The notes under the pieces were generated by a model. The model was not told where the DNA came from, did not search any database, and saw nothing but the letters and a program-made list of their open reading frames with translations. A program made the translations under genes and the position numbers. DNA of 64,000 bases from Gloeomargarita sp. SKYB120 (GTDB taxonomy: Bacteria > Cyanobacteriota > Cyanobacteriia > Gloeomargaritales > Gloeomargaritaceae), in NCBI GenBank assembly GCA_025062155.1, contig JANXAM010000004.1:5160-69159 (forward strand). Direction: 5' to 3'. Of the stretch, positions 1-64,000 are shown in pieces (position 1 is the stretch's first letter; every line of letters starts with the position of its first letter).

Positions 1-2126
1 GTCACCCCCTGGGCATAGGCCGCCAACACCGCCGCCAGCACATTGGCAATCATAAACGGCACCCGCCCACCCAAGGTCAAAGGCACGTCCGCCGCCCGCA
101 GAATTCGCAGCGTCCATTCCCCCTGGTAAAGCCACAACTCGCCCTGGTCATAGACCGCCGCCAAACCTCCCCGTCGCCGGTGGGCTTGAATGCGGGGATG
201 GTCCGCCTGGAGCGAAAAGTAGGCCACTCGACCCTTGACCCGCTCGGCCATCGCCGCCACCCGCTCGTCCTCGGCGTTCAATACCGCTACACCGCCCGGG
301 CGCACTACCTCCGCCACCACGCTTTTGACCTTGGCCATGTCGTCCAGGGTGTCAATGTCGTAGCTCCCCAGGTGGTCCGCCGCCACGTTCAACACCACGC
401 CGACATCGCACTCGCGAAACGCCAGGCCTGAGCGCAAAATCCCGCCCCGCGCGCACTCCAGCACCGCAATCTCCACCAGCGGGTCGTTGAGAATCAAGCG
501 AGCGCTCTGGGGTCCCGTGTTGTCCCCTGGCTCCACCAGGTAATCCCCCACATACGTCCCATCGGTGGTGGTAAATCCCACGACCTTTCCCGTCTGTTTG
601 AACAAGTGAGCTGTCAGGCGTGTCGTGGTCGTTTTGCCGTTGGTACCGGTGATGGCAATGATGGGAATGCGACAGGGACGCCCCGGCGGAAAGAGCGCAT
701 CCACCACTGGCGCCGCCACATTGCGGGCGAGTCCTTCGCTCGGGCGGTAGTGCATCCGAAACCCCGGCGCGGCGTTGACTTCTACCACCACTCCGTCTGT
801 CTGGCGCAGGGGCCGGGTAATGTCGGTCGTCACCACGTCAATCCCAGCGATATCGAGTCCGACTGCTGCCGCTGCCCGCACCGCCAGCCAGGCATTTTCC
901 GGGTGAATGTCATCCGTCCGGTCCACCGCCGTACCCCCGGTGCTGAGATTGGCCGTGCGTTTCAAATAGGCGATTTCCCCCGGCGCTAATACCGTCTGGG
1001 CGTGGTATCCCTGCTGGGCCAGAATTTGCTCAGTGGTCTCATCCCAGTTGATGCGCGTTAAGACATTGTCATGGCCTTCTCCCCGCCGCGGGTCGCGATT
1101 GACCTGAGCCACCAACTCACGAATGGTATGCACCCCGTCTCCGACCACGTGGGCCGGCACCCGTTGCGCCACCGCCACCACCTGGCCGTTAATCACCAAA
1201 ATGCGATGGTCGTGGCCCTGGTGAAAGCGCTCGACGATCACCCGTCCCGCCCGCGACTCCGCCATGGCCAGGTCGTAGGCTGCCAGCGCCTCCTCAAAGG
1301 TGCGAATGTCCAGGGTGATCCCCCGCCCGTGATTGCCGTCTAAGGGTTTGAGCACCACCGGATACCCACCGACTTCGTGAATGGCATCCGCCAGCTCCCG
1401 CTCGCGCCGGATCACGGTTCCCTTGGGTACGGGGATCCCCGCCTCCTGGAGCATTTGCTTGGTGCCTTCTTTGTCACCGGCCAGCTCCACCCCGAGAATG
1501 CTGGTGCAGTCCGTCTGGGTGGCCTGAATCCGCCGCTGGTAGCAGCCGTAACCGAATTGAATAATCCCCCGCGCCCGCTCTTGCCAGGGAATCCCTCGCG
1601 CTTCACACTCTCGCACAATCGCTTCGGTACTCGGTCCCAGCGCTGCTTCCGCCCGGATTTGTCGCAGTTCCCCCACATCTTCAATCAGCTCTTCTAGGGG
1701 GTAGTCCTGCTCCTGGGCCAGGGTATGCACAATCCGCACCGCTGCTCGACCCGCAACCCGTCCCGCCGCTGGGTGTTCGTACTCAAACACCACCTGGGCT
1801 ACCCCCGGCGTGCTCGTCCAGCGGGTGCGACTAAAGCTCACATTCATCCCGGCAATGTACTGCAGCTCCAGGGCCGTATGTTCCACCACGTGGGCTAAGG
1901 ATGTGCCGTGCTGCACCTCTTGCAAAAAACCACCCCAGCGATGGGCCACGCAGTAGTGTTCCGCCAGCCCAGGGAGCAAGCGCGTCAACCGCTCATAAAA
2001 CCCGGGAATGTCCGTCGTGCGCACCTCCGCCCACCGGCCCAGGTCCAACCGCAACACGATGAGTTGGGTGCGTTCAATGCTCCAGTAGTTAGGGCCGTTC
2101 AACGTCAGGATGCGCAGGATGTCCAC
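1..2126 (-). CDS. cphA: Cyanophycin synthetase (partial, C-terminus beyond window)
   Basis: Polymerises Asp and Arg into the nitrogen reserve cyanophycin, using ATP. About 708 codons are visible; the family is roughly 870-900 residues, so the last part lies outside the window. Visible: the N-terminal CphA-type domain opening DILRILTLNGPNYWS, a central ATP-grasp domain (GYPVVLKPLDGNHGRG; EVNAAPGFRMHY), and a Mur-ligase-like domain with the P-loop GTNGKTTTT near residue 490-500, followed by a conserved DHLG motif. The start is GTG at 2126, preceded by the good ribosome-binding site GAGGAAAG inside the stop region of cphB. The gap to cphB is only 10 nt, so the two are co-transcribed. No frameshift seen. 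The identification is firm; the missing end cannot be judged. Confidence 0.96.
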   Translation of the reverse strand, partial: MDILRILTLNGPNYWSIERTQLIVLRLDLGRWAEVRTTDIPGFYERLTRLLPGLAEHYCVAHRWGGFLQEVQHGTSLAHVVEHTALELQYIAGMNVSFSRTRWTSTPGVAQVVFEYEHPAAGRVAGRAAVRIVHTLAQEQDYPLEELIEDVGELRQIRAEAALGPSTEAIVRECEARGIPWQERARGIIQFGYGCYQRRIQATQTDCTSILGVELAGDKEGTKQMLQEAGIPVPKGTVIRRERELADAIHEVGGYPVVLKPLDGNHGRGITLDIRTFEEALAAYDLAMAESRAGRVIVERFHQGHDHRILVINGQVVAVAQRVPAHVVGDGVHTIRELVAQVNRDPRRGEGHDNVLTRINWDETTEQILAQQGYHAQTVLAPGEIAYLKRTANLSTGGTAVDRTDDIHPENAWLAVRAAAAVGLDIAGIDVVTTDITRPLRQTDGVVVEVNAAPGFRMHYRPSEGLARNVAAPVVDALFPPGRPCRIPIIAITGTNGKTTTTRLTAHLFKQTGKVVGFTTTDGTYVGDYLVEPGDNTGPQSARLILNDPLVEIAVLECARGGILRSGLAFRECDVGVVLNVAADHLGSYDIDTLDDMAKVKSVVAEVVRPGGVAVLNAEDERVAAMAERVKGRVAYFSLQADHPRIQAHRRRGGLAAVYDQGELWLYQGEWTLRILRAADVPLTLGGRVPFMIANVLAAVLAAYAQGV

Positions 2127-2136
2127 GGCTCTTTCC

Positions 2137-2958
2137 TCACACGGGACAGTGCTGGTAAACGGGGGGTAACACCTTGCGCCGCTGGTAGTCGAACCGGTCG
2201 CCCCGCCGCAACAGATGCACCCGCAAGTTGTGAATGCTCACCGGCGTCCGGCTGTGGGGATAGGGTTCACAAAACGACGACGCCTCGCCCGCATCCAGAA
2301 TCATCACCGTCCCACGTCCGACCACCAGCAATTCACCCGACGGTTCAAACACAGCGCACGTGTCCTCGTCCACACCCACGCCTAGACATTCGGGGTGCAT
2401 CACGACCGCACTGAACAGTCGCGCCACCCGGTTGCGGTTGTGGAAATGCTGGTCCACGATCACGTCCGGTAAAAAGCCCAGTCCGTTGGCCATGTTGACC
2501 AGCGCCGGATGGGGCGATTCGCCGTTGCCGCCACCGGCAATCATGTGGTAACCCATGGCCGCTGCTCCTGCACTGGTACCTGCCAGCGTTAAACGCCCCC
2601 GCTCCCGATAATAATGTAACGCCTCTAGCAATGCCGAATCCGCCAGCAGCGTCGCCAAGCGCAACTGGTCGCCTCCGGTTAAGAAAATGCCCGTGAAATC
2701 CTGCAAGCGTTCATGCCAGCGGGGGTCTTCGCTCTGTTCCCGCTCCCGCACATCCAGCACCTGCACCCAGCGAGACCCCATGTTTTCAAACAAGCGCTGG
2801 TACAAACTACCGATGACCGCCGGTTCCCCCGAAGCTGAAGGGATAATTCCAATCCGTGCGTGGTATCCCCCTGCGCGCTTCCAGAACGTTTGGAGAATTT
2901 CCAATTGATTTACCTTGTCCTCTGCACCACCAATGACCAACGTCGGGGCTTGATCCAT
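2137..2958 (-). CDS. cphB: Cyanophycinase
   Basis: Serine-type exopeptidase (family S51) that cuts cyanophycin into beta-Asp-Arg dipeptides. At 273 residues it has the normal cytosolic CphB length and no signal peptide. The nucleophile motif GTSAGA is at residues 127-132 (Ser129), and a conserved DQHF stretch around 169-172 carries the expected active-site His. It opens with the family-like start VIGGAEDK. It lies 10 nt upstream of cphA and 54 nt downstream of a VanX-like dipeptidase gene on the same strand, so synthesis and breakdown enzymes share an operon with cphB first. Confidence 0.96.
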   Translation of the reverse strand: MDQAPTLVIGGAEDKVNQLEILQTFWKRAGGYHARIGIIPSASGEPAVIGSLYQRLFENMGSRWVQVLDVREREQSEDPRWHERLQDFTGIFLTGGDQLRLATLLADSALLEALHYYRERGRLTLAGTSAGAAAMGYHMIAGGGNGESPHPALVNMANGLGFLPDVIVDQHFHNRNRVARLFSAVVMHPECLGVGVDEDTCAVFEPSGELLVVGRGTVMILDAGEASSFCEPYPHSRTPVSIHNLRVHLLRRGDRFDYQRRKVLPPVYQHCPV

Positions 2959-3012
2959 CGTGTTGTCGCTTGCTTACCGAAACTTAATCTTCAGTTAATC
3001 ATAGCGGTTCCC

Positions 3013-3693
3013 CTAAATGGTGTTCCAGGATGCAATTTCTTCATCGACACGCCCGTAGCAAGCCATGCCAACGCCGCTCAACCAGGCCCACAGTTGGTCG
3101 CCCCAGGAAAAGTGCCACCACTCCTCGGGATGTCGCACAAACCCCGCCTGCGTCATCACCTGCTGCAACAACCGGCGGTGGCGCCCGTACAGACTGTCCG
3201 GCGGGTAGTAATCCGGGTGCGAACGGGGCGACAGTTCATCAATGGGTGACCCCATCGCCACCGGCTGGCCCTGCCCATCAAGCAACGTCACATCCACAGC
3301 GGCACCAGTGCTATGGGGGGGTGGCGTCAACGGGTCCTCGCTAGGCACGGCCCATACCTGGTACACCTGCGCCCATAACTTGGCGGCGGGTTGGTCGGGA
3401 TATTGGCGGGCCAATTGCGCGTAGGTATAGTCCACCATAAACGCCTGCACCCGGTTAGGCCGGTAGCCATCGTAGATTTGCAAGCGCCAGCCCGGTTGAA
3501 GTGTTTGTAAATAGTCTTGCGCTTGTAATAATTTCTCCACCACGCGCCGGCGCAACCAAAAAGGCGATACCGCACCGTAGGGCGCTCCCAGGACAACGTA
3601 GGGATGGGGGTGAATGAGAGCCAGGCGTTCGGCGGGAATGGGAACCAGGGGTTCACCGCACTCTTGAATTGGCAAGTAACGATAGGGTTTCAC
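3013..3693 (-). CDS. D-alanyl-D-alanine dipeptidase family protein (M15D, VanX-like)
   Basis: Zinc peptidase of the VanX/DdpX family, 226 residues. The metal and catalytic residues are present: His127 and Asp134 in HSTGAAVDVTL, Glu191 and His194 in EEWWHFS; the family's YDGYRP motif is at 74-79. There is no clear signal peptide, so it probably acts in the cytoplasm on dipeptides. The start is GTG, sharing the 4-base GTGA overlap with the stop of the upstream esterase gene, which indicates translational coupling. In non-resistant bacteria VanX homologues usually recycle cell-wall D-Ala-D-Ala. Its place just ahead of cphB makes another dipeptide substrate conceivable, but that is inference from position only. 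Confidence 0.85.
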   Translation of the reverse strand: MKPYRYLPIQECGEPLVPIPAERLALIHPHPYVVLGAPYGAVSPFWLRRRVVEKLLQAQDYLQTLQPGWRLQIYDGYRPNRVQAFMVDYTYAQLARQYPDQPAAKLWAQVYQVWAVPSEDPLTPPPHSTGAAVDVTLLDGQGQPVAMGSPIDELSPRSHPDYYPPDSLYGRHRRLLQQVMTQAGFVRHPEEWWHFSWGDQLWAWLSGVGMACYGRVDEEIASWNTI

Positions 3694-4325
3694 AGCCCGA
3701 GAAACGTCACCATCTGTTGCCAGATCAGGTCCAGGCTCCGGTGCAAGGTGTGGTCGTCGTCCACCGGCACTAACGTCACCCAGGCGCGGGTACGGGCGTA
3801 ATCTTCGCTCACTGCCAAGGGCACCACGTCATCCTGGCGGCCATGCACGATCAGCGTGGGCACCGGGCGTTGCAATTGGCTTTCATCATACATCTGCAAA
3901 TCTGGCAAAAACCCGTAGTGCAACGGCAATTCTTTACCTTCGCCGTAGTGATAAACGGGGAGCGTCCCCTGGGTGCGCCATTGCTCCAACTGCTCGGGCG
4001 TCAATCGCTGGAGCCAGTACTCCGCCATGCGAAACGCCGGCGCCAGTAACACCAAATGACTCACCTGCGGGTGTTGTTCCGCCACAAAGACCGCCGTTAG
4101 CCCCCCAAAGCTAGAACCAATCAGTACCGTGGGTTCCGGGGTTAATACCTCCGCAACTCGCTGAATTTGGCGCGTCAGAGTCAGGTGGGTAAAATCCCCC
4201 TGGTTCAAATCGGGCACGGCAATCGGGATGCCGACCTGGGCCAGTTGTTTTTGCAGATACTGAGCTTTCCCGGAGCGAGGACTTGACCCAAAGCCGTGGA
4301 TGTAGATAGCGCGGCTCGGTTTCAT
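3690..4325 (-). CDS. YqiA-type alpha/beta-hydrolase (esterase)
   Basis: Small alpha/beta-fold hydrolase of 211 residues, resembling the YqiA/UPF0227 esterases. It begins with the strand-loop IYIHGFGSSP (oxyanion-hole region), then the nucleophile elbow GSSFGG with Ser72, an acid in GRQDD (Asp165/166) and a C-terminal His192, giving a complete catalytic triad. Substrate unknown. The ATG overlaps the upstream acetyltransferase stop by 4 nt (ATGA) and its own stop overlaps the next gene's GTG, so it is the middle of a tightly coupled trio. Confidence 0.8.
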   Translation of the reverse strand: MKPSRAIYIHGFGSSPRSGKAQYLQKQLAQVGIPIAVPDLNQGDFTHLTLTRQIQRVAEVLTPEPTVLIGSSFGGLTAVFVAEQHPQVSHLVLLAPAFRMAEYWLQRLTPEQLEQWRTQGTLPVYHYGEGKELPLHYGFLPDLQMYDESQLQRPVPTLIVHGRQDDVVPLAVSEDYARTRAWVTLVPVDDDHTLHRSLDLIWQQMVTFLGL

Positions 4326-4819
4326 GGTGCAGGCACCGTTTCCACCAGGCGTTCGAGAGTCGGTAATGTTACCGTCGGCTGGCGTTGGTACCGCACCATG
4401 GTCGTCGTCAAATTTTCCTCAAACCCTAGCCGTTCATAGAACCCCTGTTGGCTGCTGGTCATCAGATACACCCGTTCCACCGACCGGATACTCGGGTGGG
4501 CCAACAGCGTTTCCACCAATTGACGACCCAAACCCCGGCCCCGGTACTCCGGATGAATCACCACATCCCACAACACCGCCCGGTACACCCAGTCCGATGT
4601 CGCCCGCCCAAACCCGATGAGCCGTTCCCCATCCCAAACCGTCACCACCGGTTCGCTATGGTCCACCGCCGTCTGCAAGTCCTCCAGCGTTCGGTTCACC
4701 GCCCAAAACGCCCCGATATTCAGCAGATGTTGCAGTTGCACCAGGTCCACCTTTTGCCGGTCGGTGCTCACAGTAATGGTCATTGTTGGATCAATCCAGG
4801 GACCAACCTGTATGAGCAT
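4322..4819 (-). CDS. GNAT-family N-acetyltransferase
   Basis: A GCN5-related acetyltransferase, up to 165 residues. The acetyl-CoA-binding segment is seen as DVVIHPEYRGRGLGRQLVE (the R/Q-x-x-G-x-G/A motif), followed by YLMTSSQQGFYERLGF, the usual C-terminal pattern. Acceptor substrate unknown. Translation may start at the first ATG (4819) or, more like related proteins, at a second ATG at 4783 (MTITVSTDR); neither has a strong ribosome-binding site. It heads the coupled run acetyltransferase - esterase - VanX-like - cphB - cphA. Confidence 0.82.
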   Translation of the reverse strand: MLIQVGPWIDPTMTITVSTDRQKVDLVQLQHLLNIGAFWAVNRTLEDLQTAVDHSEPVVTVWDGERLIGFGRATSDWVYRAVLWDVVIHPEYRGRGLGRQLVETLLAHPSIRSVERVYLMTSSQQGFYERLGFEENLTTTMVRYQRQPTVTLPTLERLVETVPAP

Positions 4820-4905
4820 AGCAAAAATTGCGGTCTTCTCACTCCGTTGGCGAGCGGCGACTGGTTATAGCTTGATACTTTTTGACCCCAACATTTAGAT
4901 TCATT

Positions 4906-6450
4906 TCAACTTTCGCCCTGGGGCAGCATGAACGGGGGAATCTCTAGCGTGGGGTCCAGCAGCAATGCCCGGCGAATATCCCCGATGGCTCCCCGTTTAT
5001 CCCGCAGTTGGTAGCGCAGCAAGCCGCGCCGGTAATAGGCCGGGGCAAAGTTGGGGTCTAAGCGCAATGCTTGGTTGTAGTCAGCAATGGCTCCCTGCCA
5101 GTCCCCTTTTTCCGCCTTGGTGTTGCCCACCGCATAAAAATCCGCCGCATCCTGGTGCGTGGGGTTCAACGCCGTGCCGTGGATGTAGGCAAAATTGGGG
5201 TTCAGTCGCAGCGCCTGGTTATAGTCCTGCACTGCTTCCCCATACTGGCCCATCCGTCGCCGCGCAATACTGCGGTTGTAGTAGGCATCGGCCAAATTCG
5301 GTTGTAGCTCAATCGCCCGTGTGTAGTCAGCAATCGCGCCTTCCCGGTCGCCCAGCCGGTAGCGCGTCAATCCCCGCTGGTAGTAGATGTCAGCCCGTTG
5401 GGGCAACAGTTGCAACGCCTGCTGGTAATCCTCCAACGCGCCCCGGTTATCGCCCTGTTCAAACCGCAGCCACCCCCGCCGGAAGTACGCCTCGCCGCAC
5501 TGGGGGTCCATCCGCAGCGCTTGGTTGAGTTGGGTCAATGCCTCCTGGTACTGTCCGTCGCGAATGCACGCCAGCGCCTTTTGGACGTACTGGGCCGCAA
5601 CGGTCGCCACTTGGGGACGCAGGGGAGCAGTCGGTCGGGGTTCAGGTTGCACCCGGTTGAAGTCTTCCATTGCTCCCCGCCGGTCGCCCACCATGGCGCG
5701 CGCTTCCCCCCGGTGGTAGTACACCTGCGTCAAACGCGGGTCCAGCAGCAAAGCCCGGTCATAGTCGGCAATCGCTCCCAGCAAATCCCCTACAGCTTGG
5801 CGCGCCAACCCTCGCCGGAAGTACGCCTCAGCAAAATCCGGTTTCACCCGCAAGCACTGGTTGTAAGCTTCAATGGCCGCCGTCCAGTTTTTTAGCTCGG
5901 CTTGGGCCAACCCCTGCTGATAGAACCGCTGGGCGCTATTGTGGGCTACCGCTTGGGCGGTCCCGTGGATGTGCGTGTAATTGGGGTTTAGTTTGAGCGC
6001 CTGGGTATGGTCCGCCACTGCGCCCTGGTAATCCCCTTCCCGGCGTCGCGCGATACTGCGGTTGTAATAGGCATCGGCAAAATTCGGTTGCAGTTCAATT
6101 GCCCGCGTGTAGTCCGCAATCGCTCCTCGGCGGTCCCCCAAGCGGTAACGGCTCAAACCGCGGTGGTAATAGATGATGGCTTTGTGGGGTTCGTACTGAA
6201 GCGCCTGGTTAAAATCAGCAATCGCCCCCTGGTAGTCATGGGTGTGAAACCGCACCAAACCCCGCTGGTAGTAGGCGGCGCTGTAGGCCGGTTGACACTG
6301 TAACGCCTGGTTGAAAAATCGAATCGCCCCTGGGTAATCCCCCGCCTCCACCTTTTTCAATCCCGCATGGTAAAAACTTTCCGCCTGTAATCGCAGGGTC
6401 TCTATGGACTGCTGTTGAGAGCGAGTGAGTCGGGGATCAAGATCGGGCAT
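4906..6450 (-). CDS. TPR-repeat protein with internally duplicated half
   Basis: A 514-residue protein made almost wholly of 34-residue tetratricopeptide repeats (patterns such as AYYNRSIARRREGDYQGA and GDRRGAIADYTRAIELQPN). The starting Met chosen is MPDLDPRL at 6450; a longer reading adds 11 unlikely residues. Two long blocks are near copies: a segment ending in the odd linker IHGTA near residue 161 recurs near residue 423, an offset of 262 residues, so the gene grew by duplicating several repeats at once. No signal peptide or enzyme domain. It is presumably a protein-protein scaffold; its partner is unknown. It is transcribed toward the cyanophycin cluster but separated from it by about 90 nt. 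Confidence 0.88.
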   Translation of the reverse strand: MPDLDPRLTRSQQQSIETLRLQAESFYHAGLKKVEAGDYPGAIRFFNQALQCQPAYSAAYYQRGLVRFHTHDYQGAIADFNQALQYEPHKAIIYYHRGLSRYRLGDRRGAIADYTRAIELQPNFADAYYNRSIARRREGDYQGAVADHTQALKLNPNYTHIHGTAQAVAHNSAQRFYQQGLAQAELKNWTAAIEAYNQCLRVKPDFAEAYFRRGLARQAVGDLLGAIADYDRALLLDPRLTQVYYHRGEARAMVGDRRGAMEDFNRVQPEPRPTAPLRPQVATVAAQYVQKALACIRDGQYQEALTQLNQALRMDPQCGEAYFRRGWLRFEQGDNRGALEDYQQALQLLPQRADIYYQRGLTRYRLGDREGAIADYTRAIELQPNLADAYYNRSIARRRMGQYGEAVQDYNQALRLNPNFAYIHGTALNPTHQDAADFYAVGNTKAEKGDWQGAIADYNQALRLDPNFAPAYYRRGLLRYQLRDKRGAIGDIRRALLLDPTLEIPPFMLPQGES

Positions 6451-6483
6451 AATTGAATGACCTGAGCAGGAGCATAATTCCAT

Positions 6484-6770
6484 CCTTATGGTTAGGTATA
6501 AGGTTTGCGAGTGATAGCAATCACACTGAGACCCTTTTTTGGCAAAATTGGGTGTTTTTGCGTAGAAAATGGCTTAGCTTATGTCAATACCAGTAAAACT
6601 ACCGAAATTTGTCATTACGAACCAAGAAAACTTTGTGCATTGTCAGCACAACTGACATGCTACTGCCCTAGAAGAGTCCCGAACGGGTCGCCAATTCGCG
6701 GTCGCAGGGGAGGTACCCCCGTCTCTGGTTTTAGGTGATCTCTGGATGCTCAGCAGGTGCTTTTCTGGCA
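6484..6770. other. Intergenic stretch with weak MITE-like remnant
   Basis: No credible gene. Around 6690-6745 the complementary strand resembles the middle of the MITE family described below (an AAAACC..AGACGGGG block followed by CCCTGCGACC). It is too diverged to delimit. The 5' part must contain the promoter of the TPR gene, but no convincing -35/-10 pair stands out. Confidence 0.35.
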
Positions 6771-7342
6771 GAAATGGCTGTTCTAGTCAAGCTGTTTAAG
6801 ATTGTCATATAATGGACATGTTGTTAGGGACGAGAGAAATGCCCAGGCCATACAACTACGATTTGCGCAAGAAGGCGGTAGAAGCCATCTTGAATGGTGC
6901 CACTATCATGGAAGTCAGTCAGTTCCTAAACGTCAGCTATCGAACGGTACAAAGATGGCTTAGACAGTGGTCAGAAACGGGAGATGTTCGTCCCAAGGAA
7001 GGCTATCAAAAAGGCCACAGTCATAAGCTGAAAGACCTGGAAGAATTCCAGCAGTTTGTGGATGCCAACCCCGGTCTAACCCAACGGGAGATAGCCGCTC
7101 ACTTCGGTGTGAGCCGCGCTACTATCTGGAAGGCCCTACAAAAGATAGGCTATACCCTCCGAAAAAAACGTACTTCTATCACGAGCAAGACCGCCAAAAG
7201 CGGCAAGCTTATTGCGAGTTAATTGAGCAGATACCGCCAGAGCGGGTGGTCTATATGGACCAATCTGGCGTGGATAATACAGTCGGGCACCGAAAGGAGA
7301 GAGAGTCTACGGGGAGAAACCCGGCGATCGTGGGGAAAAAGT

Positions 7343-7446
7343 TATAGCCGAGCTGCTTCAGTTTGTCAGGGGGATACTAGGAGAACCCAAGGCGGGGCTG
7401 GGCCCTGCGACTCCAAAACATGACAAGCAGAGATGGCTTAGCTATA
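7343..7446 (+). repeat. MITE copy A, inside IS630 transposase
   Basis: A 104-bp element bounded by TATA at both ends. The left end reads TATAGCCGAGCTGCTTCAG followed by TTTGTCAG; the right end reads TGACAAG..GATGGCTTAGCTATA. The outer inverted repeat is TATAGCYRAGC and the inner one GTTTGTCAG / CTGACAA. It carries no coding capacity and lies inside the transposase pseudogene. The core GGCGGGGCTGGGCCCTGCGA is shared with the degenerate copies elsewhere in the window. Confidence 0.85.
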
Positions 7447-7676
7447 GCATCATGGCGGCTTATCAATCGGGGCGTGTGATTGAACCGTTCACTTGGATAG
7501 GCTATGGCGATACTCAGGTAGTCATCAGGTGGTAAAGCGAGAAACTTTTGCCAGCGATAGGTTCTGGGAAAGCTATGCGGCGGTGAGACAGGTCGTGGAA
7601 GCGGCTGGGTGTCGATTGGTTTATTTACCGAGATATTCGCCTGATTTGGATCCGATTGAGCAGGTCGGGTCTTGGC

Positions 7677-7779
7677 TATAGCTAAGCTGCTTTAGTTTGT
7701 CAGAAAGAGGAGAGAAAACCTAAAGGCGGGGCCGTGCTCTGGGACTCAAGGGCTGACAACCATAGATGGCTTGGCTATA
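7677..7779 (+). repeat. MITE copy B, inside IS630 transposase
   Basis: A 103-bp element with TATAGCTAAGC at the left and GCTTGGCTATA at the right, plus the inner inverted repeat GTTTGTCAG / CTGACAAC. By direct comparison it differs from the copy at 54242-54344 at only about five positions, so it moved recently. It interrupts the transposase just after the DPIE motif. Confidence 0.9.
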
Positions 7780-7956
7780 AAGCGGTGGGTCCGCACAGAA
7801 CCTACGTTCTCTGGTAAATGAAGCCGTCTGTCTTATATGTCAACCTTTGTCAGCTTAGATACAGCAGAAAACATTTAAGTTGGTGTGCTTGAGCAGCAAG
7901 CAAGGCAAAAGCGTCAAGGTTTTCAGTTGTTCTCACGCCAAACATTGTGTGCTTAG

Positions 7957-8038
7957 CGCTAGGTCGCAGGGTGCATCCCTGCCCTTAGTTTTTCTCTCAT
8001 CTCTCTAACAAAGTGAAGCGGCTTAGCTATGGCTATAG
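7957..8038 (-). repeat. Degenerate MITE copy (minus orientation)
   Basis: Read on the minus strand from 8038: TATAGCCATAGCTAAGCCGC, then CTTTGTTAGAGAGATGAGAG and an AAACTAAGGGCAGGGATGCA..CCTGCGACC core. This follows the order of the intact copies with many substitutions, and the far terminal repeat is not recognisable. It lies between the transposase remnant and the right end of the IS630 element. Confidence 0.6.
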
Positions 8039-8308
8039 GTTCGCAATTTTTGGTCAATGAAACTATCCGTAGCTGACGTCAAGTTTTGTGATTTTAGCTA
8101 TATAGGTTTCTCTGACTGCTTTGGGAAGGGGCTTCTTGACTTGTCCACATTATTTTCCGCCCAACACCCAGTTGTTATTGCTCGCATAGGTCTCGAAAGC
8201 TTTTTGACCAAGTGCGCCACCTGACCCCGCTTGAACCCATGTGCTACCAGGATTATAGTCAAGCCGTCTTGCTTATCAACCGCACGGCAAGGCCCCATTT
8301 TATCTACC

Positions 8309-9292
8309 TTAAATCTTACCTCGAACCAAATCTGTCACCGTCTGGACAATTTGTTCCGGTTGCACCACTGTCAACCGCTCGAGGGTGCCGTTGTAGGGGG
8401 TGGGAACGTCCAGAGACGAGAGCCGCACCACCGGCGCGTCTAACTCATCAAACAACCGCTCCATTACCCCGGCGCAAATTTCGGCACCAATACCTCCCGT
8501 CTTCATACATTCTTCAACAACCACCAGCCGGTGCGTCTTGCGCAGCGATGCCCCAATCGTTTCCCAGTCCAACGGTTTCAGGGAAATCAAATCAATCACT
8601 TCGGGGTGAATGCCGCGCCGTTCCAACGCCGGTAGGGCCTGCAACACATGATGGCGCATGCGGGAATAGGTGAGTATCGTCACGTCTTCGCCCGGTTGCA
8701 CCAACTCAGCTTTATCCAGGGGCAACAGGTACTCCTCGTCGGGAAGGTCCTGCTTCAAGTTGTAGAGTAGCACATGCTCAAAAAACAGCACCGGATTGTT
8801 GTCTCGAATCGCCGATTTCAGTAACCCCTTGGCGTTATAGGGGGTTGAGCAGGCCACAATTTTTAACCCCGGCACCGCTTGAAAATAGGCCTCCAATCGC
8901 TGAGAATGCTCCGCTCCCAACTGCCGTCCCACGCCGCCTGGTCCCCGAATCACAATGGGAATAGTGAAATTGCCCCCCGACGTGTAGCGCAACATGCCGG
9001 CGTTGTTGGCAATTTGGTTAAACGCCAGCAGCAAAAATCCCATGTTCATCCCTTCGACAATCGGGCGCAATCCCGTCATTGCCGCGCCAATCGCTAGGCC
9101 CGTAAAACTGTTCTCGCAAATGGGCGTATCCAACACACGGAGTTCCCCGTACTTCTTATACAGGTCTTTGGTGACCTTGTAGGAACCGCCGTAGTGGCCT
9201 ACATCTTCCCCCAGCACAAACACGGTGGGGTCCCGCGCCATTTCCTCGTCAATGGCCGCTCGCAGGGCGTTGAACATAAAGGTTTCCGCCAT
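8309..9292 (-). CDS. pdhB: Pyruvate dehydrogenase E1 component, beta subunit
   Basis: Beta subunit of the heterotetrameric (alpha2beta2) E1 that decarboxylates pyruvate with thiamine diphosphate and passes the acetyl group to the E2 lipoyl domain. Length 327 residues, normal. Seen: the N-terminal [20 protein letters not shown], the conserved [39 protein letters not shown] and a complete C-terminal transketolase domain ([16 protein letters not shown]). It follows pdhA after 9 nt, so the pair is one operon. Confidence 0.96.
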
Positions 9293-9301
9293 GGTTACGC
9301 T

Positions 9302-10336
9302 TTACTCCTCCGCATAGACGTAGCGCCACAGTTCGTCGGGCGACGGCTCAGGACTCTGTTCGGCAAAGGCCACCGCATCGTCGACCACTTGTTTCACCTT
9401 TTGCTGAATCGCCTGCAAATCCTGGCTGGTCGCCAAGTCCTGTTCCACAAGAAAACTACCCAGGCGTTTGATGGGGTCGCGGCTCAGCCAGAATTCTTTT
9501 TCTTCTTTACTGCGCAATTCGTCGGGGTCGGCTAGGGAATGTCCCCGGAACCGGTAGGTCAGCGCTTCGATCAAGGTGGGACCTTCCCCCGCCCGTGCAC
9601 GTGCGACAGCTTCTCGAGCCACTTCGCGCACCGCCAGCACATCCATCCCGTCCACCTCCACGCCCACCATATTGAACACACTGGCTTTTTTGTATATGTG
9701 GGGGTCGGACGCCGCCCGCGCATGGGCCATGCCAATCGCCCACAGGTTGTTTTCCACCACAAAAATCATGGGTAATTTCCACAGGGCCGCCATGTTCAAT
9801 GTCTCAAAAAACTGGCCGTTGTTGCAGGCCCCGTCCCCAAAAAAGCAGGCGGTGACCTCATCCGCCTGGGCATCCCCAAGCACCTCCCGCCGGTATTTAG
9901 TCTGAAACGCTGCGCCGGCTGCGACGGGAATCCCTTCCGCTACGAAGGCGTAGCCCCCCAAAAACCGTTGCCGCGCTGAAAACAGGTGCATCGAACCGCC
10001 GCGCCCCTTGCTGCAGCCAGTGACCTTGCCAAAGAGTTCCGCCATGACTTCCCGCGCTGGGATACCGGCACTCAGAGCGTGCACATGGTCCCGATACGTA
10101 CTGCACACGTAATCAACCCCTGGCCGCAGCGCTCCCCGGATCACTCCCGTCGAGACCGCTTCTTGACCGTTGTAGAGATGCACAAACCCAAACATCTTGC
10201 CCCGGTAGTACATCTCGGCGCACTTGTCTTCAAACGTCCGCCCCAGCACCATGTCCTCGTACAGCAGGAGACCTTCTTCCCGGGTCAACTGCAGCGTCGC
10301 TGGCGAAAAAGTCGGTAGCGGACGTTCCTGGACCAT
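9302..10336 (-). CDS. pdhA: Pyruvate dehydrogenase E1 component, alpha subunit
   Basis: Alpha subunit of pyruvate dehydrogenase E1, binding thiamine diphosphate through the motif GDGACNNG...ENN that is fully present. The start chosen is [10 protein letters not shown] (10336), the usual cyanobacterial beginning, giving 344 residues; the reading frame stays open 21 codons further upstream. The phosphorylation-loop-like region [18 protein letters not shown] is intact. It is followed closely by pdhB and preceded 69 nt upstream by a small unknown gene on the same strand. Confidence 0.96.
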
Positions 10337-10405
10337 TGGTAGCAACGGTGAAAACAGTATTTTGTAGGATACTTCCGAAGGGGGCCATCCTTCAAGCAAT
10401 GCCAG

Positions 10406-10636
10406 TTAATCCTCGAGCAAGATCACGCCCTGGCTGACCCGGTCCATGAGCTGGTTAAGCACCTCCAGCTCCTGGGGCGTGACGTGGCCGTCTTCGCGCA
10501 CCTTGGCGCGAATTTCTTCCCACTCGCGCCGGGATAGGCGTCCATCGCGCGTCACCTGTTCGATTAAGCTAGTCAGTTCGGCCAGGGATTTTTGTTCCTC
10601 CGGCGTCGGGACGGTTTCACCGCTAATCTGCATCAC
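10406..10636 (-). CDS. Small conserved-looking helical protein
   Basis: A 76-residue, acidic, predicted all-helical protein with no Cys, no membrane segment and no signal. It has two similar stretches, LIEQVTRDGRLSRREWEEI and VREDGHVTPQELEVLNQLM, each resembling a helix - D-G - helix (EF-hand-like or TerB-like) unit. I do not recognise a named function. It sits 69 nt upstream of pdhA, same strand, and may share its transcript. The start may be the first or the second of two adjacent Met codons. Confidence 0.6.
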   Translation of the reverse strand: MMQISGETVPTPEEQKSLAELTSLIEQVTRDGRLSRREWEEIRAKVREDGHVTPQELEVLNQLMDRVSQGVILLED

Positions 10637-10717
10637 ACTCCCCCTTAGTCAATCGACACTCCCCTACCCTAACACAGCCCTTTGCGGGAAAAAGTTGCCT
10701 AAGTCGCATTATGATGG

Positions 10718-11179
10718 ATGGGTATGGAGATGACCTTTACCGACCTGGAACAGTTACTGCAGCACCATGTCGGCACTTGGATCTGTCAGCGGACCCGTTT
10801 TTACCTAGACGGCGCACCCGCGAATCACGGCAAAGCCCAGTTGCAGGTAGCTAATTTAGGGCCTGATGCCCCCCATTCGCTGGGTCTGGTGCTGACCTGG
10901 ACGGAAAACAATCAACCCGTAGGCCGTACTACGCTGGCCTTTGACCCTGCCTCGTCCTGCTTTTGGCATTACCCTGCAGGCGGCAGTCCCGCTACAGGAC
11001 ACTACACGTGGGACAGTCATGGCGTTTTAGAACTCACGCTCGCCGGGGCTGACGGTTTGCAGATTCAGGAACGCCTGTGGTTTGCTGCACCCAATCTACG
11101 GCTGCGAACCGTTCTAGTGCGTAACCAGCAAGGATTGGTCGCCGCTTCATTCTATTCGGATATCCGGCGGCTGACTTAG
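10718..11179 (+). CDS. CpcS/CpeS-family phycobiliprotein lyase
   Basis: Beta-barrel (lipocalin-fold) protein of about 150 residues resembling the S/U-type lyases that attach phycocyanobilin to phycobiliprotein cysteines. The diagnostic features are near the N-terminus, VGTWICQRTRFYL, and at the C-terminus, ERLWFAAPNLRLRTVLVR..ASFYSDIRR, which matches the family's E-x-x-W-F-x-x-P-N-L-R-x-R-x signature. Three close ATGs (10718, 10724, 10730) make the exact start uncertain. It is transcribed alone, divergent from the gene to its left. Whether it is CpcS or CpcU cannot be told from the sequence. Confidence 0.75.
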   Translation: MGMEMTFTDLEQLLQHHVGTWICQRTRFYLDGAPANHGKAQLQVANLGPDAPHSLGLVLTWTENNQPVGRTTLAFDPASSCFWHYPAGGSPATGHYTWDSHGVLELTLAGADGLQIQERLWFAAPNLRLRTVLVRNQQGLVAASFYSDIRRLT

Positions 11180-11279
11180 CTCAGAGGGCAACTACTGTTC
11201 AACCCCTGGTTTTCGATTGGCAAATACAGCTCAGCTATCTATGCTGGTCATGTCTTGAGGCCATAGGGAGTTGTTTGGA

Positions 11280-12248
11280 TTACTTCTTGGCTTGGCATTT
11301 TTCTTCTAGCCAGGCAATCACCGTTTGCCCAAGTTGAGTACCGCTCAAGCGGTCAATTTCCCGGATGCCGGTGGGACTGGTGACATTTATCTCCGTTAGA
11401 TAGCCGCCAATGATGTCAATTCCCACAAAGTACAACCCCGCCGCCTGCAGCGCTGGTCGCAAATGGGCCGCAATTTCTCGGTCCCTGGGAGTAATTTCCG
11501 CCGCCACCGCCTGGCCTCCCACCGCCATGTTGCCGCGAAAGTCGTGCCCGGAAGGGATGCGATTCACGGCGCCAATGGGTTCTCCGTCCAACAGAATCAC
11601 CCGCTTGTCCCCCTGGCGAATCTCCGGCAGGTACATCTGCACCATCACTGGCAACCGCCCGGCAGTGCTCAACTCAACCAGCGACGCGACGTTCCGGTCC
11701 GCCGGGTCCAAGTACAAAATCCCTTCGCCGGCCTTGCCCCCCAGGGGTTTTAGCACCGCAGGTCCGTAGCGAGCCAGGAATTTGCGAATGAAGGTGAGCT
11801 GGCTGGTGACAAGGGTGGGCGGGAGCAGGTGGGGAAACCGCAGAGCATACATTTTTTCGTTGGCCTCCCGCAGGGCGCTGGGCCGGTTGAGCACCAAGGT
11901 TCCAGGAGGCACATGGTCCAGTAGATAGGTTGCCCACAGGTAGGCTGTATCCACCGGTGGGTCCTTACGCATCCATACGGCGGTCATTTCCCCAAGGGCT
12001 AGATGCGCCGGTTCCCCCAGGCGATACCAGGGCTGGGGAATCTCGTAGCGTCCCTGCTGGAGTCGTACCGGTTGAATCTGCACCGGTCGCAGCCAAGCCC
12101 AGGTCTGTCCGTCTTGCACGCTGAGCTGGTCAATCGTGGTGACCCAGACTTCGTGCCCCCGCTGGCAAGCCGCCTCCATCAGGGCGACCGTCGAGTCATG
12201 CCCCGGGTCCAACCGCTCCAGGGGGTCTATCACGAACGCCAGCTTCAT
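11280..12248 (-). CDS. gshB: Glutathione synthetase
   Basis: ATP-grasp ligase that adds glycine to gamma-glutamylcysteine. Length 322 residues, normal for bacterial GshB. It begins MKLAFVIDPLERLDPGHDST, typical of the family, has NRPSALREANEKMYALRFP, the ATP-binding LKPLGGKAGEGI, and the C-terminal EINVTSPTGIREID. The start overlaps the glutaredoxin stop by 4 nt (ATGA), so it is the last gene of a three-gene coupled operon for thiol redox functions. Confidence 0.97.
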   Translation of the reverse strand: MKLAFVIDPLERLDPGHDSTVALMEAACQRGHEVWVTTIDQLSVQDGQTWAWLRPVQIQPVRLQQGRYEIPQPWYRLGEPAHLALGEMTAVWMRKDPPVDTAYLWATYLLDHVPPGTLVLNRPSALREANEKMYALRFPHLLPPTLVTSQLTFIRKFLARYGPAVLKPLGGKAGEGILYLDPADRNVASLVELSTAGRLPVMVQMYLPEIRQGDKRVILLDGEPIGAVNRIPSGHDFRGNMAVGGQAVAAEITPRDREIAAHLRPALQAAGLYFVGIDIIGGYLTEINVTSPTGIREIDRLSGTQLGQTVIAWLEEKCQAKK

Positions 12249-12499
12249 GCCTGTAGGAGCCGGTCTAACTCACCCGCCTGTTCCAGTTGGTAGAGTTCGT
12301 CGCAGCCCCCGATATGGCGACCATTGATGAAAATTTGGGGCACCGAACGCCGTCCTCCCGCCCGTTCTGCCATGCGACTGCGAGCGGCTTCATCCCCATC
12401 AATGGCGTACTCGGTGTAGGGAATCCCCTTGCGATTCAGCAGCGCCTTGGCCCGGATGCAAAATGGGCAGGTGCGCCATGTGTAAATCTCCACCTTCAT
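12245..12499 (-). CDS. Glutaredoxin (GrxC type)
   Basis: An 84-residue dithiol glutaredoxin. The active-site CPFC is at residues 11-14, the cis-Pro in SVPQIFING, and the glutathione-binding GGCDELYQLE follow in the normal order. The start is ATG at 12499, overlapping the stop of the ferritin-like gene by 4 nt; the reading frame is open farther upstream, but that part is only a shadow of the previous gene. It overlaps gshB by 4 nt. Glutaredoxin next to its own cofactor-synthesis gene is a sensible functional pairing. Confidence 0.95.
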   Translation of the reverse strand: MKVEIYTWRTCPFCIRAKALLNRKGIPYTEYAIDGDEAARSRMAERAGGRRSVPQIFINGRHIGGCDELYQLEQAGELDRLLQA

Positions 12500-13380
12500 C
12501 GGCGTTGCACGGTTTTGGGCGAAGGGGGATTGGGGTTCAAAAACAGGGGAATAAATCGCTCCATCAACTTCTGGGGGTCCCGTCGCCAAGCCCGTTGCAG
12601 GATGTCCAGGCGAGTTTGCTGCAAATCGGGCGCCAGTAACGCCGACGGCAACCGCTCGATCAAATAGGCGGGGCGCTCCCACACAGGCAGGGTGCTGGCA
12701 ATGGTCACCAGCCGCTCCACCCGCCGCAGTTCCGCGCCTAGGGTGATATCCATCCCCGACTCAAAAGCCGCCTGTTCAATCGCGCTGTAGCGGCGTTTGG
12801 CTTGTTCCACCAGTCGCTGGTGCTCTGGACTCTTGCGGGCCAACTGGGCCAGCCAGCGGTTGCCCCAGCGCACGTGGGCCGCCTCCTCCGGAAAAATTCG
12901 CTCGAGCGTCTCCCGAATCGCCACATTCTCTTCCGTCTGGGGCGCCTGTTTCAACGCTTGAATGTGCGCCGAGAAGTACTCACACCCCCGCTTTTCCGTG
13001 ACATTGATGGCCGCTAGCGATGAAATAAGGAATTCATCCGTGCCCGGCGTGTGGGCATCGCTGTCTAAAAGGGTTTCAAATTGCTCGATGTAGCTCGTGC
13101 CAGGCGGTTTGCCCACTGGAGCGCCCAGGTCACAGAGCAAGTCTGTCAACCACATGGCATGGCGTGCCTCGTCGCTGATGTGGTGGGACAAATCCCGCAC
13201 CAGTTCCGGGGGCTGGCCATTCAGGCGCTCCACCAGGTCGGTCAAGTCTTTGCAACTGCGCTGCTCGCTGAACCGGTAGCGGTTGAGGGTGATCAAATGA
13301 ATCTCCCGGTCCTGGACAACCTGCTCCAGAATCGCCCGGGCGCTCCACTCTCCAAACTTACGGGGGTAGGCGACGGTCAT
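12496..13380 (-). CDS. Ferritin-like di-iron domain protein
   Basis: A 294-residue mostly helical protein beginning MTVAYPRKFGEWSARAILEQ. Two E-x-x-H pairs typical of di-iron carboxylate proteins are visible: DEARHAMWLTDLL and PEEAAHVRWGNRWL, and other Glu residues fit the remaining ligand positions. It looks like the ferritin-like domain family found widely in cyanobacteria; the reaction is unknown. Start set at 13380; the frame continues 23 codons upstream, less likely. It is first in the coupled operon with glutaredoxin and gshB, which suggests an oxidative-stress or redox role (inference). Confidence 0.72.
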   Translation of the reverse strand: MTVAYPRKFGEWSARAILEQVVQDREIHLITLNRYRFSEQRSCKDLTDLVERLNGQPPELVRDLSHHISDEARHAMWLTDLLCDLGAPVGKPPGTSYIEQFETLLDSDAHTPGTDEFLISSLAAINVTEKRGCEYFSAHIQALKQAPQTEENVAIRETLERIFPEEAAHVRWGNRWLAQLARKSPEHQRLVEQAKRRYSAIEQAAFESGMDITLGAELRRVERLVTIASTLPVWERPAYLIERLPSALLAPDLQQTRLDILQRAWRRDPQKLMERFIPLFLNPNPPSPKTVQRR

Positions 13381-13510
13381 GGCTCTTAACCTAAACACGC
13401 CGAGAAACCAGCCCCATGTTACCGTGTTTGCCGCGCCAGCGACAACCAAACCAGCCCCCCCGCTTGACTATACTGGTAGATAGGCAACAAACCATCCCGA
13501 ATTTACAGAT

Positions 13511-15397
13511 ATGGCGATAAAAAAATCTCCTCAGTTTCCTAGCCCCCGCGCCATCGGCAACATTCTCTTTTTGATTGGCGTGGGTTTCCTGCTGCTGAAC
13601 CTGTTCCTACCCGGGTTGCTGGGGCCGCGCATTCCCCAGGTGCCCTACAGCCTATTCATCCATCAAGTGGATGAGGGGCAAGTAGCCCGTGCCTTTGTGG
13701 GGCAAAACGAAATTCGTTATCAGTTGCGCCCGGAATACGGTGGCCAAGTCCTGGCGACCACACCGATTTTTGACCTGAGTTTGCCCCAACGTCTGGAGGA
13801 GCACGGGGTCGAGTTTGCCGCCGTGCCGCCGCCCCGGAACAACTGGTTCACAAACCTGCTGGGTTGGGTGTTGCCCCCCTTGATTTTCGTGGCAATCTGG
13901 CAATTTTTCTTGGGCAGGGGAGCCGGTGGGCCCCAGGGCGCCCTCTCTATCAGTAAAAGCCGCGCCAGGGTGTACGTGGAGGGCGAAATGGGCAAGGTCA
14001 CCTTCGCCGATGTGGCCGGCTGTGACGAAGCCAAGGCGGAACTGGTGGAAATCGTGGACTTTCTCAAGTCGCCGGAGCGTTATATTCGGATTGGGGCGAA
14101 GATTCCCAAGGGGGTGCTGCTAGTGGGACCGCCGGGAACGGGGAAAACGCTGCTGGCCCGTGCTGTCGCCGGCGAAGCAAAGGTGCCGTTTTTCAGCATC
14201 TCCGGTTCGGAGTTTGTGGAGTTGTTTGTCGGGGTGGGTTCGGCCCGCGTGCGGGACCTGTTTGAACAGGCGAAAAAGCAGGCTCCCTGCATTATTTTTA
14301 TTGACGAGCTGGATGCCATCGGGAAATCGCGGACGAGTGTCGGTTTTTACGGCGGTAATGACGAGCGGGAACAGACGTTGAACCAGCTCTTGACAGAAAT
14401 GGACGGGTTTGACAGCTCCCAGGCGACGGTGATTGTCCTGGCGGCGACCAACCGCCCCGAGACCCTGGACCCAGCCCTGCTGCGGCCAGGACGGTTTGAC
14501 CGGCAGGTGCTCGTGGACCGACCGGACCTAGCGGGGCGGGAAGCGATTTTGAAAATTCATGCGGCCAAGGTGAAGCTCTCGCCAGAGGTGGATTTGCACA
14601 AGATTGCCGCCCGTACCCCTGGGTTTGCCGGTGCTGACTTGGCGAATCTGGTCAACGAGGCGGCCCTGCTGGCGGCCCGCAACCAGCGCGCGGAAGTGAC
14701 CATGGCCGACTTCAACGAAGCGATTGAGCGGGTGGTGGCGGGTCTGGAGAAAAAGAGCCGTGTGCTCAGCGAAAACGAAAAACGCATCGTGGCCTATCAC
14801 GAAGTGGGACACGCGATAGTGGGCTCTCTGATGCCCGGCTCAGGCAAGGTGGAGAAGATTTCCATCGTGCCGCGTGGCATGGCGGCGCTGGGGTACACGT
14901 TGCAACTGCCGACGGAGGACCGGTTCCTCCAGAGTGAGCCGGAATTGCGAGGGCAAATTGCCACGCTGTTGGGCGGTCGCGCCGCCGAAGAGCTGGTGTT
15001 TGGGCAGGTGACTACGGGTGCCAGCAACGACCTACAACGGGCCACGGACCTGGCGGAACGGATGGTAACGGCCTTTGGCATGAGCAAGGTGCTTGGACCG
15101 CTGACCTTCCAGCAGCGCCAGCAGAATATGTTCCTAGGCAACGCCATGGAAATGCGGCGCGCGGTGAGTGAGGAAACTGCCCAGGCGATTGACCGCGAGG
15201 TGCGGGAGATTGTGGAGCAGGGGCATCAACAGGCGCTGGAAATCCTGCGCTACAACCGGGAGGTGCTGGAGGCGATGGCCCAGGAAATCTTGGAGACCGA
15301 AGTCATTGAGGGGGAAAAACTGCACCACTGGCTCAGCCAGGTCAAGCTTCCTCCTTCTCTCGCGCCTCAACACGCGCCGATGCCGGTGGCGGTTTGA
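13511..15397 (+). CDS. ftsH: ATP-dependent zinc metalloprotease FtsH
   Basis: Membrane-bound AAA+ protease that degrades damaged membrane proteins (in cyanobacteria including photosystem II D1). 628 residues, full length. Two N-terminal membrane spans near residues 15-37 and 117-134 flank a lumen/periplasm domain. Walker A GPPGTGKT is at 206-213, Walker [12 protein letters not shown] at 261-271, the second region of homology at [20 protein letters not shown], and the zinc site HEVGH at 430-434 (Ala of the common HEAGH replaced by Val). Convergent with the LysM/DUF928 gene, only 4 nt between the stops. Confidence 0.97.
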
Positions 15398-15401
15398 CGG
15401 T

Positions 15402-16364
15402 TCAGGAACAGAGCGCTACGCCTCCTTTTGGATTGGGTTGGACACAGCGCAGGGGCTGGTTGGCAATTCCACCCAGGCCGATCCGGCTCAGGAGATTCCG
15501 CCAGTCCTCCACCAGTCCTGGCTCGTTCGGATACTGTCGCCGCAGAACTACCAGGGTTTGCAAGGCGTCGTACCAAAGACCGGCTTCAGCCAAGAGCGCT
15601 GGGTAGTCCCCGAGATTGGCTTGCCCTAGAGCAGCCGCCAGTTCCCTATTCGCCGGTGCCACTCGCTCAATCCGCCCCATGACCACCATCCAGCTATCCG
15701 GCTGGTCCGCCGTACATTGCACCGCCAGGGACCATTCGTACTCCTGGCCCACCTGGAGCGCCGGTGCCTCGAGGGGGAGGGTCAAGCCGCCGATCCCGCC
15801 GCCAGTGGCCGTAAACGTGGTGGCGTAGAGGACTTCCCCCACTTGACCTTGGGGAGTTACGAGGCGCAGTTGAAATTCCACAGGTGTAGGGCGCTCTAGC
15901 TCCGGCAAATACCAGAAAAAGGTGGGGTAGTCCCGCAGCGTCCGACCGTAATTGGTTTCGGGCACAAGCAGCCGCACCCTTTGGTTTTTGTCCTGGGTGC
16001 AACCCGACCCCCGCTTGGAGGCCCCTTCCCGTTGTCCTGGACGCCCGACCGCCGGTAAGTTCAAGCTGACAAACGCCGGACGCCGCCGACCCATCGCCAA
16101 CCGGGGTTGAAAGCTTGGGGGTAAGGGCGTGCGCAACGCCCGCTCCACCGGAGACAGGGGAATGACCAGTTGTTGACCCACTAGGATCAAATCCGGGTCC
16201 CGGCGTAGCTCCGGATTGGCCTGCAACATTTGTTCCAAGGTCAAGTTATAGCGACGGGCAATCCCGGTCAGGGTATCCCCGAGCTGCACCGTGTACAACG
16301 TCTGGGCAACCGCTAGGGAGGCCCCTAGCAAGAAAGTTCCCGCCGTCCAAATCCCTCGCCGCAT
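15402..16364 (-). CDS. Secreted LysM + DUF928 protein
   Basis: A 320-residue exported protein. Residues 1-20 are a signal peptide (MRRGIWTAGTFLLGASLAVAQ). A LysM peptidoglycan-binding domain follows (YTVQLGDTLTGIARRYNLTLEQMLQANPEL, about 23-69), then a C-terminal beta-rich DUF928 domain with the recurring pattern YGRTLRDYPTFFWYLPE and WYDALQTLVVLRRQYP. The role is unknown; the LysM places it at the cell wall. It lies downstream of a small unknown gene on the same strand, 16 nt away. Confidence 0.85.
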   Translation of the reverse strand: MRRGIWTAGTFLLGASLAVAQTLYTVQLGDTLTGIARRYNLTLEQMLQANPELRRDPDLILVGQQLVIPLSPVERALRTPLPPSFQPRLAMGRRRPAFVSLNLPAVGRPGQREGASKRGSGCTQDKNQRVRLLVPETNYGRTLRDYPTFFWYLPELERPTPVEFQLRLVTPQGQVGEVLYATTFTATGGGIGGLTLPLEAPALQVGQEYEWSLAVQCTADQPDSWMVVMGRIERVAPANRELAAALGQANLGDYPALLAEAGLWYDALQTLVVLRRQYPNEPGLVEDWRNLLSRIGLGGIANQPLRCVQPNPKGGVALCS

Positions 16365-16380
16365 GGTCCTAACTTTCGCA

Positions 16381-16626
16381 TTACTGAGACGATGGACTGG
16401 CGCCGTCGGCAGGCGCTACGGTGGGGCTGATTTCCAAAGACGGCGTAGGCGCTTGATACAACCGGCACATCTCCTGCTCCAAGCGCTGTTGGCCCAGACT
16501 GAAAAACCGCTGGCTGCTGTTGAAACCAAAGCCCGCTGGTTCCGGCGTCCCTATCCAGGGCGAACAGACTTGCGCCATCAGCAGGCCCATTACAACCCCT
16601 GGCATAACCTCTCCCAAATTCGCCAC
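16381..16626 (-). CDS. Small hypothetical protein
   Basis: An 81-residue protein with a short hydrophobic N-terminus (MPGVVMGLLMAQVCSPWIG), two Cys, and a Pro/Ser-rich tail. It fits tightly between the alpha-E gene (14 nt upstream) and the LysM/DUF928 gene (16 nt downstream) on the same strand, which is the main reason to call it a gene. I do not recognise it. Confidence 0.5.
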   Translation of the reverse strand: MANLGEVMPGVVMGLLMAQVCSPWIGTPEPAGFGFNSSQRFFSLGQQRLEQEMCRLYQAPTPSLEISPTVAPADGASPSSQ

Positions 16627-16640
16627 ACCCTCAGTCTAGC

Positions 16641-17606
16641 TCAGCTCCGCCCGGCTGGCTCGGGACGCAGGGCGAAAAACGTCTCAAAAATCGTATCGTC
16701 TAGGCGGTTGAATTCCACCAGCAGACGGTCCAAAAACTCGTGCAAACCGCCCTGGATAATCTCATCAATTGTGATGTATTCCAAATCGGCGCACAGGCGT
16801 CCCAGGCGGCGTTCGACCCCCATGCGCCAGTCCGGCAAGGCCGTTCCCGTAATGCAGTGCAACGAACGCTCGAGATGCCGCAGACAGAACAACACCGAGC
16901 GGGGAAATTCCCGGTTCAACAGTAAAAATTCCGCCACCAACCGAGGACTGATCAAATGCCGTCCCTGCTTGCGATACATCTCGTAGGCGCTAGCGGATTT
17001 CAGCAGGGCGATCCATTGAATTTCATCCAGGGTCGTCCCTACGTCCTGCACCGACGGTAGCAGCACATAGTACTTCACATCCACGATCCGCGCCGTCTTG
17101 TCCGCCCGTTCGAGCAGGCGGCCCATCTGGCCAAAATGCCAGGCCTCGTTGTGGGACATGGTGGCGTCCATGACGCCGGCGAAGCGGTGACTGGCCCGTT
17201 TCACCTCTTGAAAAAAGTGGTTCAAATCCACCTCTTGGCCCTGGGTGGCCGCCTGTTGCACCATCAAGTAAAAGGAATTGACCTCCTGCCACATTTCCGA
17301 TGAAATAATCTCTCGCACCGACCGGGCATTTTCCCGCGCTGCATACAGACAGGACACGATGGAGTTAGGGTAATCGGCGTCGAACGTCAAAAACTGGATC
17401 ACTTGCTCTTGGGTGGGCAAGCCGTAGCGTTCTCGAAACAGGGCCAAATCCCCCGTCACCATCACCAGGGGTTCCCATTGGGTTACCGACTGGTGGGGCA
17501 AATCCAGGATCAAATTCAAATTCACGTCCACAAAGCGGGCCACATTTTCCGCCCGTTCGATGTAGCGATTCAACCAATAGATGGAATGGGCCACTCGACT
17601 CAACAT
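16641..17606 (-). CDS. Alpha-E domain protein (DUF403)
   Basis: A 321-residue all-helical protein of the alpha-E family, opening with the family hallmark MLSRVAHSIYWLNRYIERAENVARFVDVN. It also has the conserved WEPLV, NARSVREIISSEMWQEVN and HFxQMGRLLERADKTARIVDVKYY segments. Its function is not established; these genes almost always travel with a circularly permuted ATP-grasp gene, as here (9 nt upstream), and are thought to belong to a peptide-ligation or peptide-modification system. Confidence 0.92.
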   Translation of the reverse strand: MLSRVAHSIYWLNRYIERAENVARFVDVNLNLILDLPHQSVTQWEPLVMVTGDLALFRERYGLPTQEQVIQFLTFDADYPNSIVSCLYAARENARSVREIISSEMWQEVNSFYLMVQQAATQGQEVDLNHFFQEVKRASHRFAGVMDATMSHNEAWHFGQMGRLLERADKTARIVDVKYYVLLPSVQDVGTTLDEIQWIALLKSASAYEMYRKQGRHLISPRLVAEFLLLNREFPRSVLFCLRHLERSLHCITGTALPDWRMGVERRLGRLCADLEYITIDEIIQGGLHEFLDRLLVEFNRLDDTIFETFFALRPEPAGRS

Positions 17607-17615
17607 CGTCCTTAC

Positions 17616-19052
17616 TTACTCCGCCAGTACCCAGGTGTCTTTGCTGCCGCCTCCTTGGGACGAATTCACCACCAGCGACCCTTTTTTCAGGGCCACCCGC
17701 GTCAGTCCCCCCGGATGCACGTAGAGGTGGTCGCGCCCGTGTAAGATGTAGGGCCGCAAATCCACGTGACGCCCTTCAAAGTGGTCCCCCACAATCGTCG
17801 GCACCCGCGATAGGGCAATCACGGGTTGGGCGATATAGTTGCGGGGAAACCGCTGGATTTTTTCGGCAAAATTCGCCCGTTCCTTGGGCGTGGCGCTGGG
17901 ACCCATCAACATGCCGTAGCCCCCGGATTCATTGGCCGCTTTCACCACCAATTCGTCCAGGTGTTTCACCACGTATTCCCGGTCGGCGTCGCGCCAGCAC
18001 AGGTAGGTGGGGACATTGGGCAAGATTGGTTCTGCGTCCAGGTAGTAGCGAATCATGTCGGGCACGTAGGCATAGACCACCTTATCATCGGCCACCCCCG
18101 TCCCCGGTGCATTGGCCAGCGCCACTCGTCCCTGGCGATAGACCTCCATCAGGCCTGGAATCCCGAGCAGCGAATCCGGGCGAAAGACCTGGGGATCAAG
18201 GAACACATCATCTACGCGGCGGTAAATCACATCGACCCGTTGGAGACCTCGGGTGGTCCGCATTTGCACATAGCCGTCCACCACCACCAGGTCGCGGCCC
18301 TCCACCAGCTCCACCCCCATCTGTTGGGCCAGAAACGAGTGTTCAAAGTAAGCCGAGTTATAGACGCCAGGAGTCAGCACCACCACACAGGGATGGTCCA
18401 GGTAGTCCGGCGCTAGACCTAGGAGCATTTCCAGTAAATGACCGGGATAATCATCCGTCGGGCGAATATCCAACATGCGGAACACTTTGGGAAAGGTATT
18501 TTTCATCACCCGCCGGTTTTCCAACACATAGGACACCCCCGACGGCACCCGCAAATTGTCCTCTAACACCCACCAATTGCCCTGGCGGTCCCGCACCAGG
18601 TCGCTACCCGTGATGTGACACCAAACCCCACCGGGCGGAGCAAGGCCCTGGCAGGCGGGTAAATAGCCCTGGGATGAGTAAATCACCTCCGCCGGGATCA
18701 CCCCATCTTTGATGATTTTCTGGTCGTGGTAGATGTCCTGGAGAAATAGGTTCAGCGCTGCCACCCGCTGTTTGACACCCTGTTCCAAATAGGCCCACTC
18801 CTGGGCGGTAATCACGCGGGGAATCACATCAAACGGCCAAATTCGTTCCCGCGCCGCTGGGTCATTATAGACCTGAAACGTCACCCCCATTTGCATCAAC
18901 ACTGCCTGGGCGGCCTGCTGTCGTTGCTGGAGTTCGTCCGGCGGTAATTGATTAATGCGTTCAACCAGGGCGGCCACGTGAGGGCGGGGTTCCCCCTTGC
19001 GCACAAACCATTCATCATAAAAGTCTTCTGGATCGTAGTCGTGGAAATTCAT
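17616..19052 (-). CDS. Circularly permuted ATP-grasp type 2 protein
   Basis: A 478-residue protein of the circularly permuted ATP-grasp family (formerly DUF404/DUF407). Visible: PFDVIPRVITAQEWAYLEQGVKQR, DLVRDRQGNWWVLEDNLRVPSGVSYVLENR (nucleotide-binding part), VVLTPGVYNSAYFEHSFLA, and the C-terminal SRVPTIVGDHFEGRHVDLRPYI with VNSSQGGGSKDTW. It probably ligates an amine to a carboxylate using ATP; substrate unknown. First gene of a run with the alpha-E gene (9-nt gap), a small gene and the LysM/DUF928 gene. Confidence 0.93.
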   Translation of the reverse strand: MNFHDYDPEDFYDEWFVRKGEPRPHVAALVERINQLPPDELQQRQQAAQAVLMQMGVTFQVYNDPAARERIWPFDVIPRVITAQEWAYLEQGVKQRVAALNLFLQDIYHDQKIIKDGVIPAEVIYSSQGYLPACQGLAPPGGVWCHITGSDLVRDRQGNWWVLEDNLRVPSGVSYVLENRRVMKNTFPKVFRMLDIRPTDDYPGHLLEMLLGLAPDYLDHPCVVVLTPGVYNSAYFEHSFLAQQMGVELVEGRDLVVVDGYVQMRTTRGLQRVDVIYRRVDDVFLDPQVFRPDSLLGIPGLMEVYRQGRVALANAPGTGVADDKVVYAYVPDMIRYYLDAEPILPNVPTYLCWRDADREYVVKHLDELVVKAANESGGYGMLMGPSATPKERANFAEKIQRFPRNYIAQPVIALSRVPTIVGDHFEGRHVDLRPYILHGRDHLYVHPGGLTRVALKKGSLVVNSSQGGGSKDTWVLAE

Positions 19053-19189
19053 AGCCTATTGAACCAGCGCGTATTTCCCATCCTAAGTTAGTCCAGGCAG
19101 TTCCCATTGGATGGTTACTTTCGGTACATTCTCATAGTCAGCGCAATGGGCCGCTTGCCGATGGTGGCGTCGGTATTTGTCTTCGTATG

Positions 19190-19282
19190 CTGACCCGATA
19201 GCTGACAGGGAGAAGACAGGAAAACCCGAGACGGGGCTGCATCCTGCGACCCAGGCCATGACAAGCAAGAAGCAGTGATTAT
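19190..19282 (+). repeat. Degenerate MITE copy
   Basis: The stretch GAAGACAGGAAAACCCGAGA, then CGGGGCTGCATCCTGCGACC and CCATGACAAGCAAGAAGCAG, follows the same order as the intact MITE copy at 7343-7446 (AGGAGAACCCAAGGCGGGGC..CCTGCGACTC..CATGACAAGCAGAGATGG). The terminal TATAGC repeats are lost or reduced to GATAGCTGACAG at the left. It lies downstream of no gene, in the relic-filled region between the ATP-grasp gene and ppc. Confidence 0.55.
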
Positions 19283-19311
19283 CTTGCCTGTTTGCGCGAA
19301 TCCCTCCAACA

Positions 19312-19505
19312 TTACCAAGGACTCCCAACGACACCGAAGCCAGCCCAGAAGTAGGGATGGGACAGGTCAAATATCTGGATCGTACTCAACTCCGGGGGCA
19401 AAGGAATGGACTCCCCGCTGCGGGCGGCAAACTGTAGCCGTCCTCCTTCAATTTTGGCTTGCCCCCGCAACAGCGCCAGTTGAGCTTGCCGCAGAGTTTC
19501 CGCCT
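19312..19505 (-). pseudogene. C-terminal fragment of a CHAT-domain protein gene
   Basis: On the minus strand the frame reads ALPIQAETLRQAQLALLRGQ, GGRLQFAARSGESIPLPPEL and ends DLSHPYFWAGFGVVGSPW followed at once by TAA. This is the typical end of cyanobacterial CHAT (caspase-like) domain proteins. Nothing upstream in the frame continues it: the preceding sequence belongs to an IS1-family transposase relic. So only about 60 codons of the 3' end survive, and the insertion element probably cut off the rest. No function expected. Confidence 0.72.
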
Positions 19506-19539
19506 GGATGGGTAGTGCTATGTAAGTAATGTGGATGGG

Positions 19540-20068
19540 GTTGAATATAACGCCAATGTAAAAGGACAGAGTTCTTCTCGACTAACTCGCTGTCTAAAGG
19601 TGTCGTTGAAGTGTTCAATCAAGGACGTCCTACTACCCCCTTTGGCACGGGCTGCGTGTTGAGAGTTCGGAATAACCTTCCGACTAAACTGACCAACAAT
19701 CAGTATAAAACTTTGCCCGTTTTCGCCAAATTATCGGCACCCTATGCCATAACTTTTTTGCTGTCTCTATGCTTCTGTCTCCTATACAGGCCGCTACAAT
19801 CATATGTGTCCTTCTTTCTAGAACCAGCCAGAGCCCTTGGAGACAAAACGACCATATCTCGTATCGTTGCGGGACTGAATATCCATGATTTCTGATGTAT
19901 AAGTTGTCTTTTGCTTTACATATTTATACACAAGATTGGGAGATTCCGGTCACCCGCGAGATGGTGGCGATTGGAAGTCGCTCTAGCAAGTTGCCTTTGC
20001 GCTTCAGAGCTTTAGGCGTAAATTGCCGATGGCTGTTTTCCACTATGTTCACAACGTTTTGAGACTGG
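19540..20068 (-). pseudogene. IS1-family transposase relic
   Basis: Read on the minus strand from about 20068 with several frameshifts and two stops: an N-terminal part with TPKALKRKGNLLERLPIATI and SRVTGISQSCV, a central part EIWSFCLQGLWLVLERR, IVAACIGDRSIETAKKLWHR, FYTDCWSV (catalytic-region Asp), then IPNSQH and GGSRTSLIEHFNDTFRQRVS. This order matches IS1-type transposases (GDRS..TAKKLW; YTD.W..Y; IERFNNTLRQR). It is clearly inactive. It directly precedes the CHAT fragment in the minus-strand sense. Confidence 0.75.
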
Positions 20069-20091
20069 CAACGGGGGGCGAGTAATTATAC

Positions 20092-20205
20092 TCATGGTTC
20101 ACCCAAACCCAACTGCCCCTACTTTGACCATTACAAGAATGGGACTACCGCGTTGGTAATCGGCGTCGTACAACGATTGGCTGGTCGTTGCAAACGCCAT
20201 AGCAA
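20092..20205 (+). pseudogene. Possible N-terminal zinc-finger piece of an IS1-type transposase
   Basis: On the plus strand one frame reads NCPYFDHYKNGTTALVIGVV and then RCKRH, resembling the start of IS1-type transposases (CPxC..H..KNGxT..G..R..C). It has lost part of the Cys pattern and is not followed by a transposase body. A weak call based only on this short resemblance. Confidence 0.3.
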
Positions 20206-20356
20206 AGCCCCCCGTCTAGTTGCAGGGCGCGGTCCCATCCTGGGTTTTCCTTCTGCCATAGGAAAGGAGCTGAGCTTTCGGCAAGGATACCCCACTAGCG
20301 ACCGATCGGGCTTTGCTAGGCTAAAACGATATAATGAAGGCTATCGTCAAAACTCT

Positions 20357-20524
20357 ATGCCGTCGGTTACCCACTGTGCGTTGAGCGTCTGTACTGCACC
20401 CGTGCTGGTCGTCCTGCTGGCCGGAGCGGCTTGGCAACGGGCAAATCAAACCTTGGGACAGTGGGCGCAAGAAGTGTTTCGGGGGGAACGCTTGCCTGTG
20501 TTAACAACACCGGTGCCGGAATAG
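20357..20524 (+). CDS. Small single-span membrane protein
   Basis: A 55-residue protein, [20 protein letters not shown] followed by [20 protein letters not shown] and a short polar tail: one membrane helix and a cytoplasm/lumen tail. Start taken at ATG 20357; an open frame upstream is just extension through relic DNA. A TATAAT hexamer at 20330-20335 stands 21 nt before the ATG, but no good -35 box is evident. It lies 28 nt upstream of ppc on the same strand and could be co-transcribed. Function unknown. Confidence 0.55.
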
Positions 20525-20552
20525 CTACGGTAGGTCGCCGGGGAGACAGACG

Positions 20553-23441
20553 ATGAGCACGCTTTTGCGCATCAACACGCCAGAGTCAGCGGAACTGCGG
20601 GCGGGGGTGGGGATTCGCCACTTGCCCTTGATGGAATCCCTGCTGGAATCGGTGTTGCGTGAAGAAGGCGGCCAGCACCTGGTGGATTTATTGCGCCAGT
20701 TGCAATCGGTTTGTCTGCTGGAGGGGAAGGCTCAAAGCGTCGCCAGTGCCGAAGCCGCCGCCCTGGTGGAAAAACTCGACCTCAATGCTGCGATCCGGGC
20801 CACGCGGGCCTTTGCGCTGTACTTCCAATTGGTCAACATCGTGGAGCAGTACCACGAGCAGTGTGAAAAAAAACGACAGCAATCCCTGGCGACGACCCTA
20901 GGGAATGGTCACCTGCCGTCCTACTGGGAACCGGGGGAAGCCGTTGGCAGTTTGCGTTGGGTCTTTCCCTACCTGAAAGGGCTGAATGTGCCGCCGGGCC
21001 GGATTCAAAAGGTGATTGACCAGATGGAAATCCGGCTGGTGTTCACGGCTCACCCCACCGAAATCGTGCGCCATACCATCCGCGACCGGCAACGGCGGAT
21101 TGGGCATCTGCTGGCAAAATTGGACTGGACGGAAGCGGGGCTGGCTCAAGGGGTCACTGCGCCCTGGGAGGTGGAAGCTATCCGCGCGGAATTGCTCGAG
21201 GAAATCCGGCTCTGGTGGCGCACTGATGAATTGCACCAGATGAAACCAACCGTCCTGGATGAGGTAGATCACACGTTGCACTATTTCCAAGAGGTGCTCT
21301 TTGACGCTGTGCCGCTGTTGTACGAACGGTTTTGCCAGTCGTTGCACAGCGTGTTTCCCCAGTTGCGCCCTCCCAAGTTGGATTTCTGCCAGTTTGGGTC
21401 GTGGGTGGGGGCGGACCGAGATGGCAACCCGTCGGTGACGCCGGAGGTGACCTGGCAAACGGCGGTGTTCCAACGCAATATGGTCCTGAAAAAATACCTG
21501 CAATCTGTTGATAGATTGATCAGCTTGTTGAGCTTGTCATTGCACTGGAGCAATGTGTTGCCGGAGTTGCTGGAGTCGTTAGAACAAGACAAGTTGCAGA
21601 TGCCGGAGGTGTATGACCAGTACGCGATTCGCTACCGGCAAGAACCCTATCGCATGAAATTGGCCTACATGCGCCAGCGGTTGCAGAATACGTTGAACCG
21701 CAACCAGCAGTTGACCCATCCAGATTGTGTGGTGCCGCTAGAGAGCGCGTATTACAAAACGGGGGCAGAATTCCAAGCGGAGTTGGATTTGATCCGCCGC
21801 AGTTTGCAGGCCAGTGGCTTGACGTGCCGGGCACTGGACCATTTGCTCATTCAAGTGGCGACGTTTGGGTTTATCCTGGCGCGGTTGGACATCCGGCAAG
21901 AGAGTTCTCGGCATGAGCAGGCGCTGGCGGAAATTGCCGAATATGTGCAGGTATTGCCCCGCAGTTACCTGGAGATGACGGAGGAGGAGCGGTCGGCCTG
22001 GTTGCTGAGCGAGTTGCAAACCCGGCGGCCCTTGATCCCGTCCCGCTTGCCCTTGTCGGAGGCGACCCAGGAGACGGTGGCGACGGTGCAGATGCTGGCG
22101 CGGCTGCAGCAGGAATTTGGGGTGGAAATTTGCCAGACGTACATCGTTAGCATGAGTCACTGCTTGAGCGATTTGCTGGAGGTCTGGCTGCTGCTGAAGG
22201 AGGCGCAAATCTATGACCCGGTGACCCATCGCAGTACGGTGCAGGTAGTGCCCCTGTTTGAAACGGTGGAGGATTTGCAGCGCTCGCCCCAGGTGATGGA
22301 GGCGCTGTTTCAGTTGCCCTGGTATCGGGATTACCTGCGCCAGAGCACGGATTCCATCCAAGAAGTGATGCTGGGCTATTCCGACAGCAACAAGGATTCG
22401 GGATTTTTGAGCAGCAATTGGGAGATTTACAAGGCGCAGCGGGCGTTGCAACGGGTGGCGGCCCAGTACGGCATCACCCTGCGGTTTTTCCACGGGCGGG
22501 GCGGGTCCGTCGGACGGGGCGGCGGGCCAACCTACGAAGCCATCCTGGCGCAACCGGGCGACACGATCAACGGGCGGATCAAGATTACGGAGCAGGGGGA
22601 GGTGTTGGCGTCGAAGTACTCGTTGCCGGAGTTGTGTTTGTTCAACCTGGAAAATGTGGCGACAGCGGTGTTGCAGGCCAGTTCCCTGAAGCTGGGGTTT
22701 GACGAGATTCTGCCCTGGCACGAGATTATGGACGAACTGGCCCAACGGTCGCGGCGGCACTACCGGCAGTTGATTTATGAACAACCGGATTTCCTAGACT
22801 TTTTCCACCAGGTCACGCCGATTGAGGAAATCAGTCAATTGCAAATCAGCTCGCGACCGGCGCGGCGCAAAGGGAAACGGGATTTTGCCAGTTTGCGGGC
22901 GATTCCCTGGGTGTTTAGCTGGACGCAGATGCGCTTGCTGTTGCCGGCCTGGTATGGGCTGGGGACGGCCCTGGCGGAGTTCGTCGCCGAAAACCCACAG
23001 GAGCATTTGAAATTGCTGGGCTACTTCTACGCCAAGTGGCCCTTTTTCCGCACGGTGATTTCCAAAGCGGAAATGACGCTGGCCAAGGTGGATTTGAAAA
23101 TGGCCCGCCATTACTTGGACCAACTAGCCCAACCCGAAGATAAGCCGCGATTTGAACCGTTGTTTGCCCAGATCGTGGAAGAGTACCACCGGACGCGGGA
23201 GATGGTGTTGACGATTACAGGGCATGAGCAGTTGCTGGCGGGAGATGCGGGTTTGCAGCAATCGGTGCAGTTACGCAACCAGACGATTGTGCCGCTAGGC
23301 TTTTTGCAGGTGTCGTTGCTCAAGCGCCTGCGTCAAACCCAACCGGTGGGGCTGGCGTCTCGCTACAGCAAGAGCGAATTACTGCGGGGGGCGTTGCTGA
23401 CCATCAACGGGATTGCCGCCGGGATGCGCAACACGGGCTAG
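20553..23441 (+). CDS. ppc: Phosphoenolpyruvate carboxylase
   Basis: Carboxylates PEP with bicarbonate to oxaloacetate, the main anaplerotic reaction in cyanobacteria. 962 residues, normal. Catalytic motifs are all present: [18 protein letters not shown] (catalytic His), [51 protein letters not shown] (catalytic loop) and the invariant C-terminal NTG ending. No N-terminal phosphorylation site of the plant type is seen. The 3' end overlaps the convergent pentapeptide-repeat gene by 63 nt. Confidence 0.97.
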
Positions 23442-24059
23442 GTCGCCGTCGGGCAAAATGGCATCGGTCAAGTCCGCCCAGTCCACGAGCACCTCCACCC
23501 AATGGGCTTGGTAGAAATTGGCCCCCTGCAGATTGGCCCCGCTCAAATCGGTGCCCAGCAACCGGGCGTACTGGCAACGACTCCGGCGTAAATTGGCACC
23601 CCGCAGGTCGGCTCCGGTCAAATCGGCGTCCACCAGTTGGATTTCCTGGAGTTCCGCCCCCGTGCCCATGCATTCCCGAAAGTTCGCGCTGTGGCAACTG
23701 GCCTGGTTGAGCACGGCTCCCGTCAAATCGGCTCCCTGCAGGCAAGCGCCGGCCAAATCGGCTTCCGTCAATCGAGCGCCCCCCAACTGCGCTCCCGTCA
23801 AATCCGCCCGCACCAGGTCGGCCTGCGCCAAAACGGCACCAGTTAAATTGGCGTGACGGAGATTGGCCCCGCTCAAATTCGCGCGACAAAACTTCGCTCC
23901 CCCCAGGTTGGCACCCTGGAGGTTAACCCCCACTAAAATCGCATCGCTCAGGTCAATCCCCCGCAAGTCCTGGTTGCCCAGGTCGGCAAAGCTAAGATTG
24001 ACCCCGGTAAATGTCCGGCGACCGGCTTCGTAGGCAATCAGGAGATCGGCGACGTTCAT
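23379..24059 (-). CDS. Pentapeptide-repeat protein
   Basis: A 226-residue protein dominated by A(D/N)LXX repeats (for example [29 protein letters not shown] is the repeating pattern, positions about 45-185), which fold as a right-handed quadrilateral beta-helix. The first 30 residues ([20 protein letters not shown]) form a short cap. No signal peptide, so probably cytoplasmic. Function unknown. The start overlaps the upstream phosphoesterase stop by 4 nt (ATGA). Its 3' end overlaps ppc, convergent. Confidence 0.9.
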
Positions 24060-25120
24060 GGCAAGGGCAACACAGCGTCGTTGTCGCCAGGAGGACGGTC
24101 GCTGCAGGCTTCAAAAAACTCCCGCACTGGCGAAGGTAAATCGGGGAATTCAAAATAGGCATCTCCCCAAGCAATATCCGGCCAAAAGTGGGCCAACCGG
24201 GGCGCTAGTTCTTGGGCCTGCTCCGGCGGCAAGTTCAGCGGCGGGTGGGTGAGCAGGTGGGCCATGAATTGGGGCGAACGACGCTCCATCCAGGCGCGAG
24301 CGTCGGCGAGTAAATGGGGTGCTTCGGGAATGGCCGTCACCCGTTCTGTGGTAATATGCATTTCCCGCTCGTACCAGGTCACCAGGCGATAGGCGTGGGG
24401 GTAGGCCGCCAGCGAACCCGTCGTCACATCAAAAAACCCGTCCTCCTCGGCGATGTCCTGCACGTGCAAGTGCCCGGTAAACACGACCCGAATCCCGTAG
24501 TGGGTCAACAACTGGCGCAACTCGCGCCGGTTTTCCAGTAAATAACGCCGCCCTAACACGCTCTGGGATTGGTGGGGGATGTGTTCACAGACATTGTGAT
24601 GCACCATCACCAGCGTGTGTCGCCAGCAGCAATCCCGCAGGACCGTTTCTAACCACTCCCATTGCTCTGGGTCAATTTGCCCAAACAGCTCGCCTTGAGC
24701 GTCAAACTGGTTGGAATTCAACCCAATCAGCCCCACCCCCGGCAAGATTTCCTGAGCGTAGTAGAGCTGGTCGGTGTGGCGATACCCCTGTTGCCGGTAG
24801 TATTCAGGAAAGTCGGCGGGAGCAATAGCGCCGGGGTCCGGGGGGATGTCGTGGTTGCCCGGAATCACGTAGCAGGGAAACGGCAAGCAATTCAAGCGCT
24901 TGGACAACCAGGTGTGGTTGGCCGGCTCCCCGTGTTGGGTCAGGTCACCGGGAATCAGCAAAAAATCCAGCTCGTAACGGCTTAGGCGTTCCAGGGCCGC
25001 TTCCAGCACGGGAATGCTGTACTCCAGGCGGTGCAGGCGGTGGGGGTAATAGCGGAAAGTCTCCAGCGTGGTAACGTGGGGGTCGCTCAGGACGGCAAAG
25101 CGGCAGATTGGGTCGGTCAT
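24056..25120 (-). CDS. Calcineurin-like metallophosphoesterase
   Basis: A 354-residue cytosolic phosphoesterase. The metallophosphoesterase signature is complete: AVLSDPHV (D-x-H), LIPGDLTQHGE (GDxx), VIPGNHDIP (GNHD), MVHHNV and FTGHLHVQD (GHxH). Substrate unknown; it looks like the cyclic-nucleotide/CpdA-like branch. The start chosen is MTDPICRFAVLSDPHV at 25120 because it overlaps the upstream antiporter stop by 4 nt and matches the family's beginning. Middle gene of a coupled trio with the antiporter and the pentapeptide protein. Confidence 0.88.
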   Translation of the reverse strand: MTDPICRFAVLSDPHVTTLETFRYYPHRLHRLEYSIPVLEAALERLSRYELDFLLIPGDLTQHGEPANHTWLSKRLNCLPFPCYVIPGNHDIPPDPGAIAPADFPEYYRQQGYRHTDQLYYAQEILPGVGLIGLNSNQFDAQGELFGQIDPEQWEWLETVLRDCCWRHTLVMVHHNVCEHIPHQSQSVLGRRYLLENRRELRQLLTHYGIRVVFTGHLHVQDIAEEDGFFDVTTGSLAAYPHAYRLVTWYEREMHITTERVTAIPEAPHLLADARAWMERRSPQFMAHLLTHPPLNLPPEQAQELAPRLAHFWPDIAWGDAYFEFPDLPSPVREFFEACSDRPPGDNDAVLPLP

Positions 25121-26865
25121 GGAGTCACCTCGACTGTAACGGGTGGTGGCGGGTGCATGGGCAACAAACACACCGGCTGGCCAGCGCTCAAGTCCTGGTA
25201 GTGGTGATTGCGAATCGCCGCCAGTTCCGCCTGGATCTGGTGGGGGGGCACCCCTAGTTCCGTGAGCAAGTGACTGCACAGCCCCAAACTGGCCTCAAAG
25301 TCGGGGTGAATCACCTTGCTAGCTCCCAACCGGTAAAGCAGCTCAATGTGTTCCTTGCGGGGCGCACACACCAGCACCGGCAATTGGGGCGCCAACTGGA
25401 GCACCCGTTGCAGGCACAGCCGAATACTCGCCAAATCCGGCAAGGTAATCACCATAGCCCGCGCGCAGGGAAGATTCGCCCGCTGCAAAATCGCCCACGC
25501 CGTGGCATCGCCCCACAGATAGGGAAATTCCCGTTGTCGCGCCTGGGCAATCGCCCGCTCGGATTGGTCTAGCACCAGCAGCGGGCAGCGATGCGCCGCC
25601 AGGATTTGGGCCACGTCTTGACCAATTTGCCCGTAGCCGCAAATCACGAAGTGGTCGCGCCATTGGGATTCTCCCGTCGTCGCCGGCGGTTGGGGCGTTG
25701 GGTCCCAGCGTTCCCAAAGTCGCGCCGCCCAGGGCAACAGCGCCGGACTCACCAACAACGTAATCGCCGTCGTGCCCACCACCAACAAATAAACACTGCG
25801 GCTAATCAATCCCAACTCCTGCGCCGCTGTCGCCAAGATGAACGAAAACTCCCCAATCTGGCTCAACCCGCACCCCACCAGCACCGCCATCGGCCAGGAA
25901 TAGCCAAACAAGCGGGTAACTGGCGCCGCAATCAAAAACTTGCCCCCCATCACCAGCAACACCAACCCCGCAATCAAGGGCGCGTGGGCCAGGATAAAGC
26001 GGGGGTCAATCAGCATCCCGATACTGGCAAAAAACAGCGCACCAAACACGTCCCGCAGCGGTTCCACATAATCCAACGTCTGGTCGGCGTAGTCCACCTC
26101 GGCAATCATCAACCCCGCCACGAACGCCCCCATTTCACTGGACAACCCCAGCCGTTCCGTCAGCAGGGCAACCCCCACGCACAGGCACACCACCCCCAGC
26201 AGAAACAACTCCCGGCTCTCCCGTTGGGCCAGGAATCGCAGGAAACGGGGCACCCCCCAGCGTCCCAAGGCGACCGCTCCCAAGCTAAACAGCAACAATT
26301 TCAACAAGGCCACCCCCAGGGCTGTACCGATTTCCTCCCAGGTCACCGCCAGGGCCGGCAAGACGGCCAAAATCAACCCCACCGCCAAGTCCTGGACAAT
26401 CAGAATCCCTAACATAGCCTTGCCCGCTAGGCTATCGGTTTGCCCAATTTCCGCCAGGGATTTCAGCGCCACCGCTGTGGACGACAAAGCCAAGATCGCG
26501 CCCAAGACGACCCCCGCTGTCGGCGACAACCAACCGCTCACCGCCACCCCATAGGCCGTCAAAGCCATCGTCAGACCCATTTGCAGCAGGCCGCCACCTA
26601 GGGCAAAGACCCCCACCTGGCGTAAGCGGGCAAAGGAAAACTTCACCCCCAAGGAAAACAGCAACAGCGTCACCCCGAACTGGGCCAGGGTTTCCACCTG
26701 CACCACTTCCCGGATGCCCCCAAACCCCGTCGGGCCAACCAGCACCCCCGCCACGATATAGCCCAACAATGGCGGTTGTTTCAACAGCGCGGCTAACGTC
26801 CCCCCGCCCAGGGCCGCCGCCAGCACCACGACCAGATCAACGATCAGTCGTCCGTCTGCCTGCAT
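25117..26865 (-). CDS. Cation:proton antiporter (CPA2, KefB/YbaL type) with TrkA-N domain
   Basis: A 582-residue integral membrane protein: about 12 membrane helices of the Na+/H+ or K+/H+ exchanger family (residues ~5-380, with the conserved GVLVGPTGFGGI, LSSTAVALKSLAE and GLMIAEVDYA), followed by a cytosolic nucleotide-binding TrkA-N Rossmann domain beginning VICGYGQIGQDVAQIL near residue 408. There is no evident TrkA-C after it. Ion specificity cannot be told. First gene of a coupled trio on the minus strand. Confidence 0.92.
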   Translation of the reverse strand: MQADGRLIVDLVVVLAAALGGGTLAALLKQPPLLGYIVAGVLVGPTGFGGIREVVQVETLAQFGVTLLLFSLGVKFSFARLRQVGVFALGGGLLQMGLTMALTAYGVAVSGWLSPTAGVVLGAILALSSTAVALKSLAEIGQTDSLAGKAMLGILIVQDLAVGLILAVLPALAVTWEEIGTALGVALLKLLLFSLGAVALGRWGVPRFLRFLAQRESRELFLLGVVCLCVGVALLTERLGLSSEMGAFVAGLMIAEVDYADQTLDYVEPLRDVFGALFFASIGMLIDPRFILAHAPLIAGLVLLVMGGKFLIAAPVTRLFGYSWPMAVLVGCGLSQIGEFSFILATAAQELGLISRSVYLLVVGTTAITLLVSPALLPWAARLWERWDPTPQPPATTGESQWRDHFVICGYGQIGQDVAQILAAHRCPLLVLDQSERAIAQARQREFPYLWGDATAWAILQRANLPCARAMVITLPDLASIRLCLQRVLQLAPQLPVLVCAPRKEHIELLYRLGASKVIHPDFEASLGLCSHLLTELGVPPHQIQAELAAIRNHHYQDLSAGQPVCLLPMHPPPPVTVEVTP

Positions 26866-26924
26866 GGTGCACCACTCCGATTGCCCTTTCCACCTTAGCG
26901 ATTTTCGCCGGTCATCCGCGCCGT

Positions 26925-28799
26925 TTAACCGTCCACCGCCGGGTGAAAGTAGCGATAGATCTGCTCCGCCAGACGGGGGCCAATGCCCGGCACTCGCGCC
27001 AGTTGTTCCGCCGTCGCCGCCTGGATCATATCCAGCGAATGGAAATAGGCCAAAAGCTGTTGTTGCCGGTGCTGCCCCAAGCCCGGAATCTGCGATAGGG
27101 TGGAATAGCGATACCGCCGCGCCCGTTGTTGCCGGTGGAATTTCACCGCAAACCGGTGGGCCTCATCCCGCAGGCGCCGCAGCAGTTGCATCCCCGGTTG
27201 TTCCGGGTCGGCCACCAGAGGTTCTGAGCGTCCCGGCAGGTAAACTTCCTCGTGCTTTTTCGCCAGGGCAATCACTGTTAATTCCTCACTCCCCGGCCAG
27301 TCTTGCAACACCTGCATCACCGCTGACAATTGCCCTTTGCCCCCATCAATCAGCACTAGATCCGGCCAATCTGGGTCGCCCAGGGTGGGGCGTTCTGGGT
27401 CGTGTCTCCAGGGGGCAAACCGCCGGGAAATCACCTCCGCCAGACTGGCAAAATCGTCGCTGTGGCCAGGGCCAACCTGGGGATTTTTGATGTGGTAGTG
27501 CCGGTAATGTTGTTTTGCCGGTTGCCCCTCAATAAAGACCGCCCGCGACGCCACTACATTTGTCCCCTGCAGGTGGGAAATGTCATAGGCTTCCATGCGG
27601 TGGGGAATATCCGGTAACTGCAACAATTCCGCCAGGTCTGTCAACGCGAATAGATGGGACTCCCGTACCCGCTGCCGCCGTTGCAATTCCAGTTCCGCAT
27701 TGCGCATCACCATTTGGATCAGTTCTGCTTTTTGCAGGCGTTGGGGCGTGTGGATTTTCACCTTACCCTGGCGTTTTTCGCTCAAGAAATGGCTCAACCA
27801 CTCCGCATCCGGCAGCTCATGCTGCACCAGAATCAGTGGCGGAATTTCCACCCCTTCTACATGGGTGTAGTGTTCCTCCAAAACCCGCTGCAAAATGGCG
27901 CCCGGTTCATCCCCTTGTCGCTGGGTAAAAAACCCCAATCGCCCCACTAATCGCCCCGCCCGCATTTGGAACAACTGGATGCAAACATCTCGGTCATCCA
28001 TCGCCAGGGCTACTGCATCCAAAACGGCGTGGTCATCGGGCAAGTTCACCTTGGGTTGTTCCCCCAAACCCTGCAACCGCCGGATTTGGTCCCGCACTTG
28101 GGCCGCCGCTTCAAAGTTCATGGCCTCGGCAAATTGCTGCATCTTCTGGGTGAGTTTTTGAATCAACTCCTCGGTGCGACCTTGGAAAATCATGGCCACC
28201 TGCGCCACCGTTTGCCGGTAGGCCTCTGGGCTGATCAATCTTTGGCACACGCCGGGACACCGACCGATTTGGTAATTCAGGCAGGGGCGGTCGGGGAACA
28301 AGGGTTTTGGGCGTTGGCGCAAGGGAAAGAGCCGGTAAATCAACCCCAGGGTTTGCCGCAGTTGAAACGCATCTACGTAGGGGCCGTAGTACCGGTCTTT
28401 GGGGTTCGTCAAACCGCGTTTGCGACTGATAAAAATGCGCGGGTAATCCTCCGACCAAGTGATGCAGACATAGGGATAGGTTTTATCGTCCTTGAGCAGG
28501 ATGTTGTAGTGGGGCTGGTGTTGCTTGATGAGATTGGCCTCTAGTACCAGCGCTTCCGTCTCGGTGTCGGTGACGATGAACTCAATGTCGGCCACCTGCT
28601 GCACCATCAGGGCAATCCGGGGACTCAAACGCGCATCAGCCCGGAAATAGGACTGCACCCGGCTGCGCAAGCGCTTGGATTTGCCAATGTAGAGGATGTT
28701 GTCCTGCCGGTCCTTGAAAAGATACACCCCCGGCTCCAACGGCAGGTCCGCTAAACGTTGCTGCAGGAGTTCGGGCTGCTGAACTAACGGCAGTTCCAT
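26925..28799 (-). CDS. uvrC: Excinuclease ABC subunit C
   Basis: Nucleotide-excision-repair endonuclease of 624 residues. N-terminal GIY-YIG domain ([21 protein letters not shown]), a UvrB-interacting UVR coiled coil near 205-235 ([20 protein letters not shown]), the RNase H-like catalytic domain ([14 protein letters not shown]) and C-terminal helix-hairpin-helix motifs ([25 protein letters not shown]). The domain set is complete. Transcribed alone on the minus strand. Confidence 0.97.
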
Positions 28800-28881
28800 C
28801 CCCAGAAGCCCACTGCATCCGCCTAGGCAAGGATTGTAGCAACCACCAGCGTCAACACTCTCCCGTCTTGCTTAACAAATC

Positions 28882-28897
28882 TTTACATTTCGTTACA
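28882..28897 (+). promoter_or_regulatory. HLR1-type direct repeat (candidate RpaB site)
   Basis: TTTACATTTCGTTACA fits the HLR1 core (G/T)TTACA(T/A)(T/A)NN(G/T)TTACA exactly; the two bases after the second repeat are CC rather than A/T. HLR1 is the known binding site of RpaB, which is encoded in this window. It lies between uvrC (start 28799) and the DUF1830 gene (start 29029) and could act on either. Binding is inferred. Confidence 0.5.
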
Positions 28898-29028
28898 CCA
28901 GGCCGGTCAAGGCCGGCGCTGTCTGGGCTAGCCGGTAAGGGGTGACCTGCGAGGCGAGCGATTCGTAATTCTGATTACAGCGATAGGCAGAAATGAATGC
29001 TAAGGTGGAGCGCGTAGGATGATGTTTT

Positions 29029-29325
29029 ATGAAGCACCAAATGATGAGCCAAATTCTTGATCCCCTGCCGGTGACTGCCACGGATTGCCTTATTTGTTGT
29101 TATGTTAACGCCACCAGTCAGATTCAAGTGGTGCGAATTACGAATATCCCCAATTGGTACTACGAGCGGGTGGTTTTTCCGGGACAACGGTTGATCTTTA
29201 GCGCGCCCAGTGACGCCCATTTACAGGTCCATGCTGGAAGTATGGGGGAGTTGGATGAGGTGATTCCCTGCCGAGATTTACAGCTTTTGGGGAGCGCAAC
29301 GGAAGAGGCGTTGGTGCTGTCCTAA
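29029..29325 (+). CDS. DUF1830 family protein
   Basis: A small cyanobacterial protein of 93-98 residues, MSQILDPLP near the start, then CCYVNATSQIQVVRITNIPN, WYYERVVFPGQRLIFSAP and CRDLQLL, which are the hallmark segments of DUF1830. Cytosolic; function unknown. An AGGA ten bases ahead supports the ATG at 29029, though ATGs at 29041 and 29044 are closer to the usual family start. A candidate HLR1 element lies about 130 nt upstream. Confidence 0.88.
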   Translation: MKHQMMSQILDPLPVTATDCLICCYVNATSQIQVVRITNIPNWYYERVVFPGQRLIFSAPSDAHLQVHAGSMGELDEVIPCRDLQLLGSATEEALVLS

Positions 29326-29387
29326 AACGCTTTGGCTTAGGCCCAGCTAGCGGTTGCACTAGAATAAACAGGTAGTGCAGGTCGTGT

Positions 29388-30863
29388 GTGGGCAAAACAG
29401 CGGCGGGGGGCATGGTCACACTGCCATGGCGTCAGGGAGCGCCAGTAATCCTAGTGGTGGATGATGACCGTTCTGTTCGCGAAATGCTCCAGGGAGAAAT
29501 GGAGCGTGAAGGCTACCGTGCCCTGACTGCCAGCAACGGAGTGGAAGCGCTAGAGGTGTGCCGCAGGACTTTGCCCGATATGGTGTTGCTTGATGCGGTC
29601 ATGCCTCAGATGGATGGGTTTCGTTGCTGCGCTGAAATTCGCCGCTGGCCGGCTTGCGAAAATTTACCGGTGTTGATGATTACCAGCCTGGATGACGAGG
29701 AGTCGGTGGCGGAAGCCTTTGCCGTCGGTGCGACCGACTACATCATCAAACCGGCCAAGCAGATTCACTGGAGTGTGTTGCGCCAGCGGGTACGCCGGTT
29801 GCTCGAGGCCTACGCCGCCATGCAGGAGCTGCAACAGCGCAGTGCCCAGGAGCGGAAGTTGACCCAGATCACAGCCCACATGCGCGGCTCGTTGGAAATG
29901 GACACCATCCTGAAGACGACGGTGGCGGAGGTGCGCGACCTTTTGCAGGTGGAGCAGGTGGCAATTGGCGAGTTCCAGGCCACGGGCGGTTTCCAGTTCA
30001 CGGTGGAATCCACCAACCCTGGTTGGCCGTCGGTGGTCCACAAACCCTTGCCGCTGATGACGCCCCAGACCGATGGCATCGATTGGCTGGTGCAGGTGGC
30101 CGATGGGGAAACAGTGGACACTGATACTTGGTATGGGCAACTGATCCGGCAATGGGGAATGCAGGCATTCCTGGCGGTGCCAGTGGTCGTCGGGGAACGG
30201 CTGTGGGGCCTGTTGACGGCGCACCATTACTCGACCCCCCGTCCCTGGTCTCCTCATGAAGTAAATATGTTGCAGCAGTTGACCATGCAGTTGGCCAGCG
30301 CCCTCCAGCAGTCCCAGTTATACCACCAGTTGCAGGCGGCCAACGGGGAATTGCAACGCCTGGCGGCTTCCGACGGCCTCACTCAGGTCTACAACCGGCG
30401 GCGGTTCGATGAGTATCTGGCGCAACAGTGGCAGCAATTGGCGAGCGAAGGGGCGAGCCTGGCCTTGATCCTGGCGGACATCGACTTCTTTAAACGCTAC
30501 AACGATACCTACGGTCATCTAGCGGGGGACGAATGCCTGCGGCAAGTGGCCCAGACCATTACGCAGGTGGCGAACCGCACAGACAACCTGGTGGCCCGCT
30601 ACGGGGGCGAAGAGTTTGCAGTGGTCCTGCCGCGGGTGCCGCTGGCGCGAGCGGTGACCTTGGCGGAGCAGATACGGGTGGCGGTGGAACAGCTCCGGAT
30701 TCCCCACTCCAATTCAATGGTGCATGAGTGGGTGACCTTGAGCTTGGGGGTGACCTGTATGACCCCGACTGCGGATAACAGTCCGGCGGAACTGGTAGCG
30801 GCGGCGGACCATGCCCTGTACCAGGCGAAACAACAGGGGCGCAACTGTGTGGTTCCCTACTGA
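29388..30863 (+). CDS. Response regulator with GAF and GGDEF domains (diguanylate cyclase)
   Basis: A 491-residue signalling protein. N-terminal receiver domain (about 20-140) with acidic pair DDD at 25-27, phosphoacceptor Asp69 in LLDAVMP and Lys121; a GAF domain (about 165-315); and a C-terminal GGDEF domain with the active GGEEF at 406-410, so it should make cyclic di-GMP. The product-inhibition I-site position reads RTDN rather than RxxD, so feedback inhibition may be lost. Start: GTG 29388 or ATG 29412; the latter is preceded by a G-rich tract. Its TGA overlaps the ATG of sppA (TGATG), so the two are coupled. Confidence 0.93.
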   Translation: MGKTAAGGMVTLPWRQGAPVILVVDDDRSVREMLQGEMEREGYRALTASNGVEALEVCRRTLPDMVLLDAVMPQMDGFRCCAEIRRWPACENLPVLMITSLDDEESVAEAFAVGATDYIIKPAKQIHWSVLRQRVRRLLEAYAAMQELQQRSAQERKLTQITAHMRGSLEMDTILKTTVAEVRDLLQVEQVAIGEFQATGGFQFTVESTNPGWPSVVHKPLPLMTPQTDGIDWLVQVADGETVDTDTWYGQLIRQWGMQAFLAVPVVVGERLWGLLTAHHYSTPRPWSPHEVNMLQQLTMQLASALQQSQLYHQLQAANGELQRLAASDGLTQVYNRRRFDEYLAQQWQQLASEGASLALILADIDFFKRYNDTYGHLAGDECLRQVAQTITQVANRTDNLVARYGGEEFAVVLPRVPLARAVTLAEQIRVAVEQLRIPHSNSMVHEWVTLSLGVTCMTPTADNSPAELVAAADHALYQAKQQGRNCVVPY

Positions 30864-31654
30864 TGGAGGCAACAGTGATGCGTTGGCCTTGGTGGGGACG
30901 ACCTCGATGTGTGGCCAAGGTGGAAATTAGCGGCGTGATCAACGGCGCCCAGCGCCAGCGGGTACTCAACGCGCTGAAGGTGGTGAAAACCCGCCGGTAT
31001 CCCGCTTTGGTGGTGCGCATTGACAGTCCCGGCGGCACGGTTGGGGATTCCCAGGAAATCTACAGCGCCCTGTGCGCCCTGCAACCCCACACCCACATCG
31101 TCGCCAGTTTTGGGAATATCGCTGCGTCGGGGGGAGTTTACGTTGGCATGGGAGCGCCCCACATCGTAGCCAATCCTGGCACGGTGACCGGCAGCATCGG
31201 CGTCATCCTGCGGGGCAACAACCTGGAGGAACTGCTCAAAAAAATCGGCGTGTCCTTCAAAGTGGTCAAATCGGGACCCTACAAGGACATCCTGGCCTTT
31301 GACCGCGAACTGACCCCCGAAGAGCACCAAATCTTGCAGCAACTGATTGACGTTAGCTACCGGCAATTTATTACAACAGTGGCGACAGCGCGGCGGTTGC
31401 CCCTAGAGCGGGTGCAGGAATTTGCCGATGGCCGGATTTTTACCGGTGAGCAGGCTCTAGCGCTGGGGGTGGTGGACCGCTTGGGAACAGAGGAGGATGC
31501 CCGCCGCTGGGCCTGCGAATTAGCCGGTCTAGACCCGGAACGCACACCGATGCGTACCATCCCTGGACGGCCCCGTTCTCCCCTGGCCCGTTTCCGTAAC
31601 CAAGCCTTGCCCTGGGAGTACGTGGGCATTCCCCTGTGGCTCTACAGCCCCTAG
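30863..31654 (+). CDS. sppA: Signal peptide peptidase SppA (S49, short form)
   Basis: A 263-residue S49 peptidase of the single-domain type. The catalytic Ser89 sits in GNIAASGGVYVGMGA and the general-base Lys141 in SGPYKDIL, with the conserved DSPGGTV oxyanion region at 54-60. No clear N-terminal membrane span, unlike many SppA proteins, so it may be a cytosolic or peripheral form. It begins within the stop codon of the cyclase gene upstream (TGATG), indicating translational coupling; a second possible start is MRWPWW five codons on. Confidence 0.9.
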   Translation: MEATVMRWPWWGRPRCVAKVEISGVINGAQRQRVLNALKVVKTRRYPALVVRIDSPGGTVGDSQEIYSALCALQPHTHIVASFGNIAASGGVYVGMGAPHIVANPGTVTGSIGVILRGNNLEELLKKIGVSFKVVKSGPYKDILAFDRELTPEEHQILQQLIDVSYRQFITTVATARRLPLERVQEFADGRIFTGEQALALGVVDRLGTEEDARRWACELAGLDPERTPMRTIPGRPRSPLARFRNQALPWEYVGIPLWLYSP

Positions 31655-31659
31655 CCACG

Positions 31660-31682
31660 AAAAAACCAGCCATGGCGGCTGG
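31660..31682 (-). terminator. Rho-independent-type terminator (minus strand)
   Basis: On the minus strand the order is CCAGCC, a GCCAT loop, GGCTGG, then TTTTTT: a six-base-pair GC-rich stem and a U-tract. It points toward sppA, so it would stop transcripts coming from the methyltransferase gene (stop at 32039) or block antisense reading into sppA. The plus-strand side has no U-tract. Confidence 0.65.
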
Positions 31683-31867
31683 CCCTGACTGCTGTGTTGA
31701 GAGGAGAAAAGATCACAACTGCTGACCTTTGCTCTGTAAACAAATGTAAAGGGCTTGCAGGAGAAACGCAAGTCCTGGATGGATTGGATCCGATAAGCTC
31801 AGGCAATACCCGCATAGTTTGTCAGGGAGGAGAGTCAATAATCCTTTCCGTACTTTGGCTGGTCCAG

Positions 31868-32005
31868 AATATACGCTTCAGTTTGTCAGAAGCGATTTAG
31901 CTAAGCCGCTTCAAAACCAAAGACGGTGCTGTGCCCTACGACCCAAGGGATCAGCTATAGTAGGAAAACCCAAGGCGGGGCTATGCCCTGCGAGGAACAA
32001 CGAGC
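31868..32005 (+). repeat. Mosaic of degenerate MITE fragments
   Basis: This 380-base non-coding gap (31655-32038) contains CGCTTCAGTTTGTCAGAAGC, then TTTAGCTAAGCCGCTTCAAA, AACCAAAGACGGTGCTGTGC, CCTACGACCC, and a second partial core GAAAACCCAAGGCGGGGCTA ending TGCCCTGCGA. These are pieces of the MITE family seen intact at 7343, 7677 and 54242, probably two overlapping old insertions. A further GTTTGTCAGGGAGGAGAG lies near 31818. No gene is supported here. Confidence 0.6.
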
Positions 32006-32038
32006 CTACCCCATAGGTAACGGCCAGGCGCGTTGGCG

Positions 32039-32680
32039 TCACTCCTTCACTTCCTTGAGTAAGTGAGGCGGCACCTTTTCCAGTGGCGGCACCACCCACA
32101 AGTAAATCATTCGCCCGTCCACCTGCTCCACCTTGTCCGGCTGCCATTCCCCCATATCAAAGGCATGGGACACAATCCGCGTCCCCGGTCGCAACCGTAA
32201 CAACTTGTGACGCAAGCGTAAATTCACACTAGGTAATAAATACATTGTAATAACAGTATACTTGCTTAGGTCGGCTTCAAACAGGTTTTGCTGGATGATT
32301 TCGGCGCGGTCGGCCACGCCAGCGGCTTGGATATTCCGGCGACTCTCGGCCACCAACGCCGGGTCAATTTCGATGCCGACAGCTTTCTTCACGCCAAATT
32401 TTTTGACCGCCGTAATCACAATCCGGCCATCGCCGCTGCCTAGGTCCACCAGCACGTCATTGCTGTTGACGTTGGCCAGTTTGAGCATGGCGTCCACCAC
32501 CGGTTGGGGCGTTGGGACGTAGGGAACATCCTTGGCGATGTGTTCTTGGATGACAGGCGCTGGCGTCGCGCTGCGGCGAACGGACTCGGCCTGGAGCGGC
32601 TCCGTCCACCAGGGCAATAGGGCCGCCACCCCCAAACCCACCAGCCAAACGATGGTTTTACGTCCCATATTCACCTCCAC
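32039..32680 (-). CDS. Exported or membrane-anchored SAM-dependent methyltransferase
   Basis: A class I methyltransferase of about 209-213 residues. The SAM-binding motif I is VLVDLGSGDGRIVITAVKKFG followed by the acidic loop VGIEIDP. The N-terminus (MGRKTIVWLVGLGVAALLPW) is a signal peptide or membrane anchor, then YVPTPQPVVDAML, a conserved stretch of this exported methyltransferase group. The preferred start is the Met four codons in. Substrate unknown. An export signal on a SAM enzyme is odd because SAM is cytosolic; a membrane anchor facing inward is more likely (inference). Confidence 0.82.
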   Translation of the reverse strand: MEVNMGRKTIVWLVGLGVAALLPWWTEPLQAESVRRSATPAPVIQEHIAKDVPYVPTPQPVVDAMLKLANVNSNDVLVDLGSGDGRIVITAVKKFGVKKAVGIEIDPALVAESRRNIQAAGVADRAEIIQQNLFEADLSKYTVITMYLLPSVNLRLRHKLLRLRPGTRIVSHAFDMGEWQPDKVEQVDGRMIYLWVVPPLEKVPPHLLKEVKE

Positions 32681-32723
32681 ACGCTCGCCATCCTATGTTA
32701 CGCACAACCGGAACCGGTAGGAT

Positions 32724-34070
32724 TCAGGTCGCCTTAGATAGGAAGCTCAACGGTAGCCCGACCGCCAGTACCGCAATGCCTACCAGCGCCCCCATCCCCG
32801 TGTAGGCCAGGCTGGCGTAGAGCAAATAGCCGCAGGTGGCGCAAAACAGCAGGGGCGTCCAGGGATAGGCGGGTACGCAAAAGGGCCGTGCTTGTTCCGG
32901 TTCTCGCCACCGCAACCCTAGCAACGCCACGCCGGTGAGCAGCATAAACAGCCAGAACACCGGCGCGGTGTAATCCACCATGGTGACAAAGCCTTTGCGT
33001 GTCCAGGTGCCCAAGCCCACCAGCGCCAGACAGATGGCGCCTTGCCAGACCAAGGCACTCACAGGCGCATCCCAGCGGCTGTTCCAAACGCCCAGCCAGC
33101 GCAACGGGGCAAAATCTTGGCCCAGGGCATAGTTGGTGCGAGCACCGGTGATCATCGTCCCCTGAATCGCCCCTAATGCCGACAGGGCAATCACGCCACT
33201 CGTCAGGGCTGCACCTGCTGGGCCAAAGGTCTGGCGCATCAGGTCTGCCGCCACCGCCTGGGATTGGGCTACGCCGGCCAGTCCTAGCCCCCGCAGGTAG
33301 GCCCCGTTGACCAGAAGATACAACACGGTCACCGCCCCAATCCCTCCCAGCAACACCCGAGGCATCGCCTGTTGGACATTGCGGAGTTCCGCCGAGATAT
33401 AGGCCGCTTCGCTCCAGCCGCCATAGGTAAACAGGACAAAGATTAAAGCCAGCCCCAAGTTGAACGTCGGAGTTGGCGCCGCTGTTCCCAACGTTGTCCC
33501 AGTCGCCCGCCAGCCCGCCAGCACCACCAGCAGTAGACTCAGCACCTTAGCCCCGCTTAACCCCGCCTGGAGCCATTTACTGGGGCGCACCCCTAGCAGG
33601 TTGCAGCCGGTCAACAGTACAATCACCGCTGCCGCATACCAGGAGGCGCTGTAGCGCCCCAGCGACCACAACTGCGTGCAATAGTCCCCAAACACAAAGG
33701 CCAGCAGGGCAATCGAACCCGACTGGATCACCGTCATCCGCGCCCAGCCGAACAGAAAGGCCAGCCGCCAGCCAAACATCCGGTCCAGGTAGTGGTAGAT
33801 GCCCCCAGCGTGGGGATAGGCCGCTCCCAATTCGGCCACGCACAGCCCGCCAACCAGGGACAGAACCCCCCCTAGTAGCCAGACGCCCAGGACTTGGGCA
33901 ACGCTGGTCAAGTTGCTGGCCACCCACACCGGCGTCTCAAAAATCCCCACACCCACCACAATCCCAACAATCAGGGCAATCCCATCCCAGGTGGTCAACT
34001 GGGGACGCGGGCCGGCCACTGTCTCTTCTGCCGCAGGGGTCATCGCGCCACCGAAGCTACTTGTTACCAT
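32724..34070 (-). CDS. APC-family amino-acid permease
   Basis: An integral membrane transporter of about 448 residues with some 12 hydrophobic helices, in the amino acid-polyamine-organocation family. It opens with a cytosolic leader and the first helix LTTWDGIALIVGIVVGVGIF (the GxGIF substrate-binding segment) and shows the conserved ELGAAYPHAGGIYHYLDRMFG. Substrate unknown. The frame is open to 34109, overlapping the STAS gene stop by 7 nt; ATG at 34070 or 34043 are more natural starts. Same strand as STAS, cupin, GT61 and egtD genes upstream. Confidence 0.85.
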   Translation of the reverse strand: MVTSSFGGAMTPAAEETVAGPRPQLTTWDGIALIVGIVVGVGIFETPVWVASNLTSVAQVLGVWLLGGVLSLVGGLCVAELGAAYPHAGGIYHYLDRMFGWRLAFLFGWARMTVIQSGSIALLAFVFGDYCTQLWSLGRYSASWYAAAVIVLLTGCNLLGVRPSKWLQAGLSGAKVLSLLLVVLAGWRATGTTLGTAAPTPTFNLGLALIFVLFTYGGWSEAAYISAELRNVQQAMPRVLLGGIGAVTVLYLLVNGAYLRGLGLAGVAQSQAVAADLMRQTFGPAGAALTSGVIALSALGAIQGTMITGARTNYALGQDFAPLRWLGVWNSRWDAPVSALVWQGAICLALVGLGTWTRKGFVTMVDYTAPVFWLFMLLTGVALLGLRWREPEQARPFCVPAYPWTPLLFCATCGYLLYASLAYTGMGALVGIAVLAVGLPLSFLSKAT

Positions 34071-34102
34071 AGGCGAGAAGCTGCCCGCTTGACAAGGCAA
34101 GC

Positions 34103-34477
34103 CTACCAAGACCGGTCGGGGTCCAGCCCCTGTTCAAAATGCTCCCGCTTGGTGTAGATGGGGATGAAGCGGTAGACCGCCACCGTCTCCAGCAGCACCA
34201 GGATTCGGGGTTGAGGAGCCACTAGGGCCATCTGGTTGCCGGTCGCCTGCAACTGCTTACTACAGCTCACCAGGGCGCCCAACCCGCTGCTATCTATAAA
34301 GTCCACCGCGCTCAGGTTCACGCCGACGAGGTAGCCTTGACCATTGCAGCAGGCGAGACACTGGGTTTTGAAGAGTTCCGCCGTTGAGCCATCCAAGCGG
34401 GTCAGGGGAATTTCGACAAACTGGGGAGGGTCACCGAAAGACTCCTGCGTCATCGGCGTAAACAGAACGCGTTCCAT
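34103..34477 (-). CDS. STAS-domain protein (anti-sigma factor antagonist type)
   Basis: A 124-residue STAS domain protein. The phosphorylatable serine motif VDFIDSSGLGALV is intact, so it can act as a SpoIIAA-like switch toward a partner kinase. Start taken at ATG 34477 (MERVLFTP), which has AAGG six bases ahead; an alternative TTG overlaps the cupin stop. No kinase or phosphatase partner is encoded next to it. Its tail runs up to the permease gene. Confidence 0.85.
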   Translation of the reverse strand: MERVLFTPMTQESFGDPPQFVEIPLTRLDGSTAELFKTQCLACCNGQGYLVGVNLSAVDFIDSSGLGALVSCSKQLQATGNQMALVAPQPRILVLLETVAVYRFIPIYTKREHFEQGLDPDRSW

Positions 34478-34499
34478 CGGTTGCCTTGGGACGTGCGAT

Positions 34500-34793
34500 T
34501 CAGTCAAAACGATAGTGCTTGCGTACCGGCTGCGTGATCTTCCAAGTGCATTGCAGACCCTTAGGAAAGACGGCCAAATCCCCAGCTCGCAGGGTCACCG
34601 GTTCACCTTGCGCCGGCGTGACGGTCACCTCCCCCGCCAGGAAATAGCAGGTCTCCTGCGTCTCATAGGTCCAGGGAAACTCCGAAATTCCCTTTTCCCA
34701 AACCGGCCAGCTTTTTACCCCCAAGGCATCCTGCTCCGCCGCCGAAATTTGGCGTTTCACTTGGATGCCCTCCTGCTTGGTCACGCCTTCCAT
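34500..34793 (-). CDS. Cupin protein (DUF861 / cupin_3)
   Basis: A small single-domain cupin, about 97-112 residues, with the family's WPVWEKGISEFPWTYETQETCYFL, AGEVTVTP and LRAGDLAVFPKGLQCTWKI. Typical metal-binding His residues are few (E/T/C in the first motif), as usual for this branch, which is related to ureidoglycine aminohydrolase-like and EutQ cupins. Several starts are possible (TTG 34838, ATG 34823, 34802 or 34793); the purine-rich GGAGGGGGAAGGGGTGGAG upstream supports the later ones. Function unknown. Confidence 0.8.
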   Translation of the reverse strand: MEGVTKQEGIQVKRQISAAEQDALGVKSWPVWEKGISEFPWTYETQETCYFLAGEVTVTPAQGEPVTLRAGDLAVFPKGLQCTWKITQPVRKHYRFD

Positions 34794-34827
34794 GCTGCCC
34801 ATCTCCACCCCTTCCCCCTCCATCTTA

Positions 34828-35994
34828 TCAACTTTCAAAGTGTTCCACGACTTGTGGAAACATCGCCATATCTATCCAGAGGTCTGCATCGTAGTTTTCA
34901 TTCCCGTGCTGGCTATCGGGATACCAGTAGTAGTAATCCCATCCCGCCTGATGGGCCAAAATCCAGTAGCAATCTCGACAGGGCACAGCGGGGAAAATCT
35001 CCAAAACTCGACCCCCCGATTCACCCCAGACGAGATTGGTCAAACCCGCGCCGTGCACACCAATGACATACCTGGCCCCACGGAATAGACCCACTTGCTC
35101 TAAGAAACTCAAATCCTCCAAGCAACAGACCGTATATCCCCGTGACACCAGGTAATCCACGACCTGCGCCTCATTGAGAATGCGCCGGCGTTGGGCCTTC
35201 CGCCGACTGATATAGACCTTGGGATGCGGTTGGAGCGGCGCTTGGCCGTAGGGCAAAAATGACGTTCTCAAACCATCTAAAATCCAGGGGGGAATTTCTC
35301 GGATAAAAGTCGGCACAACCACCAGGGGACTGCGCAATGAGTAGTTAAATTTGGTGGGAATCCTTTTAGCTTGGGGAACCCCCAGAATCTCCAGGGTGAT
35401 CTCCAGTTGTTTCAGCGGTTGATCTACCAGGAAATAGTCAATCTTTGGCCAGACATCGCCCTGTTGCAGCAGGATGAACTTGGGGACGATGTTGATCAAC
35501 CAGTGCCAGTAGTTGGCCCCACCGCTGCCATCGGTCATCACTGCAATGGTATGGTCAACCCACTGAACCGGGGGAAACCGGCGGTGCAGGGCTTCATTGT
35601 GGGCAACGGGGAAGCTGCACTGGCGCGAACTGTCATGGATGACGCGGCCATCGTGGGCGATGACACTCCCCATCGAACGATACGCTCTCAGAATGGTGCC
35701 CTTTGGTACAGTCAGCCAGTAGGTCTCAGGTATCTGCCGATGTGCTCGCTGGGAAAAGCAGGGGTGAATGTCAGTGTGAATGGTGTGCGGTAGCCTGTAA
35801 GTAACTTCATAACCTGGATAACAAACATGGTATTCTAAATCCGGTAATTGCCCGCAATAGTTTTGATAGTATTCCCAACTGGAAGCCCAATACCCTTTCG
35901 CTGGTATGGTTCCTAAAATAGGAGTTGTCCACTTCAACCAGCGGCGATGTATCTTTTCAAAAAGTTCGTATTTGCTGCCTACTGCTGTTGTCAT
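34828..35994 (-). CDS. Glycosyltransferase family 61 (DUF563) protein
   Basis: A 388-residue protein of the GT61 family. Diagnostic are the central NYWHWLINIVPKFILLQ, the basic KVYISRRKAQRRRILNE and the C-terminal ARYVIGVHGAGLTNLVWGE with the invariant HGAGLTN. No signal peptide or membrane helix, so probably cytosolic; it may add a sugar to a cell-surface glycan. Start at ATG 35994, 10 nt after the egtD stop; the frame is open farther but that overlaps egtD. Base composition is somewhat more AT-rich than neighbours near the start, which can mark acquired surface-glycan genes. Confidence 0.85.
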   Translation of the reverse strand: MTTAVGSKYELFEKIHRRWLKWTTPILGTIPAKGYWASSWEYYQNYCGQLPDLEYHVCYPGYEVTYRLPHTIHTDIHPCFSQRAHRQIPETYWLTVPKGTILRAYRSMGSVIAHDGRVIHDSSRQCSFPVAHNEALHRRFPPVQWVDHTIAVMTDGSGGANYWHWLINIVPKFILLQQGDVWPKIDYFLVDQPLKQLEITLEILGVPQAKRIPTKFNYSLRSPLVVVPTFIREIPPWILDGLRTSFLPYGQAPLQPHPKVYISRRKAQRRRILNEAQVVDYLVSRGYTVCCLEDLSFLEQVGLFRGARYVIGVHGAGLTNLVWGESGGRVLEIFPAVPCRDCYWILAHQAGWDYYYWYPDSQHGNENYDADLWIDMAMFPQVVEHFES

Positions 35995-36004
35995 TTGTGC
36001 GTCA

Positions 36005-36991
36005 CTATACCCGTTTACATAGCAATAAAGCAAACCACTTTTGCTCATCTTGCCAGACCCGTTGCACTGGTAAACCGTGGCAGTCAAGTTGTTTGGCCAT
36101 TAAAGTGACATCAAACTTGCGGGAAATTTCCGTGCGAATTGTTTCCTGAGGGGCGAAATCCACCCTTAAGCCTAGGCCCGATAACTCCACCACTTGATGC
36201 GACAAGCTGACCAGATGCATTTCAATTTGATGGAGTTCCTGGTTGTAGAAGGCCCAGTGGGCAAAATATTCTAGGTTAAAGTTGCCGTTGAATTCGCGGT
36301 TCAAATGCCGGAGGATGTTCAAGTTAAAGGCAGCGGTGATGCCTTGACTGTCGTTATAGGCCGCTGTCAAAATCTCTGCGTCTTTCTGTAAATCCACCCC
36401 CAATAAAAAGTAATCGCCCGGCGATAGACGACGGTAAATTTGTTGTAAAAATACCTGCTCTTCCTGGGGCGAGAGATTGCCGATGGTGCTGCCTAAAAAG
36501 ATGAGCAAACGCGGCTGTCGCGATGGGGGCAAATGGTCCAGGGCGATTTGATAAACACCGGCCAGGGCGTAAATGGAGAGTTCGGGGTAGTCCGCCAACA
36601 AGCGCCAGGCCGTCGCCTGCAGCATCGTCGTGCTGACGTCAATGGGGATATAGGTCAACCGACCCTGCAACCGGGTGTAGGCGTCGAGCAACAGGCGGGT
36701 TTTGCGGGAACTGCCGCTGCCCAGTTCCACCAGGTCGCAATGGCCCGTCAGCGCGGCAATTTCTGGGGCGGCGGTTTCCAAAATGTGCTGTTCGGTGCGG
36801 GTGGGGTAATACTCCGGCAAGTTGCAGATTTGTTCAAACAACTCCGAACCGCGCTGGTCGTAGAAGTAGTAGCTGGGAAGCGTCTTGGGACGACGGGTGA
36901 GGCCGTGAATCACTTCTGCTCCCCGTTGACCCGCCGGCATGGGGATTGACTCACAGCGATACCGGCTCGCTGGGTCTGCGTCGGATGCCAT
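36005..36991 (-). CDS. egtD: L-histidine N(alpha)-methyltransferase EgtD
   Basis: SAM-dependent trimethylation of histidine to hercynine, the first step of ergothioneine synthesis. 328 residues, normal. It has the conserved N-terminal LPSYYFYDQRGSELFEQICNLPEYYPTRTE pattern, the SAM-binding VELGSGSSRKTRLLLDA, IFLGSTIGNLSP, and the C-terminal family segment. The partner sulfoxide synthase EgtB is not in this window. The ATG is preceded on its own strand by an unbroken run of 11 G (37001-37011), nine bases upstream, which serves as a crude ribosome-binding region. A later Met at codon 18 is an alternative start. Confidence 0.94.
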   Translation of the reverse strand: MASDADPASRYRCESIPMPAGQRGAEVIHGLTRRPKTLPSYYFYDQRGSELFEQICNLPEYYPTRTEQHILETAAPEIAALTGHCDLVELGSGSSRKTRLLLDAYTRLQGRLTYIPIDVSTTMLQATAWRLLADYPELSIYALAGVYQIALDHLPPSRQPRLLIFLGSTIGNLSPQEEQVFLQQIYRRLSPGDYFLLGVDLQKDAEILTAAYNDSQGITAAFNLNILRHLNREFNGNFNLEYFAHWAFYNQELHQIEMHLVSLSHQVVELSGLGLRVDFAPQETIRTEISRKFDVTLMAKQLDCHGLPVQRVWQDEQKWFALLLCKRV

Positions 36992-37000
36992 GGCGTTTAT

Positions 37001-37011
37001 CCCCCCCCCCC
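37001..37011. repeat. Homopolymer C11 (G11 on the egtD strand)
   Basis: Eleven consecutive C on the plus strand in the short gap between egtD and the lycopene cyclase gene. On the egtD coding strand it is G11, 9 nt before the ATG, where a ribosome-binding site belongs. Such tracts change length easily by slippage. Confidence 0.85.
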
Positions 37012-37030
37012 GTTAGCATAGCACGCTTCT

Positions 37031-39028
37031 TCAGGGGAAAACCGGCAACCGCCGTTCCAGCCGAGGTCGCCCTACACTGTAGCCCAGGTGATAGCTCTGG
37101 GCCAGCCAAGCCAGCCACCGCTTGGGGAAGCGACGTTCCAGCCAGGGTTGCCACCGCCGCAATAGTCGCGGCCACCAGGGAAGCAGCACTGCGCTCACCA
37201 ACGCCTCCCCGGTAAACACCAGGTAACTGCGTAGCCAGCGCAGGAGGTCTCCCCAGCCGGTCAGCGGCCAAATCCAGACTAGAAGTAAGGGGTTGGTCCA
37301 GGCGGCTTTGAGGGCCATGGCGGTAAATTCGCCCCAGCCGCTGCGGTCTTTGATGAACCGGTCGGCCACCTCCGGCGGGGCTTTGGCCAACAACCCAAAA
37401 AAGGTGTTGAGGATGCTGTTGATGCGGGCTGGCGGCAACCGCTTCCCAGTGGGCACCATCATCCCTTTGGAAAATAACCAGGTGACCGACGTGTTACCCT
37501 GGTAAGCCCGGATGACATTTAGGGAGTCGGCCCCCAACAGGTCATGGCGCAGCGCCGTATCCAGCAAATCCACCAGCCGGGGGAGATTGCGCACCAGCGA
37601 CCCAAACCCGGTAAAGACCAAAGGGGACTGCAAAGCGGCGGCATCGCCAATGCTGATCACTCGGTCCCAGGCCACGCGGCGTTCCCCAAACCGACTGCTG
37701 AAATGCCCCGGAATATAGCCAAAGGTGGCCTTGACCCACTGCAACTGTTCCATTTCGCAACGCCGGTACTCAGGCAGGATATGGAAAAAGTCTTCGTACA
37801 GCTCCAGCAGGGAACCCGGATTTTCTGGGCAGGGCTGGTGGTAGTGGAACAGGTACACCGTTAGTTCATCCCGCGCTCCCGGAAATAACTCCCAGATCAA
37901 CTGCCGCCCGCGCGAGATGTCCCCGTGACTGTGAAGCACATCTCCGTAACGCCGGTCCCACACCTGGGGGTCCAATCCCCGCAACACCGCCCCGACCGTG
38001 GGGCACACGCTGTCAAAGGCCCGTCCGCCGTTGAGTTGCCAGGCAATGGGCGAAGCCGTCCCCATCGCATCCACCAGCAACCGCCCCGTGACTTGCTGGG
38101 TTTGCCCCGTGCGTAAACACCGGAACTGGACCTTGACCCCCTGGGCGCCGATTTCCGCTTGGAGAAACTCGCATTCGTCCTGGATAGTTCCTCCAGCCCG
38201 GCGCAACTTTTCCCCCGCCAATTCCAGGAGCTTTTGTGCCTCCAGCGCTACGTTCAACACCGTCGGCGTGTGTAGCACCGGCGCTCGCACCCGTTTGGGC
38301 ACCTCCGGCCAGTAGAACTGGTGAAACCCATCTTCGTACTCACAGGCAATCGTGCGCTCAATTTCGGCGGCGGTAAACAGATTCAGGTCGATCAGGGCTT
38401 GCAGCTCGGCGCGGGAGATGTTCCATTCTCGGTTCATCCGCCCAAACGGCAGCCGCTCCAGCAGCAACACCCGGTAGCCCAAGCGGGCCATCACCGCTGC
38501 GTGTAAAGCCCCCAGAGCGCCCCCCACGTACACTAGGTCGTAGTCCGGTCGGGCGTCCACCGTCCCCGGAAACAGCACCCGGTTGACCTGAGGATTGCGC
38601 ACCCCCTGGCGCCAGCGCTGCTCCCACCAATACACCCGCTTTAGGTCAGATGCGCCGTTGGGTATCTTCTGGAAAAAATGCACTGTCGCCGGGTAGTAGG
38701 GAGCCAGGGCTGTGAAAACGTCTGTCTGGGTCAGGTCGACCTCCGGAAAGGCTGGATACTGCAGGGGGAACTCCCGGTCCAAAGCAGCCGTCAACTGCCG
38801 CAACCAGACGCGCTCACCAGGTCCCGCTTGCCAGCGAAACACCTTGAGGTAGGTCGTGCGCTGCAACCCCCATGTCACCACCGTCCACTCGCCGCTCCCC
38901 TGGCGCAGGTGCAACCCTGTCGGCGTTGGCGTCACCGTCAACCCTGGCGCTGACCACCGCTGCAACCAGGCCCGCACCCGCTCGACCACCGGACAAGGAA
39001 TCTCTCGGTACAACAGCTCCTGGATCAC
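37031..39028 (-). CDS. cruA: CruA-type lycopene cyclase (FAD-dependent)
   Basis: A 665-residue flavoprotein of the CruA/CruP family, which cyclises lycopene toward monocyclic or bicyclic carotenes in cyanobacteria and green sulfur bacteria. The dinucleotide fold is at about 163-192 (YDLVYVGGALGALHAAVMAR), with a second FAD-contact segment LLVDAMGTASPIAW and RVISIGDAAALQSPLVFTGF. The C-terminus has hydrophobic stretches that would hold it at the membrane. The length favours CruA over the shorter paralogue CruP, but the two are hard to separate by eye. The start is GTG at 39028; the ATG ten bases upstream is out of frame. Confidence 0.78.
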   Translation of the reverse strand: MIQELLYREIPCPVVERVRAWLQRWSAPGLTVTPTPTGLHLRQGSGEWTVVTWGLQRTTYLKVFRWQAGPGERVWLRQLTAALDREFPLQYPAFPEVDLTQTDVFTALAPYYPATVHFFQKIPNGASDLKRVYWWEQRWRQGVRNPQVNRVLFPGTVDARPDYDLVYVGGALGALHAAVMARLGYRVLLLERLPFGRMNREWNISRAELQALIDLNLFTAAEIERTIACEYEDGFHQFYWPEVPKRVRAPVLHTPTVLNVALEAQKLLELAGEKLRRAGGTIQDECEFLQAEIGAQGVKVQFRCLRTGQTQQVTGRLLVDAMGTASPIAWQLNGGRAFDSVCPTVGAVLRGLDPQVWDRRYGDVLHSHGDISRGRQLIWELFPGARDELTVYLFHYHQPCPENPGSLLELYEDFFHILPEYRRCEMEQLQWVKATFGYIPGHFSSRFGERRVAWDRVISIGDAAALQSPLVFTGFGSLVRNLPRLVDLLDTALRHDLLGADSLNVIRAYQGNTSVTWLFSKGMMVPTGKRLPPARINSILNTFFGLLAKAPPEVADRFIKDRSGWGEFTAMALKAAWTNPLLLVWIWPLTGWGDLLRWLRSYLVFTGEALVSAVLLPWWPRLLRRWQPWLERRFPKRWLAWLAQSYHLGYSVGRPRLERRLPVFP

Positions 39029-39154
39029 CGGCCTCCATCCCCAAAATTTGTTACACTCTTAAAAGCATCCTTAAAAAAGTTTACATTCTTCTCATAATAG
39101 CGGGGACATTATCTATAGGGTATTACTTACTGTACTTACTGATTGTGGCCTGCG

Positions 39155-39415
39155 ATGGTACTGCCGATTCCCCAGACCCCTGAAGAATTTGCGGCGCTGC
39201 GGCAGCAACCCCCCAGTCCGGACCGGATTGCGGTGGCGATTGCGGGGGTGGTGCGTTTAGGGCAAGCAGCAGGGCAATCCCTGGCGGACCTGCAGGCGCA
39301 AATTCTCGCGGAAGATGGCCTATTGGAACCAGCGACGCGCTGCTGGTTGAGCCAACTGGTGGCCCAGGCGTGGGAACTCATGGCCCCAGAAGCACCTGCG
39401 TCGTACAGTGGGTGA
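39155..39415 (+). CDS. Small cyanobacterial protein of unknown function
   Basis: An 86-residue protein, MVLPIPQTPEEFAALRQQPP, then PDRIAVAIAGVVRLGQAAGQ and ATRCWLSQLVAQAWELM. Predicted helical and cytosolic. The frame allows a start four codons earlier (39143). Its end overlaps the convergent inositol-phosphatase-family gene by 38 nt. I do not recognise a function; codon use and a clean frame argue that it is real. Confidence 0.6.
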   Translation: MVLPIPQTPEEFAALRQQPPSPDRIAVAIAGVVRLGQAAGQSLADLQAQILAEDGLLEPATRCWLSQLVAQAWELMAPEAPASYSG

Positions 39416-40208
39416 GGGCTTGGCTCAAGGCGGCGTGAATCCAACCGTTGGTAGCCAGCAAGCGCCCCGAAAAAACATCCACCGGGTTGCCGTCGTAGGC
39501 GGTGACCAGGCCGCCTGCCTCCCGCACCAGAACAATCCCGGCGGCGATGTCCCAGGGGGATAGGCCTCGCTCCCAGTAGCCGTCGAGTCGTCCACAGGCG
39601 ACGTAGGCCAGGTCGAGGGCCGCCGAGCCGCCCCGGCGTATCCCTTGACAACGGTGGGTCAGGTGGCAAAACTCGGCGTAGTTATTGTCGGGGGTTTCCC
39701 GGCGGTCGTAGGCAAAACCCGTCACCAGCAGGCTGCGCTCTAGCGTGTCTGTACGGGAGACGCGCATGGGTTGCCGGTTGCAGGTAGCACCGAGTCCCTG
39801 GGCGGCCCGGAAAAGTTCCTGGCGCAGGGGGTCGAGCACCACTCCCACCACTGGCTCCCTCTGGAACAACAACCCGACGGAAACGCTGAACATCGGGTAC
39901 TGGTGGGCGAAATTGGTTGTGCCGTCGAGGGGGTCCACCGCCCAAAGAAAGTCCTGCTGGGGATGCACCTGCTGCCAGCCCGATTCCTCCGCCAGGATGT
40001 TGTGACTGGGAAAGTGGCGTTGGAGCACCTCCAGGATGGCGGCTTCCGATTCGCGGTCGGCGACGGTGACTAAATCACCGCTGTAGCTCTTTTCTTCGAT
40101 TTCGGCCAGCTTTCCCCAGTAGGTCTGCAACACAGCGGCGCCCGCCCAGGCAGCTTCCGTGGCGATGTCGAGGTAGATGGCCAATTCCTGCTGGGAAAGA
40201 GGTTCCAT
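39378..40208 (-). CDS. Inositol monophosphatase family protein
   Basis: A 276-residue Mg2+/Li+-sensitive phosphatase. The two metal-site motifs are intact: WAVDPLDGTTNFAHQYPMF and GLSPWDIAAGIVLVREAGG, together with the upstream Glu of LAEESGW. It could dephosphorylate myo-inositol phosphate, histidinol phosphate or a related sugar phosphate; the family does not allow finer assignment. Transcribed alone, divergent from rpaB. Confidence 0.92.
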   Translation of the reverse strand: MEPLSQQELAIYLDIATEAAWAGAAVLQTYWGKLAEIEEKSYSGDLVTVADRESEAAILEVLQRHFPSHNILAEESGWQQVHPQQDFLWAVDPLDGTTNFAHQYPMFSVSVGLLFQREPVVGVVLDPLRQELFRAAQGLGATCNRQPMRVSRTDTLERSLLVTGFAYDRRETPDNNYAEFCHLTHRCQGIRRGGSAALDLAYVACGRLDGYWERGLSPWDIAAGIVLVREAGGLVTAYDGNPVDVFSGRLLATNGWIHAALSQALTHCTTQVLLGP

Positions 40209-40312
40209 GGGTCTTTTCTGCCTCCAAACCGCAACATTTTTTTACTCTACCTAGCATTTGCCTAGCCGCATGGGATACCATCGGAAATAAGATTAGGACG
40301 GTTGTAAATCCT

Positions 40313-40329
40313 GTTAAAATTGAGTTAAA
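40313..40329 (+). promoter_or_regulatory. GTTAAA direct repeat upstream of rpaB
   Basis: GTTAAAATTGAGTTAAA: two GTTAAA hexamers with an 11-base period, 38 nt before the rpaB start. It resembles HLR1 loosely (A instead of C in each half and one extra spacer base). Self-regulation by RpaB is only a possibility. Confidence 0.25.
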
Positions 40330-40366
40330 TTAGACACAATCACTTAAAGGTAGGGCGTCTGATACG

Positions 40367-41134
40367 GTGCGTGGGTCTATGGCGGCAACAGCGACGTTGG
40401 ATAACCGGAAGGAACGGATTTTGGTGGTGGATGACGAGGCCAGCATTCGCCGGATTTTAGAGACTCGTCTTTCCATGATTGGTTACGACGTGGTGACGGC
40501 GGCGGATGGGGAGGAGGCCTTGACTGTCTTTCGTCGGGAACACCCGCACCTGGTGGTGTTAGATGTCATGATGCCCAAGCTGGACGGTTACGGCGTTTGT
40601 CAGGAGTTGCGCAAGGAGTCCGACGTGCCAATCATCATGCTGACGGCCTTGGGGGATGTGGCAGACCGGATTACGGGCTTAGAGCTGGGGGCGGATGACT
40701 ACGTGGTGAAGCCCTTTTCGCCTAAGGAACTGGAGGCTCGCATCCGGTCGGTGTTGCGCCGGGTGGAGAAAAATGGCAGCACTAGCAACATTCCCAGTTC
40801 GGGGGTCATTGTCGTTAACAACATCAAAATTGACCTGAATAAACGCCAAGTGTACAAAAACAACGAGCGGGTTCGCCTAACGGGGATGGAGTTCAGCCTG
40901 TTAGAGCTACTGGTCAGTCGCTCTGGGGAACCTTTTTCCCGCACGGACATCCTTCAGGAGGTGTGGGGCTATACACCAGAGCGGCATGTGGATACGCGTG
41001 TGGTGGATGTCCACATTTCCCGCCTGCGGGCCAAGTTAGAGGACGACCCCAGCAACCCGGATTTGATCCTAACGGCGCGTGGCACGGGTTACCTGTTCCA
41101 GCGCATTACGGACCAGAACAAGGCGTCGGAGTAA
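40367..41134 (+). CDS. rpaB: Response regulator RpaB (Ycf27)
   Basis: OmpR/PhoB-type regulator essential in cyanobacteria; it controls high-light and photosystem genes by binding HLR1 repeats, with histidine kinase Hik33 (NblS) as partner. Receiver domain about 15-130 with phosphoacceptor Asp66 in LVVLDVMMPKLDGYG, and the RpaB-characteristic QELRKESDVPIIMLTALGDV; winged-helix DNA-binding domain about 150-250 (FSLLELLVSRSGEPFSRTDI, VWGYTPERHVDTRVVDVHIS, ARGTGYLFQRI). The match to RpaB rather than RpaA is strong. The start is GTG 40367 or the Met three codons later. Three HLR1-like elements occur in this same window. Confidence 0.95.
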   Translation: MRGSMAATATLDNRKERILVVDDEASIRRILETRLSMIGYDVVTAADGEEALTVFRREHPHLVVLDVMMPKLDGYGVCQELRKESDVPIIMLTALGDVADRITGLELGADDYVVKPFSPKELEARIRSVLRRVEKNGSTSNIPSSGVIVVNNIKIDLNKRQVYKNNERVRLTGMEFSLLELLVSRSGEPFSRTDILQEVWGYTPERHVDTRVVDVHISRLRAKLEDDPSNPDLILTARGTGYLFQRITDQNKASE

Positions 41135-41195
41135 GGTTAGGAAAACCAACAGCGGGACCTTGTCCACAGCTAAACTGCTTGAGTTACGGATTTTT
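41134..41195 (+). repeat. Short MITE fragment
   Basis: GGAAAACCAACAGCGGGACC followed by CCACAGCTAAACTGCTTGAG resembles scrambled pieces of the MITE (GAAAACC..GGCGGGGCC and TAGCTAAGCTGCTTTAG). Weak, no terminal repeats left. Confidence 0.3.
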
Positions 41196-41255
41196 GCCTG
41201 CAACTCCCAAGTATCCGTTGGCGGTTGAGACGGAACTTTTTGCCCAGTAGCAGCG

Positions 41256-41771
41256 CTACCGTTTTAGGATGTCCTGAGGACGCGCGAGTGTGATTTGGCC
41301 TTCGGGCAATTTGGGGGAATAACCCAACTGGATAGCCTTCTCGGCCAAAGCGGGAGTGTCTGGGTCAGTCACGCCGTGGCACACGCCCCAGTATAAAACG
41401 TAGGACGCATAGTGGGACATGGCACGAGGGCCGTTGACTGGGTCCAGTAGGTGGGCTGTGTAGTTGCCAGGGTTGCCAAAGATGTAGGCTGGGCGCGTGC
41501 GCGAGCAGTAAGCGTACTCCTGGCGGCGAGTCTGGAAACTCGCAGGGGGTGATTTATCTTCCATCCAGGTGCGTTGCCCAACGGTCACTCGGTAGAGTCG
41601 CCCCTGGGGCGTTTGTTGCTCTAGCCGCACGCTCAACACCTGAGTCTGGACACATTGCCCTTGCCGGCAGGTGGTGTACAGGATGGGTTTGCCCCGACCT
41701 CCTTGGGGTTGGGCAAGCGCCGGTAGCCCCAGACTCCACAGCCCAACTAGGCCAATGACGACAGCACGCAT
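41256..41771 (-). CDS. Secreted hypothetical protein
   Basis: A 171-residue exported protein with a clean signal peptide (MRAVVIGLVGLWSLGLPALA, cleavage after AQA-like site). The mature part has Cys residues in TTCRQGQCVQT, YCSRTRPAY and WGVCHGV that could form disulfides, and a conserved-looking RPAYIFGNPGNYTAHLLDP stretch. Start at ATG 41771, preceded by GGGGGAC. I do not recognise the family. It follows the HEAGH membrane protein on the same strand by 28 nt and could share a transcript. Confidence 0.7.
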   Translation of the reverse strand: MRAVVIGLVGLWSLGLPALAQPQGGRGKPILYTTCRQGQCVQTQVLSVRLEQQTPQGRLYRVTVGQRTWMEDKSPPASFQTRRQEYAYCSRTRPAYIFGNPGNYTAHLLDPVNGPRAMSHYASYVLYWGVCHGVTDPDTPALAEKAIQLGYSPKLPEGQITLARPQDILKR

Positions 41772-41799
41772 GCGTTCAGTCCCCCTGATTTCTATTTGA

Positions 41800-42441
41800 T
41801 TATGGCTGCTGGGATAGGTGTCGTTCAATCGCCGCAATACACTCGGCCACCGATTTCCTTTGCCGCATCGCCTCAACCAAAGCCCAGTAGGCTGCGGCGT
41901 GGGTTTGTAGCAGGGCTTGGGCTTCCCGTTGGGCCAACCGCAGTCGCCAAGGCCGTTCCGCTGGTGGAAAACCCTCTAAATGGCGTAGCGCCTGCTCCTG
42001 ATCCAGAACACCGCCCCGCACGTCGCCGTAAAGCCATTCCTCAGCGGCAACCCCTGCCATCCACACCACCGGACAGCGAGGCCAGAGCGATAGGGGAACT
42101 GCACCCAACCGCACACCCGCTTCCGTCGGGGGATAACCGCGCCGCCAACTGCTCCAGCTATCCAGTGTGTAATCTTCAATGGGAATTCCCATCAAGTGTG
42201 CGACGAGAAAGTGACCCGCTTCGTGGTGCAAGACCCGCTCGGATGGCCATAGTCCCAGCAGGAAGGTCAATCCCTGCGATTGCCACAACCAGGCATCGGC
42301 GGTGGCCAGCCCCATGAGAACTAGGGTGGTACTAGCAACCCACGCCGGGGAAAGGTGAAACCAAGGCCCGAGCAGTGCCGCTAGGGTGAGACCAAACACG
42401 ACAACAGCCACGAGATTCACCCAGCGTTCCTCATTCATCAT
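41800..42441 (-). CDS. Membrane protein with FtsH-like (M41) HEAGH zinc site, no AAA domain
   Basis: A protein of about 213 residues: two membrane helices at the N-terminus (VNLVAVVVFGLTLAALLGPW and a second), then HHEAGHFLVAHLMGIPIEDY, the HEAGH zinc motif with the downstream Gly-Ile-Pro spacing seen in FtsH peptidase domains, then AGVAAEEWLYGD where the third zinc ligand region would be. No ATPase domain. It resembles the stand-alone M41-like proteins of cyanobacteria and plastids (FtsHi-like). Substrate unknown. The start (ATG ATG at 42441/42438) overlaps the DUF1232 gene stop by a few bases. Confidence 0.75.
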   Translation of the reverse strand: MMNEERWVNLVAVVVFGLTLAALLGPWFHLSPAWVASTTLVLMGLATADAWLWQSQGLTFLLGLWPSERVLHHEAGHFLVAHLMGIPIEDYTLDSWSSWRRGYPPTEAGVRLGAVPLSLWPRCPVVWMAGVAAEEWLYGDVRGGVLDQEQALRHLEGFPPAERPWRLRLAQREAQALLQTHAAAYWALVEAMRQRKSVAECIAAIERHLSQQP

Positions 42442-42718
42442 CGGGTATGGAGCGCGCTTGGACATCTACGACGGGGCCGTCGGTCGGGCTTGCCGATGCG
42501 CCACCAAACAATAGGGTGGATAGTTCACCCACCAGGATCGCCAGCAACAAGCCATCATCTATCCAGCCTAAGAAGGGGAACACATCAGGGGCGATATCCA
42601 CCGGGCTTAGTAAATACAGCAACGACCCGAGTATCAACAGCCACCGGTAGGGCGAGTAGCGCAACGTGTCCCGATACCAACGATAGAAACTGGCGAAAGG
42701 CTGCACGGAGTGACTCAT
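42431..42718 (-). CDS. DUF1232 (YkvA-type) membrane protein
   Basis: A 95-residue protein with the DUF1232 core RDTLRYSPYRWLLILGSLLY, LLSPVDIAPDVFPFLGWIDD and a following membrane helix, ending in a polar acidic tail. Two membrane segments. Start at ATG 42718 (MSHSVQPFASF); the frame upstream is open but lies in the divergent birA promoter region. Its stop overlaps the start of the HEAGH protein gene, so the two are coupled. Function unknown. Confidence 0.85.
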   Translation of the reverse strand: MSHSVQPFASFYRWYRDTLRYSPYRWLLILGSLLYLLSPVDIAPDVFPFLGWIDDGLLLAILVGELSTLLFGGASASPTDGPVVDVQARSIPDDE

Positions 42719-42758
42719 ATAGTACTGTCTTTTCCAGTTTAGTCCGGTTCTTCGGTGT

Positions 42759-43526
42759 ATGGCGTATCCCCCTTGGCTGCACTGGCTGGATGAATGTCCC
42801 AGCACCAACACCTGGGCGCTGCAATCTCTAGCGCGTTTACAACCGGGAGATGTCATCTACACGCCACGGCAAACGGCTGGTCGCGGGCGAGAGGGACGAG
42901 CCTGGTATGCGCCACCGGGGGTGTTGACGGCTTCGTTTGTACTGCATCCCGTTGTGGCAGCACACCTCCCTCAGTTGAGCTTAGCGGCGGGACTGGCGGT
43001 GATCCATGCCGTCGAAGATACGGTTCCCCTCTCGCCTGGCACCCTAGGCATCAAATGGCCGAATGACGTGGTGCTCAATGGCCGCAAGTTAGCCGGGGTG
43101 TTGTGTGAGCCGTCGTTGCCCTGGGTTGTGGTGGGCGTTGGCCTCAACCGCGCAGTGGATTGGCATACAGTTCTCGCAACGGCAGCGCCAAATTTATCCC
43201 TCGCCCAAGTCGCCAGTCTACTGGACGTCACACCCCATCCACCCGATGTCCTAACGGTGCTGAGTACATTGCGGCGTTACCTGCTCGAAGCCCACAGTTT
43301 GCTCCAGCGGGGGGGATGGGCTAAACTCTTGCCCCAGTTGCGCCAGCGGGATGTGCTGGATGGTTGCCCCTTGGTGATTCACACGGGTCAGCAAACGATG
43401 GCAGGCGTAGGGGCGGGCCTGGATGACCAGGGGCGCTTGCTACTGCAGGGAGCGGACGGAACTATCCACGCCCTCACAGCCGGACATGTAGTGCGCTGGG
43501 AACCGTTACGTTTCGTCGGGGATTAA
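42759..43526 (+). CDS. birA: Biotin--[acetyl-CoA-carboxylase] ligase
   Basis: Biotin protein ligase of 255 residues that charges biotin-carrier lysines. Seen: the N-terminal [10 protein letters not shown], the biotinyl-AMP loop [17 protein letters not shown], and [20 protein letters not shown], with a C-terminal SH3-like cap. No N-terminal repressor helix-turn-helix, so it is a catalytic-only form. Its last 21 bases overlap the 3' end of the convergent biotin-dependent carboxylase, a likely substrate through Lys1159 (positional inference; it must also serve acetyl-CoA carboxylase). Confidence 0.94.
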
Positions 43527-46500
43527 GGTCAGCACCGCTTGCCCTGCAGTAACCGGTTGTCCGGGTTGACGGAGAATTTGGGCGACCATCCCAGCGCAGG
43601 GGGCCAGCACCTCAATTTCCGTTTTCATGGCTTCAATGACAGCCACCTTTTGACTAGGGGCCACCCGCGCCTGGGGAGTGACATCTACCCGCCGCACCGT
43701 ACCGCTCACTTCGGCGTAGACCGCCACTTGTCCTTCAGGAATTTCTACCTCTGACAAGGCAGCCGTAAAGACGGGTACCTCCTGACTCGCGCGGTCAAAT
43801 TCCCCAGCCGCCACCCAGCGCTCCCGTTCCGCGTTGAAGGCTTGCTGTTGTTGGGTCTTGAACGCTTGAATCTCGGCCGCGTTTTGCGCCAAAAAGGCCA
43901 AGTAGTCTCGCAGTCGAAAGGTCTGCTCGTATATCTCCAATTTGACCCGACCGTAGATCAGGTCTTCCCGATAGCGCAGGAGTTCTTCAGCAGTGACTGG
44001 GAAAAAGCGAATCTGGTCAAAAAACCGCAGCAACCAGGGACGAGAAAACTCGCGGGTTCGACGGTAGCGGTTCCAGACAGGTACGGTGCGTCCTACTAAC
44101 TGATACCCCCCTGGTCCCTCCATGCCATAGATGCAGAGGTAGGCGCCGCCAATCCCTACAGCATTTTCCGGCGTCCAGGTGCGGGCCGGATTGTACTTGG
44201 TGGTTACCAGCCGATGCCGCGGATCCAAAGGAGTAGCCACAGGCGCTCCCAGGTACACATCCCCCAAGCCCAGCACCAAGTAACTGGCGGCAAACACAAT
44301 GTCATGCACCTGCTCGATAGCAGCCAAGCCGTTGATGCGCCGGATAAATTCCAGATTGCTGGGGCACCAGGGAGCATCTGGCCGCACCAACTGCATGTAT
44401 TTCTCGATGGCTAATTGAATCGCGGGGTCGTTCCAGGACAGGGGCAAATACACGATGCGCGTCGGCACCTCCATGTCCTGGACTGGAGGCAACTCCCGCT
44501 CCGCCTGGGCCAGCAGTTCCAGCAATGCCGCGCGGGGCAAACGCCGGTTGTCGTAATGCACCTGCAACGAGCGAATCCCCGGTGTCAGGTCAATAATTCC
44601 TGGTAGCCGCTGCGTCTGGAGCCAGGTCATCAGAGCATGCACCCGAAACCGCAGGGTCAAATCCAACGTCAACGGGCCGTATTCAATCAAGATGTATTTA
44701 TCTCCCGCCTGGCGATAAGTGACGCCCACCGGATGGGTTTCAGTCTCCTGGCGCAGGATGGGGTTTTCTATCACAGTTAGCGCCGCAGGCCGGGGTTGGG
44801 GTTGCAGGGTAGCAAGTTCACGTTCTTGTTGCTCCTCCCAGGCGCGGGCCATTTCCTCATCAATGGGCACAAACCGCACCGTATCCCCTGGTTTCAATTG
44901 CCCGATTTTCCACAGTTCCGCCTGCACAATGGTAGCTGGACACACAAACCCACCCAAGCTCGGTCCATCGCACCCCAAGATGATAGGCATATCCCCGGTA
45001 AAATCAATCGTGCCGATGGCGTAGGCGTTGTCGTGGATGTTGGACGGGTGCAATCCCGCTTCTCCCCCATCCGGTCTGGCCCAGGTGGGCTTGGGACCAA
45101 TCAGGCGAATGCCCGTGCGGTCTGAATGGTGATGCACCACCCAGGCGTGGTTCAACAACATTTCGATGTCCTCTGGCGTAAAAAAGTCGGGTGCCGCGTG
45201 GGGGCCAATCATCACCCCAATCTCCCAGGCGTGGGTGTAAGTCGGGATGAGTTCCGGGGGTAAAGCTTGGGGTCTGTCTTCCCCTGACCAAGGGACTAAC
45301 GGTAATACATCCCCTGTTCGCAGCGCTCGGCCTGCAGCTCCCCCGAATTGTCCGAGGGTAAACGTCGCCCGACTGCCCAGGTACGGCGGCACAGGAATAC
45401 CCCCCTGGATAGCAATGTAGGTGCGGCAACCGGGTCCCTGTACCGCTTTGAGTTCGAGCACGCTTCCCGCCGGCACCACCACCGTTTGCCAGTAGGGGAT
45501 GTCCTGGCCATTTAATTTTGCTGGCATGTAAGCTCCCGTTAGACATATCCGCGTCGGTGCGTTGAACCGCAACGTTGGCCCCACCAGTGTACATTCCAGT
45601 CCAGCGGCATCGGGTGGATTCCCCAGCAAACGATTGCCCCAGCGAAACGCCAGATGGTCCATCGGTCCCGACGGTGGCACCCCCACATCCCAGTAGCCCA
45701 AGCGCCCGGGATAATCCTGCACCGTCGTCATGGTTCCCGGTGCCAACACCTCTATCGTGTGGGGTTGATAGGGAAAATCCCCTAACAGACGGGTGTGCAC
45801 CTCTCCCTGCTGAAACGCGGGCGCCGCCAACACCTGTTGCAAATACTCCAGGTTGGTGACAATGCCGGCGATGGTGGTTTGGTCCAGGGCTGCTTGTAAT
45901 TTTCGGAGCGCTGCCGTCCGGTTTGTCCCGTGGGCAATCGCTTTGGCTAGCAACGGGTCATAAAACGGCGTTACTTCCGTGCCTGTTTCAATCCAGTGGT
46001 CCCAGCGAATACCGGATGCCAACTGTACATAGGTCAACGTCCCAGCGCTGGGTTGGAAATTTTTATGGGGGTCTTCGGCGTAAATCCGGACCTGGATGGC
46101 ATGACCGTGGGGATTGGGTGTCCAGGCATCGAAAAACGCCCGCTCACCCGCCGCCAGTCGCACCATCCATTCCACCAAATCCACGCCCCAGACCAGCTCG
46201 GTGACCCCATGCTCCACCTGCAGGCGGGTGTTGACTTCCAGGAAGTAAAACCGTTCCGTCTGCACGTCATAAATAAATTCCACCGTGCCCGCTGATTGGT
46301 ACTGCACCGCTTCGCCTAGCCGTCGGGCTGCTGCTGCTAAGGCCTGGCGGATTTCCTCACGCAAACCGGGCGCTGGTGTTTCTTCAATCACCTTTTGATT
46401 CCGGCGTTGAGTCGAACAGTCCCGTTCCCCCAGCGCCAGTACCCGCCCCTGCCCATCCCCAAAAATTTGCACCTCAATGTGGCGCGCCCTCGGGATGTAC

Positions 46501-47099
46501 TTTTCCAGGAAGACACCTGCGTTACCAAAGTTGGCCTGGCTCAGGCGTTGCACCTGCTCATAGGCTGCGGCCAGTTCTGCCGGGCTATAGCAACAGCGCA
46601 TCCCAATCCCACCGCCGCCTGCCGTGCTTTTGAGCATGACCGGGTAACCGATGTCAGCCGCCGCCGCTTGAGCTTCCTGGAGACTATTTAATAAGGATGT
46701 GCCGGGCACCAGGGGAATGCCGTGGGCTTCGGCTAGAGAACGGGCGACGTGTTTGAGACCGAATTGGCGCACCTGTTCCGGTTTGGGGCCGATGAATACC
46801 AGTCCTTGTTGGGCGCAGGCGTCAGCAAAATCGGCATTTTCGCTTAGGAACCCGTAGCCTGGATGAATCGCCTCTGCCCCCGTCGCCCTGGCAATTTCCA
46901 AAAACCGGTCTGCGCACAGGTAACTCTCGCTCGCCAGGGTTCCCCCTAGGGGTTGGGCCTCGGTGGCCATTTGCACGTGGAGACTGTGGCGGTCTGGTTC
47001 TGAATACACAGCCACACTGGCAATGCCCAGCCGATTCAGCGTACGAATGACGCGACACGCAATTTCCCCCCGGTTGGCCACCAAGACCTTGCGGAACAT
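43506..47099 (-). CDS. Biotin-dependent urea/guanidine carboxylase
   Basis: A 1197-residue multidomain carboxylase. Order: biotin carboxylase domain (about 1-450; [52 protein letters not shown]), an AHS2/KipA-type domain and an AHS1/KipI-type domain together forming the carboxyltransferase (about 455-1060; [25 protein letters not shown]-type loop), and a C-terminal biotinyl domain with EAMKTE, biotin on Lys1159. It carboxylates urea or guanidine with bicarbonate and ATP. The guanidine riboswitch and the two DUF1989 genes upstream argue for guanidine as main substrate (established association for such operons); sequence alone does not settle it. Last gene of the riboswitch operon. Confidence 0.9.
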
Positions 47100-47103
47100 C
47101 CCC

Positions 47104-47745
47104 TTACGCAGCGTCCCAGACCAGCAGGCGGATTGGAGTAGGGTTGTAGGCGTTGCAGGGGTTATTGATCTGGGGACAGTTGGAAATCAGCACCATCACA
47201 TCCATCTCTGCCCGCAGGTCCACGTATTTCCCCGGCGCGGAAATCCCATCCACAATCTCCAAGCGCCCATCGGCAGTCACCGGCACGTTCATGAAGAAAT
47301 TGATATTGCTCACCAAATCCCGCTTGTGCAGGCCGTACTTGCTCAGCTCCAGCAGGAAATTCTCCACACAGGCGTGCAGGTGCTTCTTGTGCAACCCGTA
47401 GCGCACCGAATTGCTCTCCATGCTGCAAGCACCTCCCAGCGTGTCGTGGCGGCCACAGGTATCCGCAATCACCGTCATCAGCACGTTGCCCAGGTTGGAG
47501 ATGAGCTGGGTTCCCGTGGTGATAAAGATATTGCCCTGGCGCACTACCGTATCAGGGGCGCTGTAGCGTTCGGACGGGTCATGGGCGTTATAAATCAGGG
47601 TGTCCACCGCCTGGTTGCCCTCCAGGTCCACAATCCGCAGGACTTGGCCTTTGGTAATCACCTTGGACCAGGGTTGACGCGCCGGCAGCACATAGTCGTA
47701 AATTGCTTGGGCTGGGTCCAGTACACGTTCCGTCGTCGCCACCAT
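47104..47745 (-). CDS. Urea carboxylase-associated protein 2 (DUF1989; carboxyguanidine deiminase subunit)
   Basis: A 213-residue DUF1989 protein. Known members of this pair (CgdA/CgdB) form the deiminase that converts carboxyguanidine to allophanate and ammonia. Visible: [40 protein letters not shown], the Cys/His-containing [13 protein letters not shown] (metal or catalytic site) and [20 protein letters not shown]. The start is ATG 47745, preceded by a near-perfect AAGGAGGTGA; the frame extends three codons further to a GTG inside that site. Four bases separate its stop from the carboxylase start. Base use like its neighbours. Confidence 0.9.
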
Positions 47746-47781
47746 GATGGTCACCTCCTTACGTACAACAACAGCACAGAA

Positions 47782-48555
47782 TTACAGCGCGTAGGTCGGC
47801 ATGAGCGGTCGTTGCAGCCACCAGGTATCGGTGTTGATGAAGGCCCGTTTTGCCTCTTCATTGGCCGTGCGGCACAGGTCATCAGGTCCCGGCGCAGGGG
47901 AACGCCACACCGTCAGTTGCACCGGCGGCGGGTTGTAGGTCGTGTCGGGATGCAGGACGTGGGGGCAATTGGCAACCACCACCAGCACATTCATTTCCGC
48001 CCGTAGGTCAATGAAGCTCCCTGGTTTGGCCGCTGTGGCATCGTAGTGCAACTCGCCATTGGGTCCCACCGTCACCCGGCTAAAGAAATTCACACAGGGC
48101 ATCAAATCCCGGCGACTCATACCCCACTTGCCCAGCGCCCGCAAAAACTGGTCTCGCGCGTTGTGGAAATCCCGCCGGCCAAACTTGTCATCGCCCCCTT
48201 CCCCATACTTGGCGCGGTTGCGCTCCGGCGTACTGCACCCGCAAATCAGGTCATGCCCGTTGGACGTGTCCTCGGTGATGGAAAACAACACCCGCCCCAT
48301 GTCCGAGTAGAGCACCATCCCCTTGCGCAAAAACGCATTGAACTGAATCTTGGCCGTATCCGCCACATTCAGCCGCTCCATGGGTCGGTCCGCGTTGTAG
48401 CAAATCATGGACACCCCGTGGGACCCGCCCAAATCCGTGATGCGCAGCGTTTGCCAGCGGGGGACAATGCCGTGCCAATAGGCCCCACCTGGTAACTTTT
48501 CCGACCAGACCACCAACTCCGGTGCAATGTCCGTGGGATTGATTGTGGCAACCAT
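47782..48555 (-). CDS. Urea carboxylase-associated protein 1 (DUF1989; carboxyguanidine deiminase subunit)
   Basis: A 257-residue DUF1989 protein, paralogue of the next gene. It has KLPGGAYWHGIVPRWQTLRI, GGSHGVSMICYNADRPMERL, the Cys/His cluster NGHDLICGCSTPERNRAKYG and FIDLRAEMNVLVVVANCPHV. It should pair with the smaller DUF1989 subunit as carboxyguanidine deiminase. The start ATG has GGAGGGAGAG ahead. It is the first gene after the class I guanidine riboswitch, whose end lies about 75 nt upstream. Confidence 0.9.
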   Translation of the reverse strand: MVATINPTDIAPELVVWSEKLPGGAYWHGIVPRWQTLRITDLGGSHGVSMICYNADRPMERLNVADTAKIQFNAFLRKGMVLYSDMGRVLFSITEDTSNGHDLICGCSTPERNRAKYGEGGDDKFGRRDFHNARDQFLRALGKWGMSRRDLMPCVNFFSRVTVGPNGELHYDATAAKPGSFIDLRAEMNVLVVVANCPHVLHPDTTYNPPPVQLTVWRSPAPGPDDLCRTANEEAKRAFINTDTWWLQRPLMPTYAL

Positions 48556-48575
48556 CGCTCTCCCTCCATGCGGTT

Positions 48576-48645
48576 CAAAACAACGAAGCCCAGGAGTCTC
48601 GTCATCCAGCCTGTTGCCAGACCTTCAGCACGTCCTCCCGGGCTT
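48576..48645 (-). terminator. Riboswitch expression platform: terminator-like hairpin
   Basis: On the minus strand AAGCCCGGGAG (48645-48635) can pair with CTCCTGGGCTT (48596-48586), 11 base pairs with one G-U, followed by CGTTGTTTTG. The 5' arm is part of the conserved 3' side of the guanidine aptamer, so ligand-bound aptamer and this hairpin are mutually exclusive. This predicts transcription ON with guanidine. The U-tract is imperfect. Folding is inferred from reading the sequence. Confidence 0.65.
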
Positions 48646-48738
48646 TTATCCCGCCGTGTGACCGCTACCTGTTCGGGTAACGGCTTGCTTCTCTTGGACC
48701 AGTCGCGGCTACTGCCGCCGGAACCCTAGAAGCTCTCC
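48630..48738 (-). promoter_or_regulatory. Guanidine-I (ykkC class I) riboswitch
   Basis: On the minus strand, in order: GCTTCTAGGGTTCCGGCGGC, GACTGGTCCAAGAGAAGC, an internal stem around CCGTTACCCGAACAGGTAGC, then CACACGGCGGGATAAAAGCC and CGGGAGGACG. The strings CTAGGGTTCCG, CTGGTCC-AGAG, ACACGG and GGGATAAAAGCCCGGGAG are the invariant parts of the ykkC guanidine-I aptamer. It sits directly ahead of the DUF1989 / carboxylase operon, a location typical for this class. Confidence 0.92.
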
Positions 48739-48800
48739 TGCTTGCTCTATTGCCACAAACTAACCCTGCAACACTGGCAAAACAGTCGCCTACGCTACTT

Positions 48801-48816
48801 TTTACAAAAATTTACA
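48801..48816 (+). promoter_or_regulatory. HLR1-type direct repeat (candidate RpaB site) near guanidine operon promoter
   Basis: TTTACAAAAATTTACA matches the HLR1 core exactly. It overlaps the last codons of the Rieske gene and lies about 65 nt upstream of the guanidine riboswitch, where the operon's own promoter would be expected. The same 16-mer occurs at 50032-50047. Function inferred. Confidence 0.45.
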
Positions 48817-49894
48817 TGCCAGCCAGTGTCGTCATCGCGCCTTGCAGGTGAGCCAGCAGGAGTTTTTGGTGGTGCAGGATGCGGGCTTCCAGGGGGTGAA
48901 CCGGTCCCGGCTGGTAGCGACCGCTGGCGTAACCCCTTTGCACTGATTCCGCCAGGGCCATGTCTTCCCGCATGAAAGCCTCTAGTTCAGCCAGCAGTTC
49001 GTCCAGGTTGGTCTCTGGCATCCCGTAAATGTCCGTCACCACATCGCACTCGTCCACTGTCACGGGGTCAATGCGCAGGCAAGCCAGGGAGCCGTCGGGG
49101 AGCGCCAGGATGTGCAGGTTGGGGAACACCCCGAACGTGTAGAAATGGGTTTGGTTTTCCGGCGGCAAATCCCTACGCACCCGATGGCAAGCCAACCATT
49201 CTGGGGGCACCGGCGTCACCAGGGCATTGACGTAGCGACCAAAGCGATGCTGGTAATGGCGCACCGGTCCCTGCAGGCGGTGGAGCGTCTGGCTGTGAGC
49301 GACCGCCACGTGGTAATCGCACAGCGTGTTGTCGTGATAGACCTTCCAGTTGCAGGCCACCCGCCGGGTCTGCTGGTGCCGCCACCGCCATTCCCCCTGC
49401 GCGTACAGACCCAGCATTTGCGACATAGGCGCTAGATACTCCGCCAACGGCATCACGTCCGGGTTGAAACTCACAAACAGCAATCCTTGCCAAACTGCAA
49501 CGTGCACCGGCTGCAACGGATAATCCCGACCGTCAAACCCTTCGCCAAACCCTTTCTGCCGCGCCGCTGCTACAAATTGCCCTTGCAAGTCATACACCCA
49601 GGCGTGGTACGGGCAAATCAGGCGCTTGGTCTGAAAAATCCCCGGTTCTGGACAAAGTTCCATCGCCCGGTGGGGACACAGGTTGTGAAATCCCTGCAAT
49701 TGCCCGGCTTCATCCCGGATGACCAGCACGCTCACACCCGCAATGTGGGTTGCCCAAACCGTTCCCGGCATGGCAACTGGTTCGGCTGGCCCGAGATACA
49801 ACCAGGTCTGGTGAAAAATCTGTGCTTGTTCCTGGGGAATCAACGTTGGGTCTGTGTAATGCTGCGCCTGCAGCAGGAATCGGTCAAGTTTCAT
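48812..49894 (-). CDS. Rieske non-heme iron oxygenase (aromatic-ring-hydroxylating / N-demethylase type)
   Basis: A 360-residue oxygenase alpha subunit. Rieske [2Fe-2S] ligands: Cys73 and His75 in CPHR, Cys94 and His97 in CPYH. Catalytic mononuclear iron region: CNWKVYHDNTLCDYHVAVAH with His195 and His200, and a C-terminal EDMALAESVQRG supplying the third acidic ligand. No reductase or ferredoxin gene adjoins, so photosynthetic ferredoxin may be the donor (inference). The family includes N-demethylases such as glycine-betaine and choline oxygenases. It lies upstream of the guanidine riboswitch operon on the same strand and divergent from the ABC importer, suggesting oxidation of an N-alkylated guanidine or related compound. 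Start ATG 49894 (MKLDRFLL); no clear ribosome-binding site. Confidence 0.88.
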   Translation of the reverse strand: MKLDRFLLQAQHYTDPTLIPQEQAQIFHQTWLYLGPAEPVAMPGTVWATHIAGVSVLVIRDEAGQLQGFHNLCPHRAMELCPEPGIFQTKRLICPYHAWVYDLQGQFVAAARQKGFGEGFDGRDYPLQPVHVAVWQGLLFVSFNPDVMPLAEYLAPMSQMLGLYAQGEWRWRHQQTRRVACNWKVYHDNTLCDYHVAVAHSQTLHRLQGPVRHYQHRFGRYVNALVTPVPPEWLACHRVRRDLPPENQTHFYTFGVFPNLHILALPDGSLACLRIDPVTVDECDVVTDIYGMPETNLDELLAELEAFMREDMALAESVQRGYASGRYQPGPVHPLEARILHHQKLLLAHLQGAMTTLAGM

Positions 49895-49921
49895 ACTGCG
49901 GTCATACAAACAACGCCATTA

Positions 49922-49977
49922 TTCCGGCTGAGCAGGCAACGGCTTGAACTCAGTCGCTATCACCAGCTCTCCCGGAA
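49922..49977 (-). other. Nested inverted repeats in the Rieske gene leader
   Basis: On the minus strand TTCCGG (49977-49972) pairs with CCGGAA (49927-49922), and inside it CTGAG (49953-49949) pairs with CTCAG (49932-49928), an arrangement of closing stem plus inner stem about 30 nt before the Rieske start. It may be a structured RNA leader. It does not match a riboswitch class I can name, and could be chance. Confidence 0.35.
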
Positions 49978-50014
49978 GCAGTCCTCATCCTTGCCCCCGC
50001 CACCCTGGAAAAAA

Positions 50015-50028
50015 GTATAAAAAACTAC
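50015..50028. promoter_or_regulatory. NtcA-type binding site (GTA-N8-TAC)
   Basis: GTATAAAAAACTAC is an exact GTA(N8)TAC palindrome, the consensus site of NtcA, the global nitrogen regulator of cyanobacteria. It is in the divergent region between the Rieske gene and the ABC-transporter operon. About 22 bases further on the plus strand is TTAAAAAT, a weak -10-like box; the match to the full activated-promoter layout is therefore partial. Confidence 0.6.
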
Positions 50029-50031
50029 TTC

Positions 50032-50047
50032 TTTACAAAAATTTACA
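50032..50047 (+). promoter_or_regulatory. HLR1-type direct repeat next to NtcA site
   Basis: TTTACAAAAATTTACA followed by AT matches the full HLR1 consensus including the trailing A/T pair. It begins 3 nt after the NtcA-type palindrome and 183 nt before the binding-protein gene. An AT-rich promoter could produce this by chance, but the same 16-mer recurs at 48801. Confidence 0.5.
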
Positions 50048-50214
50048 ATTAAAAATTTTGGGGGCTTATATATGTATCGGGGTAAAGAGAGAGAAAAATA
50101 ACTGTAGCTTTTGATACTGTTTTTCAGAAAACGAAATTGGGATGGTGAAAAAGGAGCTTGCTGGTAAAACGGTCAAGTGTCAGCAGGCACCTTTCAGTGC
50201 GGGTTTGTATCGCT

Positions 50215-51222
50215 ATGAGACGAAAATCATCTCAGCTTGCTGGGGTTTTGTTTGTGCTGAGTTTGTTGCTGGCGGTTAGTTGCGGGCCAGCGAATGTCAC
50301 GTCCGATGATGTTGTGGTGCGGCTTGGTTTTAGTGCTTGGCCAGGCTGGTTTCCCTGGCAAGTCGCCCAGGAGAAAGGCATCTTTCAGAAGCACAATGTG
50401 CGTGTGGAATTGCAATGGTTTGACAGCTACACTGACTCTATGAATGCCCTCAAAGCCGAGCAACTCGATGCCAATTCACAAACGTTAAACGACACAATTA
50501 GTGCCGTGGCTGGTGGGGCTGACCAGGTGATTGTTTTGGTCAACGATAACTCCACCGGTAATGACCAAATTATCGTGCGCGAAGGCATCAACACTCTGGC
50601 GGATTTGAAGGGCAAAAAACTAGCAGCCGAAGAAGGCTCTGTCAGTCATTTCTTCCTATCGTTGGTGTTAGAACGGGCGGGGTTAACGTTGCAGGATATT
50701 ACCTTTGTGCCCTTGGAAACGGGGAAAGCCGCCGCCGCTTTTGCCGCTGGTCAAGTGGATGGGGTCGCTGTTTTTGCACCCTTTACCACCCAGGCCTTGA
50801 AACGACCGGCTAGCAAAGTGTTAACCAGTTCCAAGGATTTTCCAGGTGCCATTTCCGACCATTTGGTCTTTACTCGCCGGTTTGTGGAGCAGTACCCACA
50901 GCAGGTGCAAAAAGTGGTGGATGCCTGGTTCGATACGCTCAAGTACATTCAGGAACATCCTGATGAATCAGTAGCCATCATGGCGAAACGGGCTAACGTC
51001 ACGGTGGCTGAATACAAGCAATATGCTACCGGCACTCGCATTTTTAATGCCCAAGAAAATGTCACAGCCTTTCAACCCGGCAAGGACATGACATCCCTAC
51101 CATTTGCAGCCCAGAAAGTCAGTGCCTTTTTGGTGCAGACAGGACTGGCAAAAACTCAACCCGATGTAAGTCGGTTATTCGATGACCGATTTGTGAAAAC
51201 CTACGTCGCCCAAGCTCAGTAA
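50215..51222 (+). CDS. ABC transporter substrate-binding lipoprotein (NrtA/SsuA/TauA type), candidate guanidine importer
   Basis: A 335-residue binding protein. N-terminal signal MRRKSSQLAGVLFVLSLLLA ends in a lipobox-like AVSC with Cys23 as lipid anchor, so it sits on the outside of the cytoplasmic membrane. The mature part has the NMT1/THI5-like fold signature: RLGFSAWPGWFPWQVAQEKG, NTLADLKGKKLAAEEGSVSH and GKAAAAFAAGQVDGVAVFAP. The start is ATG 50215; the frame is open 19 codons upstream from a TTG. First of four plus-strand genes that end in allophanate hydrolase. Ligand is inferred from the locus. Confidence 0.88.
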   Translation: MRRKSSQLAGVLFVLSLLLAVSCGPANVTSDDVVVRLGFSAWPGWFPWQVAQEKGIFQKHNVRVELQWFDSYTDSMNALKAEQLDANSQTLNDTISAVAGGADQVIVLVNDNSTGNDQIIVREGINTLADLKGKKLAAEEGSVSHFFLSLVLERAGLTLQDITFVPLETGKAAAAFAAGQVDGVAVFAPFTTQALKRPASKVLTSSKDFPGAISDHLVFTRRFVEQYPQQVQKVVDAWFDTLKYIQEHPDESVAIMAKRANVTVAEYKQYATGTRIFNAQENVTAFQPGKDMTSLPFAAQKVSAFLVQTGLAKTQPDVSRLFDDRFVKTYVAQAQ

Positions 51223-51232
51223 CGCCTAGGCC

Positions 51233-52084
51233 ATGACTCCCGACTCGACACCCCCCCAAATGACGCCGCGCCGTTTGCCAAAGCCGTCTCTACAGCCATC
51301 GGTATTCTGGCGCTTGGCTGAAGATATCCCCGCCCCCCTGTACCGGCGATTAATGCTGGTGTCAGTACTAGTGCCCCTAGTGGCCTGGTGGTTGCTAACC
51401 ACGTTTGGACAGGTGGACGCCAAGTTTTTGCCATCGCCAGGGCAGGTTGCCACGGCAGCACTCCGGCTAGGTCAATCCGGGGAATTGTGGCAGGACACCT
51501 GGGCCAGTTTGCGGCGGGTGGGCATTGGGTTTGGGTTGTCGGTACTGGTGGCGGTGCCAGTAGGCGTTTTGATGGGGTGTTTCCAGAGTTTGCGGGCGCT
51601 GGGAGAACCCCTATTTGGGTTGATGCGGTATATGCCGGCGCCAGCGTTTATCCCCTTGCTGATTCTGTATCTGGGGATTGACGAAGCCCCCAAAATTGCC
51701 CTGATTTTTATCGGTACTTTTTTCTACAACGCTCTGATGGTCATGGACACAGTGAAATTTGTCCCCAAGGAGTTAATTGAAGCGACCTACATGCTGGGTG
51801 GTAATCGGGTGAATACAGTTATACGGGTGATTTTTCCCCATGTATTGCCGGGAATTTTGGATACGTGCCGGATCAATTTTGCATCGGCGTGGCAGCTTGT
51901 AATTGTGGCAGAACTGGTGGCGGCAACCGAAGGCTTGGGACGGCGGATCAGTTTAGCAGGACGGTTCCTGCGCACGGATGAAATTTTTGTGGGTTTGATG
52001 GTCATCGGACTCATTGGTTTGGGTCTAGATTTGTTCTTCCAATATCTGGTGCGGGTGACCTGTCGGTGGGCGCAGCCAGAATGA
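51233..52084 (+). CDS. ABC transporter permease (SsuC/TauC type)
   Basis: A 283-residue inner-membrane permease with about six hydrophobic helices and the BPD_transp_1 EAA loop EATYMLGGNRVNTVIRVIFP followed by HVLPGILDTCRI, which contacts the ATPase. It starts 11 nt after the binding-protein gene and is followed after 32 nt by the ATPase gene, so it is part of one importer. Confidence 0.92.
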   Translation: MTPDSTPPQMTPRRLPKPSLQPSVFWRLAEDIPAPLYRRLMLVSVLVPLVAWWLLTTFGQVDAKFLPSPGQVATAALRLGQSGELWQDTWASLRRVGIGFGLSVLVAVPVGVLMGCFQSLRALGEPLFGLMRYMPAPAFIPLLILYLGIDEAPKIALIFIGTFFYNALMVMDTVKFVPKELIEATYMLGGNRVNTVIRVIFPHVLPGILDTCRINFASAWQLVIVAELVAATEGLGRRISLAGRFLRTDEIFVGLMVIGLIGLGLDLFFQYLVRVTCRWAQPE

Positions 52085-52116
52085 AGGTTTTTGAGTTGTT
52101 GCTTCGGAGGTGATGT

Positions 52117-52914
52117 ATGTTTCTGCAAGTGCGTGAGTTGACCAAGGTTTTCTCCACCCGGCAAGGGCCTTTGCTAGTGCTGGAGAATATCAATCTCTCC
52201 GTTGCGCAGGGGGAATTTGTCTGTGCCGTGGGGGCGTCCGGTTCTGGAAAATCCACCTTGCTTCGACAGATCGCAGGCCTTGACCAACCGACGCGGGGCG
52301 GGGTGTGGATTGACGGCCAGCGAGTGACGGGTCCGGGGGCCGACCGGGGCATGGTATTTCAGCACTACACGCTCTACCCCTGGATGACGGCGCAGCAGAA
52401 TGTGGAGTTTGGTTTAGAGCTGCAGGGGGTGCCGAAACGGGAACGGCGAGAACGGGCGCGTTACTACCTGCAGATGGTGGGGTTAAGTCACTTCACCCAG
52501 GCGCTGCCCCGGCAGTTATCCGGTGGCATGAAACAACGGGTGGCGATTGCACGGGCGCTGGCGACGGAACCTCGGTTGCTCCTGCTGGATGAACCCTTCG
52601 GCGCTCTGGACCTGCACACGCGGGAGATGATGCACGAATTTATGCTGGACCTGTGGCAGCGCACGGGTCTGACAGTGTTCATGATTACGCATGACGTGGA
52701 GGAGGCGGTGTTTCTATCCACGCGCATCTTTGCCCTGAGTGCGCGTCCCGGTCGCATCGTGCGTGAAATCACGGTAGACTTGCCTGATCGTTCCCAGGGG
52801 GTGATGGCGACCAAACGGCACCCCCGTTTCCATGACTACCGGGATGAGCTGGTGATGCTGTTGCGACAAACGGGTCAGGCGGCTCAACGGCGAGCAGTGG
52901 CGATGGCGGCCTGA
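52117..52914 (+). CDS. ABC transporter ATP-binding protein (SsuB/TauB type)
   Basis: A 265-residue ATPase with Walker A GASGSGKSTLL (about 39-49), Q-loop VFQHYTLYPWM, signature LSGGMKQRVAIARAL, Walker B LLLLDEPFGALD and switch His in MITHDVEEAV. A GGAGGTGATGT ribosome-binding region precedes the ATG. The last codon is followed by the allophanate hydrolase start within 2 nt, tying transport and catabolism in one transcript. Confidence 0.94.
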   Translation: MFLQVRELTKVFSTRQGPLLVLENINLSVAQGEFVCAVGASGSGKSTLLRQIAGLDQPTRGGVWIDGQRVTGPGADRGMVFQHYTLYPWMTAQQNVEFGLELQGVPKRERRERARYYLQMVGLSHFTQALPRQLSGGMKQRVAIARALATEPRLLLLDEPFGALDLHTREMMHEFMLDLWQRTGLTVFMITHDVEEAVFLSTRIFALSARPGRIVREITVDLPDRSQGVMATKRHPRFHDYRDELVMLLRQTGQAAQRRAVAMAA

Positions 52915-52915
52915 C

Positions 52916-54250
52916 ATGGGGAGTGACGTTCGCCTAGACCTTCAATCCCTACGCCAAGCCTACATCGCTGGTAAACTCGCGCCCACTCAGGTGGTGAAGC
53001 AGGTTTACGAGCGCATCGAACGCTACAGCGACCCAGCGGTATGGATTTATCTGGCTCCCCCAGCAGAGAGCTTGGCCCGGGCAGCGCACCTGGAAACCCG
53101 TGACCCGGCGGGCTTACCCCTGTACGGTATCCCTTTTGCCATCAAGGACAACATTGACTGGGCGGGAGTACCCACAACGGCTGGCTGCCCAGCGTTTGCC
53201 TATGTCCCAGCAGTTTCGGCAACGGTCGTAGCGAAGTTGGAGGCCGCTGGCGCGATTCCCATTGGCAAGACCAATCTCGACCAGTTTGCGACGGGGCTGG
53301 TGGGGACGCGCTCGCCCTACGGCATTTGCCGCAATCCCTGGCATCCAGAGTACATTCCTGGCGGGTCCAGTTCCGGCTCGGCGGTGGCGGTGGCGGCGGG
53401 TTTGGTGAGTTTTAGCCTGGGGACGGATACGGCAGGTTCAGGTCGGGTGCCGGCAGCGCTCAACGGCATCGTCGGTCTCAAACCTACGCGCGGTTATCTC
53501 AGCACCAGGGGCGTTGTACCGGCAGTGCGCAGTTTGGATTGCGTGTCCATCTTCGCCCAGACGGTGGGGGATGCCCAAGCTGTTTTCCAGGTGGCGGCGG
53601 GTTTTGACCCGGAAGACCCCTTTTCTCGGCGACCGGCTCCACCCCCGGCGTTACCCCCAACAACGGTGCGTCTAGGCGTTCCCCCGCTGGAACAGTTGGA
53701 CTTTATGGGCAATCAAGCGGCGGCCCAAAACTACCAGGCGGCGGTGCAGCGGTTTGCCGATATAGGCGCACAGGTGGTGACGGTGGATATTCAGCCGTTT
53801 CTCGCCGCTGGGGAATTACTCTACGAAGGAGCGTGGCTGGCCGAACGCACGGCGGCGGTTGGGGATTTTTTAGTCCAGGACCATCCCGGCCTAGACCCGA
53901 CAGTACGCCAGATCATCCTGGCGGGACGAGAGATTTCGGGTGTCCAGGTGTTCCGGGACATGTACCGCCTGCAAGCGCTGCAACGGGAAACCGAAGCTCA
54001 ATGGGAACGGATGGACCTGCTGCTGTTGCCAACGATAGGGACAGCCTACCGGGTGCAGGAGGTGCTGGCGCAACCGGTGGAACTGAACCAGCGTTTAGGG
54101 CGCTACACCAACTTTGTGAATTTGTTGGATTTGTGTGCGCTGGCGTTGCCCAGTGGCTTTCAGCCTGATGGGTTGCCAACAGGTGTCACTTTGATAGCCC
54201 CAGCTTGGCACGAAGCGCAGTTGTGCGCATGGGGTGAGCGTTATAGCTAA
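52916..54250 (+). CDS. atzF: Allophanate hydrolase, amidase part (3' end altered by MITE)
   Basis: The amidase-signature domain of allophanate hydrolase, which releases ammonia and CO2 from allophanate. 444 residues. The Ser-cisSer-Lys triad is present: Lys77 in FAIKDNIDW, the GGSSSGSAVA loop at 149-158, and nucleophile Ser175 in GTDTAGSGRVPA. The usual protein is about 600 residues with a C-terminal domain; here that domain is a separate gene at 54375. A MITE begins at 54242, so the last native codon is at 54241 and the protein ends with two element-encoded residues (Tyr-Ser) instead of about eleven native ones. Starts 2 nt after the ATPase gene. The active site should be intact; coupling with the next gene is lost. 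Confidence 0.9.
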   Translation: MGSDVRLDLQSLRQAYIAGKLAPTQVVKQVYERIERYSDPAVWIYLAPPAESLARAAHLETRDPAGLPLYGIPFAIKDNIDWAGVPTTAGCPAFAYVPAVSATVVAKLEAAGAIPIGKTNLDQFATGLVGTRSPYGICRNPWHPEYIPGGSSSGSAVAVAAGLVSFSLGTDTAGSGRVPAALNGIVGLKPTRGYLSTRGVVPAVRSLDCVSIFAQTVGDAQAVFQVAAGFDPEDPFSRRPAPPPALPPTTVRLGVPPLEQLDFMGNQAAAQNYQAAVQRFADIGAQVVTVDIQPFLAAGELLYEGAWLAERTAAVGDFLVQDHPGLDPTVRQIILAGREISGVQVFRDMYRLQALQRETEAQWERMDLLLLPTIGTAYRVQEVLAQPVELNQRLGRYTNFVNLLDLCALALPSGFQPDGLPTGVTLIAPAWHEAQLCAWGERYS

Positions 54251-54344
54251 GCTGCTTTAGTTTGTCAGAGAGAGGAGAGAAAACCCAAAGGCCAGGCCGT
54301 GCGCTGGGACTCAAGGGCTGACAACCATAGATGGCTTGGCTATA
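54242..54344 (+). repeat. MITE copy C, at the atzF gene junction
   Basis: A 103-bp element with ends TATAGCTAAGC and GCTTGGCTATA and the inner repeats GTTTGTCAG / CTGACAAC, about 95 % identical to the copy at 7677-7779 by direct comparison. TA at both borders fits duplication of a TA target. It lies between the two halves of allophanate hydrolase. Confidence 0.92.
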
Positions 54345-54374
54345 TTACCAGGCGCTGCCACGGAGAAAAGACCC

Positions 54375-54797
54375 GTGAGTATGACGGAACCCTGGGTGCG
54401 CTTAGCAGTGGTGGGCGCTCATCTCACCGGTCAACCCTTGAATGGGGAATTGCTGGCGTTGCAGGCTCGATATGTACGCACCTGTACCACAGCTCCTATT
54501 TACCGTCTCTACGCGCTGCCCGGGGGAGAAATCCCTAAGCCAGGTCTCATCCGTCAACCGCCGGGCCAACCGGGTTACGCCATCGAGGTAGAGGTATGGG
54601 AACTGCCGGTGGGAAATTTCGGTCGCCTGGTAGCGCAAATTCCTTCGCCCCTAGGGATTGGGACCGTAGTGCTAGCTGACGGCGAGATGGTGAAAGGTTT
54701 TTTGTGTGAATGGTTTGCTATCGTGAACGCCCTAGATATTTCCCATTTCGGGGGTTGGCGAGCCTACTTACGCCAGAGCTACAGCAATCCCACTTGA
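54375..54797 (+). CDS. Allophanate hydrolase C-terminal domain, separate gene
   Basis: A 140-residue protein matching the C-terminal domain of allophanate hydrolase: VRLAVVGAHLTGQPLNGELL, TAPIYRLYALPGGEIPKPGL, VEVWELPVGNFGRLVAQIPS, PLGIGTVVLADGEMVKGFLC and FGGWRAYLRQ. The GTG at 54375 (or ATG 54381) has GGAGAAAAG about eight bases ahead. In the reconstructed pre-insertion sequence the amidase frame would end at TGA 54376-54378, overlapping this GTG by four bases (GTGA). In fused relatives this domain completes allophanate breakdown. Confidence 0.85.
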   Translation: MSMTEPWVRLAVVGAHLTGQPLNGELLALQARYVRTCTTAPIYRLYALPGGEIPKPGLIRQPPGQPGYAIEVEVWELPVGNFGRLVAQIPSPLGIGTVVLADGEMVKGFLCEWFAIVNALDISHFGGWRAYLRQSYSNPT

Positions 54798-54892
54798 GGG
54801 CACAACAGCCTAGGAACGACTAGGCAATCCCTTCTCGACGTAGCCAAGTCATTCCCCCTTCTTCATTGCCAGTCTAACTGGGTATTGTCATA

Positions 54893-55692
54893 TATAGCTA
54901 AAATTACAAAACTTGACATAATTCACAGATGGTTTTATTGACCAGGGATTGCAGATGTTCCACCGCACTTGCCTGTAATTTTCACACCTTTTGCTTAATT
55001 CGATACCATACATGCTTAATGGGATTTAAATCTGGTGAATATCTAGGCAAATATATCAGCTCACACCCAGCCGCTTCCACCACTTGCCTAACCGCCGCCG
55101 ACCGGTGAAAACTGGCATTGTCCATCACTATCTTTTTGCCAGGACCAATCGCTGGTAACAACCACTCACGCAACCAAGTTAAAACGACCTGTAAATTGCA
55201 GCTCCCTATCCAGGTTAATGGCTCAATTAATCTCCCGAGATAATCACTACCCATCATATCCCACCCGCCTTCTTCCCATAATTACATAAACTGCTCGCTG
55301 GTCAATGCCGGATGGGTCTATGTAAACAACTTCTTCCCGCTTCACAGCCTTCATGTTCTCGAGATATGCTTGCCGCTGTTGCTCGTCTTTTAAGCGCCCT
55401 ACAAATCGTCATACTAGCCGCCATTTCCTTCTGGGTCAGACTGGAATTTGCTTCGACAAACTTGCGAAATTTATGACTATGCCCCTTTTGGTAACCGGTT
55501 TTAGACCATTGCTTGAGCCAACGTTGTAACGTGCGATACCCGATGTGGAACATTTGGCTCACTTCGACCAGTTTCGCACCCCCCACGACCGCTTCAATGG
55601 CTTTCTGACGCAGGTCTGTGCTGTAGGCATAGACATCACTCCGTAACCTATCAGCTTTATTCTACGTCGGACTAAATGTTTTTAGCCACATA
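54893..55692 (-). mobile_element. Decayed IS630-family element (copy 2)
   Basis: About 800 bp holding a transposase remnant on the minus strand. The left end is TATAGCTAAAATTACAAAAC followed by TTGACATAA; the right end, read inward, is TATGTGGCTAAAAACATTTA followed by GTCCGACGTAGAA. The two form imperfect terminal inverted repeats (GCTAAAA..ACA.....T.GAC). The left end also matches the end of the first copy near 8104. Confidence 0.7.
54982..55640 (-). pseudogene. IS630-family transposase, broken (copy 2)
   Basis: From the right: a shifted N-terminus YSTDLRQKAIEAVVGGAKLV, the HTH EVSQMFHIGYRTLQRWLKQW, then a degraded middle, then on a second frame GSDYLGRLIEPLTWIGSCNL, WLREWLLPAIGPGKKIVMDN with ASFHRSAAVRQVVEAAG, and YLPRYSPDLNPIKHVWYRIK. 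The second catalytic Asp (MDNASFHR) survives, but the third position reads NPIK instead of NPIE and the N-terminal half is frameshifted, so it is inactive. It is closely related to copy 1 at 6839. Confidence 0.82.
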
Positions 55693-55796
55693 ATTACCAC
55701 AGTCTAGTTCTTAATAATTTTTTTACTAATAATCCAATGCTTTTCGACTATAATCGGACCGTGGTTGGGCCAGGTAAAACCTGGGTGGAGGATTCA

Positions 55797-56312
55797 ATGG
55801 GGCTGGAAAGTGTCATAAACTACTTTGGCAGTAAGTGGGAACAGATAAACCGGTACTTGAGCGGTGATTTTTCGAACTCCACAGATGAAGAAAGAGCGCG
55901 GTTTTCCGAGCAGGTTCGACAAATCTGTGCCGTGACGGCTGGGCTTGTGGCTCCCCAACCTATACCAATCGCTGACATATGGATAATCACACCGATTCAA
56001 TATACGATGGTTAGAGCGATTGGTAACATTTACGGTTATAAACTTGACCCATCTTGCCTCGCTGAGGTAATGGCAGTTGTTGGTGCTGGTATAACTGGCC
56101 AACAACTTTGCCTAGCTCTCTATAAGTTGGGTATGCCAGGACTTGGAGGGTTGTTTGGTGCAGGTTTTGTTTTTGCCTGGACACAGGCGATTGGTCATAC
56201 TGCTGAAGCCTACTTCAAAAGTGGTATGACTATGGTGAAAAGCGAGCTAGAGAAAATACGCGAAGAAGAATTCAAGAAGGCTAAAGACTCGTATTCCCAA
56301 GAAAACTCATAA
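55797..56312 (+). CDS. DUF697 / YcjF-like membrane-associated protein
   Basis: A 171-residue protein. The core VAPQPIPIADIWIITPIQYT and MVRAIGNIYGYKLD, with two following hydrophobic segments (VMAVVGAGITGQQLCLALYK and GLGGLFGAGFVFAWTQAIGH), is the DUF697 pattern, which is usually fused to or paired with a GTPase domain; no GTPase is present here. The C-terminus is a charged helix (SELEKIREEEFKKAKDS). Start at ATG 55797 with GGAGG six bases ahead; a TATAAT lies at 55748-55753. More AT-rich than its neighbours and flanked by a dead IS630, so it may be a recent arrival. Confidence 0.75.
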   Translation: MGLESVINYFGSKWEQINRYLSGDFSNSTDEERARFSEQVRQICAVTAGLVAPQPIPIADIWIITPIQYTMVRAIGNIYGYKLDPSCLAEVMAVVGAGITGQQLCLALYKLGMPGLGGLFGAGFVFAWTQAIGHTAEAYFKSGMTMVKSELEKIREEEFKKAKDSYSQENS

Positions 56313-56322
56313 TCCTTGATGC

Positions 56323-57789
56323 TCAGCCGTAGTAGTTTATGATAGCCTTAACCAAACCATCGAGGGTGTATTCCTGAGCTTGAATGTCCACGCGCTGGAA
56401 ATAGCGTTCACAGGTGCGAGACGTCTGGGGGCCAATTGAGGCAATTAAGCTGTGGGCAATCCAGGTCTGCCAGGTGCCGGGAGCTGCTTGTTCTAACAAC
56501 TGGCAAAAGTGAGCAACGGTCTTGGAACTAGTGAAGGTCAGCACATGAATGTGACCTTGGCGCAAGTAGCCATAAATGTAAGGGGGAATGTCGCGGGGAC
56601 AAACGGTTTCGTAGGCGGCAACTTCAGTCACGTGGGCGCCCCGCGCTTGTAAGCCTTCGGTGAGGACCTGCCGTCCCCCACTGGCCACGCGCGGAAATAG
56701 CACCCGCATTCCTGTACAATCCTTGGGAAATTCGTCAAGTAAGGCATCGGCGACAAATTCTTTAGGAACTACATCAGCACGTAGTCCCTTGCTCTGTAAA
56801 TAGGTCGCTGTTTTTTCGCCCACGACTGCGATTTTCAAGTGCGCTAAGGCTCGCCAGTCGTAACCCTGCTCCCACAGGCGGGCCAGGAAAAAATCCACCG
56901 CATTGGCTGATGTCAAGATGAGCCAATCGAAGGTGGCTAACTGGTGCAGGGCCTGGTCCAGAGGCGTCCAATCGGGTGGGGGCGTGACGACTAGCGTTGG
57001 CAAGCTAACTACCTGAGCGCCCAAACGTTGCAACCGGTCGGTCAATTCACTGCCACTGTCAGCAGCCCGCGTAACGAGGATGTTTTTGCCAGCTAAAGGC
57101 AACCGGGATTGTCCCAACTTCTGCTGCGCCGCGCCTGGTCCAACAATGACCACACTGGGTGGTTGCGCTGGCTGTTGCGCCAGTTCCCCTAGCGTTCCCG
57201 TCCACACCATTTGCCCGATTTGACCAGCGCCGTGGATGATGGCTGCCGGTGTGTCTGGGCTTTTGCCGTGGTGGAGTAGTTGGGCTTGGATGGCGTCCAG
57301 TTGACCGCCCCCCATCAAACACACCACCGTATCCAGACCAGCAATGGCCGTCCAATTCAGGTGTTCCGGTGCATGGGCCGTCACAATGCCGATGGAGCGC
57401 CCCCACTGTTTATCTGTCAGGGGAATCCCTGCTAGGGTTGCAGCGCCGGTTGCAGTGCTGACGCCGGGAATGACGTGATAACAGCAATGAGCAGCAGCAA
57501 GCGCAGCCAGCTCCTGGGTGGCTTTGCCGAAGATAAACGGGTCGCCGCTTTTGAGTCGCACCACTTGGCGGTTCTGGCGGTAGTGTTGGACCAACAAGTC
57601 ATTGATTTGCGCTTGGGATAGCCCCTGCACGGAATAGACCTGAGCGCCAGGACGTACCAGCGCCAACACCCGCGGGTCCACCAGCGTGTCGTGAATGACC
57701 ACGTCGGCTTGTTCCAGAGCTTGACGCGCGGCATAGGTCAAATGCTCTGGCGCCCCTGGCCCTGCTCCCACCAGCCAAACGGCATTCAT
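56323..57789 (-). CDS. cobA-hemD: Fused uroporphyrinogen-III C-methyltransferase / uroporphyrinogen-III synthase
   Basis: A 488-residue two-domain protein. The N-terminal half is CobA/SUMT (VWLVGAGPGAPEHLTYAARQ, VVRLKSGDPFIFGKATQELA, PGVSTATGAATLAGIPLTDK, CLMGGGQLD), making precorrin-2 for cobalamin or siroheme; the C-terminal half from about residue 240 is HemD (NILVTRAADSGSELTDRLQR, LTSANAVDFFLARL, TFTSSKTVAHFCQLL). The start ATG 57789 overlaps the cysS stop by four bases. Fusion of the two is known in cyanobacteria and other bacteria. It links with hemA, also in the window, as tetrapyrrole genes. Confidence 0.95.
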   Translation of the reverse strand: MNAVWLVGAGPGAPEHLTYAARQALEQADVVIHDTLVDPRVLALVRPGAQVYSVQGLSQAQINDLLVQHYRQNRQVVRLKSGDPFIFGKATQELAALAAAHCCYHVIPGVSTATGAATLAGIPLTDKQWGRSIGIVTAHAPEHLNWTAIAGLDTVVCLMGGGQLDAIQAQLLHHGKSPDTPAAIIHGAGQIGQMVWTGTLGELAQQPAQPPSVVIVGPGAAQQKLGQSRLPLAGKNILVTRAADSGSELTDRLQRLGAQVVSLPTLVVTPPPDWTPLDQALHQLATFDWLILTSANAVDFFLARLWEQGYDWRALAHLKIAVVGEKTATYLQSKGLRADVVPKEFVADALLDEFPKDCTGMRVLFPRVASGGRQVLTEGLQARGAHVTEVAAYETVCPRDIPPYIYGYLRQGHIHVLTFTSSKTVAHFCQLLEQAAPGTWQTWIAHSLIASIGPQTSRTCERYFQRVDIQAQEYTLDGLVKAIINYYG

Positions 57790-59207
57790 TCCCGATACCA
57801 TTCGGTGACGCCGCCGGGCTTATCCACGAGGCGAATCCCCTGGGCTGCTAGGAGTTCCCGAATCCGGTCGGCTTCAGCATAGTTCTTTTGCCGGCGGGCT
57901 TCTTGTCGCTGGGCAATCAGAGCGGCGATTTCTTCGCTGATGTCGGGCACTTGTGGTGGTGTGGGCGCAGGGGGCGGGTCAAATTTCAACCCCAGCACCG
58001 TTTGCCCCAAGTACACCAGCGTCCGCCACAGACGTTGAAATTCCGGTGTGTGCCGGTGGCCATTGCCGCTGTGGGCCAGACGTTTCAGCTGCTTAGCAAC
58101 ACCAAACAGAACCGCCACTGCTGCCGGGGTGTTGAAATCGGCATTCATCGCTGTTTCAAATTCAGTGCGCACCTGCGGGTCTAAATCGTCCTTTGGCACC
58201 GTGGGGACGGCATCCCAGTCGCCCAACCAGACCGCTTGCTGCAACGTGTGCCAACCGGACTGGGCGGCTTGCAGGGCTGGGGGTGTGGCTTCGATGGGTT
58301 GCCGATAGTGGGACTGCAAAATCCACAGCCGCAACGCCATCGGTGCGTACTCGGTTAACACATCCCGAATGGTGCGGAAATTGCCCAGGGATTTGGACAT
58401 TTTTTCACCCGCCACCGTCACAAACCCGTTGTGCAACCAGTAACGGGCCAGGGGTTTTTGGGTCACCGGTTCCGACTGGGCAATTTCGTTTTCGTGGTGG
58501 GGAAAAATCAGATCGCTGCCGCCAGTGTGGATGTCAATGCTAGGACCCAGGGTTTTGTAAATCATGGCCGAGCATTCAATGTGCCAACCGGGGCGTCCGG
58601 GTCCCCAGGGCGAATCCCAGGCTGGTTCACCAGGTTTGGCCGCTTTCCACAGGGCAAAATCCAAGGGATGCCGTTTGTGGGCCATTTCGTCATCCACTCG
58701 CCCGCTGGCGCCGGCTTGCATTTGCTCCAAACTGCGGCCTGATAGCGTGCCATAGCCGGGAAAGCGTTCCACCGCGTAATAAACGTCACCCCCACTGGCG
58801 TAGGCATACCCTAGGGTTTCCAATCGCTGGATGAGTTGAATGATTTCGGGGATGGTTTCCGTGGCGCGGGGGGTGTCTTTGGCCGGTAGGATGTTCAAGC
58901 GAGCCAAATCTTCGGTGCAAGCTTGGATGTAACGCTCTGTGATCACCTGCATGGGCACCCCTTCCGCCTGCGCCCGCCGGAGAATTTTGTCGTCAATATC
59001 GGTGATGTTTTGCACATGCTGGACGTCGTAACCCAGGTACTCCAAATAGCGGCGCACCACGTCCCAAACCACATAACTGCGGGCGTGTCCCAGGTGGCAA
59101 TAGTCGTAGACCGTCACCCCGCAGACATACATCTTCACCAGGCCAGGTGTTTGGGAAACAAACGGTTCGAGACGCCGGGTGCGGGTATTGTAAACGGTCA
59201 GGCTCAT
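57786..59207 (-). CDS. cysS: Cysteinyl-tRNA synthetase
   Basis: Class I aminoacyl-tRNA synthetase of 473 residues. The zinc ligand Cys29 in YVCGVTVYD, the HIGH-type CHLGHARSYVVWD, other zinc ligands in GWHIECSAMIYK and HTGGSDLIFPHHENEIAQSE, and KMSKSLGNF are all in place. C-terminal DALR-like anticodon region with AEADRIRELLAAQGI. First gene of a pair coupled with cobA-hemD by a 4-nt overlap. Confidence 0.97.
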   Translation of the reverse strand: MSLTVYNTRTRRLEPFVSQTPGLVKMYVCGVTVYDYCHLGHARSYVVWDVVRRYLEYLGYDVQHVQNITDIDDKILRRAQAEGVPMQVITERYIQACTEDLARLNILPAKDTPRATETIPEIIQLIQRLETLGYAYASGGDVYYAVERFPGYGTLSGRSLEQMQAGASGRVDDEMAHKRHPLDFALWKAAKPGEPAWDSPWGPGRPGWHIECSAMIYKTLGPSIDIHTGGSDLIFPHHENEIAQSEPVTQKPLARYWLHNGFVTVAGEKMSKSLGNFRTIRDVLTEYAPMALRLWILQSHYRQPIEATPPALQAAQSGWHTLQQAVWLGDWDAVPTVPKDDLDPQVRTEFETAMNADFNTPAAVAVLFGVAKQLKRLAHSGNGHRHTPEFQRLWRTLVYLGQTVLGLKFDPPPAPTPPQVPDISEEIAALIAQRQEARRQKNYAEADRIRELLAAQGIRLVDKPGGVTEWYRE

Positions 59208-59324
59208 GGCAATGCCCAGCCAACGCCAGCAACGACTATCTCTAAGATACCGAGTCGCATGAACCGTCCGGCTACCGCTTACGGAAAACTACAATGAAGG
59301 GAACGCTGGGGAGAACGTTCACTC

Positions 59325-60032
59325 ATGGGCTGGCACTGGCACGGCAAGACCCATCTCACCTGCGATTTGCTATCCCCCTGGCGGCATCAGTTTGGTACAC
59401 GCTGGGGAGGGTCGGATTTTCCCACGTTGCGTAACTATCGCCTGCGCCAGATTCACAGCGGTGTGGTGTTGCTAGCAACCGAAGCCCCTGACCCGCCGAG
59501 GGGCGATGGGTTGATTACTACGGAGCCAGGCCAGGGCGTTTGGGTCTGTAGCGCCGATTGCGTGCCGGTGCTGATTGGTTGCGTCAAAACCGGACAGGTG
59601 GCTGCGCTCCATGCCGGTTGGCGGGGAACGGCGGCGCGGATTCTTCCCACTGCCATTCAAAAAATGCTGGCCCAGGGGAGTGATTTGACCAGCCTGCGGG
59701 TGGCGCTGGGACCGGCCATTAGCGGCGCGAATTACCAGGTGCAAATGGAGGTGGTCACAGCCCTGGCGGCAACCGTAACCACACCGACGTGTCCAACCGT
59801 CGAAGCTGTTATCGCCACCTGGCAAACCCAACCTGAATTGCTCCGTCCCGATGGGCAACGCTGGCGCTTGGATTTACGCTACGTCCAACGCCACCAACTG
59901 CTGCAACTGGGCTTGGCTCCCGAGCAGATAGACATCGCGCCCTGCTGCACCTACGCCGATGCCCAGCATTTCTACTCCTATCGCCGCGATAAACAAACCC
60001 AGGTGCAATGGTCCGGCATCGCTAGCAAATGA
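59325..60032 (+). CDS. pgeF: Peptidoglycan editing factor PgeF (YfiH / laccase-domain family)
   Basis: A 235-residue protein of the multicopper-polyphenol-oxidase (DUF152, YfiH) family; characterised members act on adenosine or clear L-Ser-containing cell-wall precursors. Metal-binding residues: RQIHSGVV, CSADCVPVLIGC and ALHAGWRGTAARIL, and the C-terminal CCTYADAQHFYSYRRD. Cytosolic, no signal. Alone on the plus strand, upstream of glpX by 128 nt. A TACAAT lies about 35 nt before the ATG but no -35 is clear. Confidence 0.9.
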   Translation: MGWHWHGKTHLTCDLLSPWRHQFGTRWGGSDFPTLRNYRLRQIHSGVVLLATEAPDPPRGDGLITTEPGQGVWVCSADCVPVLIGCVKTGQVAALHAGWRGTAARILPTAIQKMLAQGSDLTSLRVALGPAISGANYQVQMEVVTALAATVTTPTCPTVEAVIATWQTQPELLRPDGQRWRLDLRYVQRHQLLQLGLAPEQIDIAPCCTYADAQHFYSYRRDKQTQVQWSGIASK

Positions 60033-60160
60033 ATGGGACAGTTGCCAAGGAATCGTCAAAATTATTTAGGACAGTGCCACAAAGTTTAATATCAGCACCC
60101 CCCGACGGCATGGACCGGCCCTGATAGACTGGAACAGGGGAGCGTCGTTGAGGGACAGCC

Positions 60161-61171
60161 GTGGATAGCACGATTGGGTTGGAAATGATCGAGGTCGTCG
60201 AGCAGGCGGCCATTGCAGCGGCTAGATACGTAGGCAAAGGCGATAAAAACGGGGCCGACCAGGCGGCGGTGGAAGCCATGCGGGCGCGGTTGAATCAAAT
60301 CCGCATGCGGGGCCGGATTGTGATTGGCGAAGGCGAGCGGGACGAGGCCCCCATGTTGTACATCGGCGAGCAGGTGGGAACGGGAGCAGCCGACGCCCCA
60401 GAAATTGACATTGCGGTGGACCCCTGCGAAGGCACCAACCTGGTGGCAAAGGGACAAAACGGTTCGATGGCGGTGCTGGCTGTGGCGGAAAAGGGGGGCT
60501 TGTTTGCTGCGCCTGACTTTTATATGAACAAACTGGCGGCGCCCCCAGCGGCTAAGCACAAGGTGGATATCCGCAAAACGCCGACGGAAAACCTAAAAAT
60601 TCTCTCCGAATGTTTAGACCGGGCAATAGAGGATTTGAACGTGGTGGTGATGGACCGGCCCCGGCACAAAGACTTGATTGCCGAAATTCGGGCGGCGGGG
60701 GCGCGGGTGCGGCTGATTAGCGATGGGGATGTGTCGGCGGCCCTATGCTGTGCCTTTGCTGGAACCAATATCCACGCTCTAATGGGGATTGGCGCCGCCC
60801 CCGAAGGGGTGATTGCGGCTGCTGCGATGAAATGTTTGGGTGGCCATTTCCAAGGGCAATTAGTTTATGACCCCGCGGTGGTGCAAACCCCGGAAAGTGA
60901 AAAATGGACCCGCGAAGGCAACATCCAGCGCCTGAAGGAAATGGGCATTGAAGACCCCGATAAGGTCTATGACGCCGAAGAACTCGCCAGCGGTCAAAAC
61001 GTGCTATTCGCCGCCTGTGGCATTACGCCGGGGGTATTCATGGAGGGCGTGCGGTTTTTTAGCGGTGGCGTGCGCACGTCTACCCTAGTGATTTCCACGC
61101 AATCCCGAACGGCTCGCTTTGTGGATACCATTCACCTGACTGGCCAACCCAAAGTCATCCAATTGCGTTGA
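60161..61171 (+). CDS. glpX: Class II fructose-1,6-/sedoheptulose-1,7-bisphosphatase
   Basis: The GlpX-type F/SBPase that serves the Calvin cycle in cyanobacteria. 336 residues. Begins [20 protein letters not shown] with a GTG start at 60161; metal- and substrate-binding motifs: [61 protein letters not shown]. It is followed after 10 nt by hemA with a shared GGAGGAG site, so the two are likely co-transcribed. Confidence 0.97.
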
Positions 61172-61181
61172 GGAGGAGACC

Positions 61182-62474
61182 ATGCCCGTTGCGGTGGTGG
61201 GTTTGAGTCACAAGACAGCGCCGGTGGAGGTGCGGGAAAAACTGAGCATTCCTGAAGAAAAGCGCGTCGCCGCCATTCAAGAACTGTGCAGTTATCCCCA
61301 TATCCAAGAAGCCACGGTCCTGTGTACCTGCAACCGGATGGAGGTCTATTTCGTCACCGGCGATACCCACCACGGCATCCGGGAGGTCACGGCCTTTTTG
61401 TCGGAGCACAGCGGCATTCCCCTGCCCCAGCTACGGCCTTACCTGTTCACGCTGTTGCACCAGGACGCGGTGATGCACTTGTTGCGGGTGGCGGCGGGTC
61501 TGGACAGTTTAGTGCTGGGAGAAGGACAAATCCTGGCTCAGGTCAAACACAGCCACAAGCTTGGGCAAGACGCCAAGGGCACCGGCACCGTCCTGAACCG
61601 CCTGTTTCGGGGCGCATTGGAAGCGGGTAAACGGGTGCGGGCGGAAACGGGCATCAGCAGCGGGGCAATGTCCATTTCGTCGGCGGCGGTGGAATTAGCC
61701 CACTTGCGGGTACCCCAGTTGCACCGGGCGCGGGTGACGGTCGTCGGCGCTGGGAAAATGGCGCGGCTACTGGTGACGCACCTGGTGGCCAAGGGGGTCA
61801 ACCGGTTAACGCTGGTGAATCGTTCGGCGGAACGGGCCATGGAACTGGCCAGTCAATTCCCCGAGACTCAAATCCACATCCGTCCCCTGGAAGAGTTGGC
61901 GAAAACCATCCCCGAATCCGATGTGGTCTTTACCAGCACGGCGTCCACCGAACCCCTAATTCACCGGGCGTTATTGCAATCCTGGCTCTTGCCCCATCAA
62001 TCCCTGATGCTCTTTGACATTTCTGTGCCCCGCAATGTCTCTGCCGATGTGAACGAATTGCCCCACGTGCATACCTACAACGTGGACGACCTGCGGGAAG
62101 TGGTCAGTCGCAACCAGGAGCGGCGGCGGCAAATGGTCATCGAAGCCGAAGCCATTTTGGAAGAAGAACTGGAAGCCTTCGACATGTGGTGGCAATCGCT
62201 GGAGACGGTGCCTACGCTGAACCAGTTGCGGGAAAAAGTCGAAGCCATTCGCACCCAGGAATTGGAAAAAGCCCTATCCCGTCTCGGCGCTGATTTGAGC
62301 GGCAAGCACCGGGAAGTGGTGGAAGCTTTGACCAAAGGCATTGTCAATAAAATCCTGCACGACCCGATGGTGCAATTGCGGGCGCAGCGGGACATTATGG
62401 CTCGACGCCGGGCGATTCAAGCGTTACACACCCTGTTTAATCTCAATCCCGAAGAGTCCTTGTCCCAAAGCTAA
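61182..62474 (+). CDS. hemA: Glutamyl-tRNA reductase
   Basis: First committed enzyme of tetrapyrrole synthesis (heme, chlorophyll, bilins), reducing Glu-tRNA to glutamate-1-semialdehyde with NADPH. 430 residues, normal. Catalytic Cys50 in [11 protein letters not shown], substrate pocket [19 protein letters not shown]-binding [11 protein letters not shown], and the C-terminal dimerisation helix. AGGAGGAGACC stands ahead of the ATG. Ends convergently with the DUF1998 gene. Confidence 0.97.
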
Positions 62475-64000
62475 CCCCTGAGCAGAACAATATAGGTTGG
62501 TTCTGTCACTGAATAGGTACCCTGCTCATCCTTGACCAAGAAATCCAACCCCTTGTCGAACAGGACTTGGTGGTGTCGTTGCTCCCCATCAATCAGGGTT
62601 AATTTACGCATGTGGGGAATGGCTTTGAGCTGTTGAGGGGGATAGCACTTCAGCTCGAGCGTAACCGCTAAACCCTTTTGCTGAAGATAGTTTTGGATGA
62701 CGCGCTGGATTTCGGCTCTACGCTTGTAATTTTGCTCCTGGTTCTCATCCCAAAGCTGCACCATTTCTAAAATCATCTTTTCAGTACCAGGGCCAAGCTG
62801 TTGCTCCAATAGACCTATTAAAATTTCCGCCTGTTCTGGTTGCAGGTACCGGTCTTGATAGTGAATGACTTTAGCGGGCGAGGGGGTCAGAAATTGCGTC
62901 CATTTGAGTCGTTGCTGCAACGTCGTAATACTCATAGACTTCCAGGTCTTATCGGGGAATACCACCTCAGTGTTTTTATCCTCCAGTTCCGCAGCCATCA
63001 CCGGTCGCGCTTGCTGTTTGAGATGTTGCAAACGCTGAAGCACCGTATTAACACCGCGTTCTGTCGTCGTTTTTAGCCATTCACCGGTTTCAGAGTCTAA
63101 AGCGCCCTGTAGAGCCAACCGGTGGGCACCAACATAGCTGCTAAGACATAACTCAATCGGTCGCCGTTCCTGATCCTGAAGAAGATACAGTTGCAAAACA
63201 CCTTGGTCAAGCCATTGAAACAGTCGCTTGCGCAGCAACCGAGCAGTCGGGGAAGTCGGTTGGGGCAGTTGGCTCACAATGAGTTCCACGCTTTGATTGC
63301 GGCTATAAACTGCTTTGATGAGCTGTTCTAGATTATGCAGGGCAAAAGGTTCTGGGTGTGGCAATTCCGGGAGATAGATAATACTTTGACCGTCGGCATG
63401 TTGGCTGTAGGCATTGAACTCCTGTAGGGCTTTCTGATGGGAAATACGATAGGCATCCGGCGCAAACGCCTGTAGTTCCGGATCGGGCATGATTTTTTCC
63501 ATCAGCGGTTGCAGAAATTGCTCAACCTGGTGCCGGTCCAGCTGGTCATGAAATATTTGATTGGCATAAGTTCGCAAGCAACTATAGCAACTGCGACTAC
63601 AACGACAAGAGCGGACAATTTCATAGGCCCGTTCCAACACCTGAGTAAAGTTTTCACCAATCTTCCGGCTGTAGCCCGCTCCGCCAGGCACGTTGTCATA
63701 GATGATAATTTCCGCTGTGATATTTCCTTCTGAAACGGGTCGAAATAAACCGTCTAGCTCGTTGCGGGGGACGTCAATCACTTGAGCCGCTGCCGCCAAG
63801 AGCGCGTAGGTCAAAGACCGCCAAAAATCAACATTGACTTGGGGCGATGCGTCCAGGGAGAGAACCTCCTGTCCTGTCGTGACATGTTTAACAGCAAATA
63901 ATCGGGGGGTATTGGTTTCCGGTTTGAACCGAATTTTCAGCAAGTCACTCACAAATTCATGCCCCAAACTGATCCACTCATAGGTACCAGAACAGGGCCG
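62471..64000 (-). CDS. DUF1998-domain protein, partial (N-terminus beyond window), with long C-terminal extension
   Basis: About 509 codons are visible and the frame is still open at the window edge (reads [20 protein letters not shown]), so the start lies outside. The first ~190 residues are a DUF1998 domain: [40 protein letters not shown], and a Cys cluster [23 protein letters not shown]1998 is the end of DrmB in DISARM anti-phage systems and of some helicases. An extension of about 310 residues follows, ending [20 protein letters not shown] then KGLDFLV, which resembles the last strand of the phospholipase-D-like MIT_C domain. Convergent with hemA. Upstream partners cannot be seen. Confidence 0.7.

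Follow-up and report, generated by a model that had tools for sequence, protein, structure and literature searches.

What does a Rieske-type oxygenase do in the guanidine locus of a cyanobacterium? To our knowledge, enzymes that produce guanidine are few, though free guanidine is sensed by widespread riboswitches. The locus lies in a stretch of 64,000 nucleotides from Gloeomargarita sp. SKYB120 (the window), where a Guanidine-I (ykkC) riboswitch (48633..48740, minus strand; Rfam RF00442, 84.7 bits, E 1e-13) is situated between the stop codon of the Rieske gene and an operon, likewise on the minus strand, encoding UAAP1 (47782..48555; TIGR03425, PF09347), UAAP2 (47104..47754; TIGR03424, PF09347) and a urea/guanidine carboxylase (43506..47099; TIGR02712, 1853 bits against a cut-off of 1304). 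UAAP1 and UAAP2 are DUF1989 proteins of the carboxyguanidine deiminase subunit type (CgdA/B-type for UAAP1). Divergent from the Rieske gene, on the plus strand, runs an operon for an SsuA/TauABC-type importer, with a substrate-binding protein of the SsuA/NMT1 type (50158..51222; TIGR01728 over its cut-off), a permease (51233..52084; PF00528) and an ATPase (52117..52914; PF00005), and for allophanate hydrolase, whose amidase domain (52916..54250; TIGR02713/PRK08186 over cut-off) and C-terminal domain (54336..54797; PF21986) are separate genes. Together, the riboswitch, carboxylase, two DUF1989 proteins and allophanate hydrolase identify a guanidine carboxylase pathway locus. The same two-gene split of allophanate hydrolase recurs in other Gloeomargarita loci (L005, L206, L207 and L209), and one genome (G005; L209, 16948-18344) carries a second, fragmentary birA/allophanate hydrolase copy downstream of the guanidine locus. 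We consider it moderately probable that the Rieske enzyme is an N-dealkylase that releases guanidine from a methylguanidine-like compound; that methylguanidine itself is the substrate is a plausible, more tentative proposition.

The gene reads from an ATG at 49894 to a TAA at 48812 on the minus strand (48812..49894) and encodes a complete Rieske non-heme-iron oxygenase alpha subunit of 360 aa, which we annotate as a predicted alkylguanidine N-dealkylase based on its Pfam domains, its orthologue clade and the match of its model fold to stachydrine demethylase and CntA. Counterparts are 99% identical in the Gloeomargarita MAG SKYG116 and 77% identical in a third genome. The sequence-only reading had described a full alpha subunit between the riboswitch operon and the importer operon, and this description holds: the open reading frame is intact, and both the Rieske (PF00355, 2.3e-14) and Ring_hydroxyl_A (PF00848, 2.2e-22) domains exceed their Pfam cut-offs. 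The [2Fe-2S] domain (residues 31-111; 49562..49804, minus strand) carries the C-x-H ... C-x2-H cluster motif as C73-P-H75 and C94-P-Y-H97, invariant among 16 aligned orthologues. Equally invariant in these 16 are H195-x4-H200 and a C-terminal D311, which aligns with the ED of CntA; with PF00848 above cut-off, these residues mark a 2-His-1-carboxylate catalytic domain, in which we take H195, H200 and D311 to be the iron ligands.

The surroundings of the mononuclear iron site are less conventional. A bridging carboxylate three residues before the first iron histidine is usual in such enzymes, though not universal, and nearly all of the outgroup Rieskes aligned here have E or D at that place. In the window protein, alignment of the motif H187-D-N-T-L-C192-D193-Y-H195-x4-H200 (49295..49336, minus strand) puts a cysteine at the canonical place of the bridging acid and an aspartate one residue later, an arrangement that is invariant among the orthologues outside marine Synechococcus. 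The latter have D-D-Y-H, with Asp at both places, giving the clade the distinctive motif H-D-N-x-L-[C/D]-D-Y-H-x4-H; since marine Synechococcus orthologues retain an Asp at the canonical place, we dropped the idea that the bridging acid was lost clade-wide. Asp193 may stand in for it, judging from its position. Cys192 nevertheless counts against an N-dealkylase, and the changed bridging acid in most orthologues, together with a report that ties the gene only to the iron demand of its cluster (PMC10119275), would suit an iron-dependent accessory of guanidine use, be it an electron carrier, a sensor or an oxidant of guanidine itself, instead of an oxygenase of substituted guanidines. We regard such a role as very improbable: the catalytic domain is complete, with H-x4-H and the C-terminal Asp conserved, the GdmH and carboxylase pathways function elsewhere without a Rieske protein, and Gloeomargarita genomes that lack the Rieske gene retain the entire carboxylase/importer locus.

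We then placed the protein among known Rieske families. The best NCBIfam model was GbcA (5.9e-36), yet the match of 123.8 bits misses the equivalog cut-off of 670, and identity with GbcA was rejected. Among solved structures, the top sequence matches are stachydrine demethylase and CntA, and the same two enzymes account for the top 16 fold matches in the PDB of an AlphaFold2 model (pLDDT 78, pTM 0.84). As these best fold matches are N-dealkylating Rieskes, they argue for an N-dealkylase. In a tree of 56 proteins, comprising 32 cyanobacterial orthologues, E. coli CntA (YeaW) and 23 other Rieskes, the orthologues formed one cyanobacteria-only clade (SH-aLRT 100). As to carnitine oxygenases, a relationship which the sequence-only reading had left to phylogeny, the tree places the window protein in a cyanobacterial clade of its own, apart from YeaW. 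Identity with CntA was rejected on the place of YeaW among the outgroups (clade support 100) and the absence of a CntB/YeaX-type reductase partner nearby, and identity with an aromatic dioxygenase by curated cut-offs and the tree. The initial remark that no reductase accompanies the gene proved true of the whole genome, where the sole PF00970 flavoprotein is PetH, the photosynthetic ferredoxin-NADP reductase; because of this, the electron donor is probably photosynthetic ferredoxin.

Genomic context across cyanobacteria gave a more direct indication of the pathway served. At an orthologue threshold of E <= 1e-45, 53 of 390 cyanobacterial genomes surveyed encode the Rieske protein, and 208 of the 390 carry a Guanidine-I riboswitch. 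The riboswitch is present in 45 of the 53 Rieske genomes and in 163 of the 337 others (odds ratio 6, p = 5e-7, kinship ignored), and for 34 of the 53 orthologues it lies within ~10 kb of the Rieske gene. Twelve further orthologues, with no riboswitch called locally, stand beside an importer and/or GdmH, HypA/B or type III glutamine synthetase; several of these are on short contigs, and that of Kastovskya is only beside a more distant importer. In total, 46/53 orthologues adjoin a riboswitch, importer or guanidine genes, which argues for the N-dealkylase; four (G213, G379, G103 and G144) have no guanidine genes nearby, which argues against it, and three are cut by contig ends. The suspected co-occurrence with guanidine metabolism is thus strongly borne out, and no consistent tie of the orthologues to unrelated pathways emerged.

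The usual gene order is riboswitch, GdmH-HypA-HypB and/or type III glutamine synthetase, substrate-binding protein, permease, ATPase and Rieske, with a carboxylase set replacing the GdmH set in Gloeomargarita and in genomes of the FACHB-502 type. In Nodosilinea, Leptothoe and marine Synechococcus, the Rieske gene closes the riboswitch operon or the set of guanidine and importer genes that belongs to it, whereas in Gloeomargarita it lies upstream of the riboswitch and not behind it; in one genome (G328), its sequence shares 4 nt with the gene for the importer ATPase. The adjacent guanidine-breaking enzyme is therefore variable (carboxylase, or GdmH-HypAB, with or without type III glutamine synthetase) and the importer and Rieske are constant, the pattern one would predict for an enzyme turning an imported compound into guanidine. 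Genomes whose Rieske locus has no guanidine genes, or none but glutamine synthetase, encode a full carboxylase or GdmH (83-90% identity) at another site. Of 14 Rieske genomes tested, 13 had one or the other and the remaining one is 68% complete; this too favours an enzyme that releases guanidine. Guanidine-I riboswitch operons include type III glutamine synthetase (TIGR03105) itself, with or without GdmH, in the Nodosilinea group (L006, L010, L016 and L182) and in marine Synechococcus (L123-L125).

Some members of the clade have other neighbours. In Kastovskya (L131, 5364-9907, minus strand), the orthologue is found with an isochorismatase-type hydrolase and the more distant importer, no riboswitch being detected, and this cluster possibly imports a different substrate. 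Basal members of the clade (L135, 8614-10653, and L184, 5629-7515, both minus strand) adjoin an N-methyltransferase of the NNMT/PNMT/TEMT family (PF01234), hinting at N-methyl chemistry. Both arrangements, and the fact that the nearest folds use stachydrine and carnitine, are what one might see if the Rieske demethylated or hydroxylated an imported quaternary or tertiary amine and were co-regulated with guanidine genes only as part of a nitrogen-scavenging locus. With a guanidine-specific riboswitch near 34 of the 53 orthologues and guanidine degradation encoded in all near-complete Rieske genomes tested, we find a non-guanidine substrate of this kind rather improbable.

A second protein encoded beside many of the Rieske genes bears on the chemistry. 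In Vreelandella boliviensis, which employs the 2-oxoglutarate/Fe(II) dioxygenase MgdH, demethylation of methylguanidine is completed by MgdL (UniProt A0A265DXW6), a beta-barrel lyase in which D49 and R51 split N-(hydroxymethyl)guanidine and Glu, Asp and Trp hold guanidine; the spontaneous half-life of N-(hydroxymethyl)guanidine exceeds one hour (PMC12508155). In cyanobacteria, a gene for an HRI1-like protein (Pfam PF16815, a weak match) follows the Rieske gene in Nodosilinea-type genomes and precedes it in the FACHB-502 type. Its product is a predicted beta barrel with invariant W10, D39-x-R41, E122, E138 and W140, for which the Foldseek matches were all weak, to lipocalin-like folds or designed barrels. 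A profile built from the cyanobacterial proteins recovered gammaproteobacterial proteins in L159 (E 2e-17) and L161 (E 3e-13), each the product of the third gene of an operon organised as Guanidine-II riboswitch, carboxylase, 2OG dioxygenase and X. As residues 49 and 51 of the L159 protein are D and R, gene order and residue numbers, used here in place of the published sequence, indicate that it is very probably MgdL or its orthologue. The genome that carries this putative MgdH-MgdL operon also has a second locus (L158, 6745-11731), where an HRI1-like protein is encoded together with a 2OG dioxygenase and an ABC importer of the Pot type; a gene of the arginase family lies in its vicinity.

Such MgdL-like proteins are encoded in 37 of 380 cyanobacterial genomes, 23 of which also have the Rieske (odds ratio 17, kinship ignored). 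By coordinates, the two genes directly adjoin in 18 of these 23, which supports the N-dealkylase, and two separate branches of the HRI1-like family adjoin the same Rieske clade. The cyanobacterial proteins, however, share just 24-29% identity with the putative MgdL, and all HRI1-like members sampled have the D-x-R motif, including those from contexts unrelated to guanidine; we therefore rejected the motif as proof of lyase function, and both facts weigh against taking the neighbour itself as such proof. In Gloeomargarita, a search for an MgdL-like gene gave no match even at E 0.1, and none was found in marine Synechococcus and several other Rieske holders, which again speaks against the N-dealkylase. 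In several genomes (L129, 2504-3214, minus strand; G147, G336, G317, G333 and G354), an in-frame stop interrupts the HRI1/MgdL-like gene next to the Rieske, which may point to a decaying lyase gene or to errors of assembly.

HRI1-like proteins also accompany a membrane oxygenase of the FA_desaturase type, in gammaproteobacteria under Guanidine-I riboswitches (L156, 4354-7160, and L157, 8796-16642, both minus strand) and in cyanobacteria without a detected riboswitch (L171, 5545-9081, and L172, 5128-7907). A creatininase-type protein is also present in L157, L171 and L172. This pairing is a candidate for a third oxygenase route to guanidine. The Rieske cluster of the FACHB-502 type and the L171 cluster share an isochorismatase-type hydrolase (73% identical) and an SDR (76% identical), such that the Rieske stands at the place of the desaturase. 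The exchange supports an N-dealkylase and points to substituted guanidines, some perhaps derived from creatinine, as the substrate class. It might be asked whether the Rieske instead frees guanidine from a larger import, such as a guanidino acid, a creatine- or creatinine-type compound or an alkylguanidine longer than methyl, with the carbon adjoining the guanidino nitrogen as the site of hydroxylation. Its genomic association would be the same, the related clusters of oxygenases and MgdL-like proteins hold creatininase (L157, L171) and isochorismatase-type amidases, and plant homoarginine-6-hydroxylases are reported to produce guanidine through hydroxylation (PMC11018352). We nonetheless think a larger substrate unlikely, as creatininase is absent from the cyanobacterial Rieske clusters themselves and the MgdL-like neighbour suggests a small hemiaminal. 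More broadly, and with some doubt on our part, MgdL-like proteins might be the hallmark of a wider group of guanidine N-dealkylation systems, for which no fewer than three oxygenases of unrelated kinds (2OG/Fe(II), Rieske and membrane desaturase-type di-iron) were independently recruited to make N-(hydroxyalkyl)guanidines split by a dedicated lyase, the cyanobacterial Rieske, reaching marine Synechococcus, forming the photosynthetic branch.

Within Gloeomargarita, the Rieske gene is bounded by a 16-bp element, TTTACAAAAATTTACA, with one exact copy that overlaps the stop codon of the Rieske gene and lies ~60 nt upstream of the riboswitch (copy A, 48801..48816) and another in the divergent Rieske/importer intergenic region (copy B, 50032..50047), against 0.01 copies expected in the window at up to 2 mismatches. 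No exact copy was found in the rest of the 2.48-Mb genome assembly. Both copies are kept in G003 and G004, copy A differing by 1 mismatch in the latter; the Rieske-less Gloeomargarita (G001, G002 and G005) have the same carboxylase/importer locus with a single copy in the shared divergent region. That the gene sits exactly between two locus-specific copies, where relatives have one, indicates its gain or loss at one site, and flanking by an assembly-unique element lends further weight to an N-dealkylase function tied to this locus. TTTACAAAAATTTACA could serve as an operator. An NtcA-like box, GTA-N8-TAC, at 50104..50117 is likewise kept in G003 and G004, this pattern being frequent by chance (8 in the window against 4.7 expected); a second candidate at 50015 was rejected, since it is lost in G004 and the pattern is common. 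Sigma-70 promoter and terminator scans of 48500-50250 gave no matches.

Taken together, the data suggest a route in which the co-encoded ABC importer would take up guanidine as well as its methylated or other N-alkylated derivatives. Electrons would reach the Rieske cluster from photosynthetic ferredoxin, itself reduced by light or PetH, allowing the mononuclear iron to hydroxylate the N-methyl carbon. The resulting hemiaminal, N-(hydroxymethyl)guanidine in the case of methylguanidine, would yield guanidine and formaldehyde, alone or via the MgdL-like lyase of many relatives; in Gloeomargarita, it would decay by itself or through another enzyme. Free guanidine would switch on the Guanidine-I riboswitch and be broken down by the carboxylase, CgdAB and allophanate hydrolase in Gloeomargarita and by GdmH in most others. 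Of the original proposal of an alkylguanidine N-demethylase, the assignment to a guanidine pathway has stood, and demethylation is indicated indirectly, by the N-dealkylating nearest folds and the MgdL homologue next to the Rieske in many genomes, Gloeomargarita being without one. If correct, this would give cyanobacteria, including marine Synechococcus, a Rieske-type, ferredoxin-driven source of guanidine, point to substituted guanidines as a genuine source of nitrogen in fresh, hot-spring and ocean water, provide a function for a gene known before only as an iron-sulfur protein of the picocyanobacterial nitrogen cluster, and make the origin of environmental guanidine testable. Our search of the open-licence literature returned no paper joining a Rieske oxygenase with methylguanidine or proposing a Rieske guanidine N-dealkylase.

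The enzyme can be set beside several known systems. GbcA, the glycine betaine monooxygenase, resembles it as top NCBIfam model and differs in the score far under cut-off and the lack of betaine genes near the window Rieske. With the carnitine monooxygenase CntA/YeaW and stachydrine demethylase (Stc2), it would share the cutting of C-N bonds by a Rieske monooxygenase; both, however, are only ~22-24% identical in the fold alignment and outside the clade (CntA as tested in the tree). CntA further has the bridging motif ECYH in place of CDYH, and in E. coli is adjoined by the reductase YeaX, which has no equivalent here. The saxitoxin Rieske oxygenases SxtT and SxtDIOX act on substrates that bear guanidinium groups, and their match is confined to the Rieske domain of the window protein (6wnc, E 6e-7). 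In Synechococcus and Cyanobium, CK_00002251, a putative Rieske Fe-S protein encoded behind gdmH-hypAB-tauABC, has been read as a sign of iron demand, without an oxygenase role or a link to substituted guanidines or MgdL (PMC10119275); the Rieskes at that place (L120-L127) belong to the same clade as the window protein, and from its position we infer that CK_00002251 is this gene. The same paper reports gdmH in Synechocystis PCC 6803, whose cluster lacks a Rieske gene. Also comparable are MgdH and MgdL of Vreelandella boliviensis (PMC12508155), where an oxygenase is likewise embedded in a guanidine-riboswitch carboxylase/importer locus, many cyanobacteria have a homologous beta-barrel protein beside the oxygenase, and the predicted products are again guanidine and formaldehyde. 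The Gloeomargarita locus itself lacks the MgdL-like gene, and MgdH is a 2OG-Fe(II) dioxygenase, whereas the cyanobacterial enzyme has an unrelated Rieske fold and is proposed only to work alike.
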